Source of the DNA: Streptomyces rimosus
GTDB lineage: Bacteria > Actinomycetota > Actinomycetes > Streptomycetales > Streptomycetaceae
Direction: 5' to 3'
Length of the DNA: 64,000 nucleotides
Assembly: GCF_008704655.1 (NCBI RefSeq)
Contig: NZ_CP023688.1
Coordinates: 2,852,001 to 2,916,000 of the forward strand
Each line of letters begins with the position of its first letter. Positions within the stretch are counted from its first letter, which is position 1. The translations under genes were made by a program, and so were the position numbers. Of the stretch, positions 1-64,000 are shown piece after piece. The notes beneath the pieces are model-generated. The model saw only the letters and a program-made list of their open reading frames with translations, did no database searches and was not told the origin of the DNA.

Positions 1-511
1 CCCGTACCCAGGCCGGGCGGGTACGGGTGAGGACCAGGCCGGCGACCACCACGGCGAGCAGCGCGAACAGGCCGTTGACGAGGGCGTGGGTGTGCCAGGG
101 GGCGCCGTAGACGGTGCCGATCTGGTCGGTGGCCTTGCCGGTCTGCAGCTTGATCTGGCCGAGCAGCGTCTGGCGCTCGGCCAGGACCGTGCCCATCCAG
201 GTGCCGGTGAGCGAGGCCAGGCCCAGCCCGGCGGCGACGACGGCACCGGCGCCGGACGCCACCGAGCCGGTCGCGGTGGCGGCGGCCGGCGGCACGTCCT
301 CCTCGGCGTCCTCGGGTTCCTCCCGGTCCTCGTCGGCGTCGGCGCCGCGCGGGGCGTCCTCGTCGACCGCGGCGCCGGCGGCCGGTCCCCCGTCCGCCTT
401 CTTGGCCTCGGGAGCCTCGGACGTGCCGGTGGCCTCCGTCGTACCGGGGGTCTCGGCGGCCTCGGCCGCCTTCGTGTCGTCGGTGCGCGCTTCGGTCTTC
501 GTCGTGTCCAT
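1..511 (-). CDS. putative membrane protein (C-terminus beyond window)
   Basis: Partial gene read leftwards from an ATG at 511 (MDTTKTEAR...); about 170 codons are visible and the frame is still open at base 1. The first ~75 residues are acidic and rich in Ala, Glu, Asp and Thr, and are probably disordered and cytoplasmic. Then come a hydrophobic Gly/Ala segment near residue 85, a polar stretch (AERQTLLGQIKLQTG), and a second hydrophobic segment (LFALLAVVVAGLVL) followed by Arg residues. This looks like a small membrane protein with an unstructured N-terminal tail. I do not recognise the family. The frame is supported by third-position GC bias and its acidic/hydrophobic pattern. Confidence 0.6.
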   Translation of the reverse strand, partial: MDTTKTEARTDDTKAAEAAETPGTTEATGTSEAPEAKKADGGPAAGAAVDEDAPRGADADEDREEPEDAEEDVPPAAATATGSVASGAGAVVAAGLGLASLTGTWMGTVLAERQTLLGQIKLQTGKATDQIGTVYGAPWHTHALVNGLFALLAVVVAGLVLTRTRPAWVR

Positions 512-642
512 GGGCGCGACCGTAGGTGCCGCGTCTGAGAGACATATGAGAACGCCCGTGACGCAAGGGAAACCGGCCACGTCGGTGTACGTACGGGCCG
601 TCCGGGGCGCTCGAGCGAGCCCGCCCGCCCCGGTCCCGCCCC

Positions 643-2925
643 TCACCGCCGTACGAGCTTCCCGTCGCCCCGCCGCGCCCCCGGGACGGCAAGCGGAACC
701 GCAACCGGAACCCCGGCTCCGTCCGCCCCGGGGTCCGGCGCCGTCCCGTGTTCCGGGCCCCCTTCCGCTTCCGCTTCCGGCGGCTCGATGCTGATCCGCG
801 GCAGCCGCCGCTCCAGCCACCCCGGCAGCCACCAGTTCGCGCCGCCGAGCAGGTGCATCAGGGCGGGCACGAGCAGGGTGCGCAGGACGAAGGCGTCCAG
901 GGCGACGGCGGCGGCCAGGCCGATGCCGAACATGGCCACGATGCGGTCGCCGCTGAGCACGAACGCCGCGAAGACCGCGATCATGATGACCGCCGCCGAG
1001 TTGATCACCCGGCCGGTCTCGGCCAGCCCGACCCGTACGGCGCGGCAGTTGTCGCCGGTGCGCCGCCACTCCTCGTACATCCGGCTGACCAGGAAGACCT
1101 GGTAGTCCATGGAGAGCCCGAACAGCACCGACACCATGATCACCGGCAGGAACGGCTCGATCGGGCCCGCGCTGCCCAGCCCGAGCGGTTCGCTCCCCCA
1201 CCCCCACTGGAAGATCGCCACCACGATCCCGAACGAGGACGCGACGGCCGCGACGTTCATCGCGGCGGCCTTCAGCGGTATGCCGATGCTGCGGAAGGCG
1301 AGGAGCAGCAGGACGCAGCCCAGGCCGATGACGGTGCCCACGAAGAGCGGCAGTTTGCCCACGATGACGGCCGCGAAGTCGTCGTAGCTCGCGGTCACCC
1401 CGCCCACGTGGACCTTCATGCCGGTGCCCTCGGCGGCCTTCGGCAGCACCTCGTCGCGCAGCCGTTCCACCAGGTCGGAGGTCTGCCGGGACTGCGGGGA
1501 GCCGTCCGGTACGACGGTGATCACGCCCGTGCTGCCGCTGCCGTCGAACTCCGGGCCCTGGACCTGCGCCACGCCCGGCGTGCCGCGCAGTTCGGCCGGC
1601 AGCCGGTCGAAGGCGAGCCGGTCCTTGGCCCCGTCGAGGTCGCCGACCAGGGACAGCGGCCCGTTGGAGCCCGGGCCGAAGCCCTTGGCGAGCAGGTCGT
1701 ACGCCTGGCGGGTGGTACTGGTGGCGGGGTTGTTGCCCTGGTCGGAGGTGCCCAGGTGCAAGGAGAGCGTGGGCAGCGCCAGCAGCAGCATGAGGGCCGC
1801 GGCGGCCGCCCCGAGCAGCTTGGGATGCCGTTCTACGAAGCCGGACCAGCGCGCGGCGAAGCCCGCGGGCGGCTCGGGCAGGGGCCCGTCGGCGGCCAGC
1901 CGCCGCCGTTCGCGCCGGCTCAGCGCCCGCTCCCCGATCACGCCGAGCAGCGCCGGGAGCAGGGTGATCGAGGCGGCGACGGTCAGGACGACGGTGAGCG
2001 AGGCGGCGAGGGCGACGCCGTTGAGGAAGCCCAGCCGCAGCACGAACATGCCGAGCAGGGCGATGCACACGGTGGCCCCGGCGAAGACCACCGCGCGCCC
2101 GGAGACGCTGACCGCGCGCTCGGCGGCCTCCCGTACGGTCAGGCCGGATTTCAGCCCTCTGCGGTGCCGGGTCACGATGAAAAGCGCGTAGTCGATGCCG
2201 ACCCCGAGGCCGACGAGCATGCCCAGCATCGGGGCGAAGTCGGCCACCGTCATGGCGTGGCCGAGCAGCGCGATGCCCGCCGAGGCGGTGCCCACGCTCA
2301 CCACCGCCGTGACCAGCGGCAAAAGGGTGGCGGCGAGCGATCCGAAGGCGAGGAAGAGGACGACTCCGGCGGCCGCGAGGCCGATCGCCTCGGCGAGGTG
2401 GGTCCCCGAGGACTCGGTGACCGCGATGCCCGCGCCGCCCAGCTCCACCTGGAGTCCGTTGCCCTCGGCGGCCTTGGCGGTGTCCACCACCCGCTGGACC
2501 TGCGCCTTGTCCAAGTCCTCGGCGCCGTCGGCGGGGGCGTCGAAGGACAGTTCCGCGTACGCGGTGTGCCCGTCCTGACTGATCTGGCCCGCGCCCTGAG
2601 GACCGTACGGACTCTGTACGGACGCGACCCCGGGCAGCCGGGCGATCTTGTCGAGGGTCTGCTGGAGGTCCTTCTGCACGGCGCCCGCGCGGACGGTGCC
2701 GGACGCGGTGTGCCACACGATCGTGTCACCGCCCCCGGCCTGGTCCGGGAACGCCTTGGCCAGCAGGGCCCCGGCCTGCCCGGATTCGGTTCCGGGGACT
2801 TCGTAGCGGTCGGAATAGGCGGAACCGGCGGCCCCGGCCGCGGCGGCGGCTCCCGCGAAGGCGGCGAGCCAGAGCACGATCACGACGATGCGGCGCCGCA
2901 GGCACCACCGGGTCAGTGCGGTCAT
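643..2925 (-). CDS. MMPL family RND-type transporter
   Basis: The 760-residue protein has the layout of the MMPL/RND superfamily: an N-terminal membrane helix after MTALTRWCLRRR, a periplasmic-type loop of ~150 residues, a block of about five helices, then the same pattern repeated in the second half. The first helix block contains GVGIDYALFIVTRHR and the second GLSMDYQVFLVSRMYEEW; both are the MMPL signature in which a membrane-embedded Asp-Tyr pair carries protons. MMPL proteins export lipids or hydrophobic small molecules using proton-motive force; the substrate is not predictable here. The tail (~60 residues, Glu/Pro/Ala-rich) is low complexity. It stands alone, with a 300-base upstream gap holding a dyad that may be an operator. 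Confidence 0.9.
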   Translation of the reverse strand: MTALTRWCLRRRIVVIVLWLAAFAGAAAAAGAAGSAYSDRYEVPGTESGQAGALLAKAFPDQAGGGDTIVWHTASGTVRAGAVQKDLQQTLDKIARLPGVASVQSPYGPQGAGQISQDGHTAYAELSFDAPADGAEDLDKAQVQRVVDTAKAAEGNGLQVELGGAGIAVTESSGTHLAEAIGLAAAGVVLFLAFGSLAATLLPLVTAVVSVGTASAGIALLGHAMTVADFAPMLGMLVGLGVGIDYALFIVTRHRRGLKSGLTVREAAERAVSVSGRAVVFAGATVCIALLGMFVLRLGFLNGVALAASLTVVLTVAASITLLPALLGVIGERALSRRERRRLAADGPLPEPPAGFAARWSGFVERHPKLLGAAAAALMLLLALPTLSLHLGTSDQGNNPATSTTRQAYDLLAKGFGPGSNGPLSLVGDLDGAKDRLAFDRLPAELRGTPGVAQVQGPEFDGSGSTGVITVVPDGSPQSRQTSDLVERLRDEVLPKAAEGTGMKVHVGGVTASYDDFAAVIVGKLPLFVGTVIGLGCVLLLLAFRSIGIPLKAAAMNVAAVASSFGIVVAIFQWGWGSEPLGLGSAGPIEPFLPVIMVSVLFGLSMDYQVFLVSRMYEEWRRTGDNCRAVRVGLAETGRVINSAAVIMIAVFAAFVLSGDRIVAMFGIGLAAAVALDAFVLRTLLVPALMHLLGGANWWLPGWLERRLPRISIEPPEAEAEGGPEHGTAPDPGADGAGVPVAVPLAVPGARRGDGKLVRR

Positions 2926-3091
2926 GAAGCTCTTCGTCTGCTTCCCGGGTCAGGCGCCGATGTCTCCCGGGGTGTACCCGTGGTGCCGAACGCGTAATGG
3001 AGGGGGAAGCACGGGACCGCCGCCTGCCGACGAAGGAGCGACGGGCCCGTACCTCTTGCAGAGTGACAGCAGGAAAAGATCCATTGACCCT

Positions 3092-3111
3092 TTTGTGGAC
3101 TTCCCCACAAA
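3092..3111. promoter_or_regulatory. 7+7 bp inverted repeat upstream of the MMPL gene
   Basis: TTTGTGG, six bases, CCACAAA: a perfect dyad lying about 170 bases upstream of the MMPL start and 110 bases past the phospholipase stop, in the 300-base gap between the two leftward genes. The outer bases extend the pairing with one bulge (CCC...GGG). It is AT-rich compared with its surroundings. It could be an operator for the exporter or a hairpin ending the phospholipase transcript. I see nothing else clear in 2926-3225. Confidence 0.4.
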
Positions 3112-3225
3112 GGGACCGGGAAGCGGAACTTCGGCCGGGGATCACCGGGCGACCGGAAGGCGACCGGTGCCGACCGGGAGGGGCCCGGTCCCGCCCCGGA
3201 AGTATCCGGGCCCGCCCGCTCCCGG

Positions 3226-5355
3226 TCAGCCGGTGATCGATTCCTTCCCGTTCTCGATGTGCCCCATGAAGCGGCGGTGGAAGGAAGCGTCCTGCGCGAC
3301 GGACAGGTCCAGGTCGTACCAGCCGTGCGCGGCCGCCGCGGCGTGTGCGACGGTACGGGTGCTGCCCGCCCGTACCGTGACCGTGCGCGGCTTCGCGTCG
3401 CTGTACGCCAGCGGCTTCAGCGTGAAGGTGAGGTCCGCGCGCCCCTTGTTGACGAGCGTGAGGTGCAGCTCACGCCGGTGCGCGTCCAGGCGGGTGCTGA
3501 TCCGGACCGCGGCGGCCGCGCCGGCGGCCGTGCCCGCGTGCTCGCGCCGGAACCCGTTGGGGCCCGTAAGGGTGAATCGGTACGCGCCGTCCTTGACCGG
3601 CACCTCCCAGTCGGCCCGGCCCAGCACGTCGCGGTGCTGCGGCGTGCCGTACTCCCCCGCGTACGGGTACAGCGCGAAGTGCGCGCTCGCCCGGCCGCTG
3701 TTGCGCACCGCGAGGCGGAAGCGCTTGCCCTGCGCGTCGTAGGCGCCGTCCGCATCGGGCTGGTACGGCAGCGGGCGCGCGGGCCGGGTGCCCTCCTCCT
3801 GGCGCGGCAGCTGCTGCTCGCGCGGCGGGCGCGGGGACCAGCGCCCGCTGAACGGCGGGATCGCGCCGGGCTGCTCGACGGCGGGCTGCCGACGCCCGCG
3901 CGAGAAGTCGAAGGCAGTGGTCAGATCGCCGCAGACGGTGCGCCGCCAGGCGCTGATGTTGGGCTCGCGCACGCCCGTCCAGCGCTCCAGGAAGCGGACG
4001 ATGGAGGTGTGGTCGAAGACCTCCGAGCAGGCGTAGCCGCCCACCGACCAGGGCGAGATGACCAGCATCGGCACGCGTATCCCGAGCCCGGTCGGCTTCC
4101 CGTCCCAGAACTCGCCCTCCGTGCCCTGCGGCGGGACCGGCGGTGGCACGTGGTCGAAGAAGCCGTCGTTCTCGTCGTACGTGAGGAACAGCGCGGTGTG
4201 CCGCCACACGTCCGGGTTCTTGCCGAGCGCGTCGAGGACCTTGTAGACGATGGTGGCGCTGGCGACCGGCGAGGACGAGCCGGGGTGCTCGGAGTCCGCG
4301 GCGGAGGGGACGATGTAGGACACCTCGGGCAGCTTGCCCGCGGCGACGTCCGCGGCGAAGGCGGTGGCGGTGGAGCCCGGCTCGCCCCGGCGCAGCGCGC
4401 GCTCGAAGAGGCTGCGATCGGCCGCGCCAAGCGCCCGTACGCCTTCCTCCAGCAGTCCCTGCAAGCGCTTGCGCTCCGCTTCCCCCGCCGCGGCGACCTT
4501 CCCGTAGAAGGCGGTCATGTTCTGCACGCCGCCGCCCACCTTGGCGAGGGCCTTCTTCATGACGGCCTTGAAGGTGGCGAAGAACTCCAGGTTGTTGTCG
4601 GTGAAGTTGTCCCACTCCTGGTAGACGCGCCAGCTGTGCCCGGCCTTCTCCAGGCGCTCGGCGTACGTGGGCCAGGCGTAGCCGGGGTGGGTGTCCTCCG
4701 CGTAGGCGTCGTTGCCCACCGCGCGCTTGCCGGAGCCCGGCTCGGGCCCGGTCCAGCCGCTGACCAGGTGGTTGCGGTTGGGGCTGGTGGAGGAGTGGAT
4801 CGAGGAGTGGTAGGCGTCGCAGACGGTGAAGGTGTCGGCGAGCTCGTAGTGCAGGGGGACGTCCCGGCGGTCGTAGTGGGCCATGGTGGCGGCAGTCTTG
4901 GCGGTGACCCAGTTGTCCATCCACCCGTCGCGCCACGCCTTGGCGCCGCCGGACCAGTCGTGGTTGAGCGCGCCGATGTACTGGAGGTCCTTCTTCTGGG
5001 CCGCCGCGGCCTCGCGTACGGAGAAGGGCAGCACGGTCCCGGCGCCGCCCGTGCCCGGCTGCTCGAAGACGCTGCGGCCGTTCGGCAGCCGGACGGCGTT
5101 GCGGTCGGCGTAGCCGCGTACGCCGCGCAGCATGCCGAAGTAATGGTCGAAGGAACGATTCTCCTGCATCAGCACCACGACGTGCTTGATGGCATCGAGC
5201 CCGCCCCGGCCACGCCCGTGCCCGTGTCCGTACCCGGCCGCGGCCACGGGCTGCTCCGCCGCCAGCGCCTGCTGGAGCGACGGCGGCAGCAGCGATGCGG
5301 CGGCGGCCGCCGCGCCAACCCCCATGACCCGTCTGCGAGATACCTCGGATACCAC
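3226..5355 (-). CDS. phosphocholine-specific phospholipase C, Tat-secreted
   Basis: The GTG at 5355 is chosen because GGGAGG lies 6 bases before it and the product then begins with a twin-arginine signal (SRRRVMG, then a hydrophobic Ala stretch and a cut near QALA). The frame is open further upstream but without a ribosome site. The 709-residue protein has the acid-phosphatase-like fold of the non-haemolytic phospholipase C family: HVVVLMQENRSFDHYFG near residue 60 supplies the Glu-Asn metal/substrate residues, and TYDENDGFFDHVPPP lies in the middle. Two copies of the beta-rich C-terminal domain follow (FALYPYAGEYG; ...LTFTLKPLAY). It hydrolyses phosphatidylcholine-type lipids outside the cell, yielding phosphocholine, a phosphate source. 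A possible PHO box precedes it. Confidence 0.93.
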   Translation of the reverse strand: MVSEVSRRRVMGVGAAAAAASLLPPSLQQALAAEQPVAAAGYGHGHGRGRGGLDAIKHVVVLMQENRSFDHYFGMLRGVRGYADRNAVRLPNGRSVFEQPGTGGAGTVLPFSVREAAAAQKKDLQYIGALNHDWSGGAKAWRDGWMDNWVTAKTAATMAHYDRRDVPLHYELADTFTVCDAYHSSIHSSTSPNRNHLVSGWTGPEPGSGKRAVGNDAYAEDTHPGYAWPTYAERLEKAGHSWRVYQEWDNFTDNNLEFFATFKAVMKKALAKVGGGVQNMTAFYGKVAAAGEAERKRLQGLLEEGVRALGAADRSLFERALRRGEPGSTATAFAADVAAGKLPEVSYIVPSAADSEHPGSSSPVASATIVYKVLDALGKNPDVWRHTALFLTYDENDGFFDHVPPPVPPQGTEGEFWDGKPTGLGIRVPMLVISPWSVGGYACSEVFDHTSIVRFLERWTGVREPNISAWRRTVCGDLTTAFDFSRGRRQPAVEQPGAIPPFSGRWSPRPPREQQLPRQEEGTRPARPLPYQPDADGAYDAQGKRFRLAVRNSGRASAHFALYPYAGEYGTPQHRDVLGRADWEVPVKDGAYRFTLTGPNGFRREHAGTAAGAAAAVRISTRLDAHRRELHLTLVNKGRADLTFTLKPLAYSDAKPRTVTVRAGSTRTVAHAAAAAHGWYDLDLSVAQDASFHRRFMGHIENGKESITG

Positions 5356-5392
5356 GCTCGACCTCCCAGTCGACTGCCCACGGTCGGGCAAT

Positions 5393-5414
5393 GGTTCACC
5401 ACCGGCCCATTGGC
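5393..5414. promoter_or_regulatory. possible PhoP-binding direct repeat (PHO box)
   Basis: Two adjacent 11-mers, GGTTCACCACC and GGCCCATTGGC, lie 38 bases upstream of the phospholipase C start. The first contains GTTCACC, the conserved core of Streptomyces PHO boxes; the second matches only partly (CCCATT for TTCATT). Phosphate-scavenging phospholipases are typical PhoP targets, so the location is apt, but the second half is weak. Confidence 0.3.
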
Positions 5415-5553
5415 CGGGGCGAGCGGGACGGTAGTGGAGCTTCGTGGCGTCCGATAGGTATCGGGGTGACAAGTTCGGGAACAGATGGGTCCGGTTACGG
5501 GGGTGGGGCGACCGGTGATTCCAGTGCGGGCCGTGGTGTCGCGGCGGGGGCGC

Positions 5554-6755
5554 TCATGCGGCGCCGTCAAGCACCGCCCGAACTTCGGGAACGTCCCCGT
5601 AGCCCTCCAGCCGCTCCCGTACGACGCGGACCCGCTCGGCCGTGCGGTCGCTGGTCATGGCCCCGCTCAGCATGATGACCCGCTCCGCTGTCGCTGCCGC
5701 CTCTTCCGGTTCGTTGGCGTCGGCCAGGGCGATGGCCAGCCACGACAGGTACAGGGCGAGTTCCCGGGTGTGTGTCGTGTCGTACCGGCTGAGCACGTCC
5801 CGCAGCAGGGGCACGGCCCGTAGGGGGCGGTGTATCTCCGTGTAGACCCAGCTCTCCATGACTTTCAGTTCCCCGGCGTCCACCCAATACAGGTAGGCGG
5901 GTGACTCGGTCTCCGCACTGTCCTCGGCCAGCGCCTCCCCGGCCTCCCCCAGTGCTCGCATGGCGGGCTGGGTCTCCCCAGCCTTGGTGTGGGCCCATGC
6001 CACCCGATCGAGGTACAGCGCGCGGGCCTTCGGCGGCGCATCCGGCCCCACCCCGTCGAGCGCCGCCCGCGCAAGCCGGACCCCTTCAACCTCCCCACCG
6101 GTGTTGCTCAGTTGATAGGCCAGCGAACCAGCGAGATTCCCGGCCAGCGTCCGGTCGTCCGCCTGCATCGCCGCACTGATGCCGAGCCGGTAAATACGCT
6201 CGGCATCCCCATGCTGTCCGGCGTCACTGGCGATCCACCCGGCGATCTGCGCCAACTCGCCGATCTGCCCGAGGAGAGCACGCCCCACCTCGCCGGAGTG
6301 GGTGCCTTCCCGGTACACGCGTACAGCGGCGCGAAGTTCCCGCAGGGCAGGCCGGACCAAGTCGCCTCCGGCCAGTACGTCATCGCGAGCCGGAGCCCGT
6401 GCACGCGCTTCTGCAGGTCACCCACCTGCCCCAGACCGACGCGTCGGCCCTCGCGGGCACTGAGCGGGGCCAGCGGATCGCCGTCGGGCAGGAAATCCGA
6501 CAGGGTCGGCAAAGGCGGCTGATCGAGCCTTTGCGGCTCTTGGAGCACGTCCACGGACACCCCGAGGGCGGTGGCGATGAACGGCAGCCACTGGCGGGGG
6601 GTGCGCTTCCCCTGCTCCCACCGGCTGACCTCCTGACGGCCGACCGGTTCGCCCATAACCCCGGCCCCCCGGCAGATCTCACGCGCCAAGCGCCCCTGAC
6701 TCCACCCACGACGGTCCCGCTCACGCCGGATGTTGGCCCCGATGCGGCTTCCCAT
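5554..6755 (-). pseudogene. XRE-family regulator with TPR-like C-terminus, frameshifted
   Basis: The reading starts at ATG 6755 with a classic helix-turn-helix (GANIRRERDRRGWSQGRLA ... GRQEVSRWEQGKRTP). About 120 residues on it runs, in this frame, into nonsense. In the frame one base away the sequence continues smoothly (DDVLAGGDLVRPALRELR...) through ~270 residues of helical, TPR-like repeats ending at 5554. Adding one base near 6385-6388 (RLA|DDVLAGG) would join the two halves into a normal ~400-residue Streptomyces regulator. So the gene is either truly broken or carries a sequencing error in a GC-rich run. There is no Shine-Dalgarno; a CAGACT hexamer sits 6 bases before the ATG, so it may be leaderless. 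Regulators of this type commonly sit beside small genes like those that follow. Confidence 0.7.
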
Positions 6756-6859
6756 GGAGCCAGTCTGGCCGACATCCGGCCTACAGGGGGCCGCTGGTGG
6801 CAACGCCGGCCCCGGCGCGACGATCGCCTTACGAAACATCGAGGGGACGGCGATGAACC

Positions 6860-7339
6860 ATGGGCTACGACTGGGCCCCCACCACGGGAACGTACGCGGT
6901 GGACACGACGAGCGACAGGATCGGCGAGGTACGCAGGCGGGACGAAGGGGCCGTGTACCTCGTCCCGCCTGGTGGCGGACGGGAATGGGCGGTGCGTCCC
7001 GACCACCTGCGCAAGCCCACCGGCGAGGAGCGCGCACGGGCGCTGACCTGGACACGTCCGGTCGTGAGCCGGGCTCGCTCCACGCCCCACCGCGGCTCCC
7101 CGGAACCGCCGGTCAACCTGCCCATGCGGGCCCCGTCGCCCGAACCGGTACCGGTCGAGGGCTGCGAGGTGTGCGCGCACGCCGTGGTGTGGCGACGGGC
7201 GTACCGGACAGGAAAGGGCACCGCGGACGGCTACACCAACCACTCGGCGGCCCTGGACTGCTCCCTGGAGATCCGTAACCACCCGCACGAGCCGCGCGTG
7301 ATGGGACTGCCGATCGACGCGCCGGCGGTACGCCCGTGA
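6860..7339 (+). CDS. small conserved Streptomyces protein next to XRE regulator
   Basis: Hypothetical protein of 159 residues, divergent from the frameshifted regulator. The first ~60 residues (YDWAPTTGTYAVDTTSDRIG, then a Gly-rich REWAVRPDHLR motif) resemble short Streptomyces proteins I know from beside XRE regulators, where they look like a small beta-barrel. The last third has a CxxC (GCEVCAHAVVWRRAY) and a later Cys/His set (SAALDCSLEIRNHPH) that could bind a metal. The start at 6860 follows a GAGGGGA stretch ~12 bases away; an out-of-frame ATG just upstream is ignored. Its stop overlaps the next start (GTGACC at 7336). Function unknown. Confidence 0.7.
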   Translation: MGYDWAPTTGTYAVDTTSDRIGEVRRRDEGAVYLVPPGGGREWAVRPDHLRKPTGEERARALTWTRPVVSRARSTPHRGSPEPPVNLPMRAPSPEPVPVEGCEVCAHAVVWRRAYRTGKGTADGYTNHSAALDCSLEIRNHPHEPRVMGLPIDAPAVRP

Positions 7340-7611
7340 CCCCCCGCAGCGTGATCCGCGCCGTGAAGCACACGATCGGCACGCACCCGCAAAGCGAGAT
7401 CACCGTATCGGCGTGCTGCCTGACCGGCGGATGCTCGTGGACGCTGACGCCGACCGCCGACCTGAGGGCGGCCGATCTGGCGGCGATGGCACACACGGGC
7501 CGTACGGGGCACCCGACGTTCGCCCGGACGTTCCAGGACGTGGCGCTCGTGCGCCGCCTGGAACTGAACGAGGGGCAGGCGGAAATTCCGCCGCTTCCGG
7601 CGCCTCATTGA
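7336..7611 (+). CDS. small Cys-containing protein (DUF7848-like)
   Basis: Protein of 91 residues starting at GTG 7336, overlapping the previous stop by four bases (GTGA), so translation is probably coupled. It has the feel of the small Streptomyces family with a conserved N-terminus (IRAVKHTIGTHPQSEITVSA), a CCLTGGC cluster, then a Thr/His-rich section (HTGRTGHPTFARTFQD). The Cys and His spacing suggests a small zinc-ribbon-like fold, but that is inference. It belongs to the cassette next to the XRE regulator and the genes appear co-transcribed. Biological role unknown; the family assignment is from memory of its pattern. Confidence 0.65.
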   Translation: MTPRSVIRAVKHTIGTHPQSEITVSACCLTGGCSWTLTPTADLRAADLAAMAHTGRTGHPTFARTFQDVALVRRLELNEGQAEIPPLPAPH

Positions 7612-8129
7612 GCGCCACCGACCTCAACGGACAGGCACAGCACATGCACGATGTACGCGCACTACTCACCCCTGCTGCATTCGGGGGCGTCGTCGCAACG
7701 GTCATCGACAACAATCCCGGCATGGATGAGGCTACGGCCACTCGGATCGTCGCGGAAGCGCTCAAGTTCGTGGACGCCGCCGCCACATTCCCCACGGTGA
7801 AGATCACTCCGTCGCGCGTGGTGGACGAGGGGTGGCATGCGCTGATCCTGCACACGGCCCCGTACGCCACGGTGTGCGAACGGCTCGGACGATTCGTGCA
7901 CCACTACCCGGAACGGCCGGACCCCGGGCGGCACGACCCGCACGCGCTGACCCGTACTGCGGCCTTGATCGAACAGGCCGGGCACAGCGTGGATGGCGAG
8001 CTGTGGACGGGGCCGGCCAAGGCCCTCGTACCGGTTGCGGCGAACTGCTCGCACACCCCGAAGCCGGGCGGCTGCGGCCCCATCAACCCCGGTGGCTGCG
8101 GCTCACATGGCGGCGGTCAGGGCAGCTAG
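7608..8129 (+). CDS. glycine-rich-domain-type hypothetical protein
   Basis: The TTG at 7608 overlaps the preceding stop (TTGA), giving 173 residues; an ATG at 7644 with GGACAGG upstream is a good alternative. The core is helical (GMDEATATRIVAEALKFVDA), followed by VDEGWHALILHTAPYATVCERL and RFVHHYPE. The WH...HT...Y...C...HH spacing is that of the 'glycine-rich domain-containing' family, in which conserved His and Trp residues line a pocket. The tail is Cys/Gly-rich (CSHTPKPGGCGPINPGGCG) with four Cys residues. Third gene of the small cassette. Biochemical function is unknown. Confidence 0.65.
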   Translation: MSATDLNGQAQHMHDVRALLTPAAFGGVVATVIDNNPGMDEATATRIVAEALKFVDAAATFPTVKITPSRVVDEGWHALILHTAPYATVCERLGRFVHHYPERPDPGRHDPHALTRTAALIEQAGHSVDGELWTGPAKALVPVAANCSHTPKPGGCGPINPGGCGSHGGGQGS

Positions 8130-8159
8130 GCTGCCGCCCCCGGCAGAGAAGGTGACGGC

Positions 8160-8420
8160 ATGGACGCGGAAGAGGCCCGGCACGTGGACGCCACGCTGAG
8201 GCGACTGGGTATCCCCGGGATCGTGGCGCCGGAGAACCCGGACGATACGGCGGGGGCATGGCGCGTGTACGACAGCCTCGATCCCACGGTGCGGAAGGAC
8301 ACCACCCCTGACGTGCTGGCGGCCGTCGTCGCCCAGTTCGGGGAAGCCGACCCGAAACCCCCGCGACGGGCCGACGGAGGGCCCACGCGAGGCTTCATCA
8401 TCCCGCCCGACGTCAACTGA
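8160..8420 (+). CDS. hypothetical protein, 86 residues
   Basis: Last gene of the cassette following the XRE regulator, 30 bases after the previous stop. GAGAAGG lies about 8 bases before the ATG. The short acidic protein (MDAEEARHVDATLRRLG ... YDSLDPTVRKDTTPDVLAAV) has no membrane segment, signal or Cys. The ending RGFIIPPDVN looks like a genuine C-terminus. Codon use matches a real Streptomyces gene. I do not recognise a family. Confidence 0.6.
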   Translation: MDAEEARHVDATLRRLGIPGIVAPENPDDTAGAWRVYDSLDPTVRKDTTPDVLAAVVAQFGEADPKPPRRADGGPTRGFIIPPDVN

Positions 8421-8467
8421 CCACCCGCACCCGGAACCGCCCATGGGCAGCCCGGGTGCAGGCCTGG

Positions 8468-10072
8468 TCACCCTGCCGGCCGGATCGACAACCCATGCCG
8501 GAACTCATCCCGCGGATCCCAACGAGCCTTCACGCGTTGCAAGCGCGCGTAGTTGCCCTTGTAGTACAGCGTGTGCCACGGGACGCCGGAGGTGTTCAGG
8601 TTCGGGTCGGCCAGGTCGCGGTCCGGGTAGTTGATGAAGGAGCCGTCGCTGACCGGGCCCGGTACCGGTACGCCGCCGGTGTCCGCGTAGATGTCGTGGT
8701 AGAAGGCGCGGAGCCAGGCCAGCGGCTTCGCCCCGGCCGTCTCCTCGCCCTCCCAGCCGGTCATGTAGACCGCCTTGAGGATCGAGTCCCGCTGGGCGAC
8801 GGCGGTCGCGTCCGGTGCGACGGTGTTGACCTTTCCGCCGTACGAGACCAGCCACAGCGCCCCGGAGATGTTCTCCGACACCGGGCCCGCCAGGTGCCGG
8901 TGGAGCGCGGTGAGCTGCCGGTCCGTGTAGCCCTTGCGCAGGTAGCCGCACTTGACCTTGAACGGGGCGGGGTTGGTCTCCTGGACGAGGGCGGCTGCCT
9001 CCAGCCAGGGCCTGACCGTGTGCTGGACGGCCGGCTTGGTGCCCGTCCCGCTGCCGACGGCGTCCACGTAGGCGCGCATCCGCCGCTCCGCGTCCGACAT
9101 GGTGGCGTCCAGGTGGCCCACCAGGGAGAAGGTGCCGGTGTTGCGAGTGCTGAGCATCAGCACGCTGAACAGGTCCGTGTGGGGAGAGTCCGGCGCGCTG
9201 TTGTGCTCGTGCCAGGTGCCGTGGTTGCGCACCAGGCGGGTGAAGGCGCGCTCGTCGATGTCCTTCCAGTTCCAGGTCGCGGAGAAGCTGAGGGCGGACG
9301 CCGGGGCCTTGGGCAGCAGCCGGGCGGGGTCGTCGCCCTTGGCGGCCGGGTCGCGGAACCAGTAGCAGGTGACGATCCCGAAGTTGCCGCCCCCGCCGCC
9401 GGTGTGCGCCCACCACAGGTCGTGATGGGGGTCCTCGGGGTCGCGGGTGGCCACCACGCTGCGGGCCCGGCCCGACCGGTCGACCACGACGACCTCGACG
9501 GCGTACAGGTGGTCCACGGAGAGCCCGTACCGCCGCGAGAGCGTGCCGTACCCGCCGCCGAGGACGTGCCCGCCGACCCCGACCTCCGCGGTGGCACCGG
9601 CCGGGATGGACACGCCCCAGCCGAGGAACAGGGCGCGGTAGACCTCGCCGAGCAGGGCGCCGGGCTCGACGGCGAACGCGCGGCGGGCGGCGTCGTAACG
9701 CACCGCGCGCATGGGCGACGTGTCGATCAGTACGCGGACGGACGGGTCGTCGACGAAGTTCTCGAAGCAGTGGCCGCCGCTGCGTACGGCGATGCGCTTG
9801 CCGTCGCGTACGGCCCGCTGTACGGCGGCGACGACCTGTTCGGTGGTGCTCACGACGTGGACGCGCTCGGGCTTGCCGACGAAGCGGCCGTTGCTGCCGC
9901 GGCGGGTGAGGGAGGAGTAGCGCGGGTCGTCCGGGCCGAGGGTGACGAGAGGTGTGGAGGTGGCCGGGGAGGCGGGCGCGGCTACCGCGGTGCCCGGCGC
10001 CGCCACGGCCGCGGCCGTGCCGCCGAGCGCCGCCGCGCCCGCGAGCAGGGTCCGGCGTCTGACTTCAGGCAT
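8468..10072 (-). CDS. Tat-secreted FAD-binding oxidoreductase (BBE family)
   Basis: The ATG at 10072 is selected by AGGAG seven bases upstream and by the signal it gives: MPEVRRRTLLAG plus an Ala-rich stretch ending AVAAP (twin-arginine type). The 534-residue protein has the PCMH-type FAD domain: RSGGHCFENF near residue 100 carries the His that normally binds FAD covalently, followed by GVGGHVLGGGYG. The Cys used for a second flavin bond in bicovalent relatives is absent (ATAEVGVGG). The berberine-bridge C-terminal motif (WHTLYYKGNYARL ... WDPRDEFRHG) is present. Such enzymes oxidise sugars or secondary metabolites with O2; substrate unknown. It is divergent from the chitinase, so an oligosaccharide substrate is conceivable but unproven. 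Confidence 0.9.
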   Translation of the reverse strand: MPEVRRRTLLAGAAALGGTAAAVAAPGTAVAAPASPATSTPLVTLGPDDPRYSSLTRRGSNGRFVGKPERVHVVSTTEQVVAAVQRAVRDGKRIAVRSGGHCFENFVDDPSVRVLIDTSPMRAVRYDAARRAFAVEPGALLGEVYRALFLGWGVSIPAGATAEVGVGGHVLGGGYGTLSRRYGLSVDHLYAVEVVVVDRSGRARSVVATRDPEDPHHDLWWAHTGGGGGNFGIVTCYWFRDPAAKGDDPARLLPKAPASALSFSATWNWKDIDERAFTRLVRNHGTWHEHNSAPDSPHTDLFSVLMLSTRNTGTFSLVGHLDATMSDAERRMRAYVDAVGSGTGTKPAVQHTVRPWLEAAALVQETNPAPFKVKCGYLRKGYTDRQLTALHRHLAGPVSENISGALWLVSYGGKVNTVAPDATAVAQRDSILKAVYMTGWEGEETAGAKPLAWLRAFYHDIYADTGGVPVPGPVSDGSFINYPDRDLADPNLNTSGVPWHTLYYKGNYARLQRVKARWDPRDEFRHGLSIRPAG

Positions 10073-10316
10073 GGTCCGCTCCTGTAACTGTGGTGGGGAT
10101 GACGGTGGTTGCTCAGGGTTCACTCCTCCACCATCGGGCCTGTGCGGCGCCGGGACATCGTCCACGGTGACCACCTCGCCCCTAAGGAGAACGGCGTACG
10201 GCCGCGGGCGCCGCCCCTCCCTCAGGAGGGCGTGCGGGAGGCCCGCATCGTCCGCGGGAACGGTTCTCCCCACCACGCCGCCAACGGACGGCCGTCCATG
10301 AACACTTCACAAACTC

Positions 10317-10343
10317 TTGACAACCGCATTGGTCTGGACCATT
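10317..10343 (+). promoter_or_regulatory. chitinase promoter with DasR-responsive element (dre)
   Basis: TTGACA at 10317-10322 is a consensus -35. The 16 bases at 10328-10343, ATTGGTCTGGACCATT, contain a perfect TGGTC-TG-GACCA dyad and match the dre consensus ACTGGTCTAGACCACT at 13 of 16 positions. The box fills the spacer and overlaps where the -10 should lie, as in known Streptomyces chitinase promoters, so DasR binding should block RNA polymerase until glucosamine-6-phosphate accumulates. The rest of the 10073-10415 gap holds only GC-rich partial repeats. Confidence 0.8.
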
Positions 10344-10415
10344 TTGTGCGCAGCGCCCGCCCCGTTCTCCGGACCCGGCGGGCGGCTCTTCCGGGCTCAT
10401 CACTTGGAGACAGCC

Positions 10416-12164
10416 ATGCCGCACCCCCTCATGTCCCGCACCCCCCGCTCCCGGCACAGACGGTGGCTCGGCACCGCCGTCACCGGGCTGGCGGCCGCCG
10501 CCCTCGCCGTCACCGGCACCGCGGCCGGCGCCTCGGCGGCCCCCCACGCCGCCGCCGGTGCCGCCGCCGACGTCAACAACGCGAAGAACCCCGGGTTCGA
10601 GTCCGGGCTCTCCGGATGGACGTGTTCGGCGGGCGCCGGTTCCACCGTGTCCTCCCCCGTGCACGGCGGCACCTCGGCCCTGAAGGCCACGCCCTCCGGT
10701 ACGGACCAGGCCAAGTGCTCGCAGACCGTGGCGGTCAAGCCCAACTCCACGTACACGCTCAGCGCGTACGTCCAGGGCTCGTACGTCTACCTCGGCGCGA
10801 GCGGCACCGGTACCACCGACGTGTCCACCTGGGCCCCGGGCGCCACCACCTGGCAGCAGCTGAAGACCACCTTCACCACCGGCCCCTCCACCACCTCCGT
10901 CACCGTCTACACCCACGGGTGGTACGGGCAGGCCGCCTACTTCGCCGACGACATCAGCGTCTTCGGGCCGGACGGCGGGGGCAACGGCGACCCGGGTGAC
11001 CCGGCCCCCGACGCGCCCACCGGGCTGACCGCGGGCGCGGTCACCTCGTCCTCCGTGGCGCTGTCCTGGAACCCGGCCAAGTACGCCACCGGGTACAACG
11101 TCTACCGCGACGGCGCCAAGGTCCAGGCGGTCACCGGCACCTCGGCCACCGTGACCGGCCTGAGCCCCGCCACCGCGTACCGCTTCCAGGTCGCCGCGAC
11201 CAACGCGGCGGGCGAGTCCGCCAAGTCGGCCGAGGTCACCGCCACCACGTCCCCGGGTGGCGGCAACCCCGGCCCCTCCGTGCCGAAGCACGCGGTCACC
11301 GGCTACTGGCAGAACTTCAACAACGGCACGACCGTACAGAAGATCAGCGATGTGTCCGACCAGTACGACATCATCGCGGTCTCCTTCGCCGACGCCACCA
11401 CCACACCCGGCGCGATCACCTTCAACCTCGACTCGGCGGGCCTGGGCGGCTACACGGTCGCGCAGTTCAAGGCCGACATCAAGGCGAAGCAGGCGGCCGG
11501 CAAGAACGTCATCCTGTCCGTCGGCGGTGAGAAAGGCACCATCTCCGTCAACGACTCCGCCTCCGCGAACAACTTCGCCAACAGCGCTTACGCGCTGATG
11601 CAGGAGTACGGCTTCAACGGCGTCGACATCGACCTCGAAAACGGCATCAACCCGACCTACATGTCGCAGGCCCTGCGCTCGCTGTCCCAGAAGGCGGGCA
11701 GCAAGCTGGTCATCACCATGGCCCCGCAGACCATCGACATGCAGTCCACCCAGGGCGGTTACTTCAAGACCGCGCTGAACATCAAGGACATCCTCACCGT
11801 CGTCAACATGCAGTACTACAACAGCGGTTCGATGCTCGGCTGCGACGGCAAGGTCTACTCGCAGGGCACCGTGGACTTCCTCACCGCCCTGGCCTGCATC
11901 CAGCTCGAAGGCGGCCTCGACCCGTCCCAGGTGGGCATCGGCGTCCCGGCCTCCACCCGCGCCGCCGGCGGCGGCTACGTGTCGCCCAGCGTCGTCAACA
12001 ACGCGCTGGACTGCCTCACCAAGGGCACCGGCTGCGGCTCCTTCAAGCCCGCCAAGACCTACCCGTCCCTGCGCGGCGCCATGACCTGGTCCACCAACTG
12101 GGACGCGGCGACCGGCAACGCCTGGTCGAACGCGGTGGGACCGCACGTCCACAACCTGCCGTAA
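10416..12164 (+). CDS. secreted GH18 chitinase with CBM and fibronectin III
   Basis: The ATG at 10416 has GGAG six bases before it and starts a Sec-type signal (RRWLGTAVTGLAAAALAV ... ASAAP). Order in the 582-residue protein: signal; a carbohydrate-binding module (~50-185, NPGFESGLSGWTC ... YFADDISVF); a Gly/Asp/Pro linker; a fibronectin type III domain (~200-290, PTGLTAGAVTSSSVALSW); a second linker; and a GH18 catalytic barrel (~300-582). The catalytic motif reads FNGVDIDLENG: the acid Glu is present and the first Asp of DGxDxDxE is Asn, as in this Streptomyces chitinase subgroup. It hydrolyses chitin outside the cell. A dre box controls it and a strong hairpin follows the stop. Confidence 0.95.
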   Translation: MPHPLMSRTPRSRHRRWLGTAVTGLAAAALAVTGTAAGASAAPHAAAGAAADVNNAKNPGFESGLSGWTCSAGAGSTVSSPVHGGTSALKATPSGTDQAKCSQTVAVKPNSTYTLSAYVQGSYVYLGASGTGTTDVSTWAPGATTWQQLKTTFTTGPSTTSVTVYTHGWYGQAAYFADDISVFGPDGGGNGDPGDPAPDAPTGLTAGAVTSSSVALSWNPAKYATGYNVYRDGAKVQAVTGTSATVTGLSPATAYRFQVAATNAAGESAKSAEVTATTSPGGGNPGPSVPKHAVTGYWQNFNNGTTVQKISDVSDQYDIIAVSFADATTTPGAITFNLDSAGLGGYTVAQFKADIKAKQAAGKNVILSVGGEKGTISVNDSASANNFANSAYALMQEYGFNGVDIDLENGINPTYMSQALRSLSQKAGSKLVITMAPQTIDMQSTQGGYFKTALNIKDILTVVNMQYYNSGSMLGCDGKVYSQGTVDFLTALACIQLEGGLDPSQVGIGVPASTRAAGGGYVSPSVVNNALDCLTKGTGCGSFKPAKTYPSLRGAMTWSTNWDAATGNAWSNAVGPHVHNLP

Positions 12165-12174
12165 GGCAGCGAAA

Positions 12175-12203
12175 GGGGCGGCACACCACCGGCGTGCCGC
12201 CCC
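12175..12203. terminator. bidirectional hairpin between chitinase and gatB
   Basis: GGGGCGGCAC, nine-base loop, GTGCCGCCCC: ten perfect pairs starting 10 bases after the chitinase stop, and 19 bases beyond the gatB stop on the other strand. It sits where two genes converge and would end both transcripts. There is no real T-run, as is usual in Streptomyces. Confidence 0.8.
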
Positions 12204-12221
12204 TTACCGCGTTACCGGACG

Positions 12222-13730
12222 TCAGCCCTCGACGCCCAGCTTCTCCAGGATCAGCTCACGGACGCGGGCCGCGTCGGCCTGGCCGCGGGTGGCCTTCATG
12301 ACCGCGCCGACCAGCGCGCCGGCCGCCGCGACCTTGCCGCCGCGGATCTTGTCGGCGATGGCGGCGTTGGACTCGATCGCCTCGTCGACGGCCTTGCCCA
12401 GCGCGCCCTCGTCGGAGACGACCTTCAGGCCGCGCTTCTCGACGACGGTGTCCGGGTCGCCCTCGCCCGCGAGGACGCCCTCGATGGTCTGGCGGGCCAG
12501 CTTGTCGTTGAGCGAGCCCTCGTCGACCAGCGCCGCCACCCGCGCGACCTGCTGCGGGGTGATCGGCAGGGCGGCGAGCTCGACGCCGTCCTCGTTGGCG
12601 CGGCGGGCCAGCTCGCCCATCCACCACTTGCGGGCGGCGGCGGAGTCCGCGCCGGCCTCGGTGGTGGCGACGATCAGGTCCACGGCGCCGGCGTTCAGGA
12701 TCGACTGCATGTCGTGCTCGGAGATGCCCCACTCCTCGCGCAGCCGGTTACGGCGTACGCGCGGCAGCTCGGGCAGCCCCTGGCGCAGTTCCTCGACCCA
12801 CTCGCGGGACGGGGCCACCGGGACCAGGTCGGGCTCGGGGAAGTAGCGGTAGTCCTCCGCCTCCTCCTTGACCCGGCCGGGGGTGGTGGAGCCGTCCTCC
12901 TCGTGGAAGTGGCGGGTCTCCTGGATGATCGTGCCGCCCGAGGAGAGCACCGCGGCGTGCCGCTGGATCTCGAAGCGCGCGGCGCGCTCGACCGACCGGA
13001 GCGAGTTGACGTTCTTCGTCTCCGAGCGGGTGCCGAACTTCTCGGTGCCCTTGGGGCGCAGCGACAGGTTCACGTCGCAGCGCATCTGGCCCATCTCCAT
13101 ACGGGCCTCGGACACGCCCAGCGCCTTGATCAGCTCGCGCAGCTCGGCGACGTACGCCTTGGCGACCTCGGGGGCCCGCTCGCCCGCGCCCTGGATGGGC
13201 TTGGTGACGATCTCGATGAGCGGGATGCCGGCGCGGTTGTAGTCCAGCAGGGAGTGGGACGCGCCGTGGATACGGCCGGTGGCGCCGCCGACGTGCGTCG
13301 ACTTGCCGGTGTCCTCCTCCATGTGGGCGCGCTCGATCTCCACGCGGAAGATCTCGCCGTCCTCCAGCTGGACGTCCAGGTACCCGTCGAAGGCGATGGG
13401 CTCGTCGTACTGCGACGTCTGGAAGTTCTTCGGCATGTCCGGATAGAAGTAGTTCTTCCGGGCGAAACGGCACCATTCGGCGATGGAGCAGTTCAGCGCC
13501 AGGCCGATCTTGATGGCGGACTCGACGCCGACCGCGTTGACGACCGGCAGCGAGCCGGGCATGCCGAGGCAGGTGGGGCAGGTCTGCGAGTTGGGGTCGG
13601 CGCCCAGGGCGGTCGAGCACCCGCAGAACATCTTGGTCTTGGTGCCGAGTTCGACGTGCACCTCAAGACCCATCACGGGGTCGTAGGTGGCCAGCGCGTC
13701 CTCGTACGACACCAGTTCAGTGACGGTCAC
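12222..13730 (-). CDS. gatB: Asp-tRNA(Asn)/Glu-tRNA(Gln) amidotransferase subunit B
   Basis: The 502-residue protein is full length for GatB. Starts at GTG 13730 with AAGG eight bases upstream. The cradle domain opens with [21 protein letters not shown], with Cys residues in CGCST...CPTCLG forming the zinc site, and [18 protein letters not shown] follows; these are hallmark GatB motifs. The C-terminal YqeY-like helical tail ([18 protein letters not shown]) grips tRNA. GatB recognises mischarged tRNA and phosphorylates the Glu or Asp, while GatA supplies ammonia. It is last in gatC-gatA-(80-residue gene)-gatB, with a 22-base gap to the small upstream gene. Confidence 0.98.
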
Positions 13731-13752
13731 GAAACTAACCTTTCAGTCCCGC

Positions 13753-13995
13753 TCAGCCCGCGAGCACGTCGTCGCTGTTGAGACGGCGCAGATCGCGGAC
13801 CAGCAGCGCGACTCCGGTGGCGATGGCGGCGGCGGAGACGACGGCATCGAGGAGCTGGAGCTTGTCCTGCTCGCCCTTGGCCGCCTTCGCCTGCTTGATG
13901 ACGCTCACCGCACCGAACAGCGTGGTGCCGATGGACAGATACGTACCGGCCTTGGACTTCTTGAAGCCCTTGGCCTTCGCGAGCTTTCCACTCAC
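13753..13995 (-). CDS. small conserved protein between gatA and gatB
   Basis: Eighty residues starting at GTG 13995; its GTGA overlaps the gatA stop, implying translational coupling. The N-terminus is Lys-rich ([16 protein letters not shown]), followed by a mildly hydrophobic segment ([16 protein letters not shown]) and a clear one ([19 protein letters not shown]) before RDLRRLN. It is probably a small membrane-associated protein. I recall a gene of this type in the same place in other streptomycetes, which supports it as a real gene. Its role is unknown; nothing in it suggests a Gat subunit. Confidence 0.75.
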
Positions 13996-15485
13996 AGGGA
14001 CGGTGCCTCCTCAAGCAGCGGGTGCCCCCAACGGGCGGTGAACGCGGCCTCGACCGCGGCACCGACCTTGTAGAGCCGGTCGTCGGCCATGGCAGGAGCG
14101 ATGATCTGCAGACCCACCGGCAGCCCGTCCTCGGGAGCCAGGCCGCAGGGCAGCGACATGGCCGCGTTGCCTGCCAGGTTCGTCGGGATCGTGCACAGGT
14201 CGGCGAGGTACATCGCCATCGGGTCGTCGGCGCGCTCGCCGATCGGGAAGGCGGTGGTGGGCGTGGTCGGCGAGACCAGCACGTCGACCTGCTCGAAGGC
14301 CTTCTCGAAGTCCCGGGTGATGAGCGTGCGCACCTTCTGGGCGGAGCCGTAGTACGCGTCGTAGTAGCCGGAGCTGAGCGCGTACGTGCCGAGCATCACG
14401 CGGCGCTTGACCTCGGGGCCGAAGCCGGCCTCGCGGGTCAGGGCGGTGACGTCCTCGGCCGAGCGGGTGCCGTCGTCGCCGACCCGCAGGCCGTAGCGCA
14501 TGGCATCGAAGCGGGCCAGGTTCGAGGAGCACTCGGAGGGCGCGATGAGGTAGTACGCCGACAGGCCGAGGTCGAAGGACGGGCAGGAGATCTCGACGAT
14601 CTCCGCGCCCAGCTCGCGCAGCAGTTCCACGGACTCGTTGAAGCGCTGCATGACGCCGGCCTGGTAGTGCTCGCCGGAGAACTCCTTGACGACGCCGATG
14701 CGCATGCCCTTGACGTCGCCGTTGCGGGCCGCCTCGACGACCGGCGGGACCGGCGCGTCGATGGAGGTCGAGTCCAGCTCGTCGTGGCCGGCGATGACCT
14801 CGTGCAGCAGGGCCGCGTCCAGGACCGTACGGGCGCAGGGGCCGCCCTGGTCGAGGGACGAGGAGAACGCCACCATGCCGTAGCGGGAGACCGCGCCGTA
14901 GGTGGGCTTGACGCCGACGGTGCCGGTGACGGCGGCGGGCTGGCGGATGGAGCCGCCGGTGTCCGTGCCGATGGCGAGCGGGGCCTCGTAGGCGGCGAGG
15001 GCGGCGGAGGAGCCGCCGCCGGAGCCGCCGGGGATGCGGGTGAGGTCCCAGGGGTTGCCGGTCGGGCCGTAGGCGCTGTTCTCGGTGGAGGACCCCATGG
15101 CGAACTCGTCCATGTTGGTCTTGCCGAGGATGACGACGTCGGCGGCCTTGAGCCGCTTGGTGAGCGTCGCGTCGTACGGCGGGATCCAGCCTTCGAGGAT
15201 CTTCGAGCCGACGGTGGTCGGGATGCCCTCGGTGGTGAAGATGTCCTTCAGCGCGAGCGGCACGCCGGCCAGCGGGCCGAGCTTCTCGCCGCGCTCGCGC
15301 TTGGCGTCCACGGCACGGGCCTGGGCGAGCGCGCCCTCGCGGTCCACGTGCAGGAAGGCGTGCACCTTCTCGTCGACGGCCTCGATACGGGCCAGGTGCG
15401 CCTCGGTGACCTCGACGGCGGTGACCTCACCGGCGGCGATCTTCGCCGCGATCTCGGCGGCCGTGAGCTTGATCAGATCTGCCAT
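13992..15485 (-). CDS. gatA: Asp/Glu-tRNA amidotransferase subunit A
   Basis: GatA of 497 residues. I choose ATG 15485 ([11 protein letters not shown]) because GGGGAGGA lies nine bases before it; an in-frame GTG three codons upstream would leave no room for that site. The amidase-signature fold is intact: the Lys of [13 protein letters not shown], the Gly/Ser-rich [13 protein letters not shown], and [12 protein letters not shown] carrying the nucleophilic Ser make the Ser-cisSer-Lys triad. It hydrolyses glutamine and channels ammonia to GatB. It follows gatC by five bases in one operon, and its stop overlaps the next small gene. Confidence 0.98.
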
Positions 15486-15490
15486 GTCGG

Positions 15491-15787
15491 TCACTCCTCC
15501 CCCAGGATCTGCGGCACCTTGAAACGCTGCTGCTCCTGGGCCGGGGCGCCGGACAGCGCCTGCTCGGGCGTCAGCGACGGACGGACCACGTCCGGGCGCA
15601 TGACATTGGTCAGGGGCAGCGGGTGGGAGGTCGGCGGTACGTCTTGGTCGGCGACCTCGGAGACGCGGGCGACCGCGCCAATGATGTCGTCGAGCTGTCC
15701 GGCGAAGTGATCGAGCTCTTCGTCCTTCAGCTCCAAGCGCGCCAGCCGGGCGAGGTGGGCGACCTCCTCGCGCGTGATGCCAGGCAT
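15491..15787 (-). CDS. gatC: Asp/Glu-tRNA amidotransferase subunit C
   Basis: The 98-residue GatC begins [20 protein letters not shown], the family's first helix that packs on GatA, then has [20 protein letters not shown] and [13 protein letters not shown], the segment that wraps the A/B interface. It opens the gatC-gatA-orf-gatB operon. The ~200 bases upstream (15788-15986) must hold the operon promoter; a TAGGAT hexamer on the minus strand near 15840 is a candidate -10, without a convincing -35. Confidence 0.97.
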
Positions 15788-15986
15788 GCAGCGATCCTCA
15801 GGGTGAGTGTCTTGGCTGTTCTTCCAGATGTCCGGCCCAATCCTATGGCGTACGCAATAGAGGTTCGAAACGCATTCCCGGTGCGGCTCGCCGGGCGCTG
15901 CTCCCGGGGCGTACGGGGTGGGGCGGGCAGCCGTACGGAAAGGGGCCGGCCCTGTGCGGGCGGGCGGCCCGCGGGGGTGCCGGACC

Positions 15987-18104
15987 TCAGGTGACGCGCT
16001 GGTCGGCTTCCTCGACCGCCGCGGCGCGCTCGTGCTGGGGCTCTGTGACGGAACGCTCCGTCTCGCGCTGCCAGCCGCGCTCGCCGCGCGCCCGCAGCCA
16101 GGCGGTGGTCTCGTCCGGCGGCATCGCGGCGGCGACCAGCCAGCCCTGTACCGCGTCGCAGCCCAGGTCGCGCAGCCGCTCCCAGGTCTCGTCGTCCTCG
16201 ACGCCCTCGGCGACCACCAGCAGGCCCAGCGAGTGGGCCAGGTCCAGGGTGCAGCGGACGATCTCGGCGTCCTCGTTGTCCACCGCCAGCCGGGCGACGA
16301 AGCTGCGGTCGATCTTCAGCTCGCTGACCGGGAGGCGGCGCAGGTGGACGAGGGACGAATAGCCGGTGCCGAAGTCGTCCAGGGACATCTTGACGCCGTG
16401 CCCGGTCAGCCCGGCCAGGGTGTCGGCGGCGCGCTGCGGGTCCTCCAGCAGCACATGTTCCGTTATCTCCAACTGGAGTGATCCGGGCGGCACTTGATGG
16501 CGGGCCAGCCGGGCGGCCACCGCGCCGGCGAAGCCGGGGGTGTGCACGTCGCGGGGTGAGACGTTGACCGCGACCGGCACCTCCAGGCCGGAGGCGCGCC
16601 ACCGGGCCACCTGGGCGAGCGCCGTCTCCAGGACGTACTCGGTCAGGCGCGGCATCAGCCCGGAGGACTCGGCGATGGCGATGAACTCGTCCGGTGGAAC
16701 CCGGCCGCGCTCCGGATGGACCCACCGGACCAGCGCCTCCAGCCCGGCCACATGCCCGTCGAAGCCCACCTTGGGCTGGTAGTGCAGCTCGACGTCACCG
16801 GCGTCGAGCGCGCGGCGCAGGTCGCCCAACAGGCCCAGGCGGTCCGGGGTGTTGCCGTCGCGCTTGGCCTCGTAGACCTCGACGCCGCTGCGGTCCCGCT
16901 TGGCCTGGTACATGGCCACGTCCGCCCGGCGCAGCAGGCCCTCGGCGTCCAGCGCGTGGTCGGGGAAGACGGCGACCCCGGCGCTGGCCTCCAGCACGAG
17001 GGTGAGTCCGTCCAGGTCCAGCGGCGAGCCGAGCGCGGCGACCAGGTTGCGGGCCACCCGCTGGGCGCTGGTCAGGGAGTCGGCGGTGGGCAGCAGGACC
17101 GCGAACTCGTCGCCGCCGAGGCGGGCGGCCTCCGCGCCGCGCGGCAGCGCGTGCCGCAGCCGGTCGGCTATCTGGAGCAGCAGCCGGTCGCCGGCCAGGT
17201 GGCCGAGCGTGTCGTTCACCGAACGGAAGCGGTCGAGGTCGATCAGGACCAGGGCGGAACGGGCGCCGATACGCTCGGCGTCGTCCAGCGCGGTCCATGT
17301 GCGCTCCAGCAGCCACTGCCGGTTGGGCAGGCCGGTCAGCGGGTCGCGCAGCTGCTCCTCGGCGCGGGCGCGGGCGATCCACAAGGTGGAGTCCAGGGCG
17401 ATCAGCGGGACCGCGAACATCGGCAGCAGGAACGGCGCGTGCACGGCGGCGACCACGATCAGCGGCGAGATGCCCAGCAGCGCCACGCCGACCAGGGCCT
17501 GCCGGGCCAGCGCCGTCCGGGCGATGCTGGGCAGGCCGCCGCTGCGCGGCGCCATCGTGAACCACAGCAGGGAGCGGGTGACCAGGAGATAGGCGACCGC
17601 CGCGACCAGGATGTCCGGCAGGACGGACAGGTCCCAGGCCGCGGGCTGCCACGGGTGCTCGATGGTCGGTACGACATGGAAGGCGGCGAGGCCCAGCGCC
17701 GCGGCGCCGATCCCGAGGACGTCCACCGCGCCGTGCAGCAGGGCCTGTCGCCAGCGGTGCCGGCGGGCCGCGCCGACCAGGAGGACGACGGCCACGCTCA
17801 CCAGGACGGCGGGCACCCAGCCGTACAGCAGCAGGACGGCGAGGGCCAGGGCCGCGCCCGAGCCGGTGCCGCCCCACCAGCGGTCGCGGCCGAGTGCGAC
17901 CAGATGGCCCACGATCACGCCGGTGAGGATGGCCAGGGCCCAGCCGACGGCGCCTTCCGGGAAGAGCGCCCGGCCGGCGCCGAGCGTCCGGACCACTCCC
18001 GCCGCGAGCGCGCCGCCCGCCGCCAGCACGACGGCCGCGGGCAGCGCGGGCACGACGAGCCGGCCAAGCCGCGACGCCGGAGCGGCGCTGTCGGTCGGTT
18101 TCAT
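15987..18104 (-). CDS. rmdB: membrane GGDEF-EAL c-di-GMP protein, RmdB-like
   Basis: ATG 18104 is chosen for GAGAGG eight bases upstream; it gives 705 residues, dropping a Cys-rich upstream extension with no ribosome site. Residues ~15-290 are about nine hydrophobic segments. The GGDEF domain follows, with [12 protein letters not shown] at ~330 intact, so cyclase chemistry is possible; the product-inhibition RxxD is absent. The EAL domain (~430-690) has [40 protein letters not shown] and KIDRSFV, all expected of an active phosphodiesterase. The place between gatCAB and ligA is that of S. coelicolor RmdB (SCO5495), a membrane c-di-GMP phosphodiesterase affecting development. The symbol rests on motif pattern and synteny. 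Confidence 0.88.
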
Positions 18105-18260
18105 TCCGATACCTCTCACAGCCGGCTGTGCCCGCGCCACGGCAGGCGCACACCTCAACAGTAGGCCGCAGAAGGCCGCCACGGGCAGCGATCGGCAGCG
18201 GTTGCCCGAATGCGACCCGGCCATCCGGAACCATCTGCTATGCGCCGATGAGGTGACTCC

Positions 18261-21537
<3,277 letters not shown>

Positions 21538-21640
21538 CGTCCGAGGGTAAGTGGTCCCGTGTCCGGCGGCGGGGGGCCGGGTGGGCTGCCCGGGCCCGGA
21601 CCCGCACCGACGGCCGGATCATGGACCGTCACCGATGTCC

Positions 21641-21660
21641 TCAATCGCCGGACGGGCTTG
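21641..21660. repeat. half-copy of common Streptomyces intergenic repeat
   Basis: The run TCAATCGCCGGACGGGCTTG lies in the 175-base gap between the MetE-like gene and the SDR gene. I recall this core as one arm of a palindrome found at many gene ends in streptomycetes. Here the expected second arm is absent or badly degraded, so it is probably a decayed copy. The rest of the gap shows nothing clear. Confidence 0.35.
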
Positions 21661-21712
21661 CTTTTGCCGGGCGAAGCCTTTCACCGGGCCCGGCACCCGG
21701 AGGTACGCCGCC

Positions 21713-22402
21713 TTACCGCCCCGGACGCACCGTCACATCGTTGATCTCCGCGTCCCGCGGCAGGTCGAGCGCGGTCAGCATGGTGGTGGCGACCGACTCC
21801 GGGTCGATCCACTGCGAGGCGTCGTACTCCCGGCCCTCCTGGCGGAAGACGCTCTCCTGCATGGGGGTGGCGGTGCGGCCCGGGTAGACGGAGGTCACCC
21901 GTACGCCGTTGCCGTGCTCCTCGGCGCGCAGCGAGTCGGCCAGCGCCTTCAGGCCGTGCTTGCTGGCGGCGTACGCGCCCCACTGGGGGCCCGCGTTCAG
22001 GCCGGCGCCCGAGTTGACGAAGATCACGTGGCCCTTGGCGGTCCGCAGCTGCGGGAGGAACTGGCGGGTCAGCTCGGCCGGCGAGAGGAGGTTCGCGGCG
22101 AGCGTGCGCTGCCATGCCTTGGGGCCGAGGTCGCCGATCGCGCCCAGTTCGACGACGCCCGCGATGTGCATCAGGGAGTCCAGCCGGTCCGGCAGCGACT
22201 GCTTGCCGAAGGCCCAGTCCAGCTTCTCGGGGGTGGCGAGGTCGCCGACCACCGTCCGGGCCCCGGGGAACTGCCCGGCCAGCTCCTTGGCGCGGCCGGC
22301 GTCGCGTGCCAGCAGCCACAGCTCCTCGCCGCGGTCCGCGAGCCGCCGCGCGACCGCCGCTCCGATGCCCGATCCTGCGCCCGTGATCAAGTGCGTACCC
22401 AT
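21713..22402 (-). CDS. short-chain dehydrogenase/reductase
   Basis: A classical SDR of 229 residues. TGAGSGIGAAVARRL binds the dinucleotide, followed by LLARDAGRA (Arg after strand 2 suggests NADPH), VGDLATP, and HIAGVV in place of NNAG. The catalytic set is Ser in FVNSGAGLNAG with YAASKHGLKAL. The segment after strand 6, VYPGRTATPM, is typical of SDRs that act as general oxidoreductases. Substrate unknown. No Shine-Dalgarno is seen; TAGGAT ends 6 bases before ATG 22402, so it is probably leaderless. Confidence 0.92.
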   Translation of the reverse strand: MGTHLITGAGSGIGAAVARRLADRGEELWLLARDAGRAKELAGQFPGARTVVGDLATPEKLDWAFGKQSLPDRLDSLMHIAGVVELGAIGDLGPKAWQRTLAANLLSPAELTRQFLPQLRTAKGHVIFVNSGAGLNAGPQWGAYAASKHGLKALADSLRAEEHGNGVRVTSVYPGRTATPMQESVFRQEGREYDASQWIDPESVATTMLTALDLPRDAEINDVTVRPGR

Positions 22403-22541
22403 GGGGCGATCCTAACGACGGGCGGCGGGCCGGGGCGGGCGCGTCCGCGCGGAGCGGAATCACGGGTTCCGGGACGAGGTGGCCGGACCCGCCGCCCCGT
22501 GGGCCCGGCTCCGTACGCCCCGCTCCGTACCCCCGTCCCCG

Positions 22542-23084
22542 TCAGCCCTGGATGCCCGCCTGCTCCTCCAGGTACGCCAGCGCGCCGGCCCCGTCCTCCG
22601 CGAAGAACACCAGCTCCGTGAGCGGCAGCGGGAGGAAGCCCTCGTCCTCCATGCGCTGGAACTGCTCCTTGAGGCCGTCGTAGAAACCGGCGGTGTTCAG
22701 GAGCACGACGGGCTTGGTGTGCAGGCCGTGCTTCTTCAGCTCCAGGATCTCGGTGGCCTCGTCGAGCGTGCCGGTGCCGCCGACCATGACGACGATCGCG
22801 TCGGCGCGCGCCAGCAGCTCGGCCTTGCGCTCGGCGAGGTCCTTGGTGATCACCATGTCGTCGACCCCGGGCCGCACCTTGTGCGCGAGGAAGTCCACCG
22901 AGACGCCGACGAGCCGGCCGCCCGCCGTCTCCACGCCGTCGGCCATGACCTTCATCAGGCCGGTGTCCGAGCCGCCCCACACCAGCGCGTGGCCGCCCTT
23001 GCCGATCAGCTCGGCGAACTCCCGCGCGGGGGTGGTGTAGCGGGCGTCGAGGTCGGCGGCGGAGCAGAAGACACAGATGTTCAT
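22542..23084 (-). CDS. LOG family protein (cytokinin-activating-type phosphoribohydrolase)
   Basis: A 180-residue protein from ATG 23084 (MNICVFCSAAD). It matches the TIGR00730/LOG Rossmann family: GKGGHALVWGGSDTGLMKVM binds the phosphate and VMVGGTGTLDEATEIL is the PGGxGTxxE signature with Val for Pro. The catalytic Glu of that motif is present. Family members cleave nucleoside 5'-monophosphates to base plus ribose-5-phosphate, and some release cytokinins. No ribosome site is visible; TAGAGT lies seven bases before the ATG, so leaderless translation is likely. Confidence 0.88.
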   Translation of the reverse strand: MNICVFCSAADLDARYTTPAREFAELIGKGGHALVWGGSDTGLMKVMADGVETAGGRLVGVSVDFLAHKVRPGVDDMVITKDLAERKAELLARADAIVVMVGGTGTLDEATEILELKKHGLHTKPVVLLNTAGFYDGLKEQFQRMEDEGFLPLPLTELVFFAEDGAGALAYLEEQAGIQG

Positions 23085-23143
23085 ACCGGTCACTCTACGA
23101 GCCGCCACCGACATCGCCGCGGCGCCCGGTCAGGGGCCGGCCG

Positions 23144-24709
<1,566 letters not shown>

Positions 24710-24711
24710 TC

Positions 24712-26412
24712 ATGGTGGAGGGAACGCGTACGCATACGCACAGGAAGAACACGGCGGACAACACCGGGGACGGGGGTGTGAACGCCGCATTAAGCGATGA
24801 ATCCGGCCCGCCCTCCGGCAGCCTGCGCCGCTCCTCGCTCCTGATGGCCGCGGGCACGGTCGTCTCCCGGGCGACGGGCCTGTTCCGGGGCGTCCTCCAG
24901 GCCGCCGCCCTCGGTACGGGGCTGCTGGCCACCACGTACAACACGGCGAACCTGGTCCCGATGAGCCTGTACACGCTGCTGATCGGCGGCGCGCTCAACG
25001 CCGTGCTCGTGCCGCAGCTCGTCCGGGCCAGGGCGGAGCACCCGGACGGCGGGCGGGCGCACGAACAGCGGCTGGTCACCCTCGTGCTGACGGTCCTCGG
25101 CATCGGCACGCTGCTCGCGGTGTGGGCGGCGCCCGGGATCGTGAGCCTGTATACGACGGACACTCCGGAGAACCACGCCGCCTACGAACTGACCGTCGTC
25201 TTCGCCCGGTTCCTGCTGCCGCAGATCTTCTTCTACGGGGTGTACGGCATCTTCGGGCAAGTGCTCAACGCGCGTGGCAAGTTCGGCGCGATGATGTGGA
25301 CGCCGGTGCTCAACAACGTCGTCCTGATCGCCATGTTCGGCGCGTACGTGGGCCTGCTGACCATTCCGGAGACGGTGGCGGAGATCACCGACGCGCAGGT
25401 GCGGCTGCTCGGCGTCGGCACCACGCTCGGCATCGCCCTCCAGGCGCTCGCTCTGATCCCCTACGCGCGCGAAGCCGGGTTCCGCTTCCGGCCGCGCTTC
25501 GACTGGCGCGGCACCGGGCTGCGCAAGAGCGCCAACGCGGCACGCTGGACGCTGCTGTTCGTGCTGGTCAACCTGGTCTCGATGACGATCGTCGCGCACT
25601 ACGCGACCGCCGCCGACCAGGAACTCCCCAAGGACGGCGTCGGCTTCTCCTCGTACAGCTACGCCCAGAACATCTGGGGGCTGCCGCAGTCCATCGTCAC
25701 CGTCTCGCTGATCACCGCGCTGCTGCCCCGGATGACCCGGGCGGTCGCCGAGCAGCGCTTGGACGACCTGCGCGGCGACCTCTCCCGCGCGCTGCGCCTC
25801 AGTGGCGCGGTCATCGTCCCGGCCGCCGTCTTCTTCGTGGCCTTCGGCCCGGAGATGGCGCAGCTGCTGTACGCGCACGGCGCCGCCAGCGCCGAGTCCG
25901 CCGTGCCGCTGGGGCAGATGCTCCAGGCCCTCGGGCTGGGCCTGATCCCGTTCTCCGCCCAGTCGCTGCTGCTGCGCGGCTTCTACGCCTTCGAGGACAC
26001 CCGTACGCCGTTCCTGCTGGCCGTGTGCATCTCCGGCGTCAACATCGCGCTCGCCACCGCCTGCCACCTGCTGCTGCCGGCCCGGTGGGCGGTCACCGGG
26101 ATGGCCGCCGCATACGCCGTGGCGTACGCCGTCGGGCTGCTGGCCAGCGCGTTCCTGCTGCGCCGTCGGCTGGAGGGCCGGCTCGACGGGCGCCGGCTGA
26201 GCCGTACGTACGGCAAGCTGACCGGTGCCGCGCTGGCCGCCGGGGCGGTGGGCTGGGCGGCGGCCCACGCCTGTGCCGGTGCCACCGGGGACGCTTTCTG
26301 GTCCACGGCGCTCGCCCTCGCCGCCGGGGCCGCGACCATGGCCCTGCTCTTCCTGCTGCTGGCCCGCGTGCTGCGGATCACCGAGCTGCGGTCCCTGCCG
26401 GGGCTGCGCTGA
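24712..26412 (+). CDS. MurJ/MviN-type lipid II flippase paralogue with a TTA codon
   Basis: The 566-residue membrane protein of the MOP superfamily has ~14 hydrophobic segments and the MurJ signatures SSLLMAAGTVVSRATGLFRG, GALNAVLVPQLVR, LPQIFFYGVYGIFGQVLNARGKFG, and SLLLRGFYAFEDTRTP, whose charged residues line the lipid II pathway. An earlier, hydrophilic ~38-residue tail (THTHRKNTADNTGD) includes a TTA leucine codon at 24790-24792 (residue 27). In Streptomyces TTA needs the bldA tRNA, so this gene may be translated only late in development. It has no Shine-Dalgarno at ATG 24712; TAGGTT is 6 bases upstream. GTG 24778 is a possible alternative start, also before the TTA. Its end overlaps the convergent gene by 35 bases. 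Confidence 0.92.
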   Translation: MVEGTRTHTHRKNTADNTGDGGVNAALSDESGPPSGSLRRSSLLMAAGTVVSRATGLFRGVLQAAALGTGLLATTYNTANLVPMSLYTLLIGGALNAVLVPQLVRARAEHPDGGRAHEQRLVTLVLTVLGIGTLLAVWAAPGIVSLYTTDTPENHAAYELTVVFARFLLPQIFFYGVYGIFGQVLNARGKFGAMMWTPVLNNVVLIAMFGAYVGLLTIPETVAEITDAQVRLLGVGTTLGIALQALALIPYAREAGFRFRPRFDWRGTGLRKSANAARWTLLFVLVNLVSMTIVAHYATAADQELPKDGVGFSSYSYAQNIWGLPQSIVTVSLITALLPRMTRAVAEQRLDDLRGDLSRALRLSGAVIVPAAVFFVAFGPEMAQLLYAHGAASAESAVPLGQMLQALGLGLIPFSAQSLLLRGFYAFEDTRTPFLLAVCISGVNIALATACHLLLPARWAVTGMAAAYAVAYAVGLLASAFLLRRRLEGRLDGRRLSRTYGKLTGAALAAGAVGWAAAHACAGATGDAFWSTALALAAGAATMALLFLLLARVLRITELRSLPGLR

Positions 26413-27151
26413 CCTCGGGGGCCGGGGCGTCGGCCGGGGCGGGAGCCGCCTCGGCCGCCGCCTCGGCCCGTACCAGCTTCTCCATCTTGTCGATGCCGAT
26501 CACCCCACTGGCCACGATGGCGAGCACCATCGCCGCCATCAGCATCACCGTGCCCAGCCACACCATCGTGTCCACGGGCAGCGTGAATGCGCCGATCACC
26601 CGGGCCACGCACTCGCCCAGCAGGGCCGCGCCCCACACCGCGGAGTGCCGGCGCTGCACCCGCCGGAACCACGCTGACTCCGCGGTCAGCCGGTCCCACG
26701 CGGCGCTCCTGGCCGCGTCCCCCTTGGTGATCCACGGCTTGAGCACCGGCGCCATCAGCGGCCGCCCGATCAGCGCGGACACCAGCACCGCCAGGCCGAA
26801 GGTGCTGCTCACGGCGCTGTCCTTGGCCATCATCAGCCGCTCGTCGCCGGCCACCAGGCTGAGCAGCAGGCCGATGATGTTCGTCGCCGTCATCAGGGTG
26901 GCCACCGCGTTGAGGCGGCGCTCCCTGACCAGGCTCCACAGCGAGCGGGCGGCCGGCAGCGCGCCGCTCCAGGCCAGGGCGGCCAGGGTGCTCAGGCCGA
27001 AGGCGCCGGTGAGGAGGTAGTACGACGCGATCGGGACGCCGGCGTCCAGGAGCAGCGCCCGCGGGCCCTCCAGCTTCGGGCGGGGCGCGGGGGCCGTGGC
27101 CGTACCGGTGCCGGGGGCCGCTTCCGTGCCGCTGCGGGTCTGGCTGTCCAT
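26378..27151 (-). CDS. VC0807-family integral membrane protein
   Basis: ATG 27151 follows GGAGG at four bases and yields 257 residues. Architecture: a Thr/Pro/Ala-rich cytoplasmic tail, then about six hydrophobic segments (ALLLDAGVPIASYYLLTGAFG, TATNIIGLLLSLVAG, TFGLAVLVSALIGRPLM, ...) and an Ala/Pro-rich end. This pattern (PIASYYLL, ATNIIGLLLSL, GRPLMAPVLK, and a Trp-Phe-Arg-Arg helix WFRRVQRRHSAVWG) fits the VC0807-type family, whose function is unknown. The C-terminal 12 codons overlap the flippase gene on the other strand. Confidence 0.78.
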   Translation of the reverse strand: MDSQTRSGTEAAPGTGTATAPAPRPKLEGPRALLLDAGVPIASYYLLTGAFGLSTLAALAWSGALPAARSLWSLVRERRLNAVATLMTATNIIGLLLSLVAGDERLMMAKDSAVSSTFGLAVLVSALIGRPLMAPVLKPWITKGDAARSAAWDRLTAESAWFRRVQRRHSAVWGAALLGECVARVIGAFTLPVDTMVWLGTVMLMAAMVLAIVASGVIGIDKMEKLVRAEAAAEAAPAPADAPAPEVSAAPAGTAAR

Positions 27152-27305
27152 GGGTCCTCCGGGTCGCTGTCCGCGCCGTCCGTCCGTGACGACGCCCTCA
27201 GCTTCGCCCGCGCGCCCCGTGCCACGGCAGGACCGCCTGTAACGGCTTCGCCGTGACATTTGTCAGGGTCCGGCCCGCCCGGTGCCCGCCCGACCGGCAA
27301 GGCGC

Positions 27306-27336
27306 TTGCCCTGGAGGGCACTCCAGCTCCTAGCGT
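27306..27336 (+). promoter_or_regulatory. MerR-type promoter of the aldo/keto reductase
   Basis: TTGCCC (27306-27311) and TAGCGT (27331-27336) are separated by 19 bases, longer than normal and the hallmark of MerR-activated promoters. The spacer holds a perfect dyad CTGGAG-GGCA-CTCCAG (27311-27326). A MerR-family activator should twist this DNA to align the two boxes. No MerR gene lies in the window, so the regulator is encoded elsewhere. Confidence 0.75.
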
Positions 27337-27337
27337 C

Positions 27338-27385
27338 TGATCCAGGACCCGAGTGATCCACGATCCGAGTGATCCACGACCCGAG
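27338..27385. repeat. three tandem 16-bp repeats before the aldo/keto reductase
   Basis: TGATCCAGGACCCGAG, TGATCCACGATCCGAG and TGATCCACGACCCGAG follow one another without gap, ending just before the ribosome site. They begin two bases after the MerR-type -10, so they make up the 5' leader. Copies differ by one or two bases. They might arise by slippage or form a site for a regulator or RNA structure. Confidence 0.85.
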
Positions 27386-27401
27386 CGAGAGGGAACCCTT
27401 C

Positions 27402-28460
27402 GTGCGTTACACACTGTTCGGCAGGACCGGTCTGCGGGTGAGCGAGCTGAGCCTCGGCGCCATGACCATCGGCTCCGACTGGGGCTGGGGCGCCTCGAAG
27501 GACACCAGTGCGCGGATCGTCGACGCCTACGAGGACGCGGGCGGCAACTTCATCGACACCGCCAACAACTACACCGACGGCAGCGCCGAGACGATCCTCG
27601 GCGAACTGCTCGAAGGCCGCCGGGACCGCTTCGTCCTGGCCAGCAAGTACACCTGCGCCACCCGTCAGGGCGACCCGAACGCGGCGGGCAACCACCGCAA
27701 GAATCTGGTGCAGTCGGTCGAACAGAGCCTGGCCCGGCTGCGCACCGACCACCTCGACGTCCTGTGGGTGCACGCGCGGGACAACTTCACCCCGGTCGAG
27801 GAGGTGATGCGCGCGCTGGACGACGTCGTACGGTCCGGCAAGGTGCACTACGTCGGCGTGTCCGACTGGCCGGCCTGGGAGATCGCGCAGGCCAACACCC
27901 TCGCCGAGCTGCGCGGCTGGACCGCGTTCGCGGGCTCGCAGCTGCGCTACAGCCTGCTGGAGCGCACACCGGAACGGGAGCTGCTCCCCCAGGCGCGCGC
28001 CTTCGACCTGGCCGTACTGGCCTGGGCCCCGCTGGCGGCCGGCAAGCTCACCGGCAAGTACCGGCGCGGCGAGCGCGGCCGGCTGGACGTGACCGGCGAG
28101 GGCGGCCACGCGTCGGAGCAGGAGGAGGCGACGGTCACGGCGGTGCTGGAGGTCGCGGAGCAGGGCGGCTGGAGCCCGGCGCAGGTGGCGCTGGCCTGGC
28201 TGCGGCAGCGCCCCGGCAACATCATTCCGATCATCGCCGCGACCAAGGAGAGCCAGCTCGCCGACAACCTCGCGAGCGTGGACGTGGAGCTGGACGCCGA
28301 CGCGCTGCGGCGGCTCGACGAGGTGAGCGCCGTGCCGCTGGGCTTCCCGCACGACTTCCTGGCGGAGCCCGCGATCACGCAGAACGTGTACGGCGACCGC
28401 TGGGAGGCCGTGCAGGACCGGCGGACCACCTACCGCCGGTCGGTGCACGGCGTGCTCTGA
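27402..28460 (+). CDS. aldo/keto reductase
   Basis: GTG 27402 is preferred: GAGAGGG lies eight bases upstream and the protein then begins VRYTLFGRTGLRVSELSLG, the normal family start, giving 352 residues. AKR features: GNFIDTANNYTDGSAETILGE with the catalytic Asp and Tyr, VLASKYTC with the Lys, and DVLWVHARD with the His. The NADPH-binding tail is IIPIIAATKESQLADNLASVD. It is of the AKR type often called YajO/Tas-like and reduces small aldehydes or ketones; substrate unknown. The MerR-type promoter suggests induction by an electrophile, drug or oxidant, consistent with detoxification. Confidence 0.93.
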   Translation: MRYTLFGRTGLRVSELSLGAMTIGSDWGWGASKDTSARIVDAYEDAGGNFIDTANNYTDGSAETILGELLEGRRDRFVLASKYTCATRQGDPNAAGNHRKNLVQSVEQSLARLRTDHLDVLWVHARDNFTPVEEVMRALDDVVRSGKVHYVGVSDWPAWEIAQANTLAELRGWTAFAGSQLRYSLLERTPERELLPQARAFDLAVLAWAPLAAGKLTGKYRRGERGRLDVTGEGGHASEQEEATVTAVLEVAEQGGWSPAQVALAWLRQRPGNIIPIIAATKESQLADNLASVDVELDADALRRLDEVSAVPLGFPHDFLAEPAITQNVYGDRWEAVQDRRTTYRRSVHGVL

Positions 28461-28464
28461 GAGA

Positions 28465-28494
28465 CCTGACCGCGGCCCGCGCCCGCCGGTCAGG
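28465..28494. terminator. hairpin between convergent aldo/keto reductase and mnmA
   Basis: CCTGACC and GGTCAGG, seven perfect pairs, start five bases after the reductase stop; the right arm contains the mnmA stop codon. It could serve both converging transcripts. The 16-base interior is GC-rich and may pair further. Confidence 0.5.
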
Positions 28495-29611
28495 CCACCG
28501 CGCGGGCGCGGTCCGTCGTCGCGATCGTCGCCGAGCCCACCACGCGCGTGCCGTCGTACAGCACGATGGCCTGGCCGGGGGCGACGCCGCGGACCGGCTC
28601 GGCGAAGGTGACGCGCAGCCCGCCGTCGACGGGCTCGGCGGTGACCTCGGTCTCGCCGCCGTGGGCGCGCAGCTGGGCGGTGTACGTGCCGGGGCCGGTG
28701 GGCGCGGCGCCGCACCAGCGCGGGCGTACGGCGGTCAGCGCGGTCACGTCCAGGGACTCGGCGGGGCCCACCGTGACGGTGTTGTCGACCGGGGAGATGT
28801 CCAGGACGTAGCGCGGCTTGCCGTCCGGGGCCGGGGTGCCGATGCGCAGGCCCTTGCGCTGGCCGATGGTGAAGCCGTACGCGCCCTCGTGGGTGCCGAC
28901 CTTGGCTCCGGACTCGTCGACGATGTCGCCCTCGGCCCGGCCCAGCCGCTTGGCGAGGAAGCCCTGGGTGTCGCCGTCGGCGATGAAGCAGATGTCGTGG
29001 CTGTCCGGCTTCTTGGCGACGAACAGGCCGCGCCGGGCGGCCTCCTCGCGGATCTCCGCCTTGGTGGTGAGCGTGTCGCCGAGCGGGAACATGGCGTGTG
29101 CGAGCTGCCGGTCGTCCAGCACGCCGAGGACGTAGGACTGGTCCTTGGCCATGTCGGAGGCGCGGTGCAGCTCGCGGCCGCCGTCCGGGCGCTCCACGAT
29201 CGTGGCGTAGTGGCCGGTGCAGACCGCGTCGAAGCCGAGGGCGAGCGCCTTGTCCAGCAGCGCGGCGAACTTGATCTTCTCGTTGCAGCGCAGGCAGGGG
29301 TTGGGCGTGCGGCCCGCCTCGTACTCCGCGAAGAAGTCCTCGACGACGTCCTCGCGGAAGCGTTCGGCGAGGTCCCAGACGTAGAACGGGATGCCGATGA
29401 CATCGGCGGCGCGGCGCGCGTCGTGCGAGTCCTCGATCGTGCAGCAGCCGCGGGCGCCGGTGCGGAAGGACTTCGGGTTCTCGGAGAGCGCGAGGTGCAC
29501 ACCGGTCACGTCGTGGCCCGCCTCGGCGGCGCGGGCGGCGGCGACGGCGGAGTCGACACCGCCGGACATGGCGGCGAGCACGCGGAGGCGGCGGGGAGCG
29601 TCAGTCGTCAT
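28490..29611 (-). CDS. mnmA: tRNA-specific 2-thiouridylase
   Basis: ATG 29611 with GGAG six bases upstream gives 373 residues. PP-loop [14 protein letters not shown] binds ATP; the first catalytic Cys is in [14 protein letters not shown] and the second in [10 protein letters not shown], with FTIGQRKGL as a further tRNA-binding signature. The enzyme thiolates U34 of Glu, Gln and Lys tRNAs, using sulfur passed from a cysteine desulfurase. Such a desulfurase lies 1.4 kb away on the same strand (30981-32150), separated by two rightward genes. Confidence 0.97.
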
Positions 29612-29665
29612 AACCACTCCAGGGTAGACGGAACCAGTGACGGGCCCCCAAGCGTTGTGCAGCGC

Positions 29666-30364
29666 ATGGGAGACGCGGGGGAAGCCGGCCGGGCCGGCGG
29701 CGGCAGCGGCCAGGGGTTCAGCAGACGCGCCCTGCTGCTCGGCGGCGCCGGCACGGTCGTGGCCGGCGGCGCCGTGTACGCACTGCACGGCGAGGTGGCG
29801 CGCTGGTGGTGGCAGCTGCCGGGCCGCAAGAAGCCGCGGACGGACGGCGCGGTGGACTACACCTCCGCGCGCTGGGTCCCGGCCGCCCCGGCGAACTGGC
29901 GCCAGGCCGACCGCCCCGACGACTACCCGATCGACCGGGTCGTCATCCACGTCGTCCAGGGGGGCTACACGGACGCCCTGCGCGTCTTCCAGAGCCCGAC
30001 GCACGGCGCCGCCGCGCATTACGTGGTGCGCAAGGACGGGGTGGTGGCGCAGACGGTGCGGGAGCTGGACGTGGCGTACCACGCGGGCAACCGCGCGTAC
30101 AACGAGCGCAGCATCGGCATCGAGCACGAGGGCTTCGTGGACCGCCCGGAATCCTTCACCCCTGCCATGTACGCATCATCGGCGCGGCTGACCGCCGGGA
30201 TCTGCCGCCGCTACGGCTTCCCCGCCGACCGGCAGCACATCGTGGGCCATGTGGAGGTACCGGGCACCGACCACACCGATCCCGGGCCACACTGGAACTG
30301 GCGGCTGTACCTGGACCTGGTGCGCGCCGAGCTGAGCCGCCCTTCCCCGGCATCGGGGGCGTGA
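29666..30364 (+). CDS. N-acetylmuramoyl-L-alanine amidase (PGRP/Amidase_2 fold), exported
   Basis: The 232-residue protein starts at ATG 29666 (upstream bases are open but without ribosome site). A twin-arginine-like signal [17 protein letters not shown] opens it, then a linker with [10 protein letters not shown]. The amidase domain has the zinc residues: His in [10 protein letters not shown], His near [21 protein letters not shown], and HTDPG in [18 protein letters not shown]. It cuts the bond between MurNAc and L-Ala in peptidoglycan outside the membrane. It is divergent from mnmA and followed by a small unknown gene. It may act in wall turnover or on other bacteria's walls; the sequence does not say which. 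Confidence 0.9.
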
Positions 30365-30412
30365 CAGGGGCGCGCCAGGGCGCCGCCGCGCCCCACGTGG
30401 AACGGACCCCTC

Positions 30413-30967
30413 ATGGCGTACGACAGAGCCCCGGCCGCCGGGCGCACGGGCCACGGCCCCGGGCCCGGCCTCGCCGAGGACCGGGTCTTCGGCCGGATCG
30501 GCCTGGACCTGGACGCGGCGGCGGGCCTGCTGACGGTGCGCGGCGAGCGGGTGCCGACGGCCGAGCTGCGCCGGGCCCCGGAGGCCGTACCGGACGGGTC
30601 CGTACCGATCGGCACCCGCGACGCCGCCGCTCTCCGGCTGACCATCGACGGCCGCCCCGGGCACATCGCCCCCGGCCAGGGGCGGTGGACCCGGCGCTCC
30701 CACCGGGTGGACGTGATCTACGGCGGCATCCTCTACCGGCTGCTGCCGGACTCGCCCAGCGGCAGCCGTCTGGTCAAGGACGGCCGCCGGATCGCGGACT
30801 TCTCCTCGGACGGCGCCGGGCATGTGTGGGCCGACTGGCACCAGGACGTGGCGCCGCCGCTGCGCGAGGACGCCGCGGTCGGGTACGCCCTCGCCACGGC
30901 GTTCGGCACCGGCGCCGAGCCGTCCTGGCGGCTGCTCGTCCGGGCCGTGGCCGACCGGGTCCGGTGA
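30413..30967 (+). CDS. hypothetical protein, 184 residues
   Basis: The ATG at 30413 is preceded by GGAACGGA. The protein lacks a signal and membrane helices; it is Arg/Gly/Ala-rich, with LDLDAAAGLLTVRGERVPTA, a mid-section VDVIYGGILYRLLPDSPSG and a likely beta-rich core (RRIADFSSDGAGHVWADW). It sits 49 bases after the amidase gene and could be co-transcribed with it. I do not recognise a family; codon bias supports a real gene. Confidence 0.65.
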   Translation: MAYDRAPAAGRTGHGPGPGLAEDRVFGRIGLDLDAAAGLLTVRGERVPTAELRRAPEAVPDGSVPIGTRDAAALRLTIDGRPGHIAPGQGRWTRRSHRVDVIYGGILYRLLPDSPSGSRLVKDGRRIADFSSDGAGHVWADWHQDVAPPLREDAAVGYALATAFGTGAEPSWRLLVRAVADRVR

Positions 30968-30980
30968 GCGGGAGCGCGCC

Positions 30981-32150
30981 TCAGCTCAGGCCCGCGCTCC
31001 GTGCCCGTTCCACCACCGGGCCGATCGCCTCCGCGACCGCCGCCACGTCCGCCTCGGTGGAGGTGTGGCCCAGCGAGAAGCGCAGCGTGCCGCGGGCCAG
31101 GTCCGCGTCCATGCCCGCGGCGAGCAGGACGTGGCTGGGCTGGGCGACGCCCGCCGTGCAGGCGGAGCCGGTGGAGCAGGCGATGCCCTGCGCGTCCAGG
31201 AGGAGCAGCAGGGAGTCGCCCTCGCAGCCGGGGAAGGAGAAGTGCGCGTTGGCGGGGAGCCGGCCCGCCGGGTCGGGGTCGCCGCCGAGGACGGCGTCGG
31301 GGGCGGCGGCCCGTACGGCCTTGACGAGGTCGTCGCGCAGCGCGCCGATGTCGCGGGCGAACTCCTCGCGGTGCGCGACGGCGTGCCGCGCTGCGGCGGC
31401 GAACGCGGCGATGCCGGGGGTGTCCAGCGTGCCGGAGCGCACCTGCCGCTCCTGACCGCCGCCGTGCAGGACGGGGACGGGCGCGTACTCCCGGCGCAGC
31501 AGCAGCGCGCCGAGGCCGTACGGTCCGCCGATCTTGTGCGCGGAGACGGTCATCGCGGCCAGTCCGGAGGCGGCGAAGTCCACCTCCAGCTGCCCGAACG
31601 CCTGGACCGCGTCGGCGTGCAGCGGAATGTCGAACTCCGCGGCCGCCCCGGCCAGTTCCCGGACCGGCATGATCGTGCCGATCTCGTTGTTGGCCCACAT
31701 CACGGTGGCGAGCGCGACATCGTCGGGGTTGCGCGCGATCGCCTCGCGCAGCGCGTCGGCGTGCACCCGTCCGTACGCGTCGACGGGCAGCCATTCGACG
31801 CGCGCGCCCTCGTGCTCGGCGAGCCACTCCACCGCGTCCAGGACGGCGTGGTGTTCGACGGGGCTGGCGAGGACGCGGGTGCGGGCCGGGTCGGCGTCCC
31901 TGCGGGCCCAGTACAGGCCCTTGACCGCGAGGTTGTCGGCTTCGGTGCCGCCCGCGGTGAAGACCACCTCACTGGGGCGCGCGCCGAGCGCGGAGGCGAG
32001 GGATTCCCGCGCCTCCTCGACGGTGCGCCGGGCCCGCCGGCCCGCGGCGTGCAGCGAGGACGCGTTGCCGGTGACGGTCAGCTGGGCGGTCATCGCCTGC
32101 ACCGCCTCCGGAAGCATCGGGGTGGTGGCGGCGTGGTCGAGGTAAACCAT
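30981..32150 (-). CDS. cysteine desulfurase, IscS/NifS-type
   Basis: [17 protein letters not shown] is the standard N-terminus, so ATG 32150 is chosen (389 residues). PLP Lys is in [16 protein letters not shown], the mobile catalytic Cys in [13 protein letters not shown], and His in SPVEHHAVL stacks on PLP. The enzyme converts Cys to Ala and holds the sulfur as persulfide. With MnmA nearby, it likely serves tRNA 2-thiouridine formation. A near-consensus -10 (TAGAAT) ends 10 bases before the ATG, leaving a leader of only a few bases and no Shine-Dalgarno. Confidence 0.95.
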
Positions 32151-32278
32151 GGTGCGCACGATTCTACGAGCAGGCGCGGGGGCGCGTGCCGAGCGCGTGG
32201 GGGCTCGCCCGCACGCGCCGGGCCGCACCCGCGCACCCGGGGCCGCCGGGCGGACCGGCGCGGGTCCGGTGAAACCCC

Positions 32279-32314
32279 TCGACACCCCTGTAAGGAGTGT
32301 CTATCCTTACGGTC
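32279..32314 (+). promoter_or_regulatory. leaderless promoter with 7+7 bp operator dyad
   Basis: TCGACA (32279-32284), a 17-base spacer, TATCCT (32302-32307), then seven bases to ATG 32315: transcription should start at or next to the A of the ATG. A perfect dyad GTAAGGA-N7-TCCTTAC (32290-32310) covers the spacer and the -10, ideal for a TetR-like repressor that blocks polymerase. The GGAG inside the left arm is too far from the ATG to act as a ribosome site. Confidence 0.75.
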
Positions 32315-33169
32315 ATGACACAGCAGTGGCGACTGGACCGTACGTACCGCAGCACCGCCGGCGCCGTGCGCTGGACCACCTTCGGGGAGGACGGCGCGCC
32401 GCCCCTGGTCCTGCTGCACGGGACGCCGTTCTCCTCCTACATCTGGCGGGACGTCGCCCGGGCGCTCGCCGGACGGTTCCAGGTGTACGTCTGGGACATG
32501 CCCGGCTACGGCGACTCCGAGATGGCCACCGGGCAGGACGTCTCCCTCGCCAAACAGGCCGAGGTCCTCACCGAACTGTTCGCGCACTGGGGCCTGGACG
32601 CCCGCGAACCCACCGTGGCCGCCCACGACTTCGGCGGCTACGTGGCACTGCGCGCCCACCTCGTACACGGGCTGCGCTACCGGCGCCTCGCCCTGCTCGA
32701 CGCGGTCGTCCTCACCGGCTGGGGCTCCCCCACGTACCGGCTGCTCGGCAGCCACCCGGAGGTGTTCGGCCGGCTGCCGGCGGGCCTGCACCGGGCGCTG
32801 GTGACCGAGTACATCGGCTCGGGCAGCCACCCCGGACTGCACCCGGTCGCCCTGGAACGGATCGTCGCGCCGTGGTGCACCGAGGAAGGGCAGGCCGCGT
32901 TCTACCGGCAGATCGAGCAGAACGGGCTGGATCTCACCGATGACCTCGAAGGGCGGCTCGGCGAGCTGACCGTGCCGACGCTGGTGGGCTGGGGAGCGGA
33001 GGACTCCTGGCTGCCCGTCGCCTGGGCACACAAGCTGGCGGCGGCCGTCCCGGGTGCCCGCCTGCGCCTGTTCGAGGGGGCCGGGCACCTCGTGCAGGAG
33101 GACGCGCCGGCCGAACTGGCGGCGGTGCTGGCCGCGTTCGCGGGGGCGGACGCGAGCGGACCGGCGTAA
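32315..33169 (+). CDS. alpha/beta hydrolase
   Basis: ATG 32315 is preferred to GTG 32297, which would leave no spacing after GGAG; promoter spacing also makes a leaderless mRNA likely. The protein has 284 residues: oxyanion region LLHGTPFSSYIWRDV, WDMPGYGDSEM, and AAHDFGGYVALRAHL where the nucleophile-elbow Ser is replaced by Asp (HDFGG), as in haloalkane dehalogenases and epoxide hydrolases, which use an Asp nucleophile. GHLVQEDAP supplies the His. So this is more likely a dehalogenase/epoxide-hydrolase-type enzyme than an esterase; substrate unknown. Control by a repressor is suggested by the operator over its promoter. Confidence 0.88.
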   Translation: MTQQWRLDRTYRSTAGAVRWTTFGEDGAPPLVLLHGTPFSSYIWRDVARALAGRFQVYVWDMPGYGDSEMATGQDVSLAKQAEVLTELFAHWGLDAREPTVAAHDFGGYVALRAHLVHGLRYRRLALLDAVVLTGWGSPTYRLLGSHPEVFGRLPAGLHRALVTEYIGSGSHPGLHPVALERIVAPWCTEEGQAAFYRQIEQNGLDLTDDLEGRLGELTVPTLVGWGAEDSWLPVAWAHKLAAAVPGARLRLFEGAGHLVQEDAPAELAAVLAAFAGADASGPA

Positions 33170-33189
33170 CGCGCCTCGCAGGGGCCGCG

Positions 33190-36100
33190 CTACGCCCCCG
33201 CCGCGCCCGGTTCCAGCGGAGAGGTGCGCTGCCGGGCGCGCGGGACCGTCTCGTTCGGCGTCTCGTACAGTCCGGTCGCCCGGTCCCAGCACGCGTGCGC
33301 CTGCTCGGCGTCCCCGGAGGCTTCGTACGCGTGTCCCAGCAAAGTGAGTCCGTCGGCCCATCGCCGGGTGTCGCCCAGCTCTTCGAAGAGCCGCACCGCG
33401 GCCCCCGCCGCCTGGACCGCGTCCTTGGCGGGGGCGACGGCGAGCAGCGACTCGGTGGTCCTGAGCTGCGTCAGGCCCGCCCAGAGCCGCTGCCCGGCCG
33501 CCTCGAAAAGGGACAGCGCCTCTTCCAGGGCCTCCAGCGCCTTCTCGTGGCCGCCCGTGCTCGCCCGGGCGACGGCGAGGAAGTACAGGGCCGTGCCGAG
33601 GCGGTGGCCCTGCCCGGCCGACCGGAAGATGCGTACGGCCCGCTCGGCGAGTTCGGCGCCCCGCTGCGGGGCACGGTCGCTTACCAACAGACGGGACCGC
33701 TCCACCAGGACCGCGGCCTCGCCGAGCCGGTCGCCCTGCACCTGACAGTGGCTCATGGCCAGGGTGAAGTGCTGTTCGGCATCGCTCCCGCCGAGCGCGA
33801 ACGCCGCCGCGCCGCGCACCAGCGGGGCGCGGCCGCTGGTCACCGGGTCGCCCGCGTCGAGCCCGAGCCGGTACGCGCGGCGGGCCTCGTCGTCCGCCCG
33901 GTCGAACCGCTCGGCCATCAGGCAGGCGCGGGCGCACGCCAGCCGGGCGCGCCCCTCGGCGCGCCGGTCGTGGTCGGCGGCGGCCCGGTCGGCCACCGCA
34001 CGCGCCGCGGCCTCGTACGGCTCCGTGTGCCGCCCCGTGCCCAGCAGCGGCGCGAGCAGGAGCAGCACGTCGGCGCCGCGGGCGGCGTGCCCGTCGGACA
34101 GCAGCTCCGCTGTCTGCCGCACCACGGACAGCGCCCCGGTGCCCTCCGCCGCCCACCAGTCCGCCGCGGCCCTGCGGTCGGCGAGACGCGGGGAGGTGAC
34201 GGAGGTGCCGGCGGCGGCGACCTGGTGCAGCAGGGGCGCGTCGGGCGCGTCGAGGGCGTACGCCCGCAGGGCCGTGACCAGGTACCAGTCCAGCAGCCGG
34301 GACAGCGCGGCGCGGCGCTCCGCCGGTGAGGTGTGGGCGGTCAGGTTCTCGTACGCGAAGGAGGCGAGCGCCTCGCGGTGCCGGTAGCGGCCCGGTGCCG
34401 GGACCTTGACCAGGCCGGTCCGCGCCAGGGTGGCCAGGTGGGCCTGGGCGTCGGCGAGGTCGGTGCCGGCCAGGGCGGCCACGGCGCTCGCGGACAGGTC
34501 GGGGCAGTCCGGCAGCGCCAGCAGCCGGAAGGCGGCGAGCGCGGGCGGGGCGAGGTCGTGGGTCAGCCGCAGCGCGGTGGCGGTGATCAGGGCCTCGGCC
34601 GCCGTACGGTCCGTCCCGCCCTCCAGCATCAGTTCCGCCGCCACCGCGTCGACCGCGGCCTCCGAGCAGCCGCACGCTTCGAGCGCCGCACGCGCCACCG
34701 AGCGGCGGGCCGCCACCCGCTCCTCCCCCACCCGTAGCGCGAGGAGTTCCAGCGCGTCGGCCGTGCTCATGGCTTCCAGATGCAGGGACAGCACCCCGGG
34801 CAGCCCGGCCGGGGGCCGGTCGCGGCCGATGACCAGCGCGGCCCCCGGCGTCTCCGGGAGCAGCGGAAGCACCGGCTCCACGTCGCGCACCTCGTCCAGG
34901 ACGACGATCAGGCGACGGCCACGGACCACCGCCCCGTAGAACGCGAGGCGTTCGGCGGGATCCTCGGGGATCTCCGCGGCCCGCAGGCCCAGTTGCCGCA
35001 GCAGCGCACCCGCCAGGTAGGCGACCGCCGCCTCCGGGTCGCCGGTCGCCGGCATGATCGCGTACAGCCGTCCGTCCGGGAAGCGTTCCTGCAGCGCGTC
35101 GGTCACCTGGGCCGCCAGGCTGGTCTTCCCGACGCCCGCGCCACCGGAGACGACGCAGGCGGTCCGCGCCGTCTCGCCCTCCCGGGCCAGGTGCTCCGTC
35201 AGCTGCCGTGCCTCGGCGCGCCGCCCGCCCGCCCGCTCCTGCCGGGGCCCGTACCGGCCGGCCCGCAGCATGCTGCGCAGGCCCGGGGAGACCGGCTCGT
35301 CGTGGGCCAGGGCGCGGGCGAGCAGTTCGCGGGTCCGCTTGCGGGCCGGGTCCAGGTAGAGCAGCCAGGTCAGCGCCTCTTCGGCGGCGGCGTGGCGGCC
35401 GAGCCGGAGTTCCGCCTCCGTACGGTCCTCGATCAGCGTGCGCCGCCAGTCGGCCAGGCGCCGGGACTCGGCGGCCAGGTACGGGCCGGACAGACCCGCC
35501 AGGGGCTCGCCGTCCCGCCACAGGGCGACGGCCGAGTCCAGCGCTTCCCAGGCGCGTTCCCAGTCGTGTGCGGCCCGCGCCTCGGCGGCCGTCGCGGCCA
35601 GTTCCTCGGCGTGGCGCAGGTCCACGACCATGTCCGTACCGCCGTACGGCCGCAGTGCGTATCCCCCGCCCTCGCTCACCAGGACGCCCGAGTCGGGGCC
35701 GAGGGCCTTGCGCAGCCGGGACGCGTACGTGCGCAGGGCCGCGGGCGCGGCGCGCGGCGGCTCGTCGCCCCACACGGCCTCGATCAGATCGGCCTCGGAG
35801 GCGGCGCGTCCACCGCGCAGCGCGAGCACGGCCAGCAGCGCCCGCTGCTGCGGGGAACCGACCGCCAGAGCCGTGTCCCCACGGTGCATCCGCACCCGCC
35901 CGAGCACGGTGATGCGCAGCGGCTCGCGCTCCGTCCGGGCCGGTGCCCCGTCCCGGGCGGACGCGTCCGCCCGCTCCGTCTCGCCCCAGCCCCACGCGCG
36001 CGCCAGCAGTTCGGCCAGGCGGGCGCGGGACGGGTACCGGGCGACCAGTTCGGCCAGCTCCGCCTGGGCCCGGGCGTAGTGGCCCAGCCGCAGGTCGGTC

Positions 36101-38388
36101 TCGATGCGGTCCTCGACCAGGGTCTGCCGCCACTCGGTCAGCCGGAGCCGTTCGGACTGCGCGTACGGGCCGGTGAGACCGCCCAGGGGCTCCCCCTGCC
36201 AGAGGCCGATGGCCGCGTCGAGCAGCGTACGGGCGCGGGCCCAGTCGCCCTCCTCGCCGGCGGCGCGGGCGGCGCGCTGGTACTCCTCGGCGCGCTCCAG
36301 GTCCACGTCGAGTTCGGTGCCGGCGTCGCCGCGCAGGGCGTAGCCGACACGCTCACGGGCCAGTATGTGTCCGTCCTCGCCGAGCGCCTTGCGCAGCCGG
36401 GCGACGCTGTGGTCCAGCGACGCGCGGGCACCGCGGGGCGGGTCGCCGCCCCAGAGGACGCCGAGCAGTTCGGCGTCGGAGGCCACGTCTTCGTGGTGCA
36501 GCAGGAGGGCCGCGAGCAGCGTGCGGTCCAGCCGGACCGGCAGCTCGATCCGCTGGTCCCCCCGCCACAGCCCCACCGGTCCGAGGAGGGTGGCGCGCAG
36601 CGGCTCGCGCGGTTCGTCGGCGGGCAGGACCGGTACGGGCGGGTGGGAGCGGACGGCGGGCTCGGCGGCTTCGTCCGGCGGCTGCGGCTCCGTATCCGTA
36701 TCGGCCGCCTCCACGGTGGCCGTGGCGTACGGCCCGGCCACCACACCGGCCTCGGACGCCCCGGCCACCGCCCCGCCGCCCAGCCGCTCCAGCACCGGGC
36801 TGGCCAGTACGGCGAACGCCTGCGCCGACTCCTGGAGCCGCAGTTCCCCGGTCTCGTCGGCGACCAGCGCGGGGAAGTCGGGCAGCCGGCCCATGTACGG
36901 CTCCAGGGCGCGGCCGACCGCCTCGACGACGGCCAGGGACTGCTGGGTGCCCAGGCCGCTGAAGAGGAGTTCGCGCACGCCGGGACGGAAGTCGTAGACC
37001 GGCTGCCCGGCACCGGCGCCCAGCAGGCCGCCGAGCGGGCCGAGGGCAGACGCCCGGCGCGGGTCGGTGACCCGTTCCAGCAGCCCGCCGAGGAGGATCT
37101 CGGCGACCTGGGTGGGCCCGGCGTCGGTCATCGTGGCGGCCCGCACCAGCTGCATCAGGGGGACGGTGAGCGGGTTGATCGCGGAGAGGCGTACGGCCAG
37201 CCGGTAGGACTCGGGCGAGAACGCGCCGCGGAAGTGGGCGACCAGCTCCTCGGCCGATCCGGCGGGCCGCGGCGGGTCCTGCTCCGGGTCCTCGCCCAGC
37301 AGCACCGTGTCCACCAGGTGCGGGACGCCGGGGCGGGTGAGCAGCGCGGTCCACTGGCCGAGCCCGCCGGGCGTCAGCGGGACCACCGGCAGCGCCACCG
37401 TCCCCGGCTCCTCGGCCTCCGGGTCCGGCTCGCCGGTCAGCGGGTCCAGGACGGTGGTCCGGTCCGGTCCGCCGAACTCGACGGGCGAGGTCAGCAGCCG
37501 GGGCTGGGCGTCCAGCGCGGTGCCGCGCCACAGCCGCCGCGGCAGGGGGTGGAGCACCGCCACCGGTCCGTACCGCCCCCAGCCGCGCACCGCGCGCGCC
37601 GCGTCGGGGGTCCGCCACCCGGGGCTCGTGCCGTCGGTGAGGACGAACGTCAGCGTGGGGCCCGCGACCCACGGCAGCCGCCCCGGGACGGCCATCTTCC
37701 GGGGGTCGAGGGCGCACACGCGGACGCTCCGGAAGATGCCGCTGCGGTCCAGCACCGCGCGCAGTTCGCCGGCCAGCTGGCTCCACACCTGCATCGAGGG
37801 CGCGTCGTCCACCAACAGCACGGCGGACCAGCGGTGTTCGAGGTCCGGCCGGGACACCACGTCGAACAGCGCGGTCTCCGCGGCGAGCCGTACGGTCGCC
37901 TCCACGTCGGTGACGCGCCGGTGCGGGTGCGGCTGGAACCGGCGCAGCGGGCGCAGCGCGCGGGACAGGTGCTGGGGTCGGGCGAGGGCGCGGCGGCCCG
38001 GCGCCCGCGCGGGGCGTGCGCGGCGGCTGCGCGCGCTGCCGCCCTCGCTGCCCATCGCGTACAGGGAGCGCTGCGACGGCAGGACGGTGGCGCGGTCGCC
38101 GCCCGGCGCCGCTTCGGCCCCGTCGGTCTCCTGCTCGCTCCGCGCCGTATCCGGGCCTTCCGTTCCCCCGTCCTCCGCGCCTGTCTCCGCCGTGCCCTCC
38201 GCCGTCGGCTCCGTGCCCCCGTCATCGCTCCCGGGCGGGCCCGCGTCCGCCCGGGACTCCTCCTCGGCCGCGGCCTGCCGCCGCTCCCCCTCGCGCACCG
38301 CGCGGGCCAGCCACAGGACGTCCAGCAGCTCGTGCGCCCCCAGGTCGTAGCCCTGCCCGGCGAGGACCTGCCGCAGCCGGTCGATCAT
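33190..38388 (-). CDS. vWA-like/double-SARP/NB-ARC/TPR regulator, 1732 residues
   Basis: The ATG at 38388 overlaps the MoxR stop (ATGA), so the two are coupled; an open frame continues upstream but overlaps MoxR in another phase and is rejected. Order: short helical start; disordered Glu/Asp/Gly-rich stretch (~45-110); vWA-like domain resembling the 'SAV_2336 N-terminal' family (~150-450, with LLVDDAPSMQVW at ~193, an altered MIDAS); first OmpR-type DNA-binding domain plus BTAD (~594-800, DSVARLRKAL-type wing); second DNA-binding domain plus BTAD (~823-1027, LRITVLGRVRMHRGD ... YASRLRKALG); NB-ARC NTPase (Walker A SGGAGVGKTSLAAQV ~1083, Walker B RRLIVVLDEVRD ~1163); winged helix; TPR tail (~1430-1713). 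The last part equals AfsR in layout (one SARP module, ~1000 residues). Likely a signal-gated transcription activator. Confidence 0.88.
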   Translation of the reverse strand: MIDRLRQVLAGQGYDLGAHELLDVLWLARAVREGERRQAAAEEESRADAGPPGSDDGGTEPTAEGTAETGAEDGGTEGPDTARSEQETDGAEAAPGGDRATVLPSQRSLYAMGSEGGSARSRRARPARAPGRRALARPQHLSRALRPLRRFQPHPHRRVTDVEATVRLAAETALFDVVSRPDLEHRWSAVLLVDDAPSMQVWSQLAGELRAVLDRSGIFRSVRVCALDPRKMAVPGRLPWVAGPTLTFVLTDGTSPGWRTPDAARAVRGWGRYGPVAVLHPLPRRLWRGTALDAQPRLLTSPVEFGGPDRTTVLDPLTGEPDPEAEEPGTVALPVVPLTPGGLGQWTALLTRPGVPHLVDTVLLGEDPEQDPPRPAGSAEELVAHFRGAFSPESYRLAVRLSAINPLTVPLMQLVRAATMTDAGPTQVAEILLGGLLERVTDPRRASALGPLGGLLGAGAGQPVYDFRPGVRELLFSGLGTQQSLAVVEAVGRALEPYMGRLPDFPALVADETGELRLQESAQAFAVLASPVLERLGGGAVAGASEAGVVAGPYATATVEAADTDTEPQPPDEAAEPAVRSHPPVPVLPADEPREPLRATLLGPVGLWRGDQRIELPVRLDRTLLAALLLHHEDVASDAELLGVLWGGDPPRGARASLDHSVARLRKALGEDGHILARERVGYALRGDAGTELDVDLERAEEYQRAARAAGEEGDWARARTLLDAAIGLWQGEPLGGLTGPYAQSERLRLTEWRQTLVEDRIETDLRLGHYARAQAELAELVARYPSRARLAELLARAWGWGETERADASARDGAPARTEREPLRITVLGRVRMHRGDTALAVGSPQQRALLAVLALRGGRAASEADLIEAVWGDEPPRAAPAALRTYASRLRKALGPDSGVLVSEGGGYALRPYGGTDMVVDLRHAEELAATAAEARAAHDWERAWEALDSAVALWRDGEPLAGLSGPYLAAESRRLADWRRTLIEDRTEAELRLGRHAAAEEALTWLLYLDPARKRTRELLARALAHDEPVSPGLRSMLRAGRYGPRQERAGGRRAEARQLTEHLAREGETARTACVVSGGAGVGKTSLAAQVTDALQERFPDGRLYAIMPATGDPEAAVAYLAGALLRQLGLRAAEIPEDPAERLAFYGAVVRGRRLIVVLDEVRDVEPVLPLLPETPGAALVIGRDRPPAGLPGVLSLHLEAMSTADALELLALRVGEERVAARRSVARAALEACGCSEAAVDAVAAELMLEGGTDRTAAEALITATALRLTHDLAPPALAAFRLLALPDCPDLSASAVAALAGTDLADAQAHLATLARTGLVKVPAPGRYRHREALASFAYENLTAHTSPAERRAALSRLLDWYLVTALRAYALDAPDAPLLHQVAAAGTSVTSPRLADRRAAADWWAAEGTGALSVVRQTAELLSDGHAARGADVLLLLAPLLGTGRHTEPYEAAARAVADRAAADHDRRAEGRARLACARACLMAERFDRADDEARRAYRLGLDAGDPVTSGRAPLVRGAAAFALGGSDAEQHFTLAMSHCQVQGDRLGEAAVLVERSRLLVSDRAPQRGAELAERAVRIFRSAGQGHRLGTALYFLAVARASTGGHEKALEALEEALSLFEAAGQRLWAGLTQLRTTESLLAVAPAKDAVQAAGAAVRLFEELGDTRRWADGLTLLGHAYEASGDAEQAHACWDRATGLYETPNETVPRARQRTSPLEPGAAGA

Positions 38389-39443
38389 GGCGACATGGGT
38401 TCGTCCAGGCGGTGCATGACCGCGGAGAGCAGCTCGTCCTTGGTCAGGTCGGCACCCGTGATCCGCAGATGGACCGCGGCCAGCAGCTGGTCGGTCGCCA
38501 GCGTCTCGGTCTTGGAACGCTGGAAGAAGCCGTCGATCAGGTCCTCGGCCTCGGCGAGCGCGGCCGGGCCCAGGTTGTGGGCGATGATGTCGCGCAGCCG
38601 CTCGGGCGTCGGGTCGGGCAGGTCCAGGCGGACACAGCGGCGCAGGAAGGCGGGCGGGAACTCCCGCTCGCCGTTGCTCGTCATCACCACGACCGGGAAG
38701 TGCGCGCAGGAGACGACGCCGCGGTGCACGCGCACCCGCTCCCGGCTGCCGTCGGTCAGCACATGCACGTCCTGGTGCTGCTCGGACAGCCGGGCCAGCT
38801 CCGGGATCTCGAACTCGCCCTCCTCCAGGACCACCAGCAGGTCGTTGGGCAGGTCGATGTCGGACTTGTCCAGCTCGTCGACGAGCAGCACCCGCGGCCG
38901 GTCGGTGGCGGCCAGCGCCGTGCCCAGCGGTCCCAGGCGCAGATAGTGGCCGATGTCGGTGGTGAAGGCGCCGCGGTGGTCCTTGAGGCGGCGCGGTGCC
39001 GTACGGGCGGCATCCCGCTCGCGGCGCAGCGACGCCTCGCGCAGCCGGCCCACCGCGTCGTAGCGGTAGAGCGCGTCGGCGAGGGTGGAGCGACTGTTGA
39101 CGGACCAGCGCAGCACGTCGCCGAGGCCCAGCTCGGCGGCGATGGCGCGGGCCAGCGAGCTCTTGCCGGTGCCGGGGCGGCCGGTGACCAGCAGCGGGCG
39201 GTGCAGGTGGAGGGCGGCGTTGACGACGGACACCTCGTTGCGGTCCATCAGATACGGCGCGGGCGCCTCGGGCCTCCTGCGCGCGGCGGCGAAGTAGCGC
39301 CACGGGGGCGCCGCGGGCAGCGGCGCGGGACCGCGGAACACCCACCAGCCCTCGGGCTCCGGCCCGGCTCCCGGGCCGTGGTCGGGTGTGCTCTCTCGGG
39401 CCACGGGTCGTTCTCCTTCGTCCTTGCTCACTTGCTGCGTCAC
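38385..39443 (-). CDS. MoxR-family AAA+ ATPase
   Basis: The GTG at 39443 overlaps the upstream stop (GTGA); 352 residues. Walker A TGRPGTGKSSLARAIA (~88), the MoxR-type WSVNSRSTLADALYRYDAVGRL, Walker B PRVLLVDELDKSDIDLPND (~188), sensor 1 VVVMTSNGEREFPPAFLRRC, with the arginine finger in it. MoxR ATPases work with vWA proteins as chaperone-like partners; here the vWA-like domain is on the very next gene, which overlaps by four bases. The trypsin/VMAP-like gene is upstream, so this is the NTPase of a vWA-MoxR-VMAP ternary set. Confidence 0.92.
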   Translation of the reverse strand: MTQQVSKDEGERPVARESTPDHGPGAGPEPEGWWVFRGPAPLPAAPPWRYFAAARRRPEAPAPYLMDRNEVSVVNAALHLHRPLLVTGRPGTGKSSLARAIAAELGLGDVLRWSVNSRSTLADALYRYDAVGRLREASLRRERDAARTAPRRLKDHRGAFTTDIGHYLRLGPLGTALAATDRPRVLLVDELDKSDIDLPNDLLVVLEEGEFEIPELARLSEQHQDVHVLTDGSRERVRVHRGVVSCAHFPVVVMTSNGEREFPPAFLRRCVRLDLPDPTPERLRDIIAHNLGPAALAEAEDLIDGFFQRSKTETLATDQLLAAVHLRITGADLTKDELLSAVMHRLDEPMSP

Positions 39444-41692
39444 GGCTGGGTCAGGACCCAGGCGTCCGGGGCCAGTTGCGGTGGCCGGTGGTCGGGCGCG
39501 TCGTACATCAGGGACAGCTGCCGTCCCCGGTGGTGCGTCGAGGCGGCCTCGGCGACCGCCTTGGCCCGCTCCAGGCGCACCGTCTCGGGCAGCTGGGTGT
39601 GGTGCCCGCCCTCGACCAGTTCGAGCAGGCCCGCGGCGATGTTCTCGCCGTGCTCCTCGCGGTGCCACAGGACGGTGTGCACGCCCGCCTGGACGCACTG
39701 GCGCAGCAGCGTCCCGTGGTGGCGCGGCTCGCAGCACACGATCACCGTGCCCACCTCGGGCTGCATCTCCAGCCGGGCGCGGGCCACCTTGCGGTCGGTG
39801 GCACCGTGGTCCAGGACCAGGCTGCGGGCGCCGTCCAGGGCGGCGGTGCGCCGCTTCCACCCGGCGTAGCTCTCGCGGGAGCGCCGGGCGGTGCGGATCA
39901 CCACCCGGCGCGTGAACCCCAGTTCGAAGGGGCCGTCCTCGTCGCTGTCGAAGGACTCCCAGCGGTCCACCGGCAGGCCGAGCCAGGCGGCGGGCAGGAA
40001 GAACTCGACGAGCGCGGGCTCGGGGTCCTCACGGATCTCGTTGACCAGGACGCGGTGGATGTCGTCCACGACCTGTTCGCTGGTCACCTCCGCGTCCTGG
40101 GCGAGGACGAGGACGTGCGGGGCGTCGCCGCCGCTCCAGGCCCACACCTGGTACGTGAAGTGCCGCCCGGTGGCGGCGGGCAGCAGCTCCACCTGGACGC
40201 GGGGCACCTTCGACAGCCGTGTGCCGTTGCGGTGCGCGGCCGGGGCCGTGCCGTTCGGCCGGGGCATCATGGTCACGGCGGCGCTGCCGACCCCCGCCCA
40301 GCTGCCCGCCCGCTGCTCGTGGTGACCGCGGGCGGCGGCCCGGTGCTCCGTCGCGACGGCCCGCGCGCGCTCGGCGTGGTGGTCCCGCACATCGGCCGTG
40401 TACTGCCGTACGGCGGCCAGGTCCACCCCGAGCCGGGCGGCGGCGCGCTGCGCCCAGGCCGCCAGGTCCTCGGCCAGGTCCGGGCCCGCCTCGCTCTCCT
40501 CCACACCGATGCGCACCACGCCCTGGAGCAGCGGCGGCATCAGCTGGTCGCCCGGGGCGTCGTACCCCTCCAGGACGTCGAGGGCGTCGGCCAGGCCGGT
40601 CACCGCGGGCAGTTCGATGGCGTGCGGCAGGACGGTGTCCAGCAATGCGCGGGGGTCCGTGCGGACGCACTGTGCCAGCAGGCCGGTCAGGCCGCGCCGC
40701 TGGCCGTGGGTCAGGCACTCGCCGGGGCTGACCGTGCGGGCCACCTTGCGCAGCCGCTCCCACTGCGGGCCGCTGCCGTCCGGCGCCACTTCGCGTACGG
40801 CCTGGAGGAGTTCGGGCACGCCGCGCCGGACGCCCACGGCCAGGCCGACCAGCCGGTCGAGGTCGGCGCCGAGGCCGCGGGACGGGCGTCCCAGCCGGGA
40901 GGCGAGCAGCTCCTCGCAGCGGCGGACCAGGTCCGGGGTGGTCAGTACGGTCTCCAGCACGGCCAGCAGCTGCTGGACGCCGCGCCGGGCGGTGGGCACC
41001 ACGGGCGGCGGCAGGTCGGGCAGTTCGGCCTCGATGGCGGGGATGCTGATCGCGTACAGCGTGGCGGCGGCCGGGGGCCGGTTCGCCGTGCGGGCGCCGG
41101 CCGCGGTCTGGAGGTCGGCCACCACGATGCCGACGACGGCCTGCCGCTCGCGGTCCCACAGCGGCCCGCCGCTGAAGCCCTCCTTGACCTCCGTGCCGCC
41201 CACCACGTCCAGCGCCACCCAGGGCGGCGCGGAGACCCGGGGCACCGCGCGCACGGTGGGCAGCGGGTGGCCGCTGGCCCACAGGGCGATGACCTCGTTG
41301 CCGTAGGCGTGCGAGAGGAAGGGGGCCGGTTCGGCGCCGGTGGGCGCGGGGCCCGGAAGCCGGAGTGCGGCCAGGTCGCCGTGGTAGAGCAGCGCGCCGG
41401 GCGGCACGGACCCGCTGCCGCCCGGCGCACGCGGCGGGCTCCACATGGCGGGGTCGACCTGTGCGGTCAGCTCGCGGTCGGGCGCGACGTGCGGCAGCCG
41501 GAGACGGACGGTGTGGCCCGGCCCCGGCAACGCCTGCTCGTAACGGTCCCGGCCCAGCGCGCTGTTGACGACGTGCGCGCAGGTCAGTACGAGATCGTCG
41601 CTGACCAGCACGCCCGCGCCGACGGCCCGTCCGTCGCCGCGGACCGATACGAAGGAGCGGTACAGCGGCTGATCCACGCCGGACACCACCAC
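39440..41692 (-). CDS. trypsin-like peptidase fused to VMAP-type C-terminus
   Basis: Starts at GTG 41692 with GAGGA five bases upstream; 750 residues. The serine-protease domain (~1-215) has the whole triad: TCAHVV (His ~40), HGDLAALRL (Asp ~106), GFSGGPLW (Ser ~174), with no signal peptide, so it acts inside the cell. A helical region follows (~220-400: LLAVLETVLTTPDLVRRCEEL..., then RKVARTVSPGECLTHGQRRGL), resembling the helical middle of VMAP proteins. The C-terminal ~280 residues (VQVELLPAATGRHFTYQVWAW ... VEFFLPAAWLGLPVDRWE ... VIVCCEPRH) match my memory of the VMAP-C domain. A sensor-triggered protease is the likely effector; targets unknown. Confidence 0.85.
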   Translation of the reverse strand: MVVSGVDQPLYRSFVSVRGDGRAVGAGVLVSDDLVLTCAHVVNSALGRDRYEQALPGPGHTVRLRLPHVAPDRELTAQVDPAMWSPPRAPGGSGSVPPGALLYHGDLAALRLPGPAPTGAEPAPFLSHAYGNEVIALWASGHPLPTVRAVPRVSAPPWVALDVVGGTEVKEGFSGGPLWDRERQAVVGIVVADLQTAAGARTANRPPAAATLYAISIPAIEAELPDLPPPVVPTARRGVQQLLAVLETVLTTPDLVRRCEELLASRLGRPSRGLGADLDRLVGLAVGVRRGVPELLQAVREVAPDGSGPQWERLRKVARTVSPGECLTHGQRRGLTGLLAQCVRTDPRALLDTVLPHAIELPAVTGLADALDVLEGYDAPGDQLMPPLLQGVVRIGVEESEAGPDLAEDLAAWAQRAAARLGVDLAAVRQYTADVRDHHAERARAVATEHRAAARGHHEQRAGSWAGVGSAAVTMMPRPNGTAPAAHRNGTRLSKVPRVQVELLPAATGRHFTYQVWAWSGGDAPHVLVLAQDAEVTSEQVVDDIHRVLVNEIREDPEPALVEFFLPAAWLGLPVDRWESFDSDEDGPFELGFTRRVVIRTARRSRESYAGWKRRTAALDGARSLVLDHGATDRKVARARLEMQPEVGTVIVCCEPRHHGTLLRQCVQAGVHTVLWHREEHGENIAAGLLELVEGGHHTQLPETVRLERAKAVAEAASTHHRGRQLSLMYDAPDHRPPQLAPDAWVLTQP

Positions 41693-41699
41693 GCCGTCC

Positions 41700-42122
41700 T
41701 CAGGTCGTACTGCCGCTGCCGGTGTTCCAGGTGGCGGAGACCTTGAAGCTGGCCTCGCCGTTGCCGGAGAAGACCCCCAGGCTCAGGTCCGAGCCGAGGG
41801 TGACCCCGAACTCCACCGTGACCTCGTCCGGCCGGTGATCCCCGTTGGCCAGCGAGCGGTGGATGCTGCCCAGGACGGAGCCGAGCGGGCGCAGCGCGCC
41901 CTCCAGCGCCTCGCCGCCCCGGGTCAGCGCCCGGGCGACCCGTCCGTCCACGCTGACCGGCCGGGCGCTGCCGTAGCCGTCGGGCAGTTCCAGCTCCCCG
42001 TCGTCGGGCTTTGCGGCCGACGCCCCGTCGGGCAGCGCCTGGCCGCCCGCGCCGGTCGGTGTCAAGTGCAGCCAGACGACCGTGTCTTCGTCGATGCTCA
42101 GTGGCAGTGGCATGTCCCCCAT
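41700..42122 (-). CDS. Trypco1-type (CU044_2847-like) small protein
   Basis: First gene of the four-gene operon; 140 residues, ending seven bases before the peptidase start. The C-terminal half has the family pattern: helix ALEGALRPLGSVLGSIHRSL, then DEVTVEFGVTLGSDLSLGVF and a final strand EASFKVSATW. This trypsin-co-occurring domain is named for its usual place beside trypsin-fused effectors, as here; it probably binds or tethers the peptidase. A second ATG (MPLPLSIDED) starts three codons later. No Shine-Dalgarno; CAGACT lies six bases before ATG 42122, so the operon message may be leaderless. Confidence 0.8.
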   Translation of the reverse strand: MGDMPLPLSIDEDTVVWLHLTPTGAGGQALPDGASAAKPDDGELELPDGYGSARPVSVDGRVARALTRGGEALEGALRPLGSVLGSIHRSLANGDHRPDEVTVEFGVTLGSDLSLGVFSGNGEASFKVSATWNTGSGSTT

Positions 42123-42197
42123 GTGATCAGTCTGGCACGTCGCCCTGGCCTGCGCGCCCCCTTTGGAACAGGCGGTTCGCGCGGGCGCCTCCGGCGG

Positions 42198-43055
42198 TCA
42201 CGCCGCCGCGGCGGGCTTCGGCGCGCGGGCGAGCTGGCGGGACTGGGCGACGAGGCGGTCCGCGCTGTCCCAGACCTCCGCGTCCTCCTCCAGGAAGCCG
42301 CCCGCCAGGTTGCGGGTGGTAATGGCGACGCGCAGCGGGCCCGGGGCCGGGCGGCAGCGGATGTGGGTGGTCAGCTCGACGGTGGGGACCCAGCCGGTCA
42401 GGCCGATCTCGAAGGCGGTGGGCGGCAGCGCGTCGACCGTCAGCAGCAGCGAGAGCGGGTCGGGGTCGCGGCCGTCGGCGAGCCCGAACCAGCCGCGCAT
42501 CTCGCCGTTCCCGGAGGGCGCGCCGACGGCCCAGCCGCAGGTCGCCGGGTCCAGCCGGATGGTGAGCCGGTCGGCGATGGCGGTGCTGCCGGGGATGGGC
42601 GACTGCCCCTCGGGGGCGCTGTCGGTACCGAGGCAGTGTTCGTACGGCGGGATGGCGGGCGGCTTGGCGGTGGTGCGTACGTCGTCGTCGAGCGCGTCGA
42701 GGTCGCCGTACGCGGCGAGCACCCGCAGCCGCTCCACCTCGGTGCCGTCCTCCTCGAACTGGACGAGGGTGGCGGTGCCGGTGGACATGGTGCGGCCGGT
42801 GCGCACGGTCTCGGTGCGGATGACGGCCGGGCCGGGGACGGAGGCGGTCAGGTAGTGCGCGGTGACCGAGAAGGGGTGGGGGTGCGGCAGGGCGTCGCCC
42901 AGGGCCCGGCCCATGAGGGCGAGCAGGTAGCCGCCGTTGACCGCGTGGATGATCGTCCAGCCGGCCGAGAGGTCGGCCTCGTAGTGCCCGGGGGCCCGGC
43001 GGACGACCGCCGTGTCGCGGTCGAATTCGCTGTTGCCTATGGTCACCTGTGCCAT
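42198..43055 (-). CDS. acyl-CoA thioesterase-like (double hotdog) protein
   Basis: ATG 43055 is chosen because TAGCGT lies seven bases before it (leaderless), giving 285 residues; a GTG three codons upstream lies inside the spacing. The fold is the TesB-like double hotdog: AGWTIIHAVNGGYLLALMGRAL in the first half, HPFSVTAHYLTASVPGPAV, then a second hotdog (PTAFEIGLTGWVPTVELTTHI). Family members hydrolyse medium/long acyl-CoAs in the cytoplasm. Two dyads sit at its promoter. It is divergent from a TRIC-type channel gene. Confidence 0.88.
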   Translation of the reverse strand: MAQVTIGNSEFDRDTAVVRRAPGHYEADLSAGWTIIHAVNGGYLLALMGRALGDALPHPHPFSVTAHYLTASVPGPAVIRTETVRTGRTMSTGTATLVQFEEDGTEVERLRVLAAYGDLDALDDDVRTTAKPPAIPPYEHCLGTDSAPEGQSPIPGSTAIADRLTIRLDPATCGWAVGAPSGNGEMRGWFGLADGRDPDPLSLLLTVDALPPTAFEIGLTGWVPTVELTTHIRCRPAPGPLRVAITTRNLAGGFLEEDAEVWDSADRLVAQSRQLARAPKPAAAA

Positions 43056-43091
43056 GCGTGGCACGCTACACGGATTTGTTACCGGCCGGTA
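43049..43091. promoter_or_regulatory. two dyads at the thioesterase start and upstream
   Basis: GTGCCA-TGCG-TGGCAC (43049-43064) spans the thioesterase start codon and its leader; TACCGGCCGGTA (43080-43091) is a perfect 12-base palindrome a few bases upstream of the TAGCGT -10 (43063-43068). Both lie in the 128-base gap between divergent genes. The second looks like an operator for a TetR- or GntR-type regulator. Confidence 0.45.
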
Positions 43092-43183
43092 GACCCTTTC
43101 CTCTTCAACCGCCGGCCGGCGATCGGCCCGCCCGTACCGCCACGGACGCGCGGCACGGCCCGGCGGCCTGAGATCATGCCCCC

Positions 43184-43798
43184 ATGCTTCACGTGCTCTA
43201 CCTGGTCGGCATCGCGGCCTTCGCCGCGAGCGGGGTGCTGGCCGCGTACCGCGCCAACATGGACCCGTTCGGCGGTCTGGTGCTGGCGTTCGCCGCCGCC
43301 ACCGCCGGCGGCACCCTGCGCGGCCTGATCCTCGACGACCACCCGCTCTACTGGACCCACGACTGGGTCCTGCTCACCCTGATCATCTGCGTCAGCGTGG
43401 GCACCATCGTCTATCTGCGCTACTGGCAGCTCCCCCGCAAATCCCTGCTCGTCGTCGACGCGGTCGGACTCTCGGTCGTCACCGTCATCGCGGCCCGCGC
43501 CGCCATCGCCGCGGGCGCCACCCCGCTGGCGGTGCTCATCCTCGCGGTGATGAGCGGCGTGGTCGGCGAGGTCATCCGCGACGTGCTGTGCGGCGAGTTC
43601 CCGCCGCTCCTGCTGCGCGAGGACGTCTACGCCATCGCCGCCCTCGCGGGCGCCGCCTCCTACCTGGGCCTCCACCACCTCCACGTCCGCGCGGACGTGG
43701 CCGCCGTGGTCTCCGCCGGCCTGGTCTTCGCGCTGCGGATGGCGGCCGTCTACTTCGGCTTCCACCTGCCGCGGCCGCAGCAGCTGAAGCCGCGGTGA
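43184..43798 (+). CDS. TRIC/UPF0126-type cation channel family protein
   Basis: A 204-residue membrane protein with seven hydrophobic segments arranged as two similar halves (3+3+1): the first has FAAATAGGTLRGLILDDHPLYW, the second ILAVMSGVVGEVIRDVLCG. The GG..RD/RG pairs form the kinked pore helices of trimeric TRIC channels, also annotated as UPF0126. It likely passes monovalent cations across the membrane. GATCAT lies six bases before the ATG and no Shine-Dalgarno is seen. Confidence 0.9.
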   Translation: MLHVLYLVGIAAFAASGVLAAYRANMDPFGGLVLAFAAATAGGTLRGLILDDHPLYWTHDWVLLTLIICVSVGTIVYLRYWQLPRKSLLVVDAVGLSVVTVIAARAAIAAGATPLAVLILAVMSGVVGEVIRDVLCGEFPPLLLREDVYAIAALAGAASYLGLHHLHVRADVAAVVSAGLVFALRMAAVYFGFHLPRPQQLKPR

Positions 43799-43811
43799 TT
43801 CCGCCCCGGCT

Positions 43812-44873
43812 CTACGCCGACGGCCGCGGCACGTCCAGCTCCTGGCTCAGCCACCCGAACGCCGCCGGATACATCCGCGTCCACGTCCCGTAGTTGTGGC
43901 CGCCGGTCGGCAGGACCAGCGTCCTGACCCGGGTGGGGGTGCCCTCGGCGGCCCTCTTGAGGCGTTCGATGTTGGCAGGCGGGCTGATCGGGTCCTGGGC
44001 CGAGGTGGCCAGGAACAGGCCGACATCGGCCTTGGCGTGGCGGACCAGCCACTGCGGGCTGTTGCGCTGCCGCAGCGCCGGGTCGGTGAGCACGTCCGGG
44101 TCGCCGGTCAGCGGGTCGGGGTCGAAGGCCACGCCCGCGCCGAACTTCTTCGGGTACTGCAACGGCAGCTTGGCCGCGCAGAACCCGCCGGTCGAGAAGC
44201 CGAGCAGGCCCCAGTTCTTGGGTCCGGGCGCGGTACGGAAGTGGTTGCCGATCAGGTCCGTGACGTCGTTCGCGAGCCAGGTGGCGGTCTTGTGGTTCGG
44301 CACGTCGGTGCAGTCCGTGTCGACGCTGCCCGGGTTGACGACGGGCATGGCGAGGATGAAGGGGTGCGCCGCGTTGCCCTCGACGAGCTGCTGGAGGTCG
44401 CCGGGCATGCCGCCCTGTTCGAGCCAGGACTGCGGGGAGCCGGGCACGCCGTGCAGCAGCATCACGACCGGGAACTTCGTCTTCCGGTACGCCGGGTCGT
44501 CGTACTGCGGCGGCGTCCAGACCATCACCTGCCCCGACAGATGGGACTTGGCGCCGCGGAAGTACGTGTCCTTGATGCCGTTCGGGCCCTCGTTGAACTT
44601 GGCGCGCCCGACCGGCGGCCCGGGCATGGCGACCGCCCCCTGCTCGGTGCCCAGCAGGTCGTCCCAGGAGGCGTACAGGCCGTAGCTGTTGTTGATGGCC
44701 ACCGCGACGACGCAGATGGCGGTGAGCTGACACAGGCCGATCAGGATGATCCGGGCCAGCCAGCGCACCGGCTGCGGCCCGCGGACCCGGCCCCACAGGA
44801 CCAGCGTGGCGAGGACCGCGAGGACCGTCGCGATCAGCAGCACCACGAAGAACGGGGTTCCGGTCAGGCTCAT
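43812..44873 (-). CDS. membrane-anchored esterase, alpha/beta-hydrolase fold
   Basis: The 353-residue protein starts with two membrane segments (PFFVVLLIATVLAVLATLVLW and LARIILIGLCQLTAICVVAVA), so the ~280-residue catalytic part faces outside. It belongs to the esterase-D/mycolyltransferase-like group: VVMLLHGVPGSPQSWLEQGG, nucleophile LGFSTGGFCAAKL, an Asp in AFDPDPLTG or SAQDPISPP, and the His in LPTGGHNYGTW. The substrate may be a cell-envelope ester. ATG 44873 has AGGGGA seven bases upstream. It is convergent with the TRIC gene, with only 13 bases between their stops. Confidence 0.88.
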   Translation of the reverse strand: MSLTGTPFFVVLLIATVLAVLATLVLWGRVRGPQPVRWLARIILIGLCQLTAICVVAVAINNSYGLYASWDDLLGTEQGAVAMPGPPVGRAKFNEGPNGIKDTYFRGAKSHLSGQVMVWTPPQYDDPAYRKTKFPVVMLLHGVPGSPQSWLEQGGMPGDLQQLVEGNAAHPFILAMPVVNPGSVDTDCTDVPNHKTATWLANDVTDLIGNHFRTAPGPKNWGLLGFSTGGFCAAKLPLQYPKKFGAGVAFDPDPLTGDPDVLTDPALRQRNSPQWLVRHAKADVGLFLATSAQDPISPPANIERLKRAAEGTPTRVRTLVLPTGGHNYGTWTRMYPAAFGWLSQELDVPRPSA

Positions 44874-44932
44874 TCGGCGTCCCCTTCCACCGCTCGTACC
44901 TAGATCAACGGTACGGGACGCGGCGCGCCGTA

Positions 44933-44970
44933 CCCCGGGGGCGGGGCGGCGTGCCGCGCCGCCCCCGGGG
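44933..44970 (-). terminator. hairpin after the M1 peptidase gene
   Basis: CCCCGGGGGCGG and CCGCCCCCGGGG form 12 perfect pairs, with further inner pairing (GGCG/CGCC), 11 bases beyond the M1 peptidase stop. It precedes the next leftward gene's start and is likely to end the peptidase transcript. No T-run. Confidence 0.65.
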
Positions 44971-44980
44971 CGCCCGCGCG

Positions 44981-46384
44981 TCAGGGCAGGGCCGGCTTGC
45001 CGGTCGTGTCGAGCCAGGTGTGGAAGAGGTCGTCGAGCTGCTGTCCGGAGATCTTCTCCGCCAGCGCGATGAACTGCCGGGTCTCCGCGTTGCCGTACCG
45101 GTGCAGCTTCGTCCAGGCGGGCAGCAGCCGGAAGAACGCCTGGTCACCGATGCGCTCGCGGAGCACCTGGAGCGTCATCGCACCGCGCGAGTAGACCGCC
45201 TGCGCGAACATGGTGTCCCGCTGCGGATCGCTGATTTTGATCTTCCAGAAGTCGGATTCGGCGGGCCGGGCCGCGTACGCCGCGCGGAAGGCGTCGTGCG
45301 CGGTGCGGGTGCCCTTGTGCTCGTCCCACAGCCACTGCGCGTACGAGGCGAAGCCCTCGTTGAGCCAGATGTGCTGCCAGTTCTTCACCGAGACCGAGTC
45401 GCCGAACCACTGGTGGGCGATCTCGTGGGCGATGGTCGACTCGCTGCGGACGGCCGAGTAGATCGGCTTGCTCTGGGTCTCCAGGGAGAAGCCCGCCTGC
45501 GGCATGTCGTCGACGATCGCGCCGGTCTCCTCGAAGGGGTACGGGCCGAAGACCTTGGACCAGTAGTCGGTCACCGCGGCGGTGATGCCGTAGACGTCGA
45601 CGGTGCCGGTGGGCAGCTTCGGGTCGGTGGCGACGTAGATCGGGATGCCGCCGGGGGTGGTGCCGGTACGGACATCGAACGTGCCGATGGTGGCGGTCGC
45701 CAGGTACGTGGCCATCGGCTTGCGCTCGCGCCAGTGGAAGTACGAGCGCCCGTCCTCGTCCCACGCGTCCACCAGCCGCCCGTTGGAGACACCGGTCAGG
45801 CCCTCGGGCGCGTCGATGCGGATGTCATAGGTGGCCTTGTCGCCCGGGTGGTCGCTGGAGGGGAACCAGGTGGACGCGGCGTTGGGCTCGCAGGCGACGA
45901 AGACCCCGTCGGCGGTCTTCATCCAGCCGTAGTCGGAGCCGAAGACGATGGGCCCGCTGAGCGGCAGCGGCACGCCGCCGTAGACGACCTCCACGGTGAA
46001 GCGCTCGCCCTCTTCGAGAGCCTGCCCGGGCGTGATGGTGATCTCGTCGCCGGAGCGGGTGAACTTCGCGCGTCTGCCGTCCACCTCGATCGAGGTGACC
46101 TCCAGCTTCTGGAGGTCGAGGTTGAAGGAGGTAAGGTCCTGGGTGGCGCGGGCGGTCAGTTCGGTGCGGCCGTCGAGGCGGCCGGTGGCGGGTTCGTAGC
46201 TGACGCCGAGGTCGTAGTGCAGGGCGTCGAAGCCGCCGTTGCCGAGGTTGGGGAAGTACGGGTCGCCGACGCCCGGGGCTCCGGGTGCGGCGGCGGGGGC
46301 CGCGGCCAGGGTGAAGGTCGCGGCCACCGCGGTGGCGAGGGGGAGCAGACGGGCGGAGCGACGTGCTGAACGGGAGAGTGCCAT
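44981..46384 (-). CDS. secreted M1-family zinc aminopeptidase
   Basis: ATG 46384 with AAGGGACG six bases upstream gives 467 residues starting with a Sec signal (RSARLLPLATAVAATFTLAAAP). The M1 features: GVFVACEPNAASTWFPSSDHP near the specificity loop, and the zinc motif HEIAHQWFGDSVSVKNWQHIWLNEGFA with the third ligand Glu 18 residues after the HExxH. The exopeptidase GxMEN motif is replaced by IVDDMPQAGFSLETQS. It is roughly half the length of PepN (~850), so it lacks the C-terminal domain, as in other short secreted M1 enzymes. It should release amino acids or peptides outside the cell; the downstream ABC importer could take them up. Confidence 0.9.
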   Translation of the reverse strand: MALSRSARRSARLLPLATAVAATFTLAAAPAAAPGAPGVGDPYFPNLGNGGFDALHYDLGVSYEPATGRLDGRTELTARATQDLTSFNLDLQKLEVTSIEVDGRRAKFTRSGDEITITPGQALEEGERFTVEVVYGGVPLPLSGPIVFGSDYGWMKTADGVFVACEPNAASTWFPSSDHPGDKATYDIRIDAPEGLTGVSNGRLVDAWDEDGRSYFHWRERKPMATYLATATIGTFDVRTGTTPGGIPIYVATDPKLPTGTVDVYGITAAVTDYWSKVFGPYPFEETGAIVDDMPQAGFSLETQSKPIYSAVRSESTIAHEIAHQWFGDSVSVKNWQHIWLNEGFASYAQWLWDEHKGTRTAHDAFRAAYAARPAESDFWKIKISDPQRDTMFAQAVYSRGAMTLQVLRERIGDQAFFRLLPAWTKLHRYGNAETRQFIALAEKISGQQLDDLFHTWLDTTGKPALP

Positions 46385-46505
46385 GAGCCGTCCCTTCGAA
46401 CACACGGATGTCGTCCGATGCACAACCGCGCCGACTCTGCACTCTTCTGTCGTTTTTCACTCCGGACTTTGCCAACTCGTCATGCTCAGCTGAACAGTTG
46501 ACGCT

Positions 46506-47306
46506 TCACTCAGACTGCTTTCCGGCCACGTAGAGAATCTTCCGGCAGGCGTCCTCGTCCGGTACGTCGGTGAGCTTGCGGCCCTCGACACCGTGCGCCG
46601 CGATCAGCCGCAGACCGGCAGCGGCCAGCTGCCCGCGCACCGTGGCGTCGGAGTGATGGTGGTAGAGGTGCCGGGAGGAAATCCGGCGCCAGGTGTCCTC
46701 GCCGGTACGCGCGAAGTAGTCGTGGGTGACGTCCACGACCGTGTCCGGCTCCACCGGTACGGGCCCGCCGCGCCACACGTCGAACCGGCCGTCCCGGTCC
46801 GCCACCTTGGTCACCGCGTAGTCGCGCCGGAAGCTGCCCAGCGTGGTCATGTCGAAGACCAGCACACCGTCGTCCGCCAGCTGCCGGCCCAGCCCCGCGA
46901 AGGCGCCGGCCAGCTCCTCGCCGGACAGGTAGGCCAGCGGCTCGCCCATGCACGTGACGACGTCGAAGGAGCCGAGGTCCGGCATGTCCCGCAGGTCGGC
47001 GACGTGGAACGGCACCCCGGCCGCCTCCGGCTTGGCGCGCGCCGCCTCGATCATCTGCGGTGAGAGGTCGCAGCCGGTGACCGTGTACCCGAAGCGGTCG
47101 CGCAGGGCCAGGGTCCCGCGCCCGGTGCCGCACCCCGCGTCCAGCAGCCGGGTGCCGGCCGGGCCGTACCGCTCGGCGAGCTTGCGGTAGAAGGTGATCC
47201 AGCGCAGCAGATACGGGTCCTCGACGATGGTGTCGTAGTCCGCCGCGACCGCCTCATAAGCGGTCAGCGCGGGGTCGGGGGCCGGGCCTTCGGGCTGCGC
47301 GGACAA
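46506..47306 (-). CDS. class I SAM-dependent methyltransferase
   Basis: TTG 47306 is preferred: GAGAGG lies ~7 bases upstream and it gives LSAQPEGPAPDPALTAYEAVAADYD, typical of the family (266 residues); the longer upstream reading is low complexity. SAM-binding motif LLDAGCGTGRGTLALRDRFG, then VTGCDLSPQMIEAARAK (acidic residue for ribose), FHVADLRDMPDLGSFDVVTCMGEPL and LADDGVLVFDMTTLGSFRRD. The substrate is unknown. It is alone between a hairpin-ended ABC operon and the M1 peptidase. Confidence 0.88.
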   Translation of the reverse strand: MSAQPEGPAPDPALTAYEAVAADYDTIVEDPYLLRWITFYRKLAERYGPAGTRLLDAGCGTGRGTLALRDRFGYTVTGCDLSPQMIEAARAKPEAAGVPFHVADLRDMPDLGSFDVVTCMGEPLAYLSGEELAGAFAGLGRQLADDGVLVFDMTTLGSFRRDYAVTKVADRDGRFDVWRGGPVPVEPDTVVDVTHDYFARTGEDTWRRISSRHLYHHHSDATVRGQLAAAGLRLIAAHGVEGRKLTDVPDEDACRKILYVAGKQSE

Positions 47307-47410
47307 GATTCCACCTCTCGTGGGGGCGGCCGGCGGGTGGCCGTGTGCCGCCGGGGCGCGCTCGAATCTATGGTCGGCAAACCCGCCGGTCAAGGCCGGT
47401 ACGGGAACGC

Positions 47411-47462
47411 CGGGAGGCCGGTGCGGGGCAGCGGTCGGGTACCGCCCCGCACCGGCCTCCCG
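47411..47462 (-). terminator. 19-bp hairpin ending the peptide-ABC operon
   Basis: CGGGAGGCCGGTGCGGGGC and its exact complement (47444-47462) form 19 perfect pairs around a 14-base loop, 16 bases past the last ABC gene's stop on the minus strand. This is a very strong intrinsic terminator, without T-run. Confidence 0.85.
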
Positions 47463-47478
47463 CCCGGCCCGCGCCGCC

Positions 47479-48546
47479 TCAGGCGGTCTTCGCGGGCTCG
47501 CCGTCCCGTACGCCGTCCGGCGCGTTCTCCGGATGGTGGCAGGCCACCTCGTGCCCCGTGCGCAGCGCCACCAGCGGCGGCTCGGTGGTCGCGCACACCT
47601 CGGTCGCCTTCCAGCACCGGGTGCGGAACCGGCAGCCGGAGGGCGGGTCGATGGGCGAGGGCACGTCGCCCTTGAGCAGGATGCGGTCGCGCTGGGTGCG
47701 CCGCTTCGGGTCGGGCACCGGCACGGCGGACAGCAGCGCCTTGGTGTACGGGTGCATCGGCGCCTCGTACAGCGACTTCCGGTCCGCCAGCTCCACGATC
47801 TTGCCGAGGTACATCACCGCGATCCGGTCCGAGACGTGCCGGATGACGGACAGGTCGTGCGCGATGATGACGTAGGTCAGGCCCAGTTCGTCCTGGAGGT
47901 CGTCCATGAGGTTGACGACCTGCGCCTGGATGGAGACGTCCAGCGCGGAGACCGGCTCGTCGGCGACGACCAGCTTGGGCTTGAGGGCCAGCGCCCGCGC
48001 GATGCCGATGCGCTGCCGCTGGCCGCCGGAGAACTCGTGCGGATAGCGGTTGTAGTGCTCCGGGCTCAGCCCCACCAGCTCCAGCAGCCGCTGCACCTCC
48101 TTCTTCAGGCCGCCCTCGGGCTCGACGCCCTGGAGGCGGAAGGGGGTGCCGACGATGCCGCCGATGGTGTGCCGCGGGTTCAGCGACCCGTACGGGTCCT
48201 GGAAGATCATCTGTACGTCGCGGCGCATCGGGCGCAGCTTGCCCGGCGGCAGATGGGTGATGTCGCGGCCCTCGAACTCGATGGTGCCGCCGGTGGGCTC
48301 GTCCAGCCGGGTGATCAGCCGGCCCATCGTCGACTTGCCGCAGCCGGACTCGCCGACCACGCCCAGGGTCTCCCCCGGCCGCACCTCGAAGTCGATGCCG
48401 TCGACCGCCTGCACCGCGCCCACCTGCCGCTTGAGCAGGCCCTTGGTGATCGGGAAGTGCCGTACCAGGCCGCGCACCTTCAGCAGCGGCGCGGCGCTCT
48501 CGTCCGTCGTGCCGGCCGTGCCGCCGGTCTCTTCAGTCTCGGTCAC
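47479..48546 (-). CDS. peptide ABC transporter ATP-binding protein (DppF/OppF type)
   Basis: GTG 48546 overlaps the preceding stop (GTGA); 355 residues. Walker A VGESGCGKSTMGRL, signature EFSGGQRQRIGIARAL, Walker B LVVADEPVSALD, with FQDPYGSLNPRHT and H-loop AHDLSVIRHV. The C-terminal Cys cluster (CRFRTRCWKATEVCA...CHH) is the oligopeptide-transport-type tail that can carry an iron-sulfur centre. It pairs with the next ATPase gene to power peptide uptake. Last gene of the operon. Confidence 0.95.
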   Translation of the reverse strand: MTETEETGGTAGTTDESAAPLLKVRGLVRHFPITKGLLKRQVGAVQAVDGIDFEVRPGETLGVVGESGCGKSTMGRLITRLDEPTGGTIEFEGRDITHLPPGKLRPMRRDVQMIFQDPYGSLNPRHTIGGIVGTPFRLQGVEPEGGLKKEVQRLLELVGLSPEHYNRYPHEFSGGQRQRIGIARALALKPKLVVADEPVSALDVSIQAQVVNLMDDLQDELGLTYVIIAHDLSVIRHVSDRIAVMYLGKIVELADRKSLYEAPMHPYTKALLSAVPVPDPKRRTQRDRILLKGDVPSPIDPPSGCRFRTRCWKATEVCATTEPPLVALRTGHEVACHHPENAPDGVRDGEPAKTA

Positions 48547-49751
48547 AGCTTCGGCGCAATCTCTTCGGTCCAGATCCGCGCCCGCTCCTCGGGCGCCATG
48601 TGGCACGCGGCGAAGTGGCCTCCCCCGCCGGCCACGCCCCCATTGCCGACCTCGCGCAGTTCGGGGCGGACCGTGCGGGTCAGGTCGTCCTCGGGGACGT
48701 CCGCGTACGGGCAGCGGGGGTTGAAGGCGCAGCCGGACGGGACGTTGATCAGGCTGGGCGGCGATCCCTTGACCGGGATCAGGCGGTCGGTCTGCTCCCG
48801 GTCGATGCGCGGCATCGACCCCAGCAGGCCCCAGGTGTACGGGTGCTGCGGCTCGGAGAAGATCTTCTCCGCCGGGCCGCGCTCGATGCACCGGCCGCCG
48901 TACATCACCAGCAGCTGGTCGGCCAGCTCGGCGACCACGCCCAGGTCGTGGGTGATGATGATGACCGCGGAGCCGAACTCCTTCTGAAGGTCGCGGATCA
49001 GGTCCAGGATCTGCGCCTGCACGGTGACGTCCAGGGCGGTGGTGGGCTCGTCCGCGATCAGCAGCTCGGGGTTGTTGACCAGCGCCATGGCGATCATCGC
49101 GCGCTGGCGCATGCCGCCGGAGAACTGGTGCGGGTGGTCGTCGACCCGTTTGTCGGGCTGCGGGATGCCGACCCGGTCCAGCATCTCGACCGCCCGCTTG
49201 CGCGCGGTCTTCTTGTCCACGGCGTGGTGGACCCGGTACGCCTCCACGATCTGCTGGCCGACTGTGTAGTACGGGTGCAGCGCGGACAGCGGGTCCTGGA
49301 AGATCATCGCCATCTCGCGGCCGCGCAGCCTGCGCACCTCGTCCGGGTCGGCGCCGACCAGCTCCTTGCCGTCCAGCCAGATCTCGCCGGACATGTCCAC
49401 CTTGCTGCGCTGCTGCCGGGAGGCCCGGTGCAGACCCATGATCGCCAGCGAGGTGACGGACTTGCCGGAACCGGACTCGCCGACGATGCCGAGGGTGCGG
49501 CCCTTCTCCAGGGTGAAGGACAGGCCGTCCACGGACTTCACGATGCCGTCGTCGGTGGGGAAGTGCACCTTCAGATCGCGCACTTCGAGGAAGGCCGTGG
49601 GCGCCTTCGATCCCGCCGGGGCCGGTTCGCCGACCGCGGCGCCGGTTTTGGTCAGGTCGGTCGGGGCGGCGGACGGCGGCCCCTCGGTGGTGGTGTCCGG
49701 TGCGGAGGGTCCGGCGCGGTGGCCGGCGGTGGAATCCGGGAAGTCGGTCAC
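48543..49751 (-). CDS. peptide ABC transporter ATP-binding protein (DppD/OppD type)
   Basis: GTG 49751 overlaps the stop of the permease gene (GTGA), giving 402 residues with an ~45-residue acidic, Pro/Thr-rich start. Walker [18 protein letters not shown], signature [16 protein letters not shown], Walker [13 protein letters not shown], and H-loop [10 protein letters not shown]; a [11 protein letters not shown]ys site near the C-terminus. Forms an ATPase heterodimer with the DppF-like protein. The GTGA overlaps show coupled translation. Confidence 0.95.
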
Positions 49752-50758
49752 GACAGCCTCACCCGCGGGTCGACGGCGGCGTACAGAACGTCCACCACCA
49801 GGTTGCAAATGACGATGAAGAACGCGGCGAGCAAGGTGACGCCGAGGATGTTCGGCAGGTCATTGGCGTTGATCGCCTCGACGGCGAACGCGCCGACGCC
49901 CTTGAGGGAGAAGACCTGTTCGGTGATCAGCGCGCCGCCGAGCAGCAGGCCGACGTCCATGCCGAAGACCGTGACGATCGGGGTGAGGGCCGCGCGCAGA
50001 CCGTGGCGCACCACGACCTTGCGCTCGCCCAGCCCCTTGGCGCGCGCGGTACGGATGTAGTCCTCGCTCAGCGTCTCCAGCATGCTCGCTCTGGTCAGGC
50101 GGGCATAGAGGGCGGAGTAGAGGAAGGCCAGCGTGACCCACGGCAGCACCAGCGTCTGCGCCCACAGGAACGGGTCCTCGAAGAGCGGCACGTAGTCGCT
50201 GCGCTCGAAGATCGGCCACTGGTAGGTGAACAGGGCCAGCGCCAGGGCGCCGGTGAAGAACATGGGCAGCGAGACGCCGGCCAGGGCGACGCCCATCGCC
50301 AGCCGGTCGAAGACCGAACCGGGGCGCAGCGCGGAGAGCACGCCGGTGGCGACGCCGGAGACCAGCCACACCACGGCCGCGCCGGCGGCCAGCGAGATGG
50401 TCACCGGGAGCCGGGACTGGATCTCCGGCCAGACCTCCAGGTGGGTCTTGAAGGAGTAGCCGAAGCACGGCACGTTGCATGTGGCGGCGTCCGGACCGAA
50501 CTTGTAGTCGATCCCGACGAAGATGCCCTTGAGGAAGTCCCAGTACTGCACGAAGACCGGCTTGTCCAAGCCGAGGTTCTTCTTCACCGCGGCGATGTCC
50601 GCGGCCGACGGGGCCTTTCCGATGTACTGCGCGGCCAACTGGTCGCCGGTCTGTCCGGCCAGTTTCGGCAGCACGAAGAAGATGCCGAAGGTGACCGCGC
50701 TGACGATCAGCAGCAGTATCACGGCGCTGATCAACCTGCGGATGATGTACGCGAACAC
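49748..50758 (-). CDS. peptide ABC transporter permease (DppB/OppB type)
   Basis: The 336-residue permease begins MFAYIIRRLISAVILLLIVSAVTFG, the DppB N-terminal helix, and includes the EAA-loop-type region RASMLETLSEDYIRTARAKGLGERKVVVRHGLR, which docks on the ATPases. About six membrane helices. A periplasmic insert has two Cys (CNVPCFGYSF) after the first helix. GTG 50758 lacks a strong ribosome site. Confidence 0.95.
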   Translation of the reverse strand: MFAYIIRRLISAVILLLIVSAVTFGIFFVLPKLAGQTGDQLAAQYIGKAPSAADIAAVKKNLGLDKPVFVQYWDFLKGIFVGIDYKFGPDAATCNVPCFGYSFKTHLEVWPEIQSRLPVTISLAAGAAVVWLVSGVATGVLSALRPGSVFDRLAMGVALAGVSLPMFFTGALALALFTYQWPIFERSDYVPLFEDPFLWAQTLVLPWVTLAFLYSALYARLTRASMLETLSEDYIRTARAKGLGERKVVVRHGLRAALTPIVTVFGMDVGLLLGGALITEQVFSLKGVGAFAVEAINANDLPNILGVTLLAAFFIVICNLVVDVLYAAVDPRVRLS

Positions 50759-50835
50759 GGGACTGCGGCGTCGGCACCGCGGGCCGGCCCGGCCGGCCCG
50801 CGGAAGCCCTTGCCTTCACCTGCCTTTCGGGCTTG

Positions 50836-52584
50836 CTACTTCTTGACGCCGACGTTGAGGTAGTCGTACTCACCGCTGTAGGCGGAGGTGGACACCAGGT
50901 TGGTGGCCTTCGGGGAGCGGTACAGCAGGATCTTGAAGTAGGTCAGCGGGACGATGACCGACTGCTCCATCGTCTTCTTGTCGACCTCGGCGTAGTCCTT
51001 CTCCCGCTGCCCCTTGTCGCTGGTCGCGATGGCCTCGTCGAGCAGCTTGTTGATGGCCGGGTCGTCCAGCTGGGAGAGGTTGGAGTTGCCGGACTTCTGG
51101 ATCGCCTTGCCGTTGACGATCTGGTTCAGGTAGCCGAAGCCGGTCGGGTAGTCCGAGCCCCACTGCATCATCATCAGACCGACGTTGTTCTTCTTGGTGA
51201 ACTCCGGCACGCCCGCGTAGTCCGAGAAGTACTTGCCGCTCGGGTACGTCTGGATCTTGGCGTTGATGCCGATCTTCTTCAGCGAGTTGATCACCGAGGT
51301 GGCCGCGTCGACCTCGTCCTGGCGGTCGCTGCGGGCGGTGATCACGGTGCTCACATTGCCGGCGCCGCACGCCTGCCACTGCTTCTTGGCCTCGGTCAGG
51401 TCGAGGTTCTCACCGTTGTACTTCTGCGGGTACAGGTCGAACTTCTGGTACCCGGCGAGGTCGGTGGGCAGCACCGTGGAGGCGATCTCACCGCGGATCG
51501 GCCCGCCGAGCGCGGTCTGCACGGCCTTCTTGTCGATCGCGTACTGCACGGCCTTGCGGCACTCGGGCTTGTCGAACGGCGCGACCTTGGAGTTGATCGC
51601 CACATAGGACAGGCGCTGGCCGAGCGCGTTGTCGGTGTTGCCCTTGTCCTTGGTGTTCGTCAGGAGCTGGGCCTGGGTCTGGGCGTCCACCCCGCGCCCC
51701 GCCATGTCGATGTGGGTGTTGCCCGCCTTCAGGTCCTTGTCGATCGTCGACTGGGCGACCTTCATCTTCAGCACGATCTTGTCCGGCAGCTGCTTGCGCA
51801 GCGGGTCGGTCGCGGCCGACCAGTGGGGGTTACGGGAGAGGATGACCTGCTTGCCCTCCTCGTAGGTGTCGAACTTGTAGCTGCCGGAGGAGACGATGTT
51901 CTTGGTGTAGTCCGCGCCCTTGTCCTTGGCCTGCGGCACCGGTGCCGTCTGCGGCGCGCTGACCAGGTAGTCGAACTCGGCGAACGCCTGCTTGAGGTGG
52001 AAGACGATGGTCTGGTCGTCCGGGGTCTCGATGGACTTCAGACCTTCCTTGCTGTCGTCCTTGTACGGGCCCTTGTAGCCGCCCTCGTTGTCCTGGAGGT
52101 AGGTCTGGAAGTAGTTCGGGCCGAGCGAGAGGATGTCGCGCGCGAAGTTGCTGCGCTCCACCGCGTACTTGACGTCCTTCGAGGTGATCGCGGTGCCGTC
52201 GCTGTACTTGAGGCCCTTGCGGATCTTGTACGTCCAGGTCTTGTTGCCGTCGCTGGACTTGCCCATCGACTCCGCGAGGTCGGGCACCAGCTCGTTGCCC
52301 TTGGCGCCGGGGCCCGGCTTGAAGGTGGTGAGCGCACGCGCATACAGCCGGCTGAAGTTCCAGACGTAGGCGTAGTACGTGTTGCCCGGGTCGAAGGACT
52401 CGGGGGCGTCGCTCATCGCGTAGGTGAGCGTGCCGCCCTTCTCGTCCGAGGCGTTGACGATGCCCTTGGTGGCGGCGTTCGCCTCCGCCGAGCCTCCGCC
52501 CGAGCTCTTGCCGCTGCAGCCGGACAGCAGGAGGCCCGCACTGGTGAGGGCCGCGATCGCCGCGACCGGGACTGACCTTCGCAT
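50836..52584 (-). CDS. peptide-binding lipoprotein (DppA/OppA-like)
   Basis: The ATG at 52584 gives 582 residues, beginning with a lipoprotein signal: RRSVPVAAIAALTSAGLLLSGCSG, where Cys is lipidated. Then an SBP family 5 protein: GTLTYAMSDAPESFDPGNTY, WTYKIRKGLKYSDGTAITSKDVKYAVER, and YVAINSKVAPFDKPECRKAV. It captures peptides for the permeases. An upstream in-frame start would spoil the signal. AAGGGGAAA lies about 11 bases upstream. In this operon it sits second, after one permease, rather than first. Confidence 0.95.
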   Translation of the reverse strand: MRRSVPVAAIAALTSAGLLLSGCSGKSSGGGSAEANAATKGIVNASDEKGGTLTYAMSDAPESFDPGNTYYAYVWNFSRLYARALTTFKPGPGAKGNELVPDLAESMGKSSDGNKTWTYKIRKGLKYSDGTAITSKDVKYAVERSNFARDILSLGPNYFQTYLQDNEGGYKGPYKDDSKEGLKSIETPDDQTIVFHLKQAFAEFDYLVSAPQTAPVPQAKDKGADYTKNIVSSGSYKFDTYEEGKQVILSRNPHWSAATDPLRKQLPDKIVLKMKVAQSTIDKDLKAGNTHIDMAGRGVDAQTQAQLLTNTKDKGNTDNALGQRLSYVAINSKVAPFDKPECRKAVQYAIDKKAVQTALGGPIRGEIASTVLPTDLAGYQKFDLYPQKYNGENLDLTEAKKQWQACGAGNVSTVITARSDRQDEVDAATSVINSLKKIGINAKIQTYPSGKYFSDYAGVPEFTKKNNVGLMMMQWGSDYPTGFGYLNQIVNGKAIQKSGNSNLSQLDDPAINKLLDEAIATSDKGQREKDYAEVDKKTMEQSVIVPLTYFKILLYRSPKATNLVSTSAYSGEYDYLNVGVKK

Positions 52585-52654
52585 AATGGTCGGTTTCCCC
52601 TTCGTTGGTCGGAAACTTGGGTGGGGGCCTGCCGGGCGCGGGCGCCCGGCGGTG

Positions 52655-53653
52655 TCAGCGGCTGCGCGGGTCGAGCGCGTCCCTGAGGCCGTCACCGAGG
52701 AGGTTGAACGCCAGCACGGTGATGAAGATCGCGAGGCCGGGGACGATCATGTACTGGGGGTCGACCTCGTAGTACTTGACCGCCTGGTTGAGCATGCCGC
52801 CCCAGGACGCCTGGGGCGGCTGGATGCCGACGCCCAGGAAGCTCAGCGCCGCCTCGAAGAGGATGTTGGAGGGGATCAGCAGCGTCGAGTAGACGATGAT
52901 CGGTCCCACCAGGTTCGGCAGCAGCTCCCGGAAGAGGATGAACGGGCCGCGGGCGCCCATGCCGCGGGCGGCGTCCACGAACTCCCGCTCGCGCAGCGAC
53001 AGCGTCTGGGCCCGCACGATCCGGCCCATATAGGGCCAGTTGAAGAAACCGATCACGAAGATCAGGACCGAGATGTGCAGCGGCAGCCCTTCGAGCCCGA
53101 AGGCGCCGCCCTGGAGCGAGGCGGAGATGGCGATGGCGAACAGCAGCAGCGGGAAGGCCAGGAAGACGTCCATCAGCCGGCTGATCAGCGCGTCCACCCG
53201 GCCCCGGTAGAAGCCGGCCACCACGCCGAGCACGGTGCCGATGGCCACCGACAGCAGCGTCGCGCCGAACGCCACGATCAGCGAGACCCAGGAGCCCTCC
53301 AGCACCCGCGCGAACAGGTCGCGGCCGAACTTGGGGTCGACGCCGAACGGATGCTCCCAGCTCATGCCGCCGAAGTCACCGCTGGGCAGGGTGGTGTTGG
53401 GGTCGATGAGGTCCCGGTTGGGGCTGTTGGGGTCCAGGCCCAGCCAGCCCTGGATCGGACGGGAGAGGGCGGCGACGAGGATCAGCAGGATGACAACGAT
53501 GGCACCCGCTACCGCGACCTTGTCGCGCTTGAACCGCAGCCAGGCGATCTGCCCGAGCGAGCGGCCCTCGATCTTCTTGCCCTCGACGCCTTGCAGCACC
53601 GCTTCCGGCTGCGCCTCGGCAGCCGCCCCGGTGGTCTCGATCGGTGCGGTCAC
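52655..53653 (-). CDS. peptide ABC transporter permease (DppC/OppC type)
   Basis: GTG 53653 with AAAGG six bases upstream gives 332 residues. A ~40-residue soluble start, then helices KVAVAGAIVVILLILVAALS, the periplasmic HPFGVDPKFGRDLFARVLEG (the DppC signature), and the EAA-type loop REREFVDAARGMGARGPFILFRELLPN that meets the ATPases. First gene of the operon dppC-A-B-D-F. The 70-base gap to dppA has no hairpin I can find. The gap upstream holds direct repeats. Confidence 0.95.
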   Translation of the reverse strand: MTAPIETTGAAAEAQPEAVLQGVEGKKIEGRSLGQIAWLRFKRDKVAVAGAIVVILLILVAALSRPIQGWLGLDPNSPNRDLIDPNTTLPSGDFGGMSWEHPFGVDPKFGRDLFARVLEGSWVSLIVAFGATLLSVAIGTVLGVVAGFYRGRVDALISRLMDVFLAFPLLLFAIAISASLQGGAFGLEGLPLHISVLIFVIGFFNWPYMGRIVRAQTLSLREREFVDAARGMGARGPFILFRELLPNLVGPIIVYSTLLIPSNILFEAALSFLGVGIQPPQASWGGMLNQAVKYYEVDPQYMIVPGLAIFITVLAFNLLGDGLRDALDPRSR

Positions 53654-53741
53654 GGTGCCTTTGACCCCTCTCGGCCGGCGCCGCCGGCCCATGCGCGCCG
53701 CGGTTGCGCGGCCTGGTTCACATCACTGGTGCAAGTGGTAC

Positions 53742-53831
53742 ATCTGAAGCAACTGGGAGAAATCTGAAACAGCTGGAGCAACTGGTGCAGGTAGTGCGGG
53801 CGTTGCAGAAACAGGTGTTGCAGGTGTTGCC
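53742..53831. repeat. short direct repeats upstream of the peptide-ABC operon
   Basis: Lower-GC DNA 90-180 bases upstream of dppC. Two 18-base units, ATCTGAAGCAACTGGGAG (53742-53759) and ATCTGAAACAGCTGGAGC (53762-53779), repeat at 20-base spacing, then GGTGCAGG and a doubled CAGGTGTTG (53813-53830). They may bind an operon regulator. The remainder of the 53654-54208 gap shows an ACGGATTTCCGT dyad at 53986-53997 and no gene I trust. Confidence 0.55.
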
Positions 53832-54208
53832 GATGGTGCGAACGTCGCGGAAGGTCACGCGACTGACGAGCGGATGGAACTCGCGTACGACGGGGACCGA
53901 AGCCCTCTGCTGCGGGAGTCTTCATCCGACTTGCGATCACTCACCAGCCCTGACCGGGAATGGATGCGCAACTGTGATGTGAACCACGGATTTCCGTTAT
54001 ACGGACATCTGCCGCGACTGAGCGGGGCGCGCGGTCCGGACCAGAGGTCAACTACCGGACGCGGCAGGCCATTTCGGGCCGGGAGGAACCGCCAGGAGCC
54101 GGACGCCACCGGCGGAAGCACGGGAAACCACCCGGACCGGGACGGGCGGGGCGGGGTGGGCAGCGGGGCGTGCGGCGGGAGCGGTGCGCCCGGGGCGGTG
54201 CGCCGGGT

Positions 54209-55009
54209 TCAGTACGGGCGCGGGTAGCCGTAGCCGTACGCCGGGGCCGGGGCCTGGGCGGGTGCCGGGCCCGCCGCGTAGGCGTCCCGGTCGAAGAACG
54301 GCCGCGCGTTGGCCCGCATCCACATGCCGACCGGGTCGTACTCGTCGTTCATCGCGACCGTCGAGACGGGCAGCCCCTCCGGCACCGCGCCGATGGACTG
54401 CTGGATCATCAACCGCACCGAATCCACGGCCGGTTGGCCCGTGTCGTACAGGTCGAGGCCGATGGCCAGGTACGGGGCGCCGAGGGCGGGCTGCACCCAG
54501 GCCCGGCGCAGCGAGCGCACGGCGGGCGTACGGTGCGCGTTCTGTCCCAGCAGGGCGTAGAACTGCGGGATCTCGATGGCCGGTTCACAGATCCGCAGCG
54601 GCCCGGCCGGCAGCCGGTCCAGGCCGCCCGCGATACGCCGCAGGTCCAGCCACGGGATGCCGACACCGCCGCCGGGGGCGTGCGGGTTCAGCCACAGGCC
54701 CCAGCGGTCCGGGAAGAGGGTGGCCGCGATGTCGCGGCCGTAGACGACCTCGTGGGCGCGGTTCCAGCCGCTGGCGGCGAGCTCGGGGGCGGAGGTCACG
54801 CACGGCGCGTAGCCGAGCCCGTCGACCTCCATGTTGCCGTACTGCGCATCGGGCGAACCCGGCTGGCCGTGCCAGAGCAGCATCCAGACCTGGCCGGCGG
54901 CGAGCGCCTGCAGCAGCGCCTCGTAGGCGTCGTACCGGCCGGGCGAGACCTGCTGCAGCATCTGCTCGACCTGCCCGGCCGCCGCTCCCTGATGCGCACC
55001 CGCGCTCAC
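54209..55009 (-). CDS. SseB-like protein 1 (enhanced serine sensitivity family)
   Basis: GTG 55009 with AGAAGGGACGG upstream; 266 residues. The core matches the SseB family: an N-terminal domain around LLQALAAGQVWMLLWHGQPG and GYAPCVTSAPELAASG, a C-terminal SseB_C-like domain (EIPQFYALLGQNAHRTPAVRSL ... GAPYLAIGLDLYDTG), and a Pro/Ala/Tyr-rich tail (AYGYGYPRPY). E. coli sseB enhances serine sensitivity when overexpressed; molecular function unknown. A second SseB-like gene lies 172 bases upstream, and serine/glycine genes 3-9 kb away. It could instead be a secretion-associated SseB-type protein. Confidence 0.78.
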   Translation of the reverse strand: MSAGAHQGAAAGQVEQMLQQVSPGRYDAYEALLQALAAGQVWMLLWHGQPGSPDAQYGNMEVDGLGYAPCVTSAPELAASGWNRAHEVVYGRDIAATLFPDRWGLWLNPHAPGGGVGIPWLDLRRIAGGLDRLPAGPLRICEPAIEIPQFYALLGQNAHRTPAVRSLRRAWVQPALGAPYLAIGLDLYDTGQPAVDSVRLMIQQSIGAVPEGLPVSTVAMNDEYDPVGMWMRANARPFFDRDAYAAGPAPAQAPAPAYGYGYPRPY

Positions 55010-55181
55010 GTGGTCCGTCCCTTCTGTCGGCAGGCACGTGGGGTACGCCTGCCGGTTGCACCAACAGCTTAGAGCCTGCGTCCGGACCCCGGTCGGATCA
55101 GCACATGCCGCTTGCGTCCGCCGGACGCGGCCCGGCCGGGGCGGGCGGCGGACGGGGCCGCCCGCGGCGCGGATACGGCCG

Positions 55182-55985
55182 CTACGCGTGCTCGCGCGAG
55201 TAGAAGGGGCGGACCCGCTCCAGCATCCAGTCGGCGACCGGATCGCCCTGCGCGAGGTCCAGCATGACCAGTTGTACGGGCCAGGTCAGCGGTGTCCCGC
55301 CGAGGGCCCGGCCGAGCGCCCCGGTCACGGCGTCCCGTACGGCCGGATCGTGCGGCGCGACGGCCGCGGCGTCCACCTGGACGCCGACGAACAGCGCGGG
55401 CGCGTCCCCCTCGACGCTGGCCAGCGCGCGGCGGGCGGTGACGACGAAGCCCGCGGCCGAGAACTCCAGCCCGGCCGCGGCCAGGAAGTCCACCGGCTCC
55501 TCCTGCCAGTCCGGCTCGAACAGCCGGACCCGGGCGCCGCTGGGCGCGCCGGGGTGTTCGAGGCGGTCGGTGCGGCACAGTTCGGCCACTGCGTCGGGCG
55601 GCAGCGGCACGCCGACGGTGCCCTCCGGGTTGACCGCGATGCCCATCAGCGGGGGCAGGCCGCGCGCGAACTCGGCGGCCGGCGCGACGGTGTAGGACAG
55701 GTTCGGCCCGGCCACCCTCAGGAACTCCTGCTCGGAGCTGAAGACCGGTACATAGGCGGCCGAGCCGATCTCGACGGTCGGCAGGTCCAGGCCCGCCCGG
55801 CCCATGCCGGCGCTCTCCGGGCCGCCGCCCTTGGGCAGCGGCACCCATATCCGGCTGCGCCCCAGCACCTCGATGATGCGGGCGCCCGCGCCGGGCGCGC
55901 CCACCGAGGCGGCGAGCACCTCCTCCAGTTCGTTGGCGGGCCACCCCAGCTGCGGTATGCCCTGCTCCGGAAAGTCCATGTCCAC
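55182..55985 (-). CDS. SseB-like protein 2
   Basis: A 267-residue paralogue of the neighbouring SseB-like gene. N-terminal half: WPANELEEVLAASVGAPGAGARIIEVLGRSRIWVPLPKG and AAYVPVFSSEQEFLR (the SseB core), C-terminal half: VDFLAAAGLEFSAAGFVVTARRALASVEGDAPALFVGVQVD and LVMLDLAQGDPVADWM. Both genes end with similar 'PVG.W/VADWM ...RPFY/F' segments, suggesting duplication. Start ATG 55985. Role in Streptomyces unknown. Confidence 0.78.
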   Translation of the reverse strand: MDMDFPEQGIPQLGWPANELEEVLAASVGAPGAGARIIEVLGRSRIWVPLPKGGGPESAGMGRAGLDLPTVEIGSAAYVPVFSSEQEFLRVAGPNLSYTVAPAAEFARGLPPLMGIAVNPEGTVGVPLPPDAVAELCRTDRLEHPGAPSGARVRLFEPDWQEEPVDFLAAAGLEFSAAGFVVTARRALASVEGDAPALFVGVQVDAAAVAPHDPAVRDAVTGALGRALGGTPLTWPVQLVMLDLAQGDPVADWMLERVRPFYSREHA

Positions 55986-56173
55986 CCACCCGCTTCGTAC
56001 CGCGCACCGCGCCTTACTCGGTCGAAGACCCTAACGCCACCAGGCGGGCGGCGGCCTGACGCGTCCGGATGACCACCGAACGCACGCGAGCGGTTGCGGA
56101 CCGTGCACACCGCTCCGAAGGTGGCTCCAGGGTGATCTTGCCCTGCCGTTCCTACAGAAAGGCATGTCTCCTG

Positions 56174-57019
56174 ATGGCAACGCACCGGACCGTCCCCGCC
56201 CTCGTCAGCGCGGCCGCCGCCGGCGCCCTCGCGCTCGGCGCAACGGCCCCAGCGAGCGCGTCGGACGGCCCCAAGTCCCATGAGCGCAACCAGAGCGTCA
56301 TCGTCGACGACATCAGCCGGCTGGCGGACGCCTCGGCCGAGCTGGCCGAGAAGTCCGCCGAAGCGCGCGGTCACTCCGTGCAGGTCAGGGCCGCGCGGAC
56401 GCGGCTGGACACGGTTTTGGCCGACGCCCAGCGGCTGGCGGAGATCCTGAATACGGACTCCGACCGTTCGGTGTCCGCCGACACCGTGCGGCTCGGGCTG
56501 GTGTCGCAGGATCTGCGGGTGAAAATCGACGAGCTGACCGGCCGTCGGGCCCCGTCGCCGGAGGAGCCCGCCGACCCCATGAGCCGGACCGGGCAGCTGA
56601 CCGAGTCGGTCTCCCGGTCGGTCGTGGACATCTTCAAGATCCTGGGCGTGGACAAGGTGGTCGGCGACCTGCGCCAGCAGCCGGCCGACGGGACCGCCGC
56701 GCAGCCCGCCAACCGGCCGGTCCCCCAGCCGTCGGGACAGCCGGCCGACGAGTACGAGACGGACGAGCAGCCCGCCGCCCAGCCGAAGGCGCCGACCAGC
56801 GACCCGCAGCCGCCCGCCGCTCAGGCGCCGAGGCAGCAGCCCGCGGACGGGGAGCAGCGCCCCGCCGGCACACAGCAGCAGCCGGCCGACGCACAGCAGC
56901 CCGCCGCGGAAGCGCCTCAGCAGCAGCCCGCTGAGGCCCCCCAGCAGCAGGGCGCCGGCTCGCTGCTCAACTCGGTGCTGTCGCTGCCCACGGTGCTCAT
57001 CAAGGCCCTGGGTCTCTGA
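56174..57019 (+). CDS. secreted Gln/Pro/Ala-rich hypothetical protein
   Basis: ATG 56174 starts a Sec signal (MATHRTVPALVSAAAAGALA ... PASASDG), 281 residues. AAAGG lies ~12 bases upstream; an out-of-frame ATG at 56164 is ignored. A helical region follows (VIVDDISRLADASAELAEKSAEAR ... LDTVLADAQRLAEIL), then from ~residue 175 a low-complexity Gln/Pro/Ala tract with irregular QQPADG/QQPAEAP repeats, ending in a hydrophobic segment LLNSVLSLPTVLIKALGL that may anchor it. Function unknown. Confidence 0.75.
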   Translation: MATHRTVPALVSAAAAGALALGATAPASASDGPKSHERNQSVIVDDISRLADASAELAEKSAEARGHSVQVRAARTRLDTVLADAQRLAEILNTDSDRSVSADTVRLGLVSQDLRVKIDELTGRRAPSPEEPADPMSRTGQLTESVSRSVVDIFKILGVDKVVGDLRQQPADGTAAQPANRPVPQPSGQPADEYETDEQPAAQPKAPTSDPQPPAAQAPRQQPADGEQRPAGTQQQPADAQQPAAEAPQQQPAEAPQQQGAGSLLNSVLSLPTVLIKALGL

Positions 57020-57085
57020 ATCGGCCCGGCAACCAGCGTCCGGAGGAGGCGCAGATGCGGGAGATACGCCACAGCTAGGACCGGT

Positions 57086-57125
57086 CCTGACGGGCCGTAC
57101 GGAACGTTCCGTACGGCCCGTCAGG
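57086..57125. terminator. perfect 40-bp palindrome between convergent genes
   Basis: CCTGACGGGCCGTACGGAAC followed directly by its exact complement: 20 pairs with no spacer. It lies 66 bases after the secreted-protein stop and 55 bases beyond the P-loop gene's stop, so it should stop both transcripts. It could also extrude as a cruciform. Confidence 0.85.
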
Positions 57126-57180
57126 CGTACGTCCGGGTGCACCTCCAGAAATCGGGCGTACCGTCAGAAACTCGGCACGC

Positions 57181-57915
57181 TCACTCGAAGCCGATCCGGC
57201 GCAGAGCGCCCGCCGCCGGACGGTCCAGCAGGACCGCCGAGGTGAAGCCCGCGGGGAGCCGGGCCGCGCGGGCACGGGCGGCCAGGCGGCGTACCGCGCG
57301 CCGGTGCCGGGCGAAGGCGTAACCGGAGACGCCGCGCCCGCGCGAGCGCTGCCCGGAGAGCGCGACTTCAGGCGGCACGTCCAGCAGCATCAGGTGCAGC
57401 CCGCGCCCGCCCCGCCGGGCCTCGCGCGCGAGCCAGCGGCGTACCCACGCGAGCGTGCCGCAGTCGTGCACCACCACGCTGCCGCCGGAGCGCAGGGCCC
57501 GCCGCAGGCCGAGGTAGTGGGAGGCGCGGACCAGCGGCCGGTAGAGCGCGTACGGCAGCCGGCGCAGCCTGCCGCTTTCCCAGCGCTCCCGTACGTCCTG
57601 GGAGTCGACGCGGTGCACGACGGCGCCCTGCCCGTCGGCGGCGGGCACCACCCGGAGCATGAGCGTGCTCTTGCCGCTGCCCGGCAGGCCGGAGACCACC
57701 ACGACGTCGCCCGCCGCGAAGTGCAGCTCGGCCGCCTCGCGCGGAGCGTGCCCGTCCCGGAGATCGACGACCTCCACCGCCGCGTCCCGCGCCCGGCCGG
57801 GCCGTACCACCCCGAGCGGCAGCCGCCGGGGCCCCGGGACGGCTCCCGTCGCTTCCGGCACACAGCCCGGGGGCACGCCTCCCGGACTCGTCGCGAGTAC
57901 GGCCTGCCTGTGCAC
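57181..57915 (-). CDS. P-loop kinase-like ATP-binding protein
   Basis: GTG 57915 with GGAGGGG eight bases upstream; 244 residues. An N-terminal region of about 70 residues precedes VVVVSGLPGSGKSTLMLRVV (Walker A). Later motifs: HRVDSQDVRERWESGRL, SVVVHDCGTLAWVRRWLAR, and MLLDVPPEVALSGQRSRGRG with several Arg residues that could form the lid of a small-molecule or nucleic-acid kinase. Substrate unknown; pattern resembles AAA_33/predicted-kinase families. It is next to the glycine riboswitch but transcribed away from it. Confidence 0.72.
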   Translation of the reverse strand: MHRQAVLATSPGGVPPGCVPEATGAVPGPRRLPLGVVRPGRARDAAVEVVDLRDGHAPREAAELHFAAGDVVVVSGLPGSGKSTLMLRVVPAADGQGAVVHRVDSQDVRERWESGRLRRLPYALYRPLVRASHYLGLRRALRSGGSVVVHDCGTLAWVRRWLAREARRGGRGLHLMLLDVPPEVALSGQRSRGRGVSGYAFARHRRAVRRLAARARAARLPAGFTSAVLLDRPAAGALRRIGFE

Positions 57916-58210
57916 CGTGATCCCCTCCCGGTCCGGTGTCGTCCCCCGGGGCTGTGGTCCGTCCCCGGCCGGGACGCAGCCCCTTACCCGCAGAGTGTCA
58001 AGAAAAGGTAATGCGCTTCAAGGGAATCCCACGATCAGTACGGTCCCGGGACACTGTCGTGACGCCCCGGCGAACACCGGTACGACCAGGGCTCCTGTAT
58101 CCGGCGATCCCGTGCGATGATGTGCGCGCCCAGTGCGGGACCGCGCCTCGGCGCGCGCGTCGCCGTACGGGTGCCACGCTCAGCCAACTGCATACCGGCC
58201 GCTTGAATCC

Positions 58211-58409
58211 GCGCGGGAGAGTCCCCGGCCGCCACGGCGGGGCGCCGAAGGAGCAAGTCCTCCCTTGAATCTCTCAGGCCCCGATACCGCGCGGGCGAGG
58301 CAGATCTGAAAAGCGGGCCGCCGTGGTGTGGCTCCACCCAAGGTGCAAACCGGGGCCGGCGAGGGCCTTCCGGTGAACCTCTCAGGTTCCGATGACAGAT
58401 GGGGAGACC
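58211..58409 (+). ncRNA. tandem glycine riboswitch
   Basis: Two aptamers head-to-tail, ending 32 bases before gcvT. The first (58211-58322) shows GCGGGAGAG, GGCGCCGAAGGAGCAA, and ATCTCTCAGG; the second (58331-58409) shows CAAGGTGCAAACC, CGGTGAACCTCTCAGG, and TTCCGATGACAGATGGGGAG. These are the conserved blocks of glycine riboswitches; the doubled form is usual upstream of gcvT. Glycine binding should turn the cleavage genes on. The rest of the gap (57916-58210) must hold the promoter; I see no convincing one. Confidence 0.95.
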
Positions 58410-58440
58410 GTCCTGTCACCCATGCCCGGGAGCCATCACC

Positions 58441-59607
58441 ATGACGCAAGCCCCCCGCCGGACCGCGCTGGACGCCACTCATCGCGCCCTCGGCGCGACC
58501 ATGACCGACTTCGCCGGCTGGGACATGCCGCTGCGCTACGGCAGCGAGCGTGACGAGCATGTCGCCGTGCGGACCCGCGCCGGTCTCTTCGACCTCTCCC
58601 ACATGGGCGAGATCACCGTCACCGGACCGCGCGCCGCCGACCTGCTGGACTTCGCTCTGGTCGGCAACATCGGCGGCGTGGCCGTCGGCCGCGCCCGCTA
58701 CACCATGATCTGCAACGCCGAGGGCGGCATCCTGGACGACCTGATCGTCTACCGCCTCGCCGAGACCGCGTACATGGTCGTCGCCAACGCCGCCAACGCC
58801 CAGGTCGTGCTGGACGCGCTCACCGAGCGGGCGGACGGCTTCGACGCCGAGGTGCGCGACGACCGGGACGCGTACGCGCTGCTCGCCGTACAGGGACCCG
58901 AGTCCGTCGGCATCCTGAAGTCCCTGTCCCCCAAGCACTCGGCTCCGCTCGTGCAGGGAGGTGCCCCCATCGCCGACCTGGACGGCCTGAAGTACTACGC
59001 CGGGCTGCCCGGCACCGTCGCGGGCGTCGAGGCGCTGATCGCCCGTACGGGCTACACCGGCGAGGACGGCTTCGAGCTGTTCGTCCGCCCGGCCGACGCG
59101 CCCGCCCTCTGGGAGGCACTGACCGCCGCGGGCAAGGACGCGGGCCTGGTGCCGTGCGGCCTGTCCTGCCGGGACACCCTGCGCCTGGAGGCGGGCATGC
59201 CGCTGTACGGGCACGAGCTGACCACCGACACCACCCCGTTCGACGCGGGCCTGGGCCGGGTCGTGAAGTTCGAGAAGACGACGAACGGCGGCGACTTCGT
59301 GGGCCGCGCCGCGCTGGAGGCGGCCCGGGACCGGGCCGAGGCCAGCCCGCCGCGCAAGCTGGTCGGGCTGATCGCCGAGGGCCGCCGCGTGCCGCGCGCC
59401 GGGTACCCGGTCGTGGGCCCGGACGGCGCCGTGATCGGCGAGGTCACCTCCGGCGCCCCCTCCCCCACCCTGGGCAAGCCCGTCGCGATGGCGTACGTGG
59501 ACGCCGCGCACGCCGCGCCCGGCACCGCCGGTGTGGCGGTGGACATCCGTGGCACCCACGAGCCGTACGAGGTCGTGGCGCTGCCCTTCTACAAGCGCCA
59601 GAAGTGA
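58441..59607 (+). CDS. gcvT: glycine cleavage system T protein (aminomethyltransferase)
   Basis: The 388-residue protein has [55 protein letters not shown], the folate-binding Asp region, and a C-terminal [21 protein letters not shown]. It takes the aminomethyl group from lipoyl-GcvH, giving 5,10-methylene-THF and ammonia. ATG 58441 has GGAG nine bases upstream; an ATG at 58399 lies inside the riboswitch and is rejected. First gene of gcvT-gcvH-glyA under glycine control. gcvP is not in the window. Confidence 0.97.
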
Positions 59608-59695
59608 CGCGCGTACCACCGTCCACGACGCGCCCCCGTCTCATCTGTCAAGACCCTTGCACCGAGCACGCCACCGCATCCAGGAGAATCAAGAC

Positions 59696-60070
59696 ATGAA
59701 CAACCCCCAGCAGCTGCGCTACAGCAAGGAGCACGAGTGGCTGTCGGCCGCCGAGGAGGGCGTCTCGACGATCGGCATCACCGAGCACGCCGCCAACGCG
59801 CTCGGCGACGTCGTCTTCGTGCAGCTCCCTGAGGTCGGTGCCACGGTCACGGCGGGCGAGACCTGCGGTGAGCTGGAGTCGACCAAGTCCGTCAGTGATC
59901 TCTACTCCCCCGTCGACGGCGAGGTCACGGAGATCAACGAGGACGTCGTCACCGACCCCTCGCTGGTGAACACCGCCCCCTTCGAGGGCGGCTGGCTGTT
60001 CAAGGTGAAGGTCAGCGGCGAGCCGGACGACCTGCTCTCGGCCGACGAGTACACCGCCTTCACCGGCTGA
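59696..60070 (+). CDS. gcvH: glycine cleavage system H protein
   Basis: A normal-length (124-residue) Gcv[27 protein letters not shown], then [19 protein letters not shown] with the lipoylated Lys, and [22 protein letters not shown]. Lipoyl-GcvH carries the aminomethyl arm between P, T and L proteins. ATG 59696 follows AGGAGA; an upstream open frame is rejected. It is 88 bases downstream of gcvT. Confidence 0.98.
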
Positions 60071-60125
60071 CCCGCCCACCCGCCGCCTGGCGGGGCCGTG
60101 CGCCCCGCGAACCCCAGGAAGAGTC

Positions 60126-61385
60126 ATGTCGCTTCTGAACAGCTCCCTCCACGAGCTCGACCCGGACATCGCCGCCGCCGTCGACGCCGAGCTCCACCGT
60201 CAGCAGTCCACCCTCGAAATGATCGCGTCGGAGAACTTCGCCCCGGCCGCCGTCATGGAGGCCCAGGGCTCGGTCCTCACCAACAAGTACGCCGAGGGCT
60301 ACCCGGGCCGCCGCTACTACGGCGGCTGCGAGCACGTCGACGTCGTCGAGCGGATCGCCATCGACCGCATCAAGGCACTCTTCGGCGCCGAGGCCGCCAA
60401 CGTGCAGCCGCACTCCGGCGCGCAGGCCAACGCCGCCGCGATGTTCGCGCTGCTCAAGCCGGGCGACACGATCATGGGGCTGAACCTCGCGCACGGCGGG
60501 CACCTGACCCACGGCATGAAGATCAACTTCTCCGGCAAGCTCTACAACGTGGTGCCCTACCACGTGGACGCCGAGAGCGGCCAGGTCGACATGGCCGAGG
60601 TCGAGCGGCTGGCCAAGGAGACCCGCCCGCAGCTGATCGTGGCCGGCTGGTCGGCGTACCCGCGCCAGCTGGACTTCGCGGCGTTCCGCCGGATCGCCGA
60701 CGAGGTCGGCGCGTACCTGATGGTCGACATGGCGCACTTCGCCGGCCTGGTCGCGGCCGGGCTGCACCCCAACCCCGTGCCGCACGCCCACGTCGTGACC
60801 ACCACCACGCACAAGACCCTCGGCGGTCCGCGCGGTGGTGTGATCCTGTCCACCCAGGAGCTCGCCAAGAAGATCAACTCGGCGGTCTTCCCGGGCCAGC
60901 AGGGCGGCCCGCTGGAGCATGTGATCGCGGCGAAGGCGGTGTCCTTCAAGGTCGCGGCGAGCGAGGAGTTCAAGGAGCGCCAGCAGCGCACGCTGGACGG
61001 CGCCCGCATCCTCGCCGAGCGCCTGACGCAGCCCGACGTGACCGAGGCGGGCGTCTCGGTGCTGTCCGGCGGCACCGACGTGCACCTGGTCCTGGTGGAC
61101 CTGCGCGACAGCGAGCTGGACGGCCAGCAGGCCGAGGACCGCCTCCACGAGGTCGGCATCACGGTCAACCGCAACGCCGTCCCGAACGACCCGCGGCCCC
61201 CGATGGTCACCTCCGGCCTGCGGATCGGCACCCCGGCGCTGGCCACCCGCGGCTTCCAGGCGGAGGACTTCCGCGAGGTCGCCGACATCATCGCCGAGGC
61301 GCTGAAGCCGTCGTACGACGCGGACGCGCTCAAGGCCCGGGTGACCACGCTGGCGGCGAAGCACCCGCTGTACCCGTCGCTGTGA
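60126..61385 (+). CDS. glyA: serine hydroxymethyltransferase
   Basis: The 419-residue protein is full length for [45 protein letters not shown], the PLP Lys in [30 protein letters not shown] and the C-terminal helix are intact. It interconverts serine and glycine with folate one-carbon units, completing the pathway with GcvT/GcvH. ATG 60126 has AGGAAGAG just before it. Confidence 0.98.
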
Positions 61386-61432
61386 CACACGTCATGCGGC
61401 GCGCGGCGGGGCGCCTCCGTGGCGCGTCCGCC

Positions 61433-61526
61433 GCGGCCGTATGACGCCGTTGCGGTACGCGGCCGTATGACGCCGTTGCGGTACGCGACTGTGTGATGCG
61501 GCTGCGGTATGCGGCTGTGTGACGCG
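61433..61526. repeat. 26-bp tandem repeat, 3.6 copies, between glyA and the permease
   Basis: Units at 61433-61458, 61459-61484, 61485-61510 and a partial 61511-61526. The first two are identical (beginning GCGGCCGTATGACGCCGTTG); the third and fourth have drifted (GCGACTGTGTGATGC...). They begin 48 bases after the glyA stop, so they lie in the transcript's 3' region. Possibly a slippage array. Confidence 0.9.
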
Positions 61527-61582
61527 TTTCATGAAGTACGCCCCGCGGGGTACCGCCGAGCCGGTGTCCGCGGGGTGAACAG

Positions 61583-61623
61583 GCCGTACGTCCTGGGGCG
61601 TTGACCCCGGGCGTACGGCTTTT
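61583..61623 (+). terminator. terminator after the gcvT-gcvH-glyA operon
   Basis: GCCGTACG (61583-61590) pairs with CGTACGGC (61612-61619), with inner GGGG/CCCC pairing, then TTTT. It lies about 200 bases after glyA and past the 26-bp repeats. It is one of the few hairpins here with a T-run. It separates the operon from the permease gene. Confidence 0.75.
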
Positions 61624-61682
61624 CCGTCCGCCTTACGGTGATTTCGCGCCACATAGGCTGAGACCGGCCCCTCAATGGCGCG

Positions 61683-61756
61683 GGGCCCTTCGCACCACAG
61701 CAGGGCCGGGCCCCTCGCACCTCGGCAGCCGGGCCCTTCGCGCCACAGCAGGACGG
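61683..61756. repeat. three imperfect ~25-bp repeats in the permease leader
   Basis: Units at 61683-61707, 61708-61730 and 61731-61756, each beginning GGGCCC(C/T)TCGC and including CAGCAGG or CGGCAGCC. They lie directly upstream of ATG 61770, so are probably in the permease's 5' leader. The remaining part of 61386-61769 holds the terminator and no gene. Confidence 0.75.
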
Positions 61757-61769
61757 AACACGCACGGCA

Positions 61770-63464
61770 ATGGACATGACCGCGGGCAACCGCACGGGGA
61801 TGGGCCTCTTCGCTCTCATCATGATCGGCATCGGCTCGATCTTCGGCTCCGGGTGGCTCTTCGGGGCCGGCGCGGCCGCCCAGGTGGCCGGACCCGCGGC
61901 GCTGGTGGCATGGGTCATCGGCGCGGTCTTCATCGGCATGATCGCGATGTGCTACGCGGAGGTCGGCTCCGCGTACCCCATCCCCGGCGGCATGGCCCGC
62001 TACGGCCACCTCTCGCACGGGCCCGTGCTCGGCTTCCTCACCGGCTGGGCGGTGTGGATCGCGACCGCCTCGCTGATCCCCATCGAGTCCATCGCCGCCA
62101 CCCAGTACATGGCGTCCTGGAGCTACGACTGGGCCCGTGACCTGGTCGACCCGGCCAACGGCCACCTGACGGCCTCGGGTATGGGCGTGGCGCTGCTGCT
62201 GACCTTCGCGCTGTGGCTGACCTGCTACTGGTCGGTCCAGCTGCTGGCCCGGGCGAACACCGTGCTGACCCTGGTGAAGTTCGCCATCCCGGTCATCGCG
62301 GTCGCCGCGCTGATCGCCTCCGGCTTCCACACCTCGAACTTCACCGCGCACGGCGGCTTCACCCCGTACGGCTGGCCGGCCGTGCTGACCGCCGTGACCA
62401 CCTGCGGCGTGGTCTTCGCCTTCAACGGCTTCCAGGCCGTGATCAACCTCGGCGGTGCCGCCAAGAACCCCGGCCGGGCGATCCCCGTCGCGCTGGTCGG
62501 CGCGCTCTCGCTGGGCCTGGTGATCTACCTCGCCCTCCAGACCGCGTTCCTCGGCGCCGTACCGCCGGAGCAACTGGCACAGGGCGGCGGCTGGCACGGT
62601 GTGGACTTCAGCTCGCCCTTCGCCGATCTGGCCAAGGTCCTGATGCTGCACTGGGTCGTCACGCTGCTCCAGTTCGGCGCCTTCATCTCGCCGGCCGGCT
62701 CCAACATCGCCAACGTCGCGTCGGCCGCGTACATGGTCCAGAACCTCGCCGAGACCGGCTTCTTCCCCCGGAAACTGGCCACCGTGCACCCCCGGTACGG
62801 GACCGCCCGCCCCGCGATGTGGCTCAACCTCGGCTTCTCGGTGCTGCTGCTGGTCACCGTCGGCCACAGCTGGCACGCGCTGGCCAGTGTGATCTCGGCC
62901 GCCATGGTCATCTCGTATCTGATCGGCCCGATCGCGGTGGGCGTCTTCCGCCGCACCCGGCCGGACCTGCCGCGCCCGTTCCGACTGCCCGCCGCGGGCG
63001 TCCTCGCCCCGCTGACCTTCGCCTTCGCGGCCTGCGCGCTGTACTGGTCGAAGTGGCCGGACACCGGCAAGGTCGCGCTGCTGACCGTGGTGGCCGCGCC
63101 GGTGGCGGCCGTGGTGCTGCGGCGCCGCGGCGTGACCGGGCTGCGCCGGCAGTTCGCGCCCGCGTGGTGGCTCGTCGGCTTCCTGGCCTGGATGTCCGTA
63201 CTGTCCGCACTGGGCAGCCGGGATTTCGGCGGCCACGGCGTGCTGCCCGGCGGCGTGGACATCGCGCTGGTGGCACTCTCCGCCGTCGCCTTCTACTTCT
63301 GGGCCGTACGGGCCGGGGTGCACGCCCACCGGGTCGGCCTGACCGGTTCCGGACCGGGACTGGAGGGCCCGGCCGGTTCCGGACCCGTGCTCGACGGCCG
63401 GACCGCCTCCCCTGCGTCTTCCGTAGTTGCCCCGGAGGACAGCCGTCCGACGGCCTCCGTCTGA
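61770..63464 (+). CDS. APC-superfamily amino acid permease
   Basis: A 564-residue protein of twelve-plus membrane helices with the APC N-terminus: MIGIGSIFGSGWLFGAG, whose Gly-Ser-Gly unwound helix binds substrate, then AEVGSAYPIPGGMARYGHL and PIESIAATQYMASWSYDW. A 40-residue Gly/Pro/Ser tail follows the last helix. Two close ATGs (61770, 61776) lie ~14 bases after an AGGACGG. It is most like amino-acid permeases of the APC type; the place between glyA and sdaA makes serine, glycine or another amino acid a plausible substrate, but that is inference. Confidence 0.9.
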   Translation: MDMTAGNRTGMGLFALIMIGIGSIFGSGWLFGAGAAAQVAGPAALVAWVIGAVFIGMIAMCYAEVGSAYPIPGGMARYGHLSHGPVLGFLTGWAVWIATASLIPIESIAATQYMASWSYDWARDLVDPANGHLTASGMGVALLLTFALWLTCYWSVQLLARANTVLTLVKFAIPVIAVAALIASGFHTSNFTAHGGFTPYGWPAVLTAVTTCGVVFAFNGFQAVINLGGAAKNPGRAIPVALVGALSLGLVIYLALQTAFLGAVPPEQLAQGGGWHGVDFSSPFADLAKVLMLHWVVTLLQFGAFISPAGSNIANVASAAYMVQNLAETGFFPRKLATVHPRYGTARPAMWLNLGFSVLLLVTVGHSWHALASVISAAMVISYLIGPIAVGVFRRTRPDLPRPFRLPAAGVLAPLTFAFAACALYWSKWPDTGKVALLTVVAAPVAAVVLRRRGVTGLRRQFAPAWWLVGFLAWMSVLSALGSRDFGGHGVLPGGVDIALVALSAVAFYFWAVRAGVHAHRVGLTGSGPGLEGPAGSGPVLDGRTASPASSVVAPEDSRPTASV

Positions 63465-63586
63465 GAGTCTGTCCGCCGTCCGGGTTAGGCTCGACAGTCG
63501 GCGCAGAAACGTACCTTCCGTTTCATCCGCCCCAGATCTCTATTTGCTCCACCGTCCACCACGAGCAGACAAGGGAGTCCGCCACC

Positions 63587-64000
63587 GTGGCCATCTCCGT
63601 CTTCGACCTCTTCTCCATCGGCATCGGCCCGTCCAGCTCCCACACGGTCGGCCCGATGCGCGCCGCCCGTATGTTCGTCGGGCGCCTCAAGAAGGACGGC
63701 CTGCTCGCGCAGACGACGGCGGTACGGGCCGAGCTCTTCGGCTCGCTCGGCGCCACCGGCCACGGCCACGGCACCCCCAAGGCCGTCCTGCTCGGCCTGG
63801 AGGGGCACTCCCCCCGCACCGTCGACGTGGAGACGGCCGACGACGAGGTCGAGCGGATCCGCAAGAGCGGCAGGCTGCGGCTGCTCGGCGCGGAGATCGG
63901 CAGCGACCACGAGATCGACTTCGACGAGTCGACCGAGCTGATCCTGCACCGCCGCCGCTCCCTGCCGTACCACGCCAACGGCATGACCCTGTTCGCGTAC
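63587..64000 (+). CDS. sdaA: L-serine ammonia-lyase, single-chain (cut by window end)
   Basis: GTG 63587 with AAGGGAG nine bases upstream; 138 codons are visible and the frame is open at 64000. VAISVFDLFSIGIGPSSSHTVGPMRAARMFV is the hallmark N-terminus of iron-sulfur L-serine dehydratase, and LFGSLGATGHGHGTPKAVLLGLEG follows. The later part with the cluster-binding Cys residues is beyond the window. It deaminates serine to pyruvate and ammonia and completes the serine/glycine block. The 122-base upstream gap holds no clear hairpin. Confidence 0.95.
   Translation, partial: MAISVFDLFSIGIGPSSSHTVGPMRAARMFVGRLKKDGLLAQTTAVRAELFGSLGATGHGHGTPKAVLLGLEGHSPRTVDVETADDEVERIRKSGRLRLLGAEIGSDHEIDFDESTELILHRRRSLPYHANGMTLFAY

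Follow-up and report, generated by a model that had tools for sequence, protein, structure and literature searches.

The closest described systems are the VMAP-type vWA-MoxR ternary conflict systems, which the main text of Kaur et al. (2020; PMC7159879) defines by the gene order VMAP, MoxR and vWA, by the VMAP-C domain and by effectors that vary at the C-terminus of the vWA component. According to the same text, STAND NTPases and related apoptosis-type domains are present in about 33% of the systems, some effectors of the vWA component are HTH or wHTH domains, AP-ATPase effectors also occur, and the diagnostic N-terminal motifs of the MoxR protein are WxhapG and PsWRxa. Such systems are widespread in multicellular bacteria, and their action against invaders is described as a prediction rather than an experimental result (PMC7159879). 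The words SARP, AfsR and BTAD are absent from that main text, taken without figures and supplements. The second point of comparison is AfsR, the large SARP of Streptomyces coelicolor, with the domain order SARP-NB-ARC-TPR. Its NOD and TPR parts are reported to inhibit the SARP until ATP binds, and the DNA contacts Q48, W74, P79, T88, R94 and K95 are called highly conserved in the text concerned (PMC10936776). A vWA fold with a MoxR-type partner is also found in NorQ/NorD and Rea1/MDN1, for which the source passages give metal insertion or ribosome assembly and name no SARP or protease part.

The window, a stretch of 64,000 nucleotides from the Streptomyces rimosus genome, contains an operon of four genes on the minus strand with the following features.

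41700..42122, minus strand: Trypco1 protein, 140 aa (PF19493, 63.9 bits; NF041216, 48.6 bits)
39440..41692, minus strand: VMAP component (trypsin-like protease, VMAP-M0 and VMAP-C), 750 aa (Pfam; triad H40/D106/S174)
41126..41620, minus strand: trypsin-like peptidase domain, aa 25-189 of the VMAP component (PF13365, 30.9 bits)
40421..40711, minus strand: VMAP-M0 region, aa 328-424 (PF19916, 32.2 bits)
39494..40162, minus strand: VMAP-C domain, aa 511-733 (PF20028, 135.9 bits; genome search)
38385..39404, minus strand: MoxR AAA+ ATPase, 339 aa (AAA_5, 32.3 bits; motifs WWVFRG and PPWRYF; Walker A/B)
33190..38388, minus strand: vWA component with SARP-SARP-NB-ARC-TPR effector, 1732 aa (profile searches)
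36889..38337, minus strand: SAV_2336_NTERM region (N-extension, vWA, C-extension), aa 18-500 (NF041121, 334 bits; MIDAS vWA fold match)
36607..36753, minus strand: low-complexity, length-variable linker between vWA part and SARP1, aa 546-594 (pair identity 0.51; REPL motif)
35995..36606, minus strand: SARP1, aa 595-798 (Trans_reg_C/BTAD; several AfsR DNA-contact residues altered)
35299..35922, minus strand: SARP2, aa 823-1030 (AfsR chains 8hvr/8k60; AfsR DNA-contact residues retained)
34633..35226, minus strand: NB-ARC ATPase, aa 1055-1252 (PF00931, 26.1 bits; Walker A GGAGVGKT)
33253..34068, minus strand: TPR region, aa 1441-1712 (TPR_12, TPR_1, TPR_8, SNAP)
42123..42165, minus strand: conserved intergenic block 5' of Trypco1 (alignment of four orthologues)

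The VMAP, MoxR and vWA genes lie on one strand in the class-defining order. The VMAP-C score is far above the Pfam cut-off of 27, the triad of the VMAP protease and the Walker A/B motifs of MoxR are intact, and both N-terminal motifs of VMAP-system MoxR proteins have their counterparts. For the MoxR gene, an alternative GTG start is possible at 39443. Trypco1 adjoins a trypsin-type VMAP, as the class predicts for Trypco1 or Trypco2. In the vWA part, the metal-site aspartates D194 and D252 are invariant in an alignment of 40 sequences; in one of 55 sequences, D252 is invariant and D194 is present in at least 90%. The N-extension conserves E20, D23 and W26 in the alignment, with a spacing unlike that of the motif [D/E]xxx[D/E]xxxa. 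The fold of the vWA part matches MIDAS vWA domains structurally; in the Foldseek search no vWA match fell below E 0.001, the top match being NorD (E 0.014). The VMAP component had no match among PDB sequences, and the PADLOC profiles matched neither the vWA protein nor Trypco1 at E 0.1. The variable effector lies 3' of the vWA C-extension, and paralogous systems of one genome end in different C-termini. The first-pass annotation had reported a Trypco1-like protein, a trypsin-VMAP protein, a MoxR ATPase and an AfsR-like SARP-NB-ARC-TPR part behind a vWA-like start, and had assigned the genes to the vWA-MoxR-VMAP class. The profile searches recovered all of these, including the two regions named there as decisive, the C-terminus of the VMAP component and residues 150-450 of the vWA protein. 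Judged by gene and domain content, the operon belongs to the VMAP-type vWA-MoxR ternary conflict systems, with a predicted role in defence.

The conserved block before Trypco1 contains the hexamer CAGACT, 6 bases 5' of the ATG, which suggests a candidate -10 element of a leaderless promoter. A consensus search gave no match to a sigma-70 promoter or to a terminator. At L084-L086, three further systems described below, GAGACT or GAAACT stands 6 or 7 bases before the Trypco1 ATG.

With the systems of Kaur et al., as their main text presents them, the operon shares gene order, VMAP-C, VMAP-M0, trypsin, Trypco1, the MoxR motifs and a vWA component with an effector; it differs in the effector itself, a doubled SARP with an AfsR-like NB-ARC-TPR part. 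With AfsR it shares the SARP-NB-ARC-TPR order, the fold of 8hvr/8k60 and, in SARP2, the DNA contacts. A two-SARP query matched the AfsR chains 8hvr and 8k60 with E-values of 2.5e-49 and 1.3e-47, and the SARP fold gave a TM score of 0.80 against 8hvr by target length. SARP2 has an OmpR-type DNA-binding part and a BTAD, and an NB-ARC with Walker A is followed by TPRs. Unlike AfsR, the protein has two SARPs and an N-terminal vWA component, so that no SARP stands at the N-terminus, and it is encoded in an operon with a protease and MoxR. Its score against the AfsR equivalog NF053617 is 685 bits, which is below the cut-off of 1430.

The first-pass annotation knew of no described example of this fusion, and had cast the vWA protein as a sensor partner. 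A one-of-a-kind fusion is ruled out: variable effectors are known for the class (PMC7159879, main text), and SARPs are present in 72 of the 120 nearest relatives of the vWA region (the best 120 of 225 homologues), 22 with two SARPs and 50 with one. The protein of the window is an additional two-SARP member outside the 22. In a less biased sample of 41 genomes, the vWA family was found in 28, and SARPs in 8 of its 55 vWA loci (54 fetched loci plus the window, some truncated by contig ends), four of which have two. The other two-SARP systems of this sample (L084, L085 and L086) consist of the same four genes as that of the window. Pfam searches on the 54 other loci gave TPR, NB-ARC, kinase, HAD, helicase, TIR and CHAT domains and more. 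Given the variable C-terminal effectors described for it (PMC7159879, main text), the vWA component is better seen as an adaptor plus effector than as a sensor. Sources already label such proteins 'SAV_2336 N-terminal domain-related', and no paper describing a vWA-SARP fusion or a tandem SARP was found in the open-licence literature, searched without figures and supplements. The class itself is known, and databases already carry names for vWA-SARP proteins. Newly noted here are the retention of contacts in SARP2 as opposed to SARP1, the separate origins of two SARP tandems, and the finding that none of 50 single-SARP relatives keeps all six contacts.

Several other vWA loci deviate from this arrangement. 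Two two-SARP vWA proteins (P0097 and P0104) match PF01011, PF13360 and PF13570, which we take to be PQQ-type repeats, and gave no NB-ARC match. A further group of vWA proteins, of kinase-SARP make-up (L063 and L069), lies beside trypsin-type VMAPs; L063 also has a HAD hydrolase domain, and SARPs occur in L056 and L066 as well. The vWA-family loci L099-L103 match only positions of about 140-473 of the profile, and no MoxR was found in the sequence fetched around them, which for L100 is a short contig. The genome of the window (9,361,154 bases) encodes another VMAP system at a distance of about 0.28 Mb (L067, G000:C1:3166637-3170206); for its vWA protein, Pfam gave no family at E 0.001, and no SARP was matched either.

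Two-SARP vWA proteins form two clades, A (n = 16, window's protein included) and B (n = 7). In a tree of 42 SARP modules, SARP1 and SARP2 of clade A are sisters (99/93), which marks the pair as an internal duplication; the modules of clade B are placed elsewhere. AU tests rejected a common origin for the first SARPs of the two clades (p 5e-5) and for their second SARPs (p 3e-6). Free-standing two-SARP NB-ARC-TPR regulators of 1177-1283 aa (for example P0126, P0129 and P0131) resemble the window's protein in having two SARPs, the second AfsR-like in its contacts; they differ in that the first SARP starts at residues 1-5, with no vWA component. They sit apart in the tree. When they were added, A with B was again rejected (p 0.01), and first SARPs as one clade with the free-standing set gave p 0.088 for B and p 0.066 for A, so that one origin with either clade is not rejected at 0.05. 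Three tandem origins, at which the tree hints, are without AU support. The only grouping rejected is that of A with B; on this phylogenetic evidence the two vWA clades obtained their tandems separately, and B may have acquired one that already existed.

Four rimosus-group genomes (that of the window, CB02923, S. monomycini and S. rimosus WC-3904, in the last of which the site is spread over two contigs) carry the operon with the same neighbours. Of 22 other genomes of the genus that match the flanking thioesterase, 21 have the match to the flanking class V aminotransferase on that contig too, the exception being G022 with the two on different contigs. In the 21 genomes the flanks are 36 to 6,537 bases apart (under 160 in four), compared with 9,915 bases in the window. 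This difference shows the operon to be an insertion at a variable spot between core genes, which bears out the accessory insertion proposed earlier. Next to L084-L086, which also have two SARPs, these flanking genes were not found.

Our preferred reading, which we hold tentatively and at somewhat less than even confidence, is that a VMAP ternary system has captured, as its effector, an AfsR-type STAND transcription activator with an internal duplication, gated as follows. At rest, MoxR and VMAP would keep the vWA protein in a complex. On a trigger, perceived by VMAP/Trypco1 or else at the TPR end, the MoxR ATPase would remodel this complex, and the trypsin-like VMAP may then cleave the flexible linker ahead of SARP1. 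Once freed or opened, the SARP-SARP-NB-ARC-TPR part would take up ATP on the NB-ARC, and SARP2 would bind promoters and recruit RNA polymerase as AfsR does. The order from remodelling through cutting or opening and ATP uptake to SARP2 is proposed because inhibition by NOD and TPR ends on ATP binding in AfsR.

Evidence for the activator reading lies in the DNA-contact residues and in the P-loop of the NB-ARC, which is kept in 16/16 clade A proteins. SARP2 keeps all six AfsR contacts in 16/16 clade A and 6/7 clade B proteins, while the first SARP keeps all six in none (0/16 and 0/7). SARP1 of the window retains only W74, P79, R94 and K95 and is unlike AfsR at S46, Q48, R87, T88 and S91; because of these changes it can hardly read DNA as AfsR does. 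In clade A SARP2, the BTAD differs from AfsR at the position matching L211 and, in most proteins, at that matching E213, which speaks against a complete likeness; SARP2 of the window has acidic residues at the sigma-touching AfsR positions 68, 71, 76 and 77. A search with the two-SARP region gave 1081 matches, of which the best 120 were taken (101 new). Among these best 120, all six contacts were found in the second SARP of 11/11 further two-SARP proteins and in the first of 0/11, as well as in 85/86 single-SARP proteins, a biased yardstick since matches were picked by likeness to the window's SARP pair; four further matches that module cutting split into three pieces were left out. Two of these 11 are related to vWA proteins: P0127 is itself of the vWA type, and P0125 (S. 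chrestomyceticus, 1180 aa) belongs to clade A and is annotated from inside the linker without a vWA part, which may reflect start choice or a broken frame. The earlier proposal that a trigger would switch gene expression thus gains support from residue conservation for SARP2 only; the search for a target promoter or gene of the SARP effector yielded none.

SARP1 is not a decaying relic in clade A. Pair identity (counted without the partial protein P0019) is 0.914 for vWA, 0.865 for the DNA-binding part of SARP1, the highest value among the four SARP pieces, and 0.800 for that of SARP2. This strong conservation argues that SARP1 is in use, and it presumably has another job, possibly in contacting a protein or in providing a second DNA specificity.

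The linker before SARP1 ranges from 36 to 136 aa in clade A and is variable in sequence between conserved flanks. It is poor in R and K, presumably disordered, and lies outside the structure models. The motif REPL is present at the SARP1 junction in 16/16 clade A proteins (REPLR in 15/16; R594 in the window) and before SARP2 in 14/16. The REPL/R594 junction is a candidate cut site; the motif may also just mark where the SARP fold begins. Trypsin-type VMAPs were found in 8/8 SARP-bearing systems (the window and seven loci, L085 just under the Pfam cut-off) and in 22/38 other frames (one-sided p 0.022). Only 32 of the 38 match the VMAP-C profile and the systems compared are related; under strict counting, with 22/32 frames with a VMAP-C match (p 0.076) or 21/29 by a local profile (p 0.11), the link is not significant. 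Trypsin-type VMAPs are common anyway, so the association does not support cleavage. The more specific version, in which a MoxR/vWA-gated trypsin cuts the linker and frees an anchored, latent transcription factor for an immune-type expression programme, is put forward as a rather doubtful possibility. It would make the effector a covalent SARP pair, with one half reading DNA and the other rebuilt for another contact.

Signal flow could also run the other way, with the NB-ARC-TPR end as sensor, the VMAP trypsin as output and the SARPs autoregulating the operon or serving as scaffold. The text of PMC10907252 proposes this opposite direction for other VMAP systems, namely DGR-diversified ones whose vWA protein bears variable lectin domains. 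The intact protease triad is in line with it, as is the TPR region, which has the lowest identity of the folded parts compared (0.732), as a sensor might. An idle scaffold, however, would not explain why SARP2 contacts are kept in 22/23 two-SARP vWA proteins and lost in single-SARP ones, and other vWA proteins of the sample carry effector-like helicase, kinase, TIR, HAD or CHAT parts. We regard reverse flow as unlikely.

The C-terminal half could instead be a STAND assembly or decoy effector that oligomerises or binds invader or host proteins, with SARPs that bind polymerase or DNA without activating genes. The main text of Kaur et al. (PMC7159879) favours effector release, assembly or decoy, describes STAND effectors as more apoptotic-like, proposes assembly or decoy for them and notes inactive effector domains. 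All six contacts are kept in 0/50 single-SARP vWA relatives, so SARP activity appears dispensable there. The basic pair 94/95 is lost in 35 of these 50, all 35 with a P-loop, and kept in 15 (P-loop in 6/15); this alternation may amount to two or three events only, because the tree shows few clades. SARP1 contacts are altered in 23/23 two-SARP vWA proteins. The six SARP2 contacts kept in 22 of the same 23, and the acidic sigma-contact positions of the window's SARP2, speak against a mere decoy, which we likewise consider improbable. DNA contacts are kept in two-SARP proteins and not in their single-SARP relatives, a pattern compatible with either direction of the signal.

An ordinary developmental or antibiotic signalling switch that reuses VMAP machinery would suit the use of SARPs mainly as antibiotic activators (PMC10972967, in the text concerned) and the single site in four rimosus-group genomes, but we rate it as very unlikely: the family's variable effectors, the genome's other VMAP system with its different C-terminus and the insertion at a variable spot all fit accessory conflict systems better.

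For the activator reading, the SARP effector offers a readable output through promoters, RNA-seq and ChIP, so that the order of MoxR, protease and effector can be tested directly in a genus amenable to genetics. The recurrent combination of a divergent first SARP and an AfsR-like second SARP raises the question of how SARP pairs work. If release by the protease is true, infection would set off a programme of gene expression in the cell, broadly as with the protease-released transcription factors of animals.
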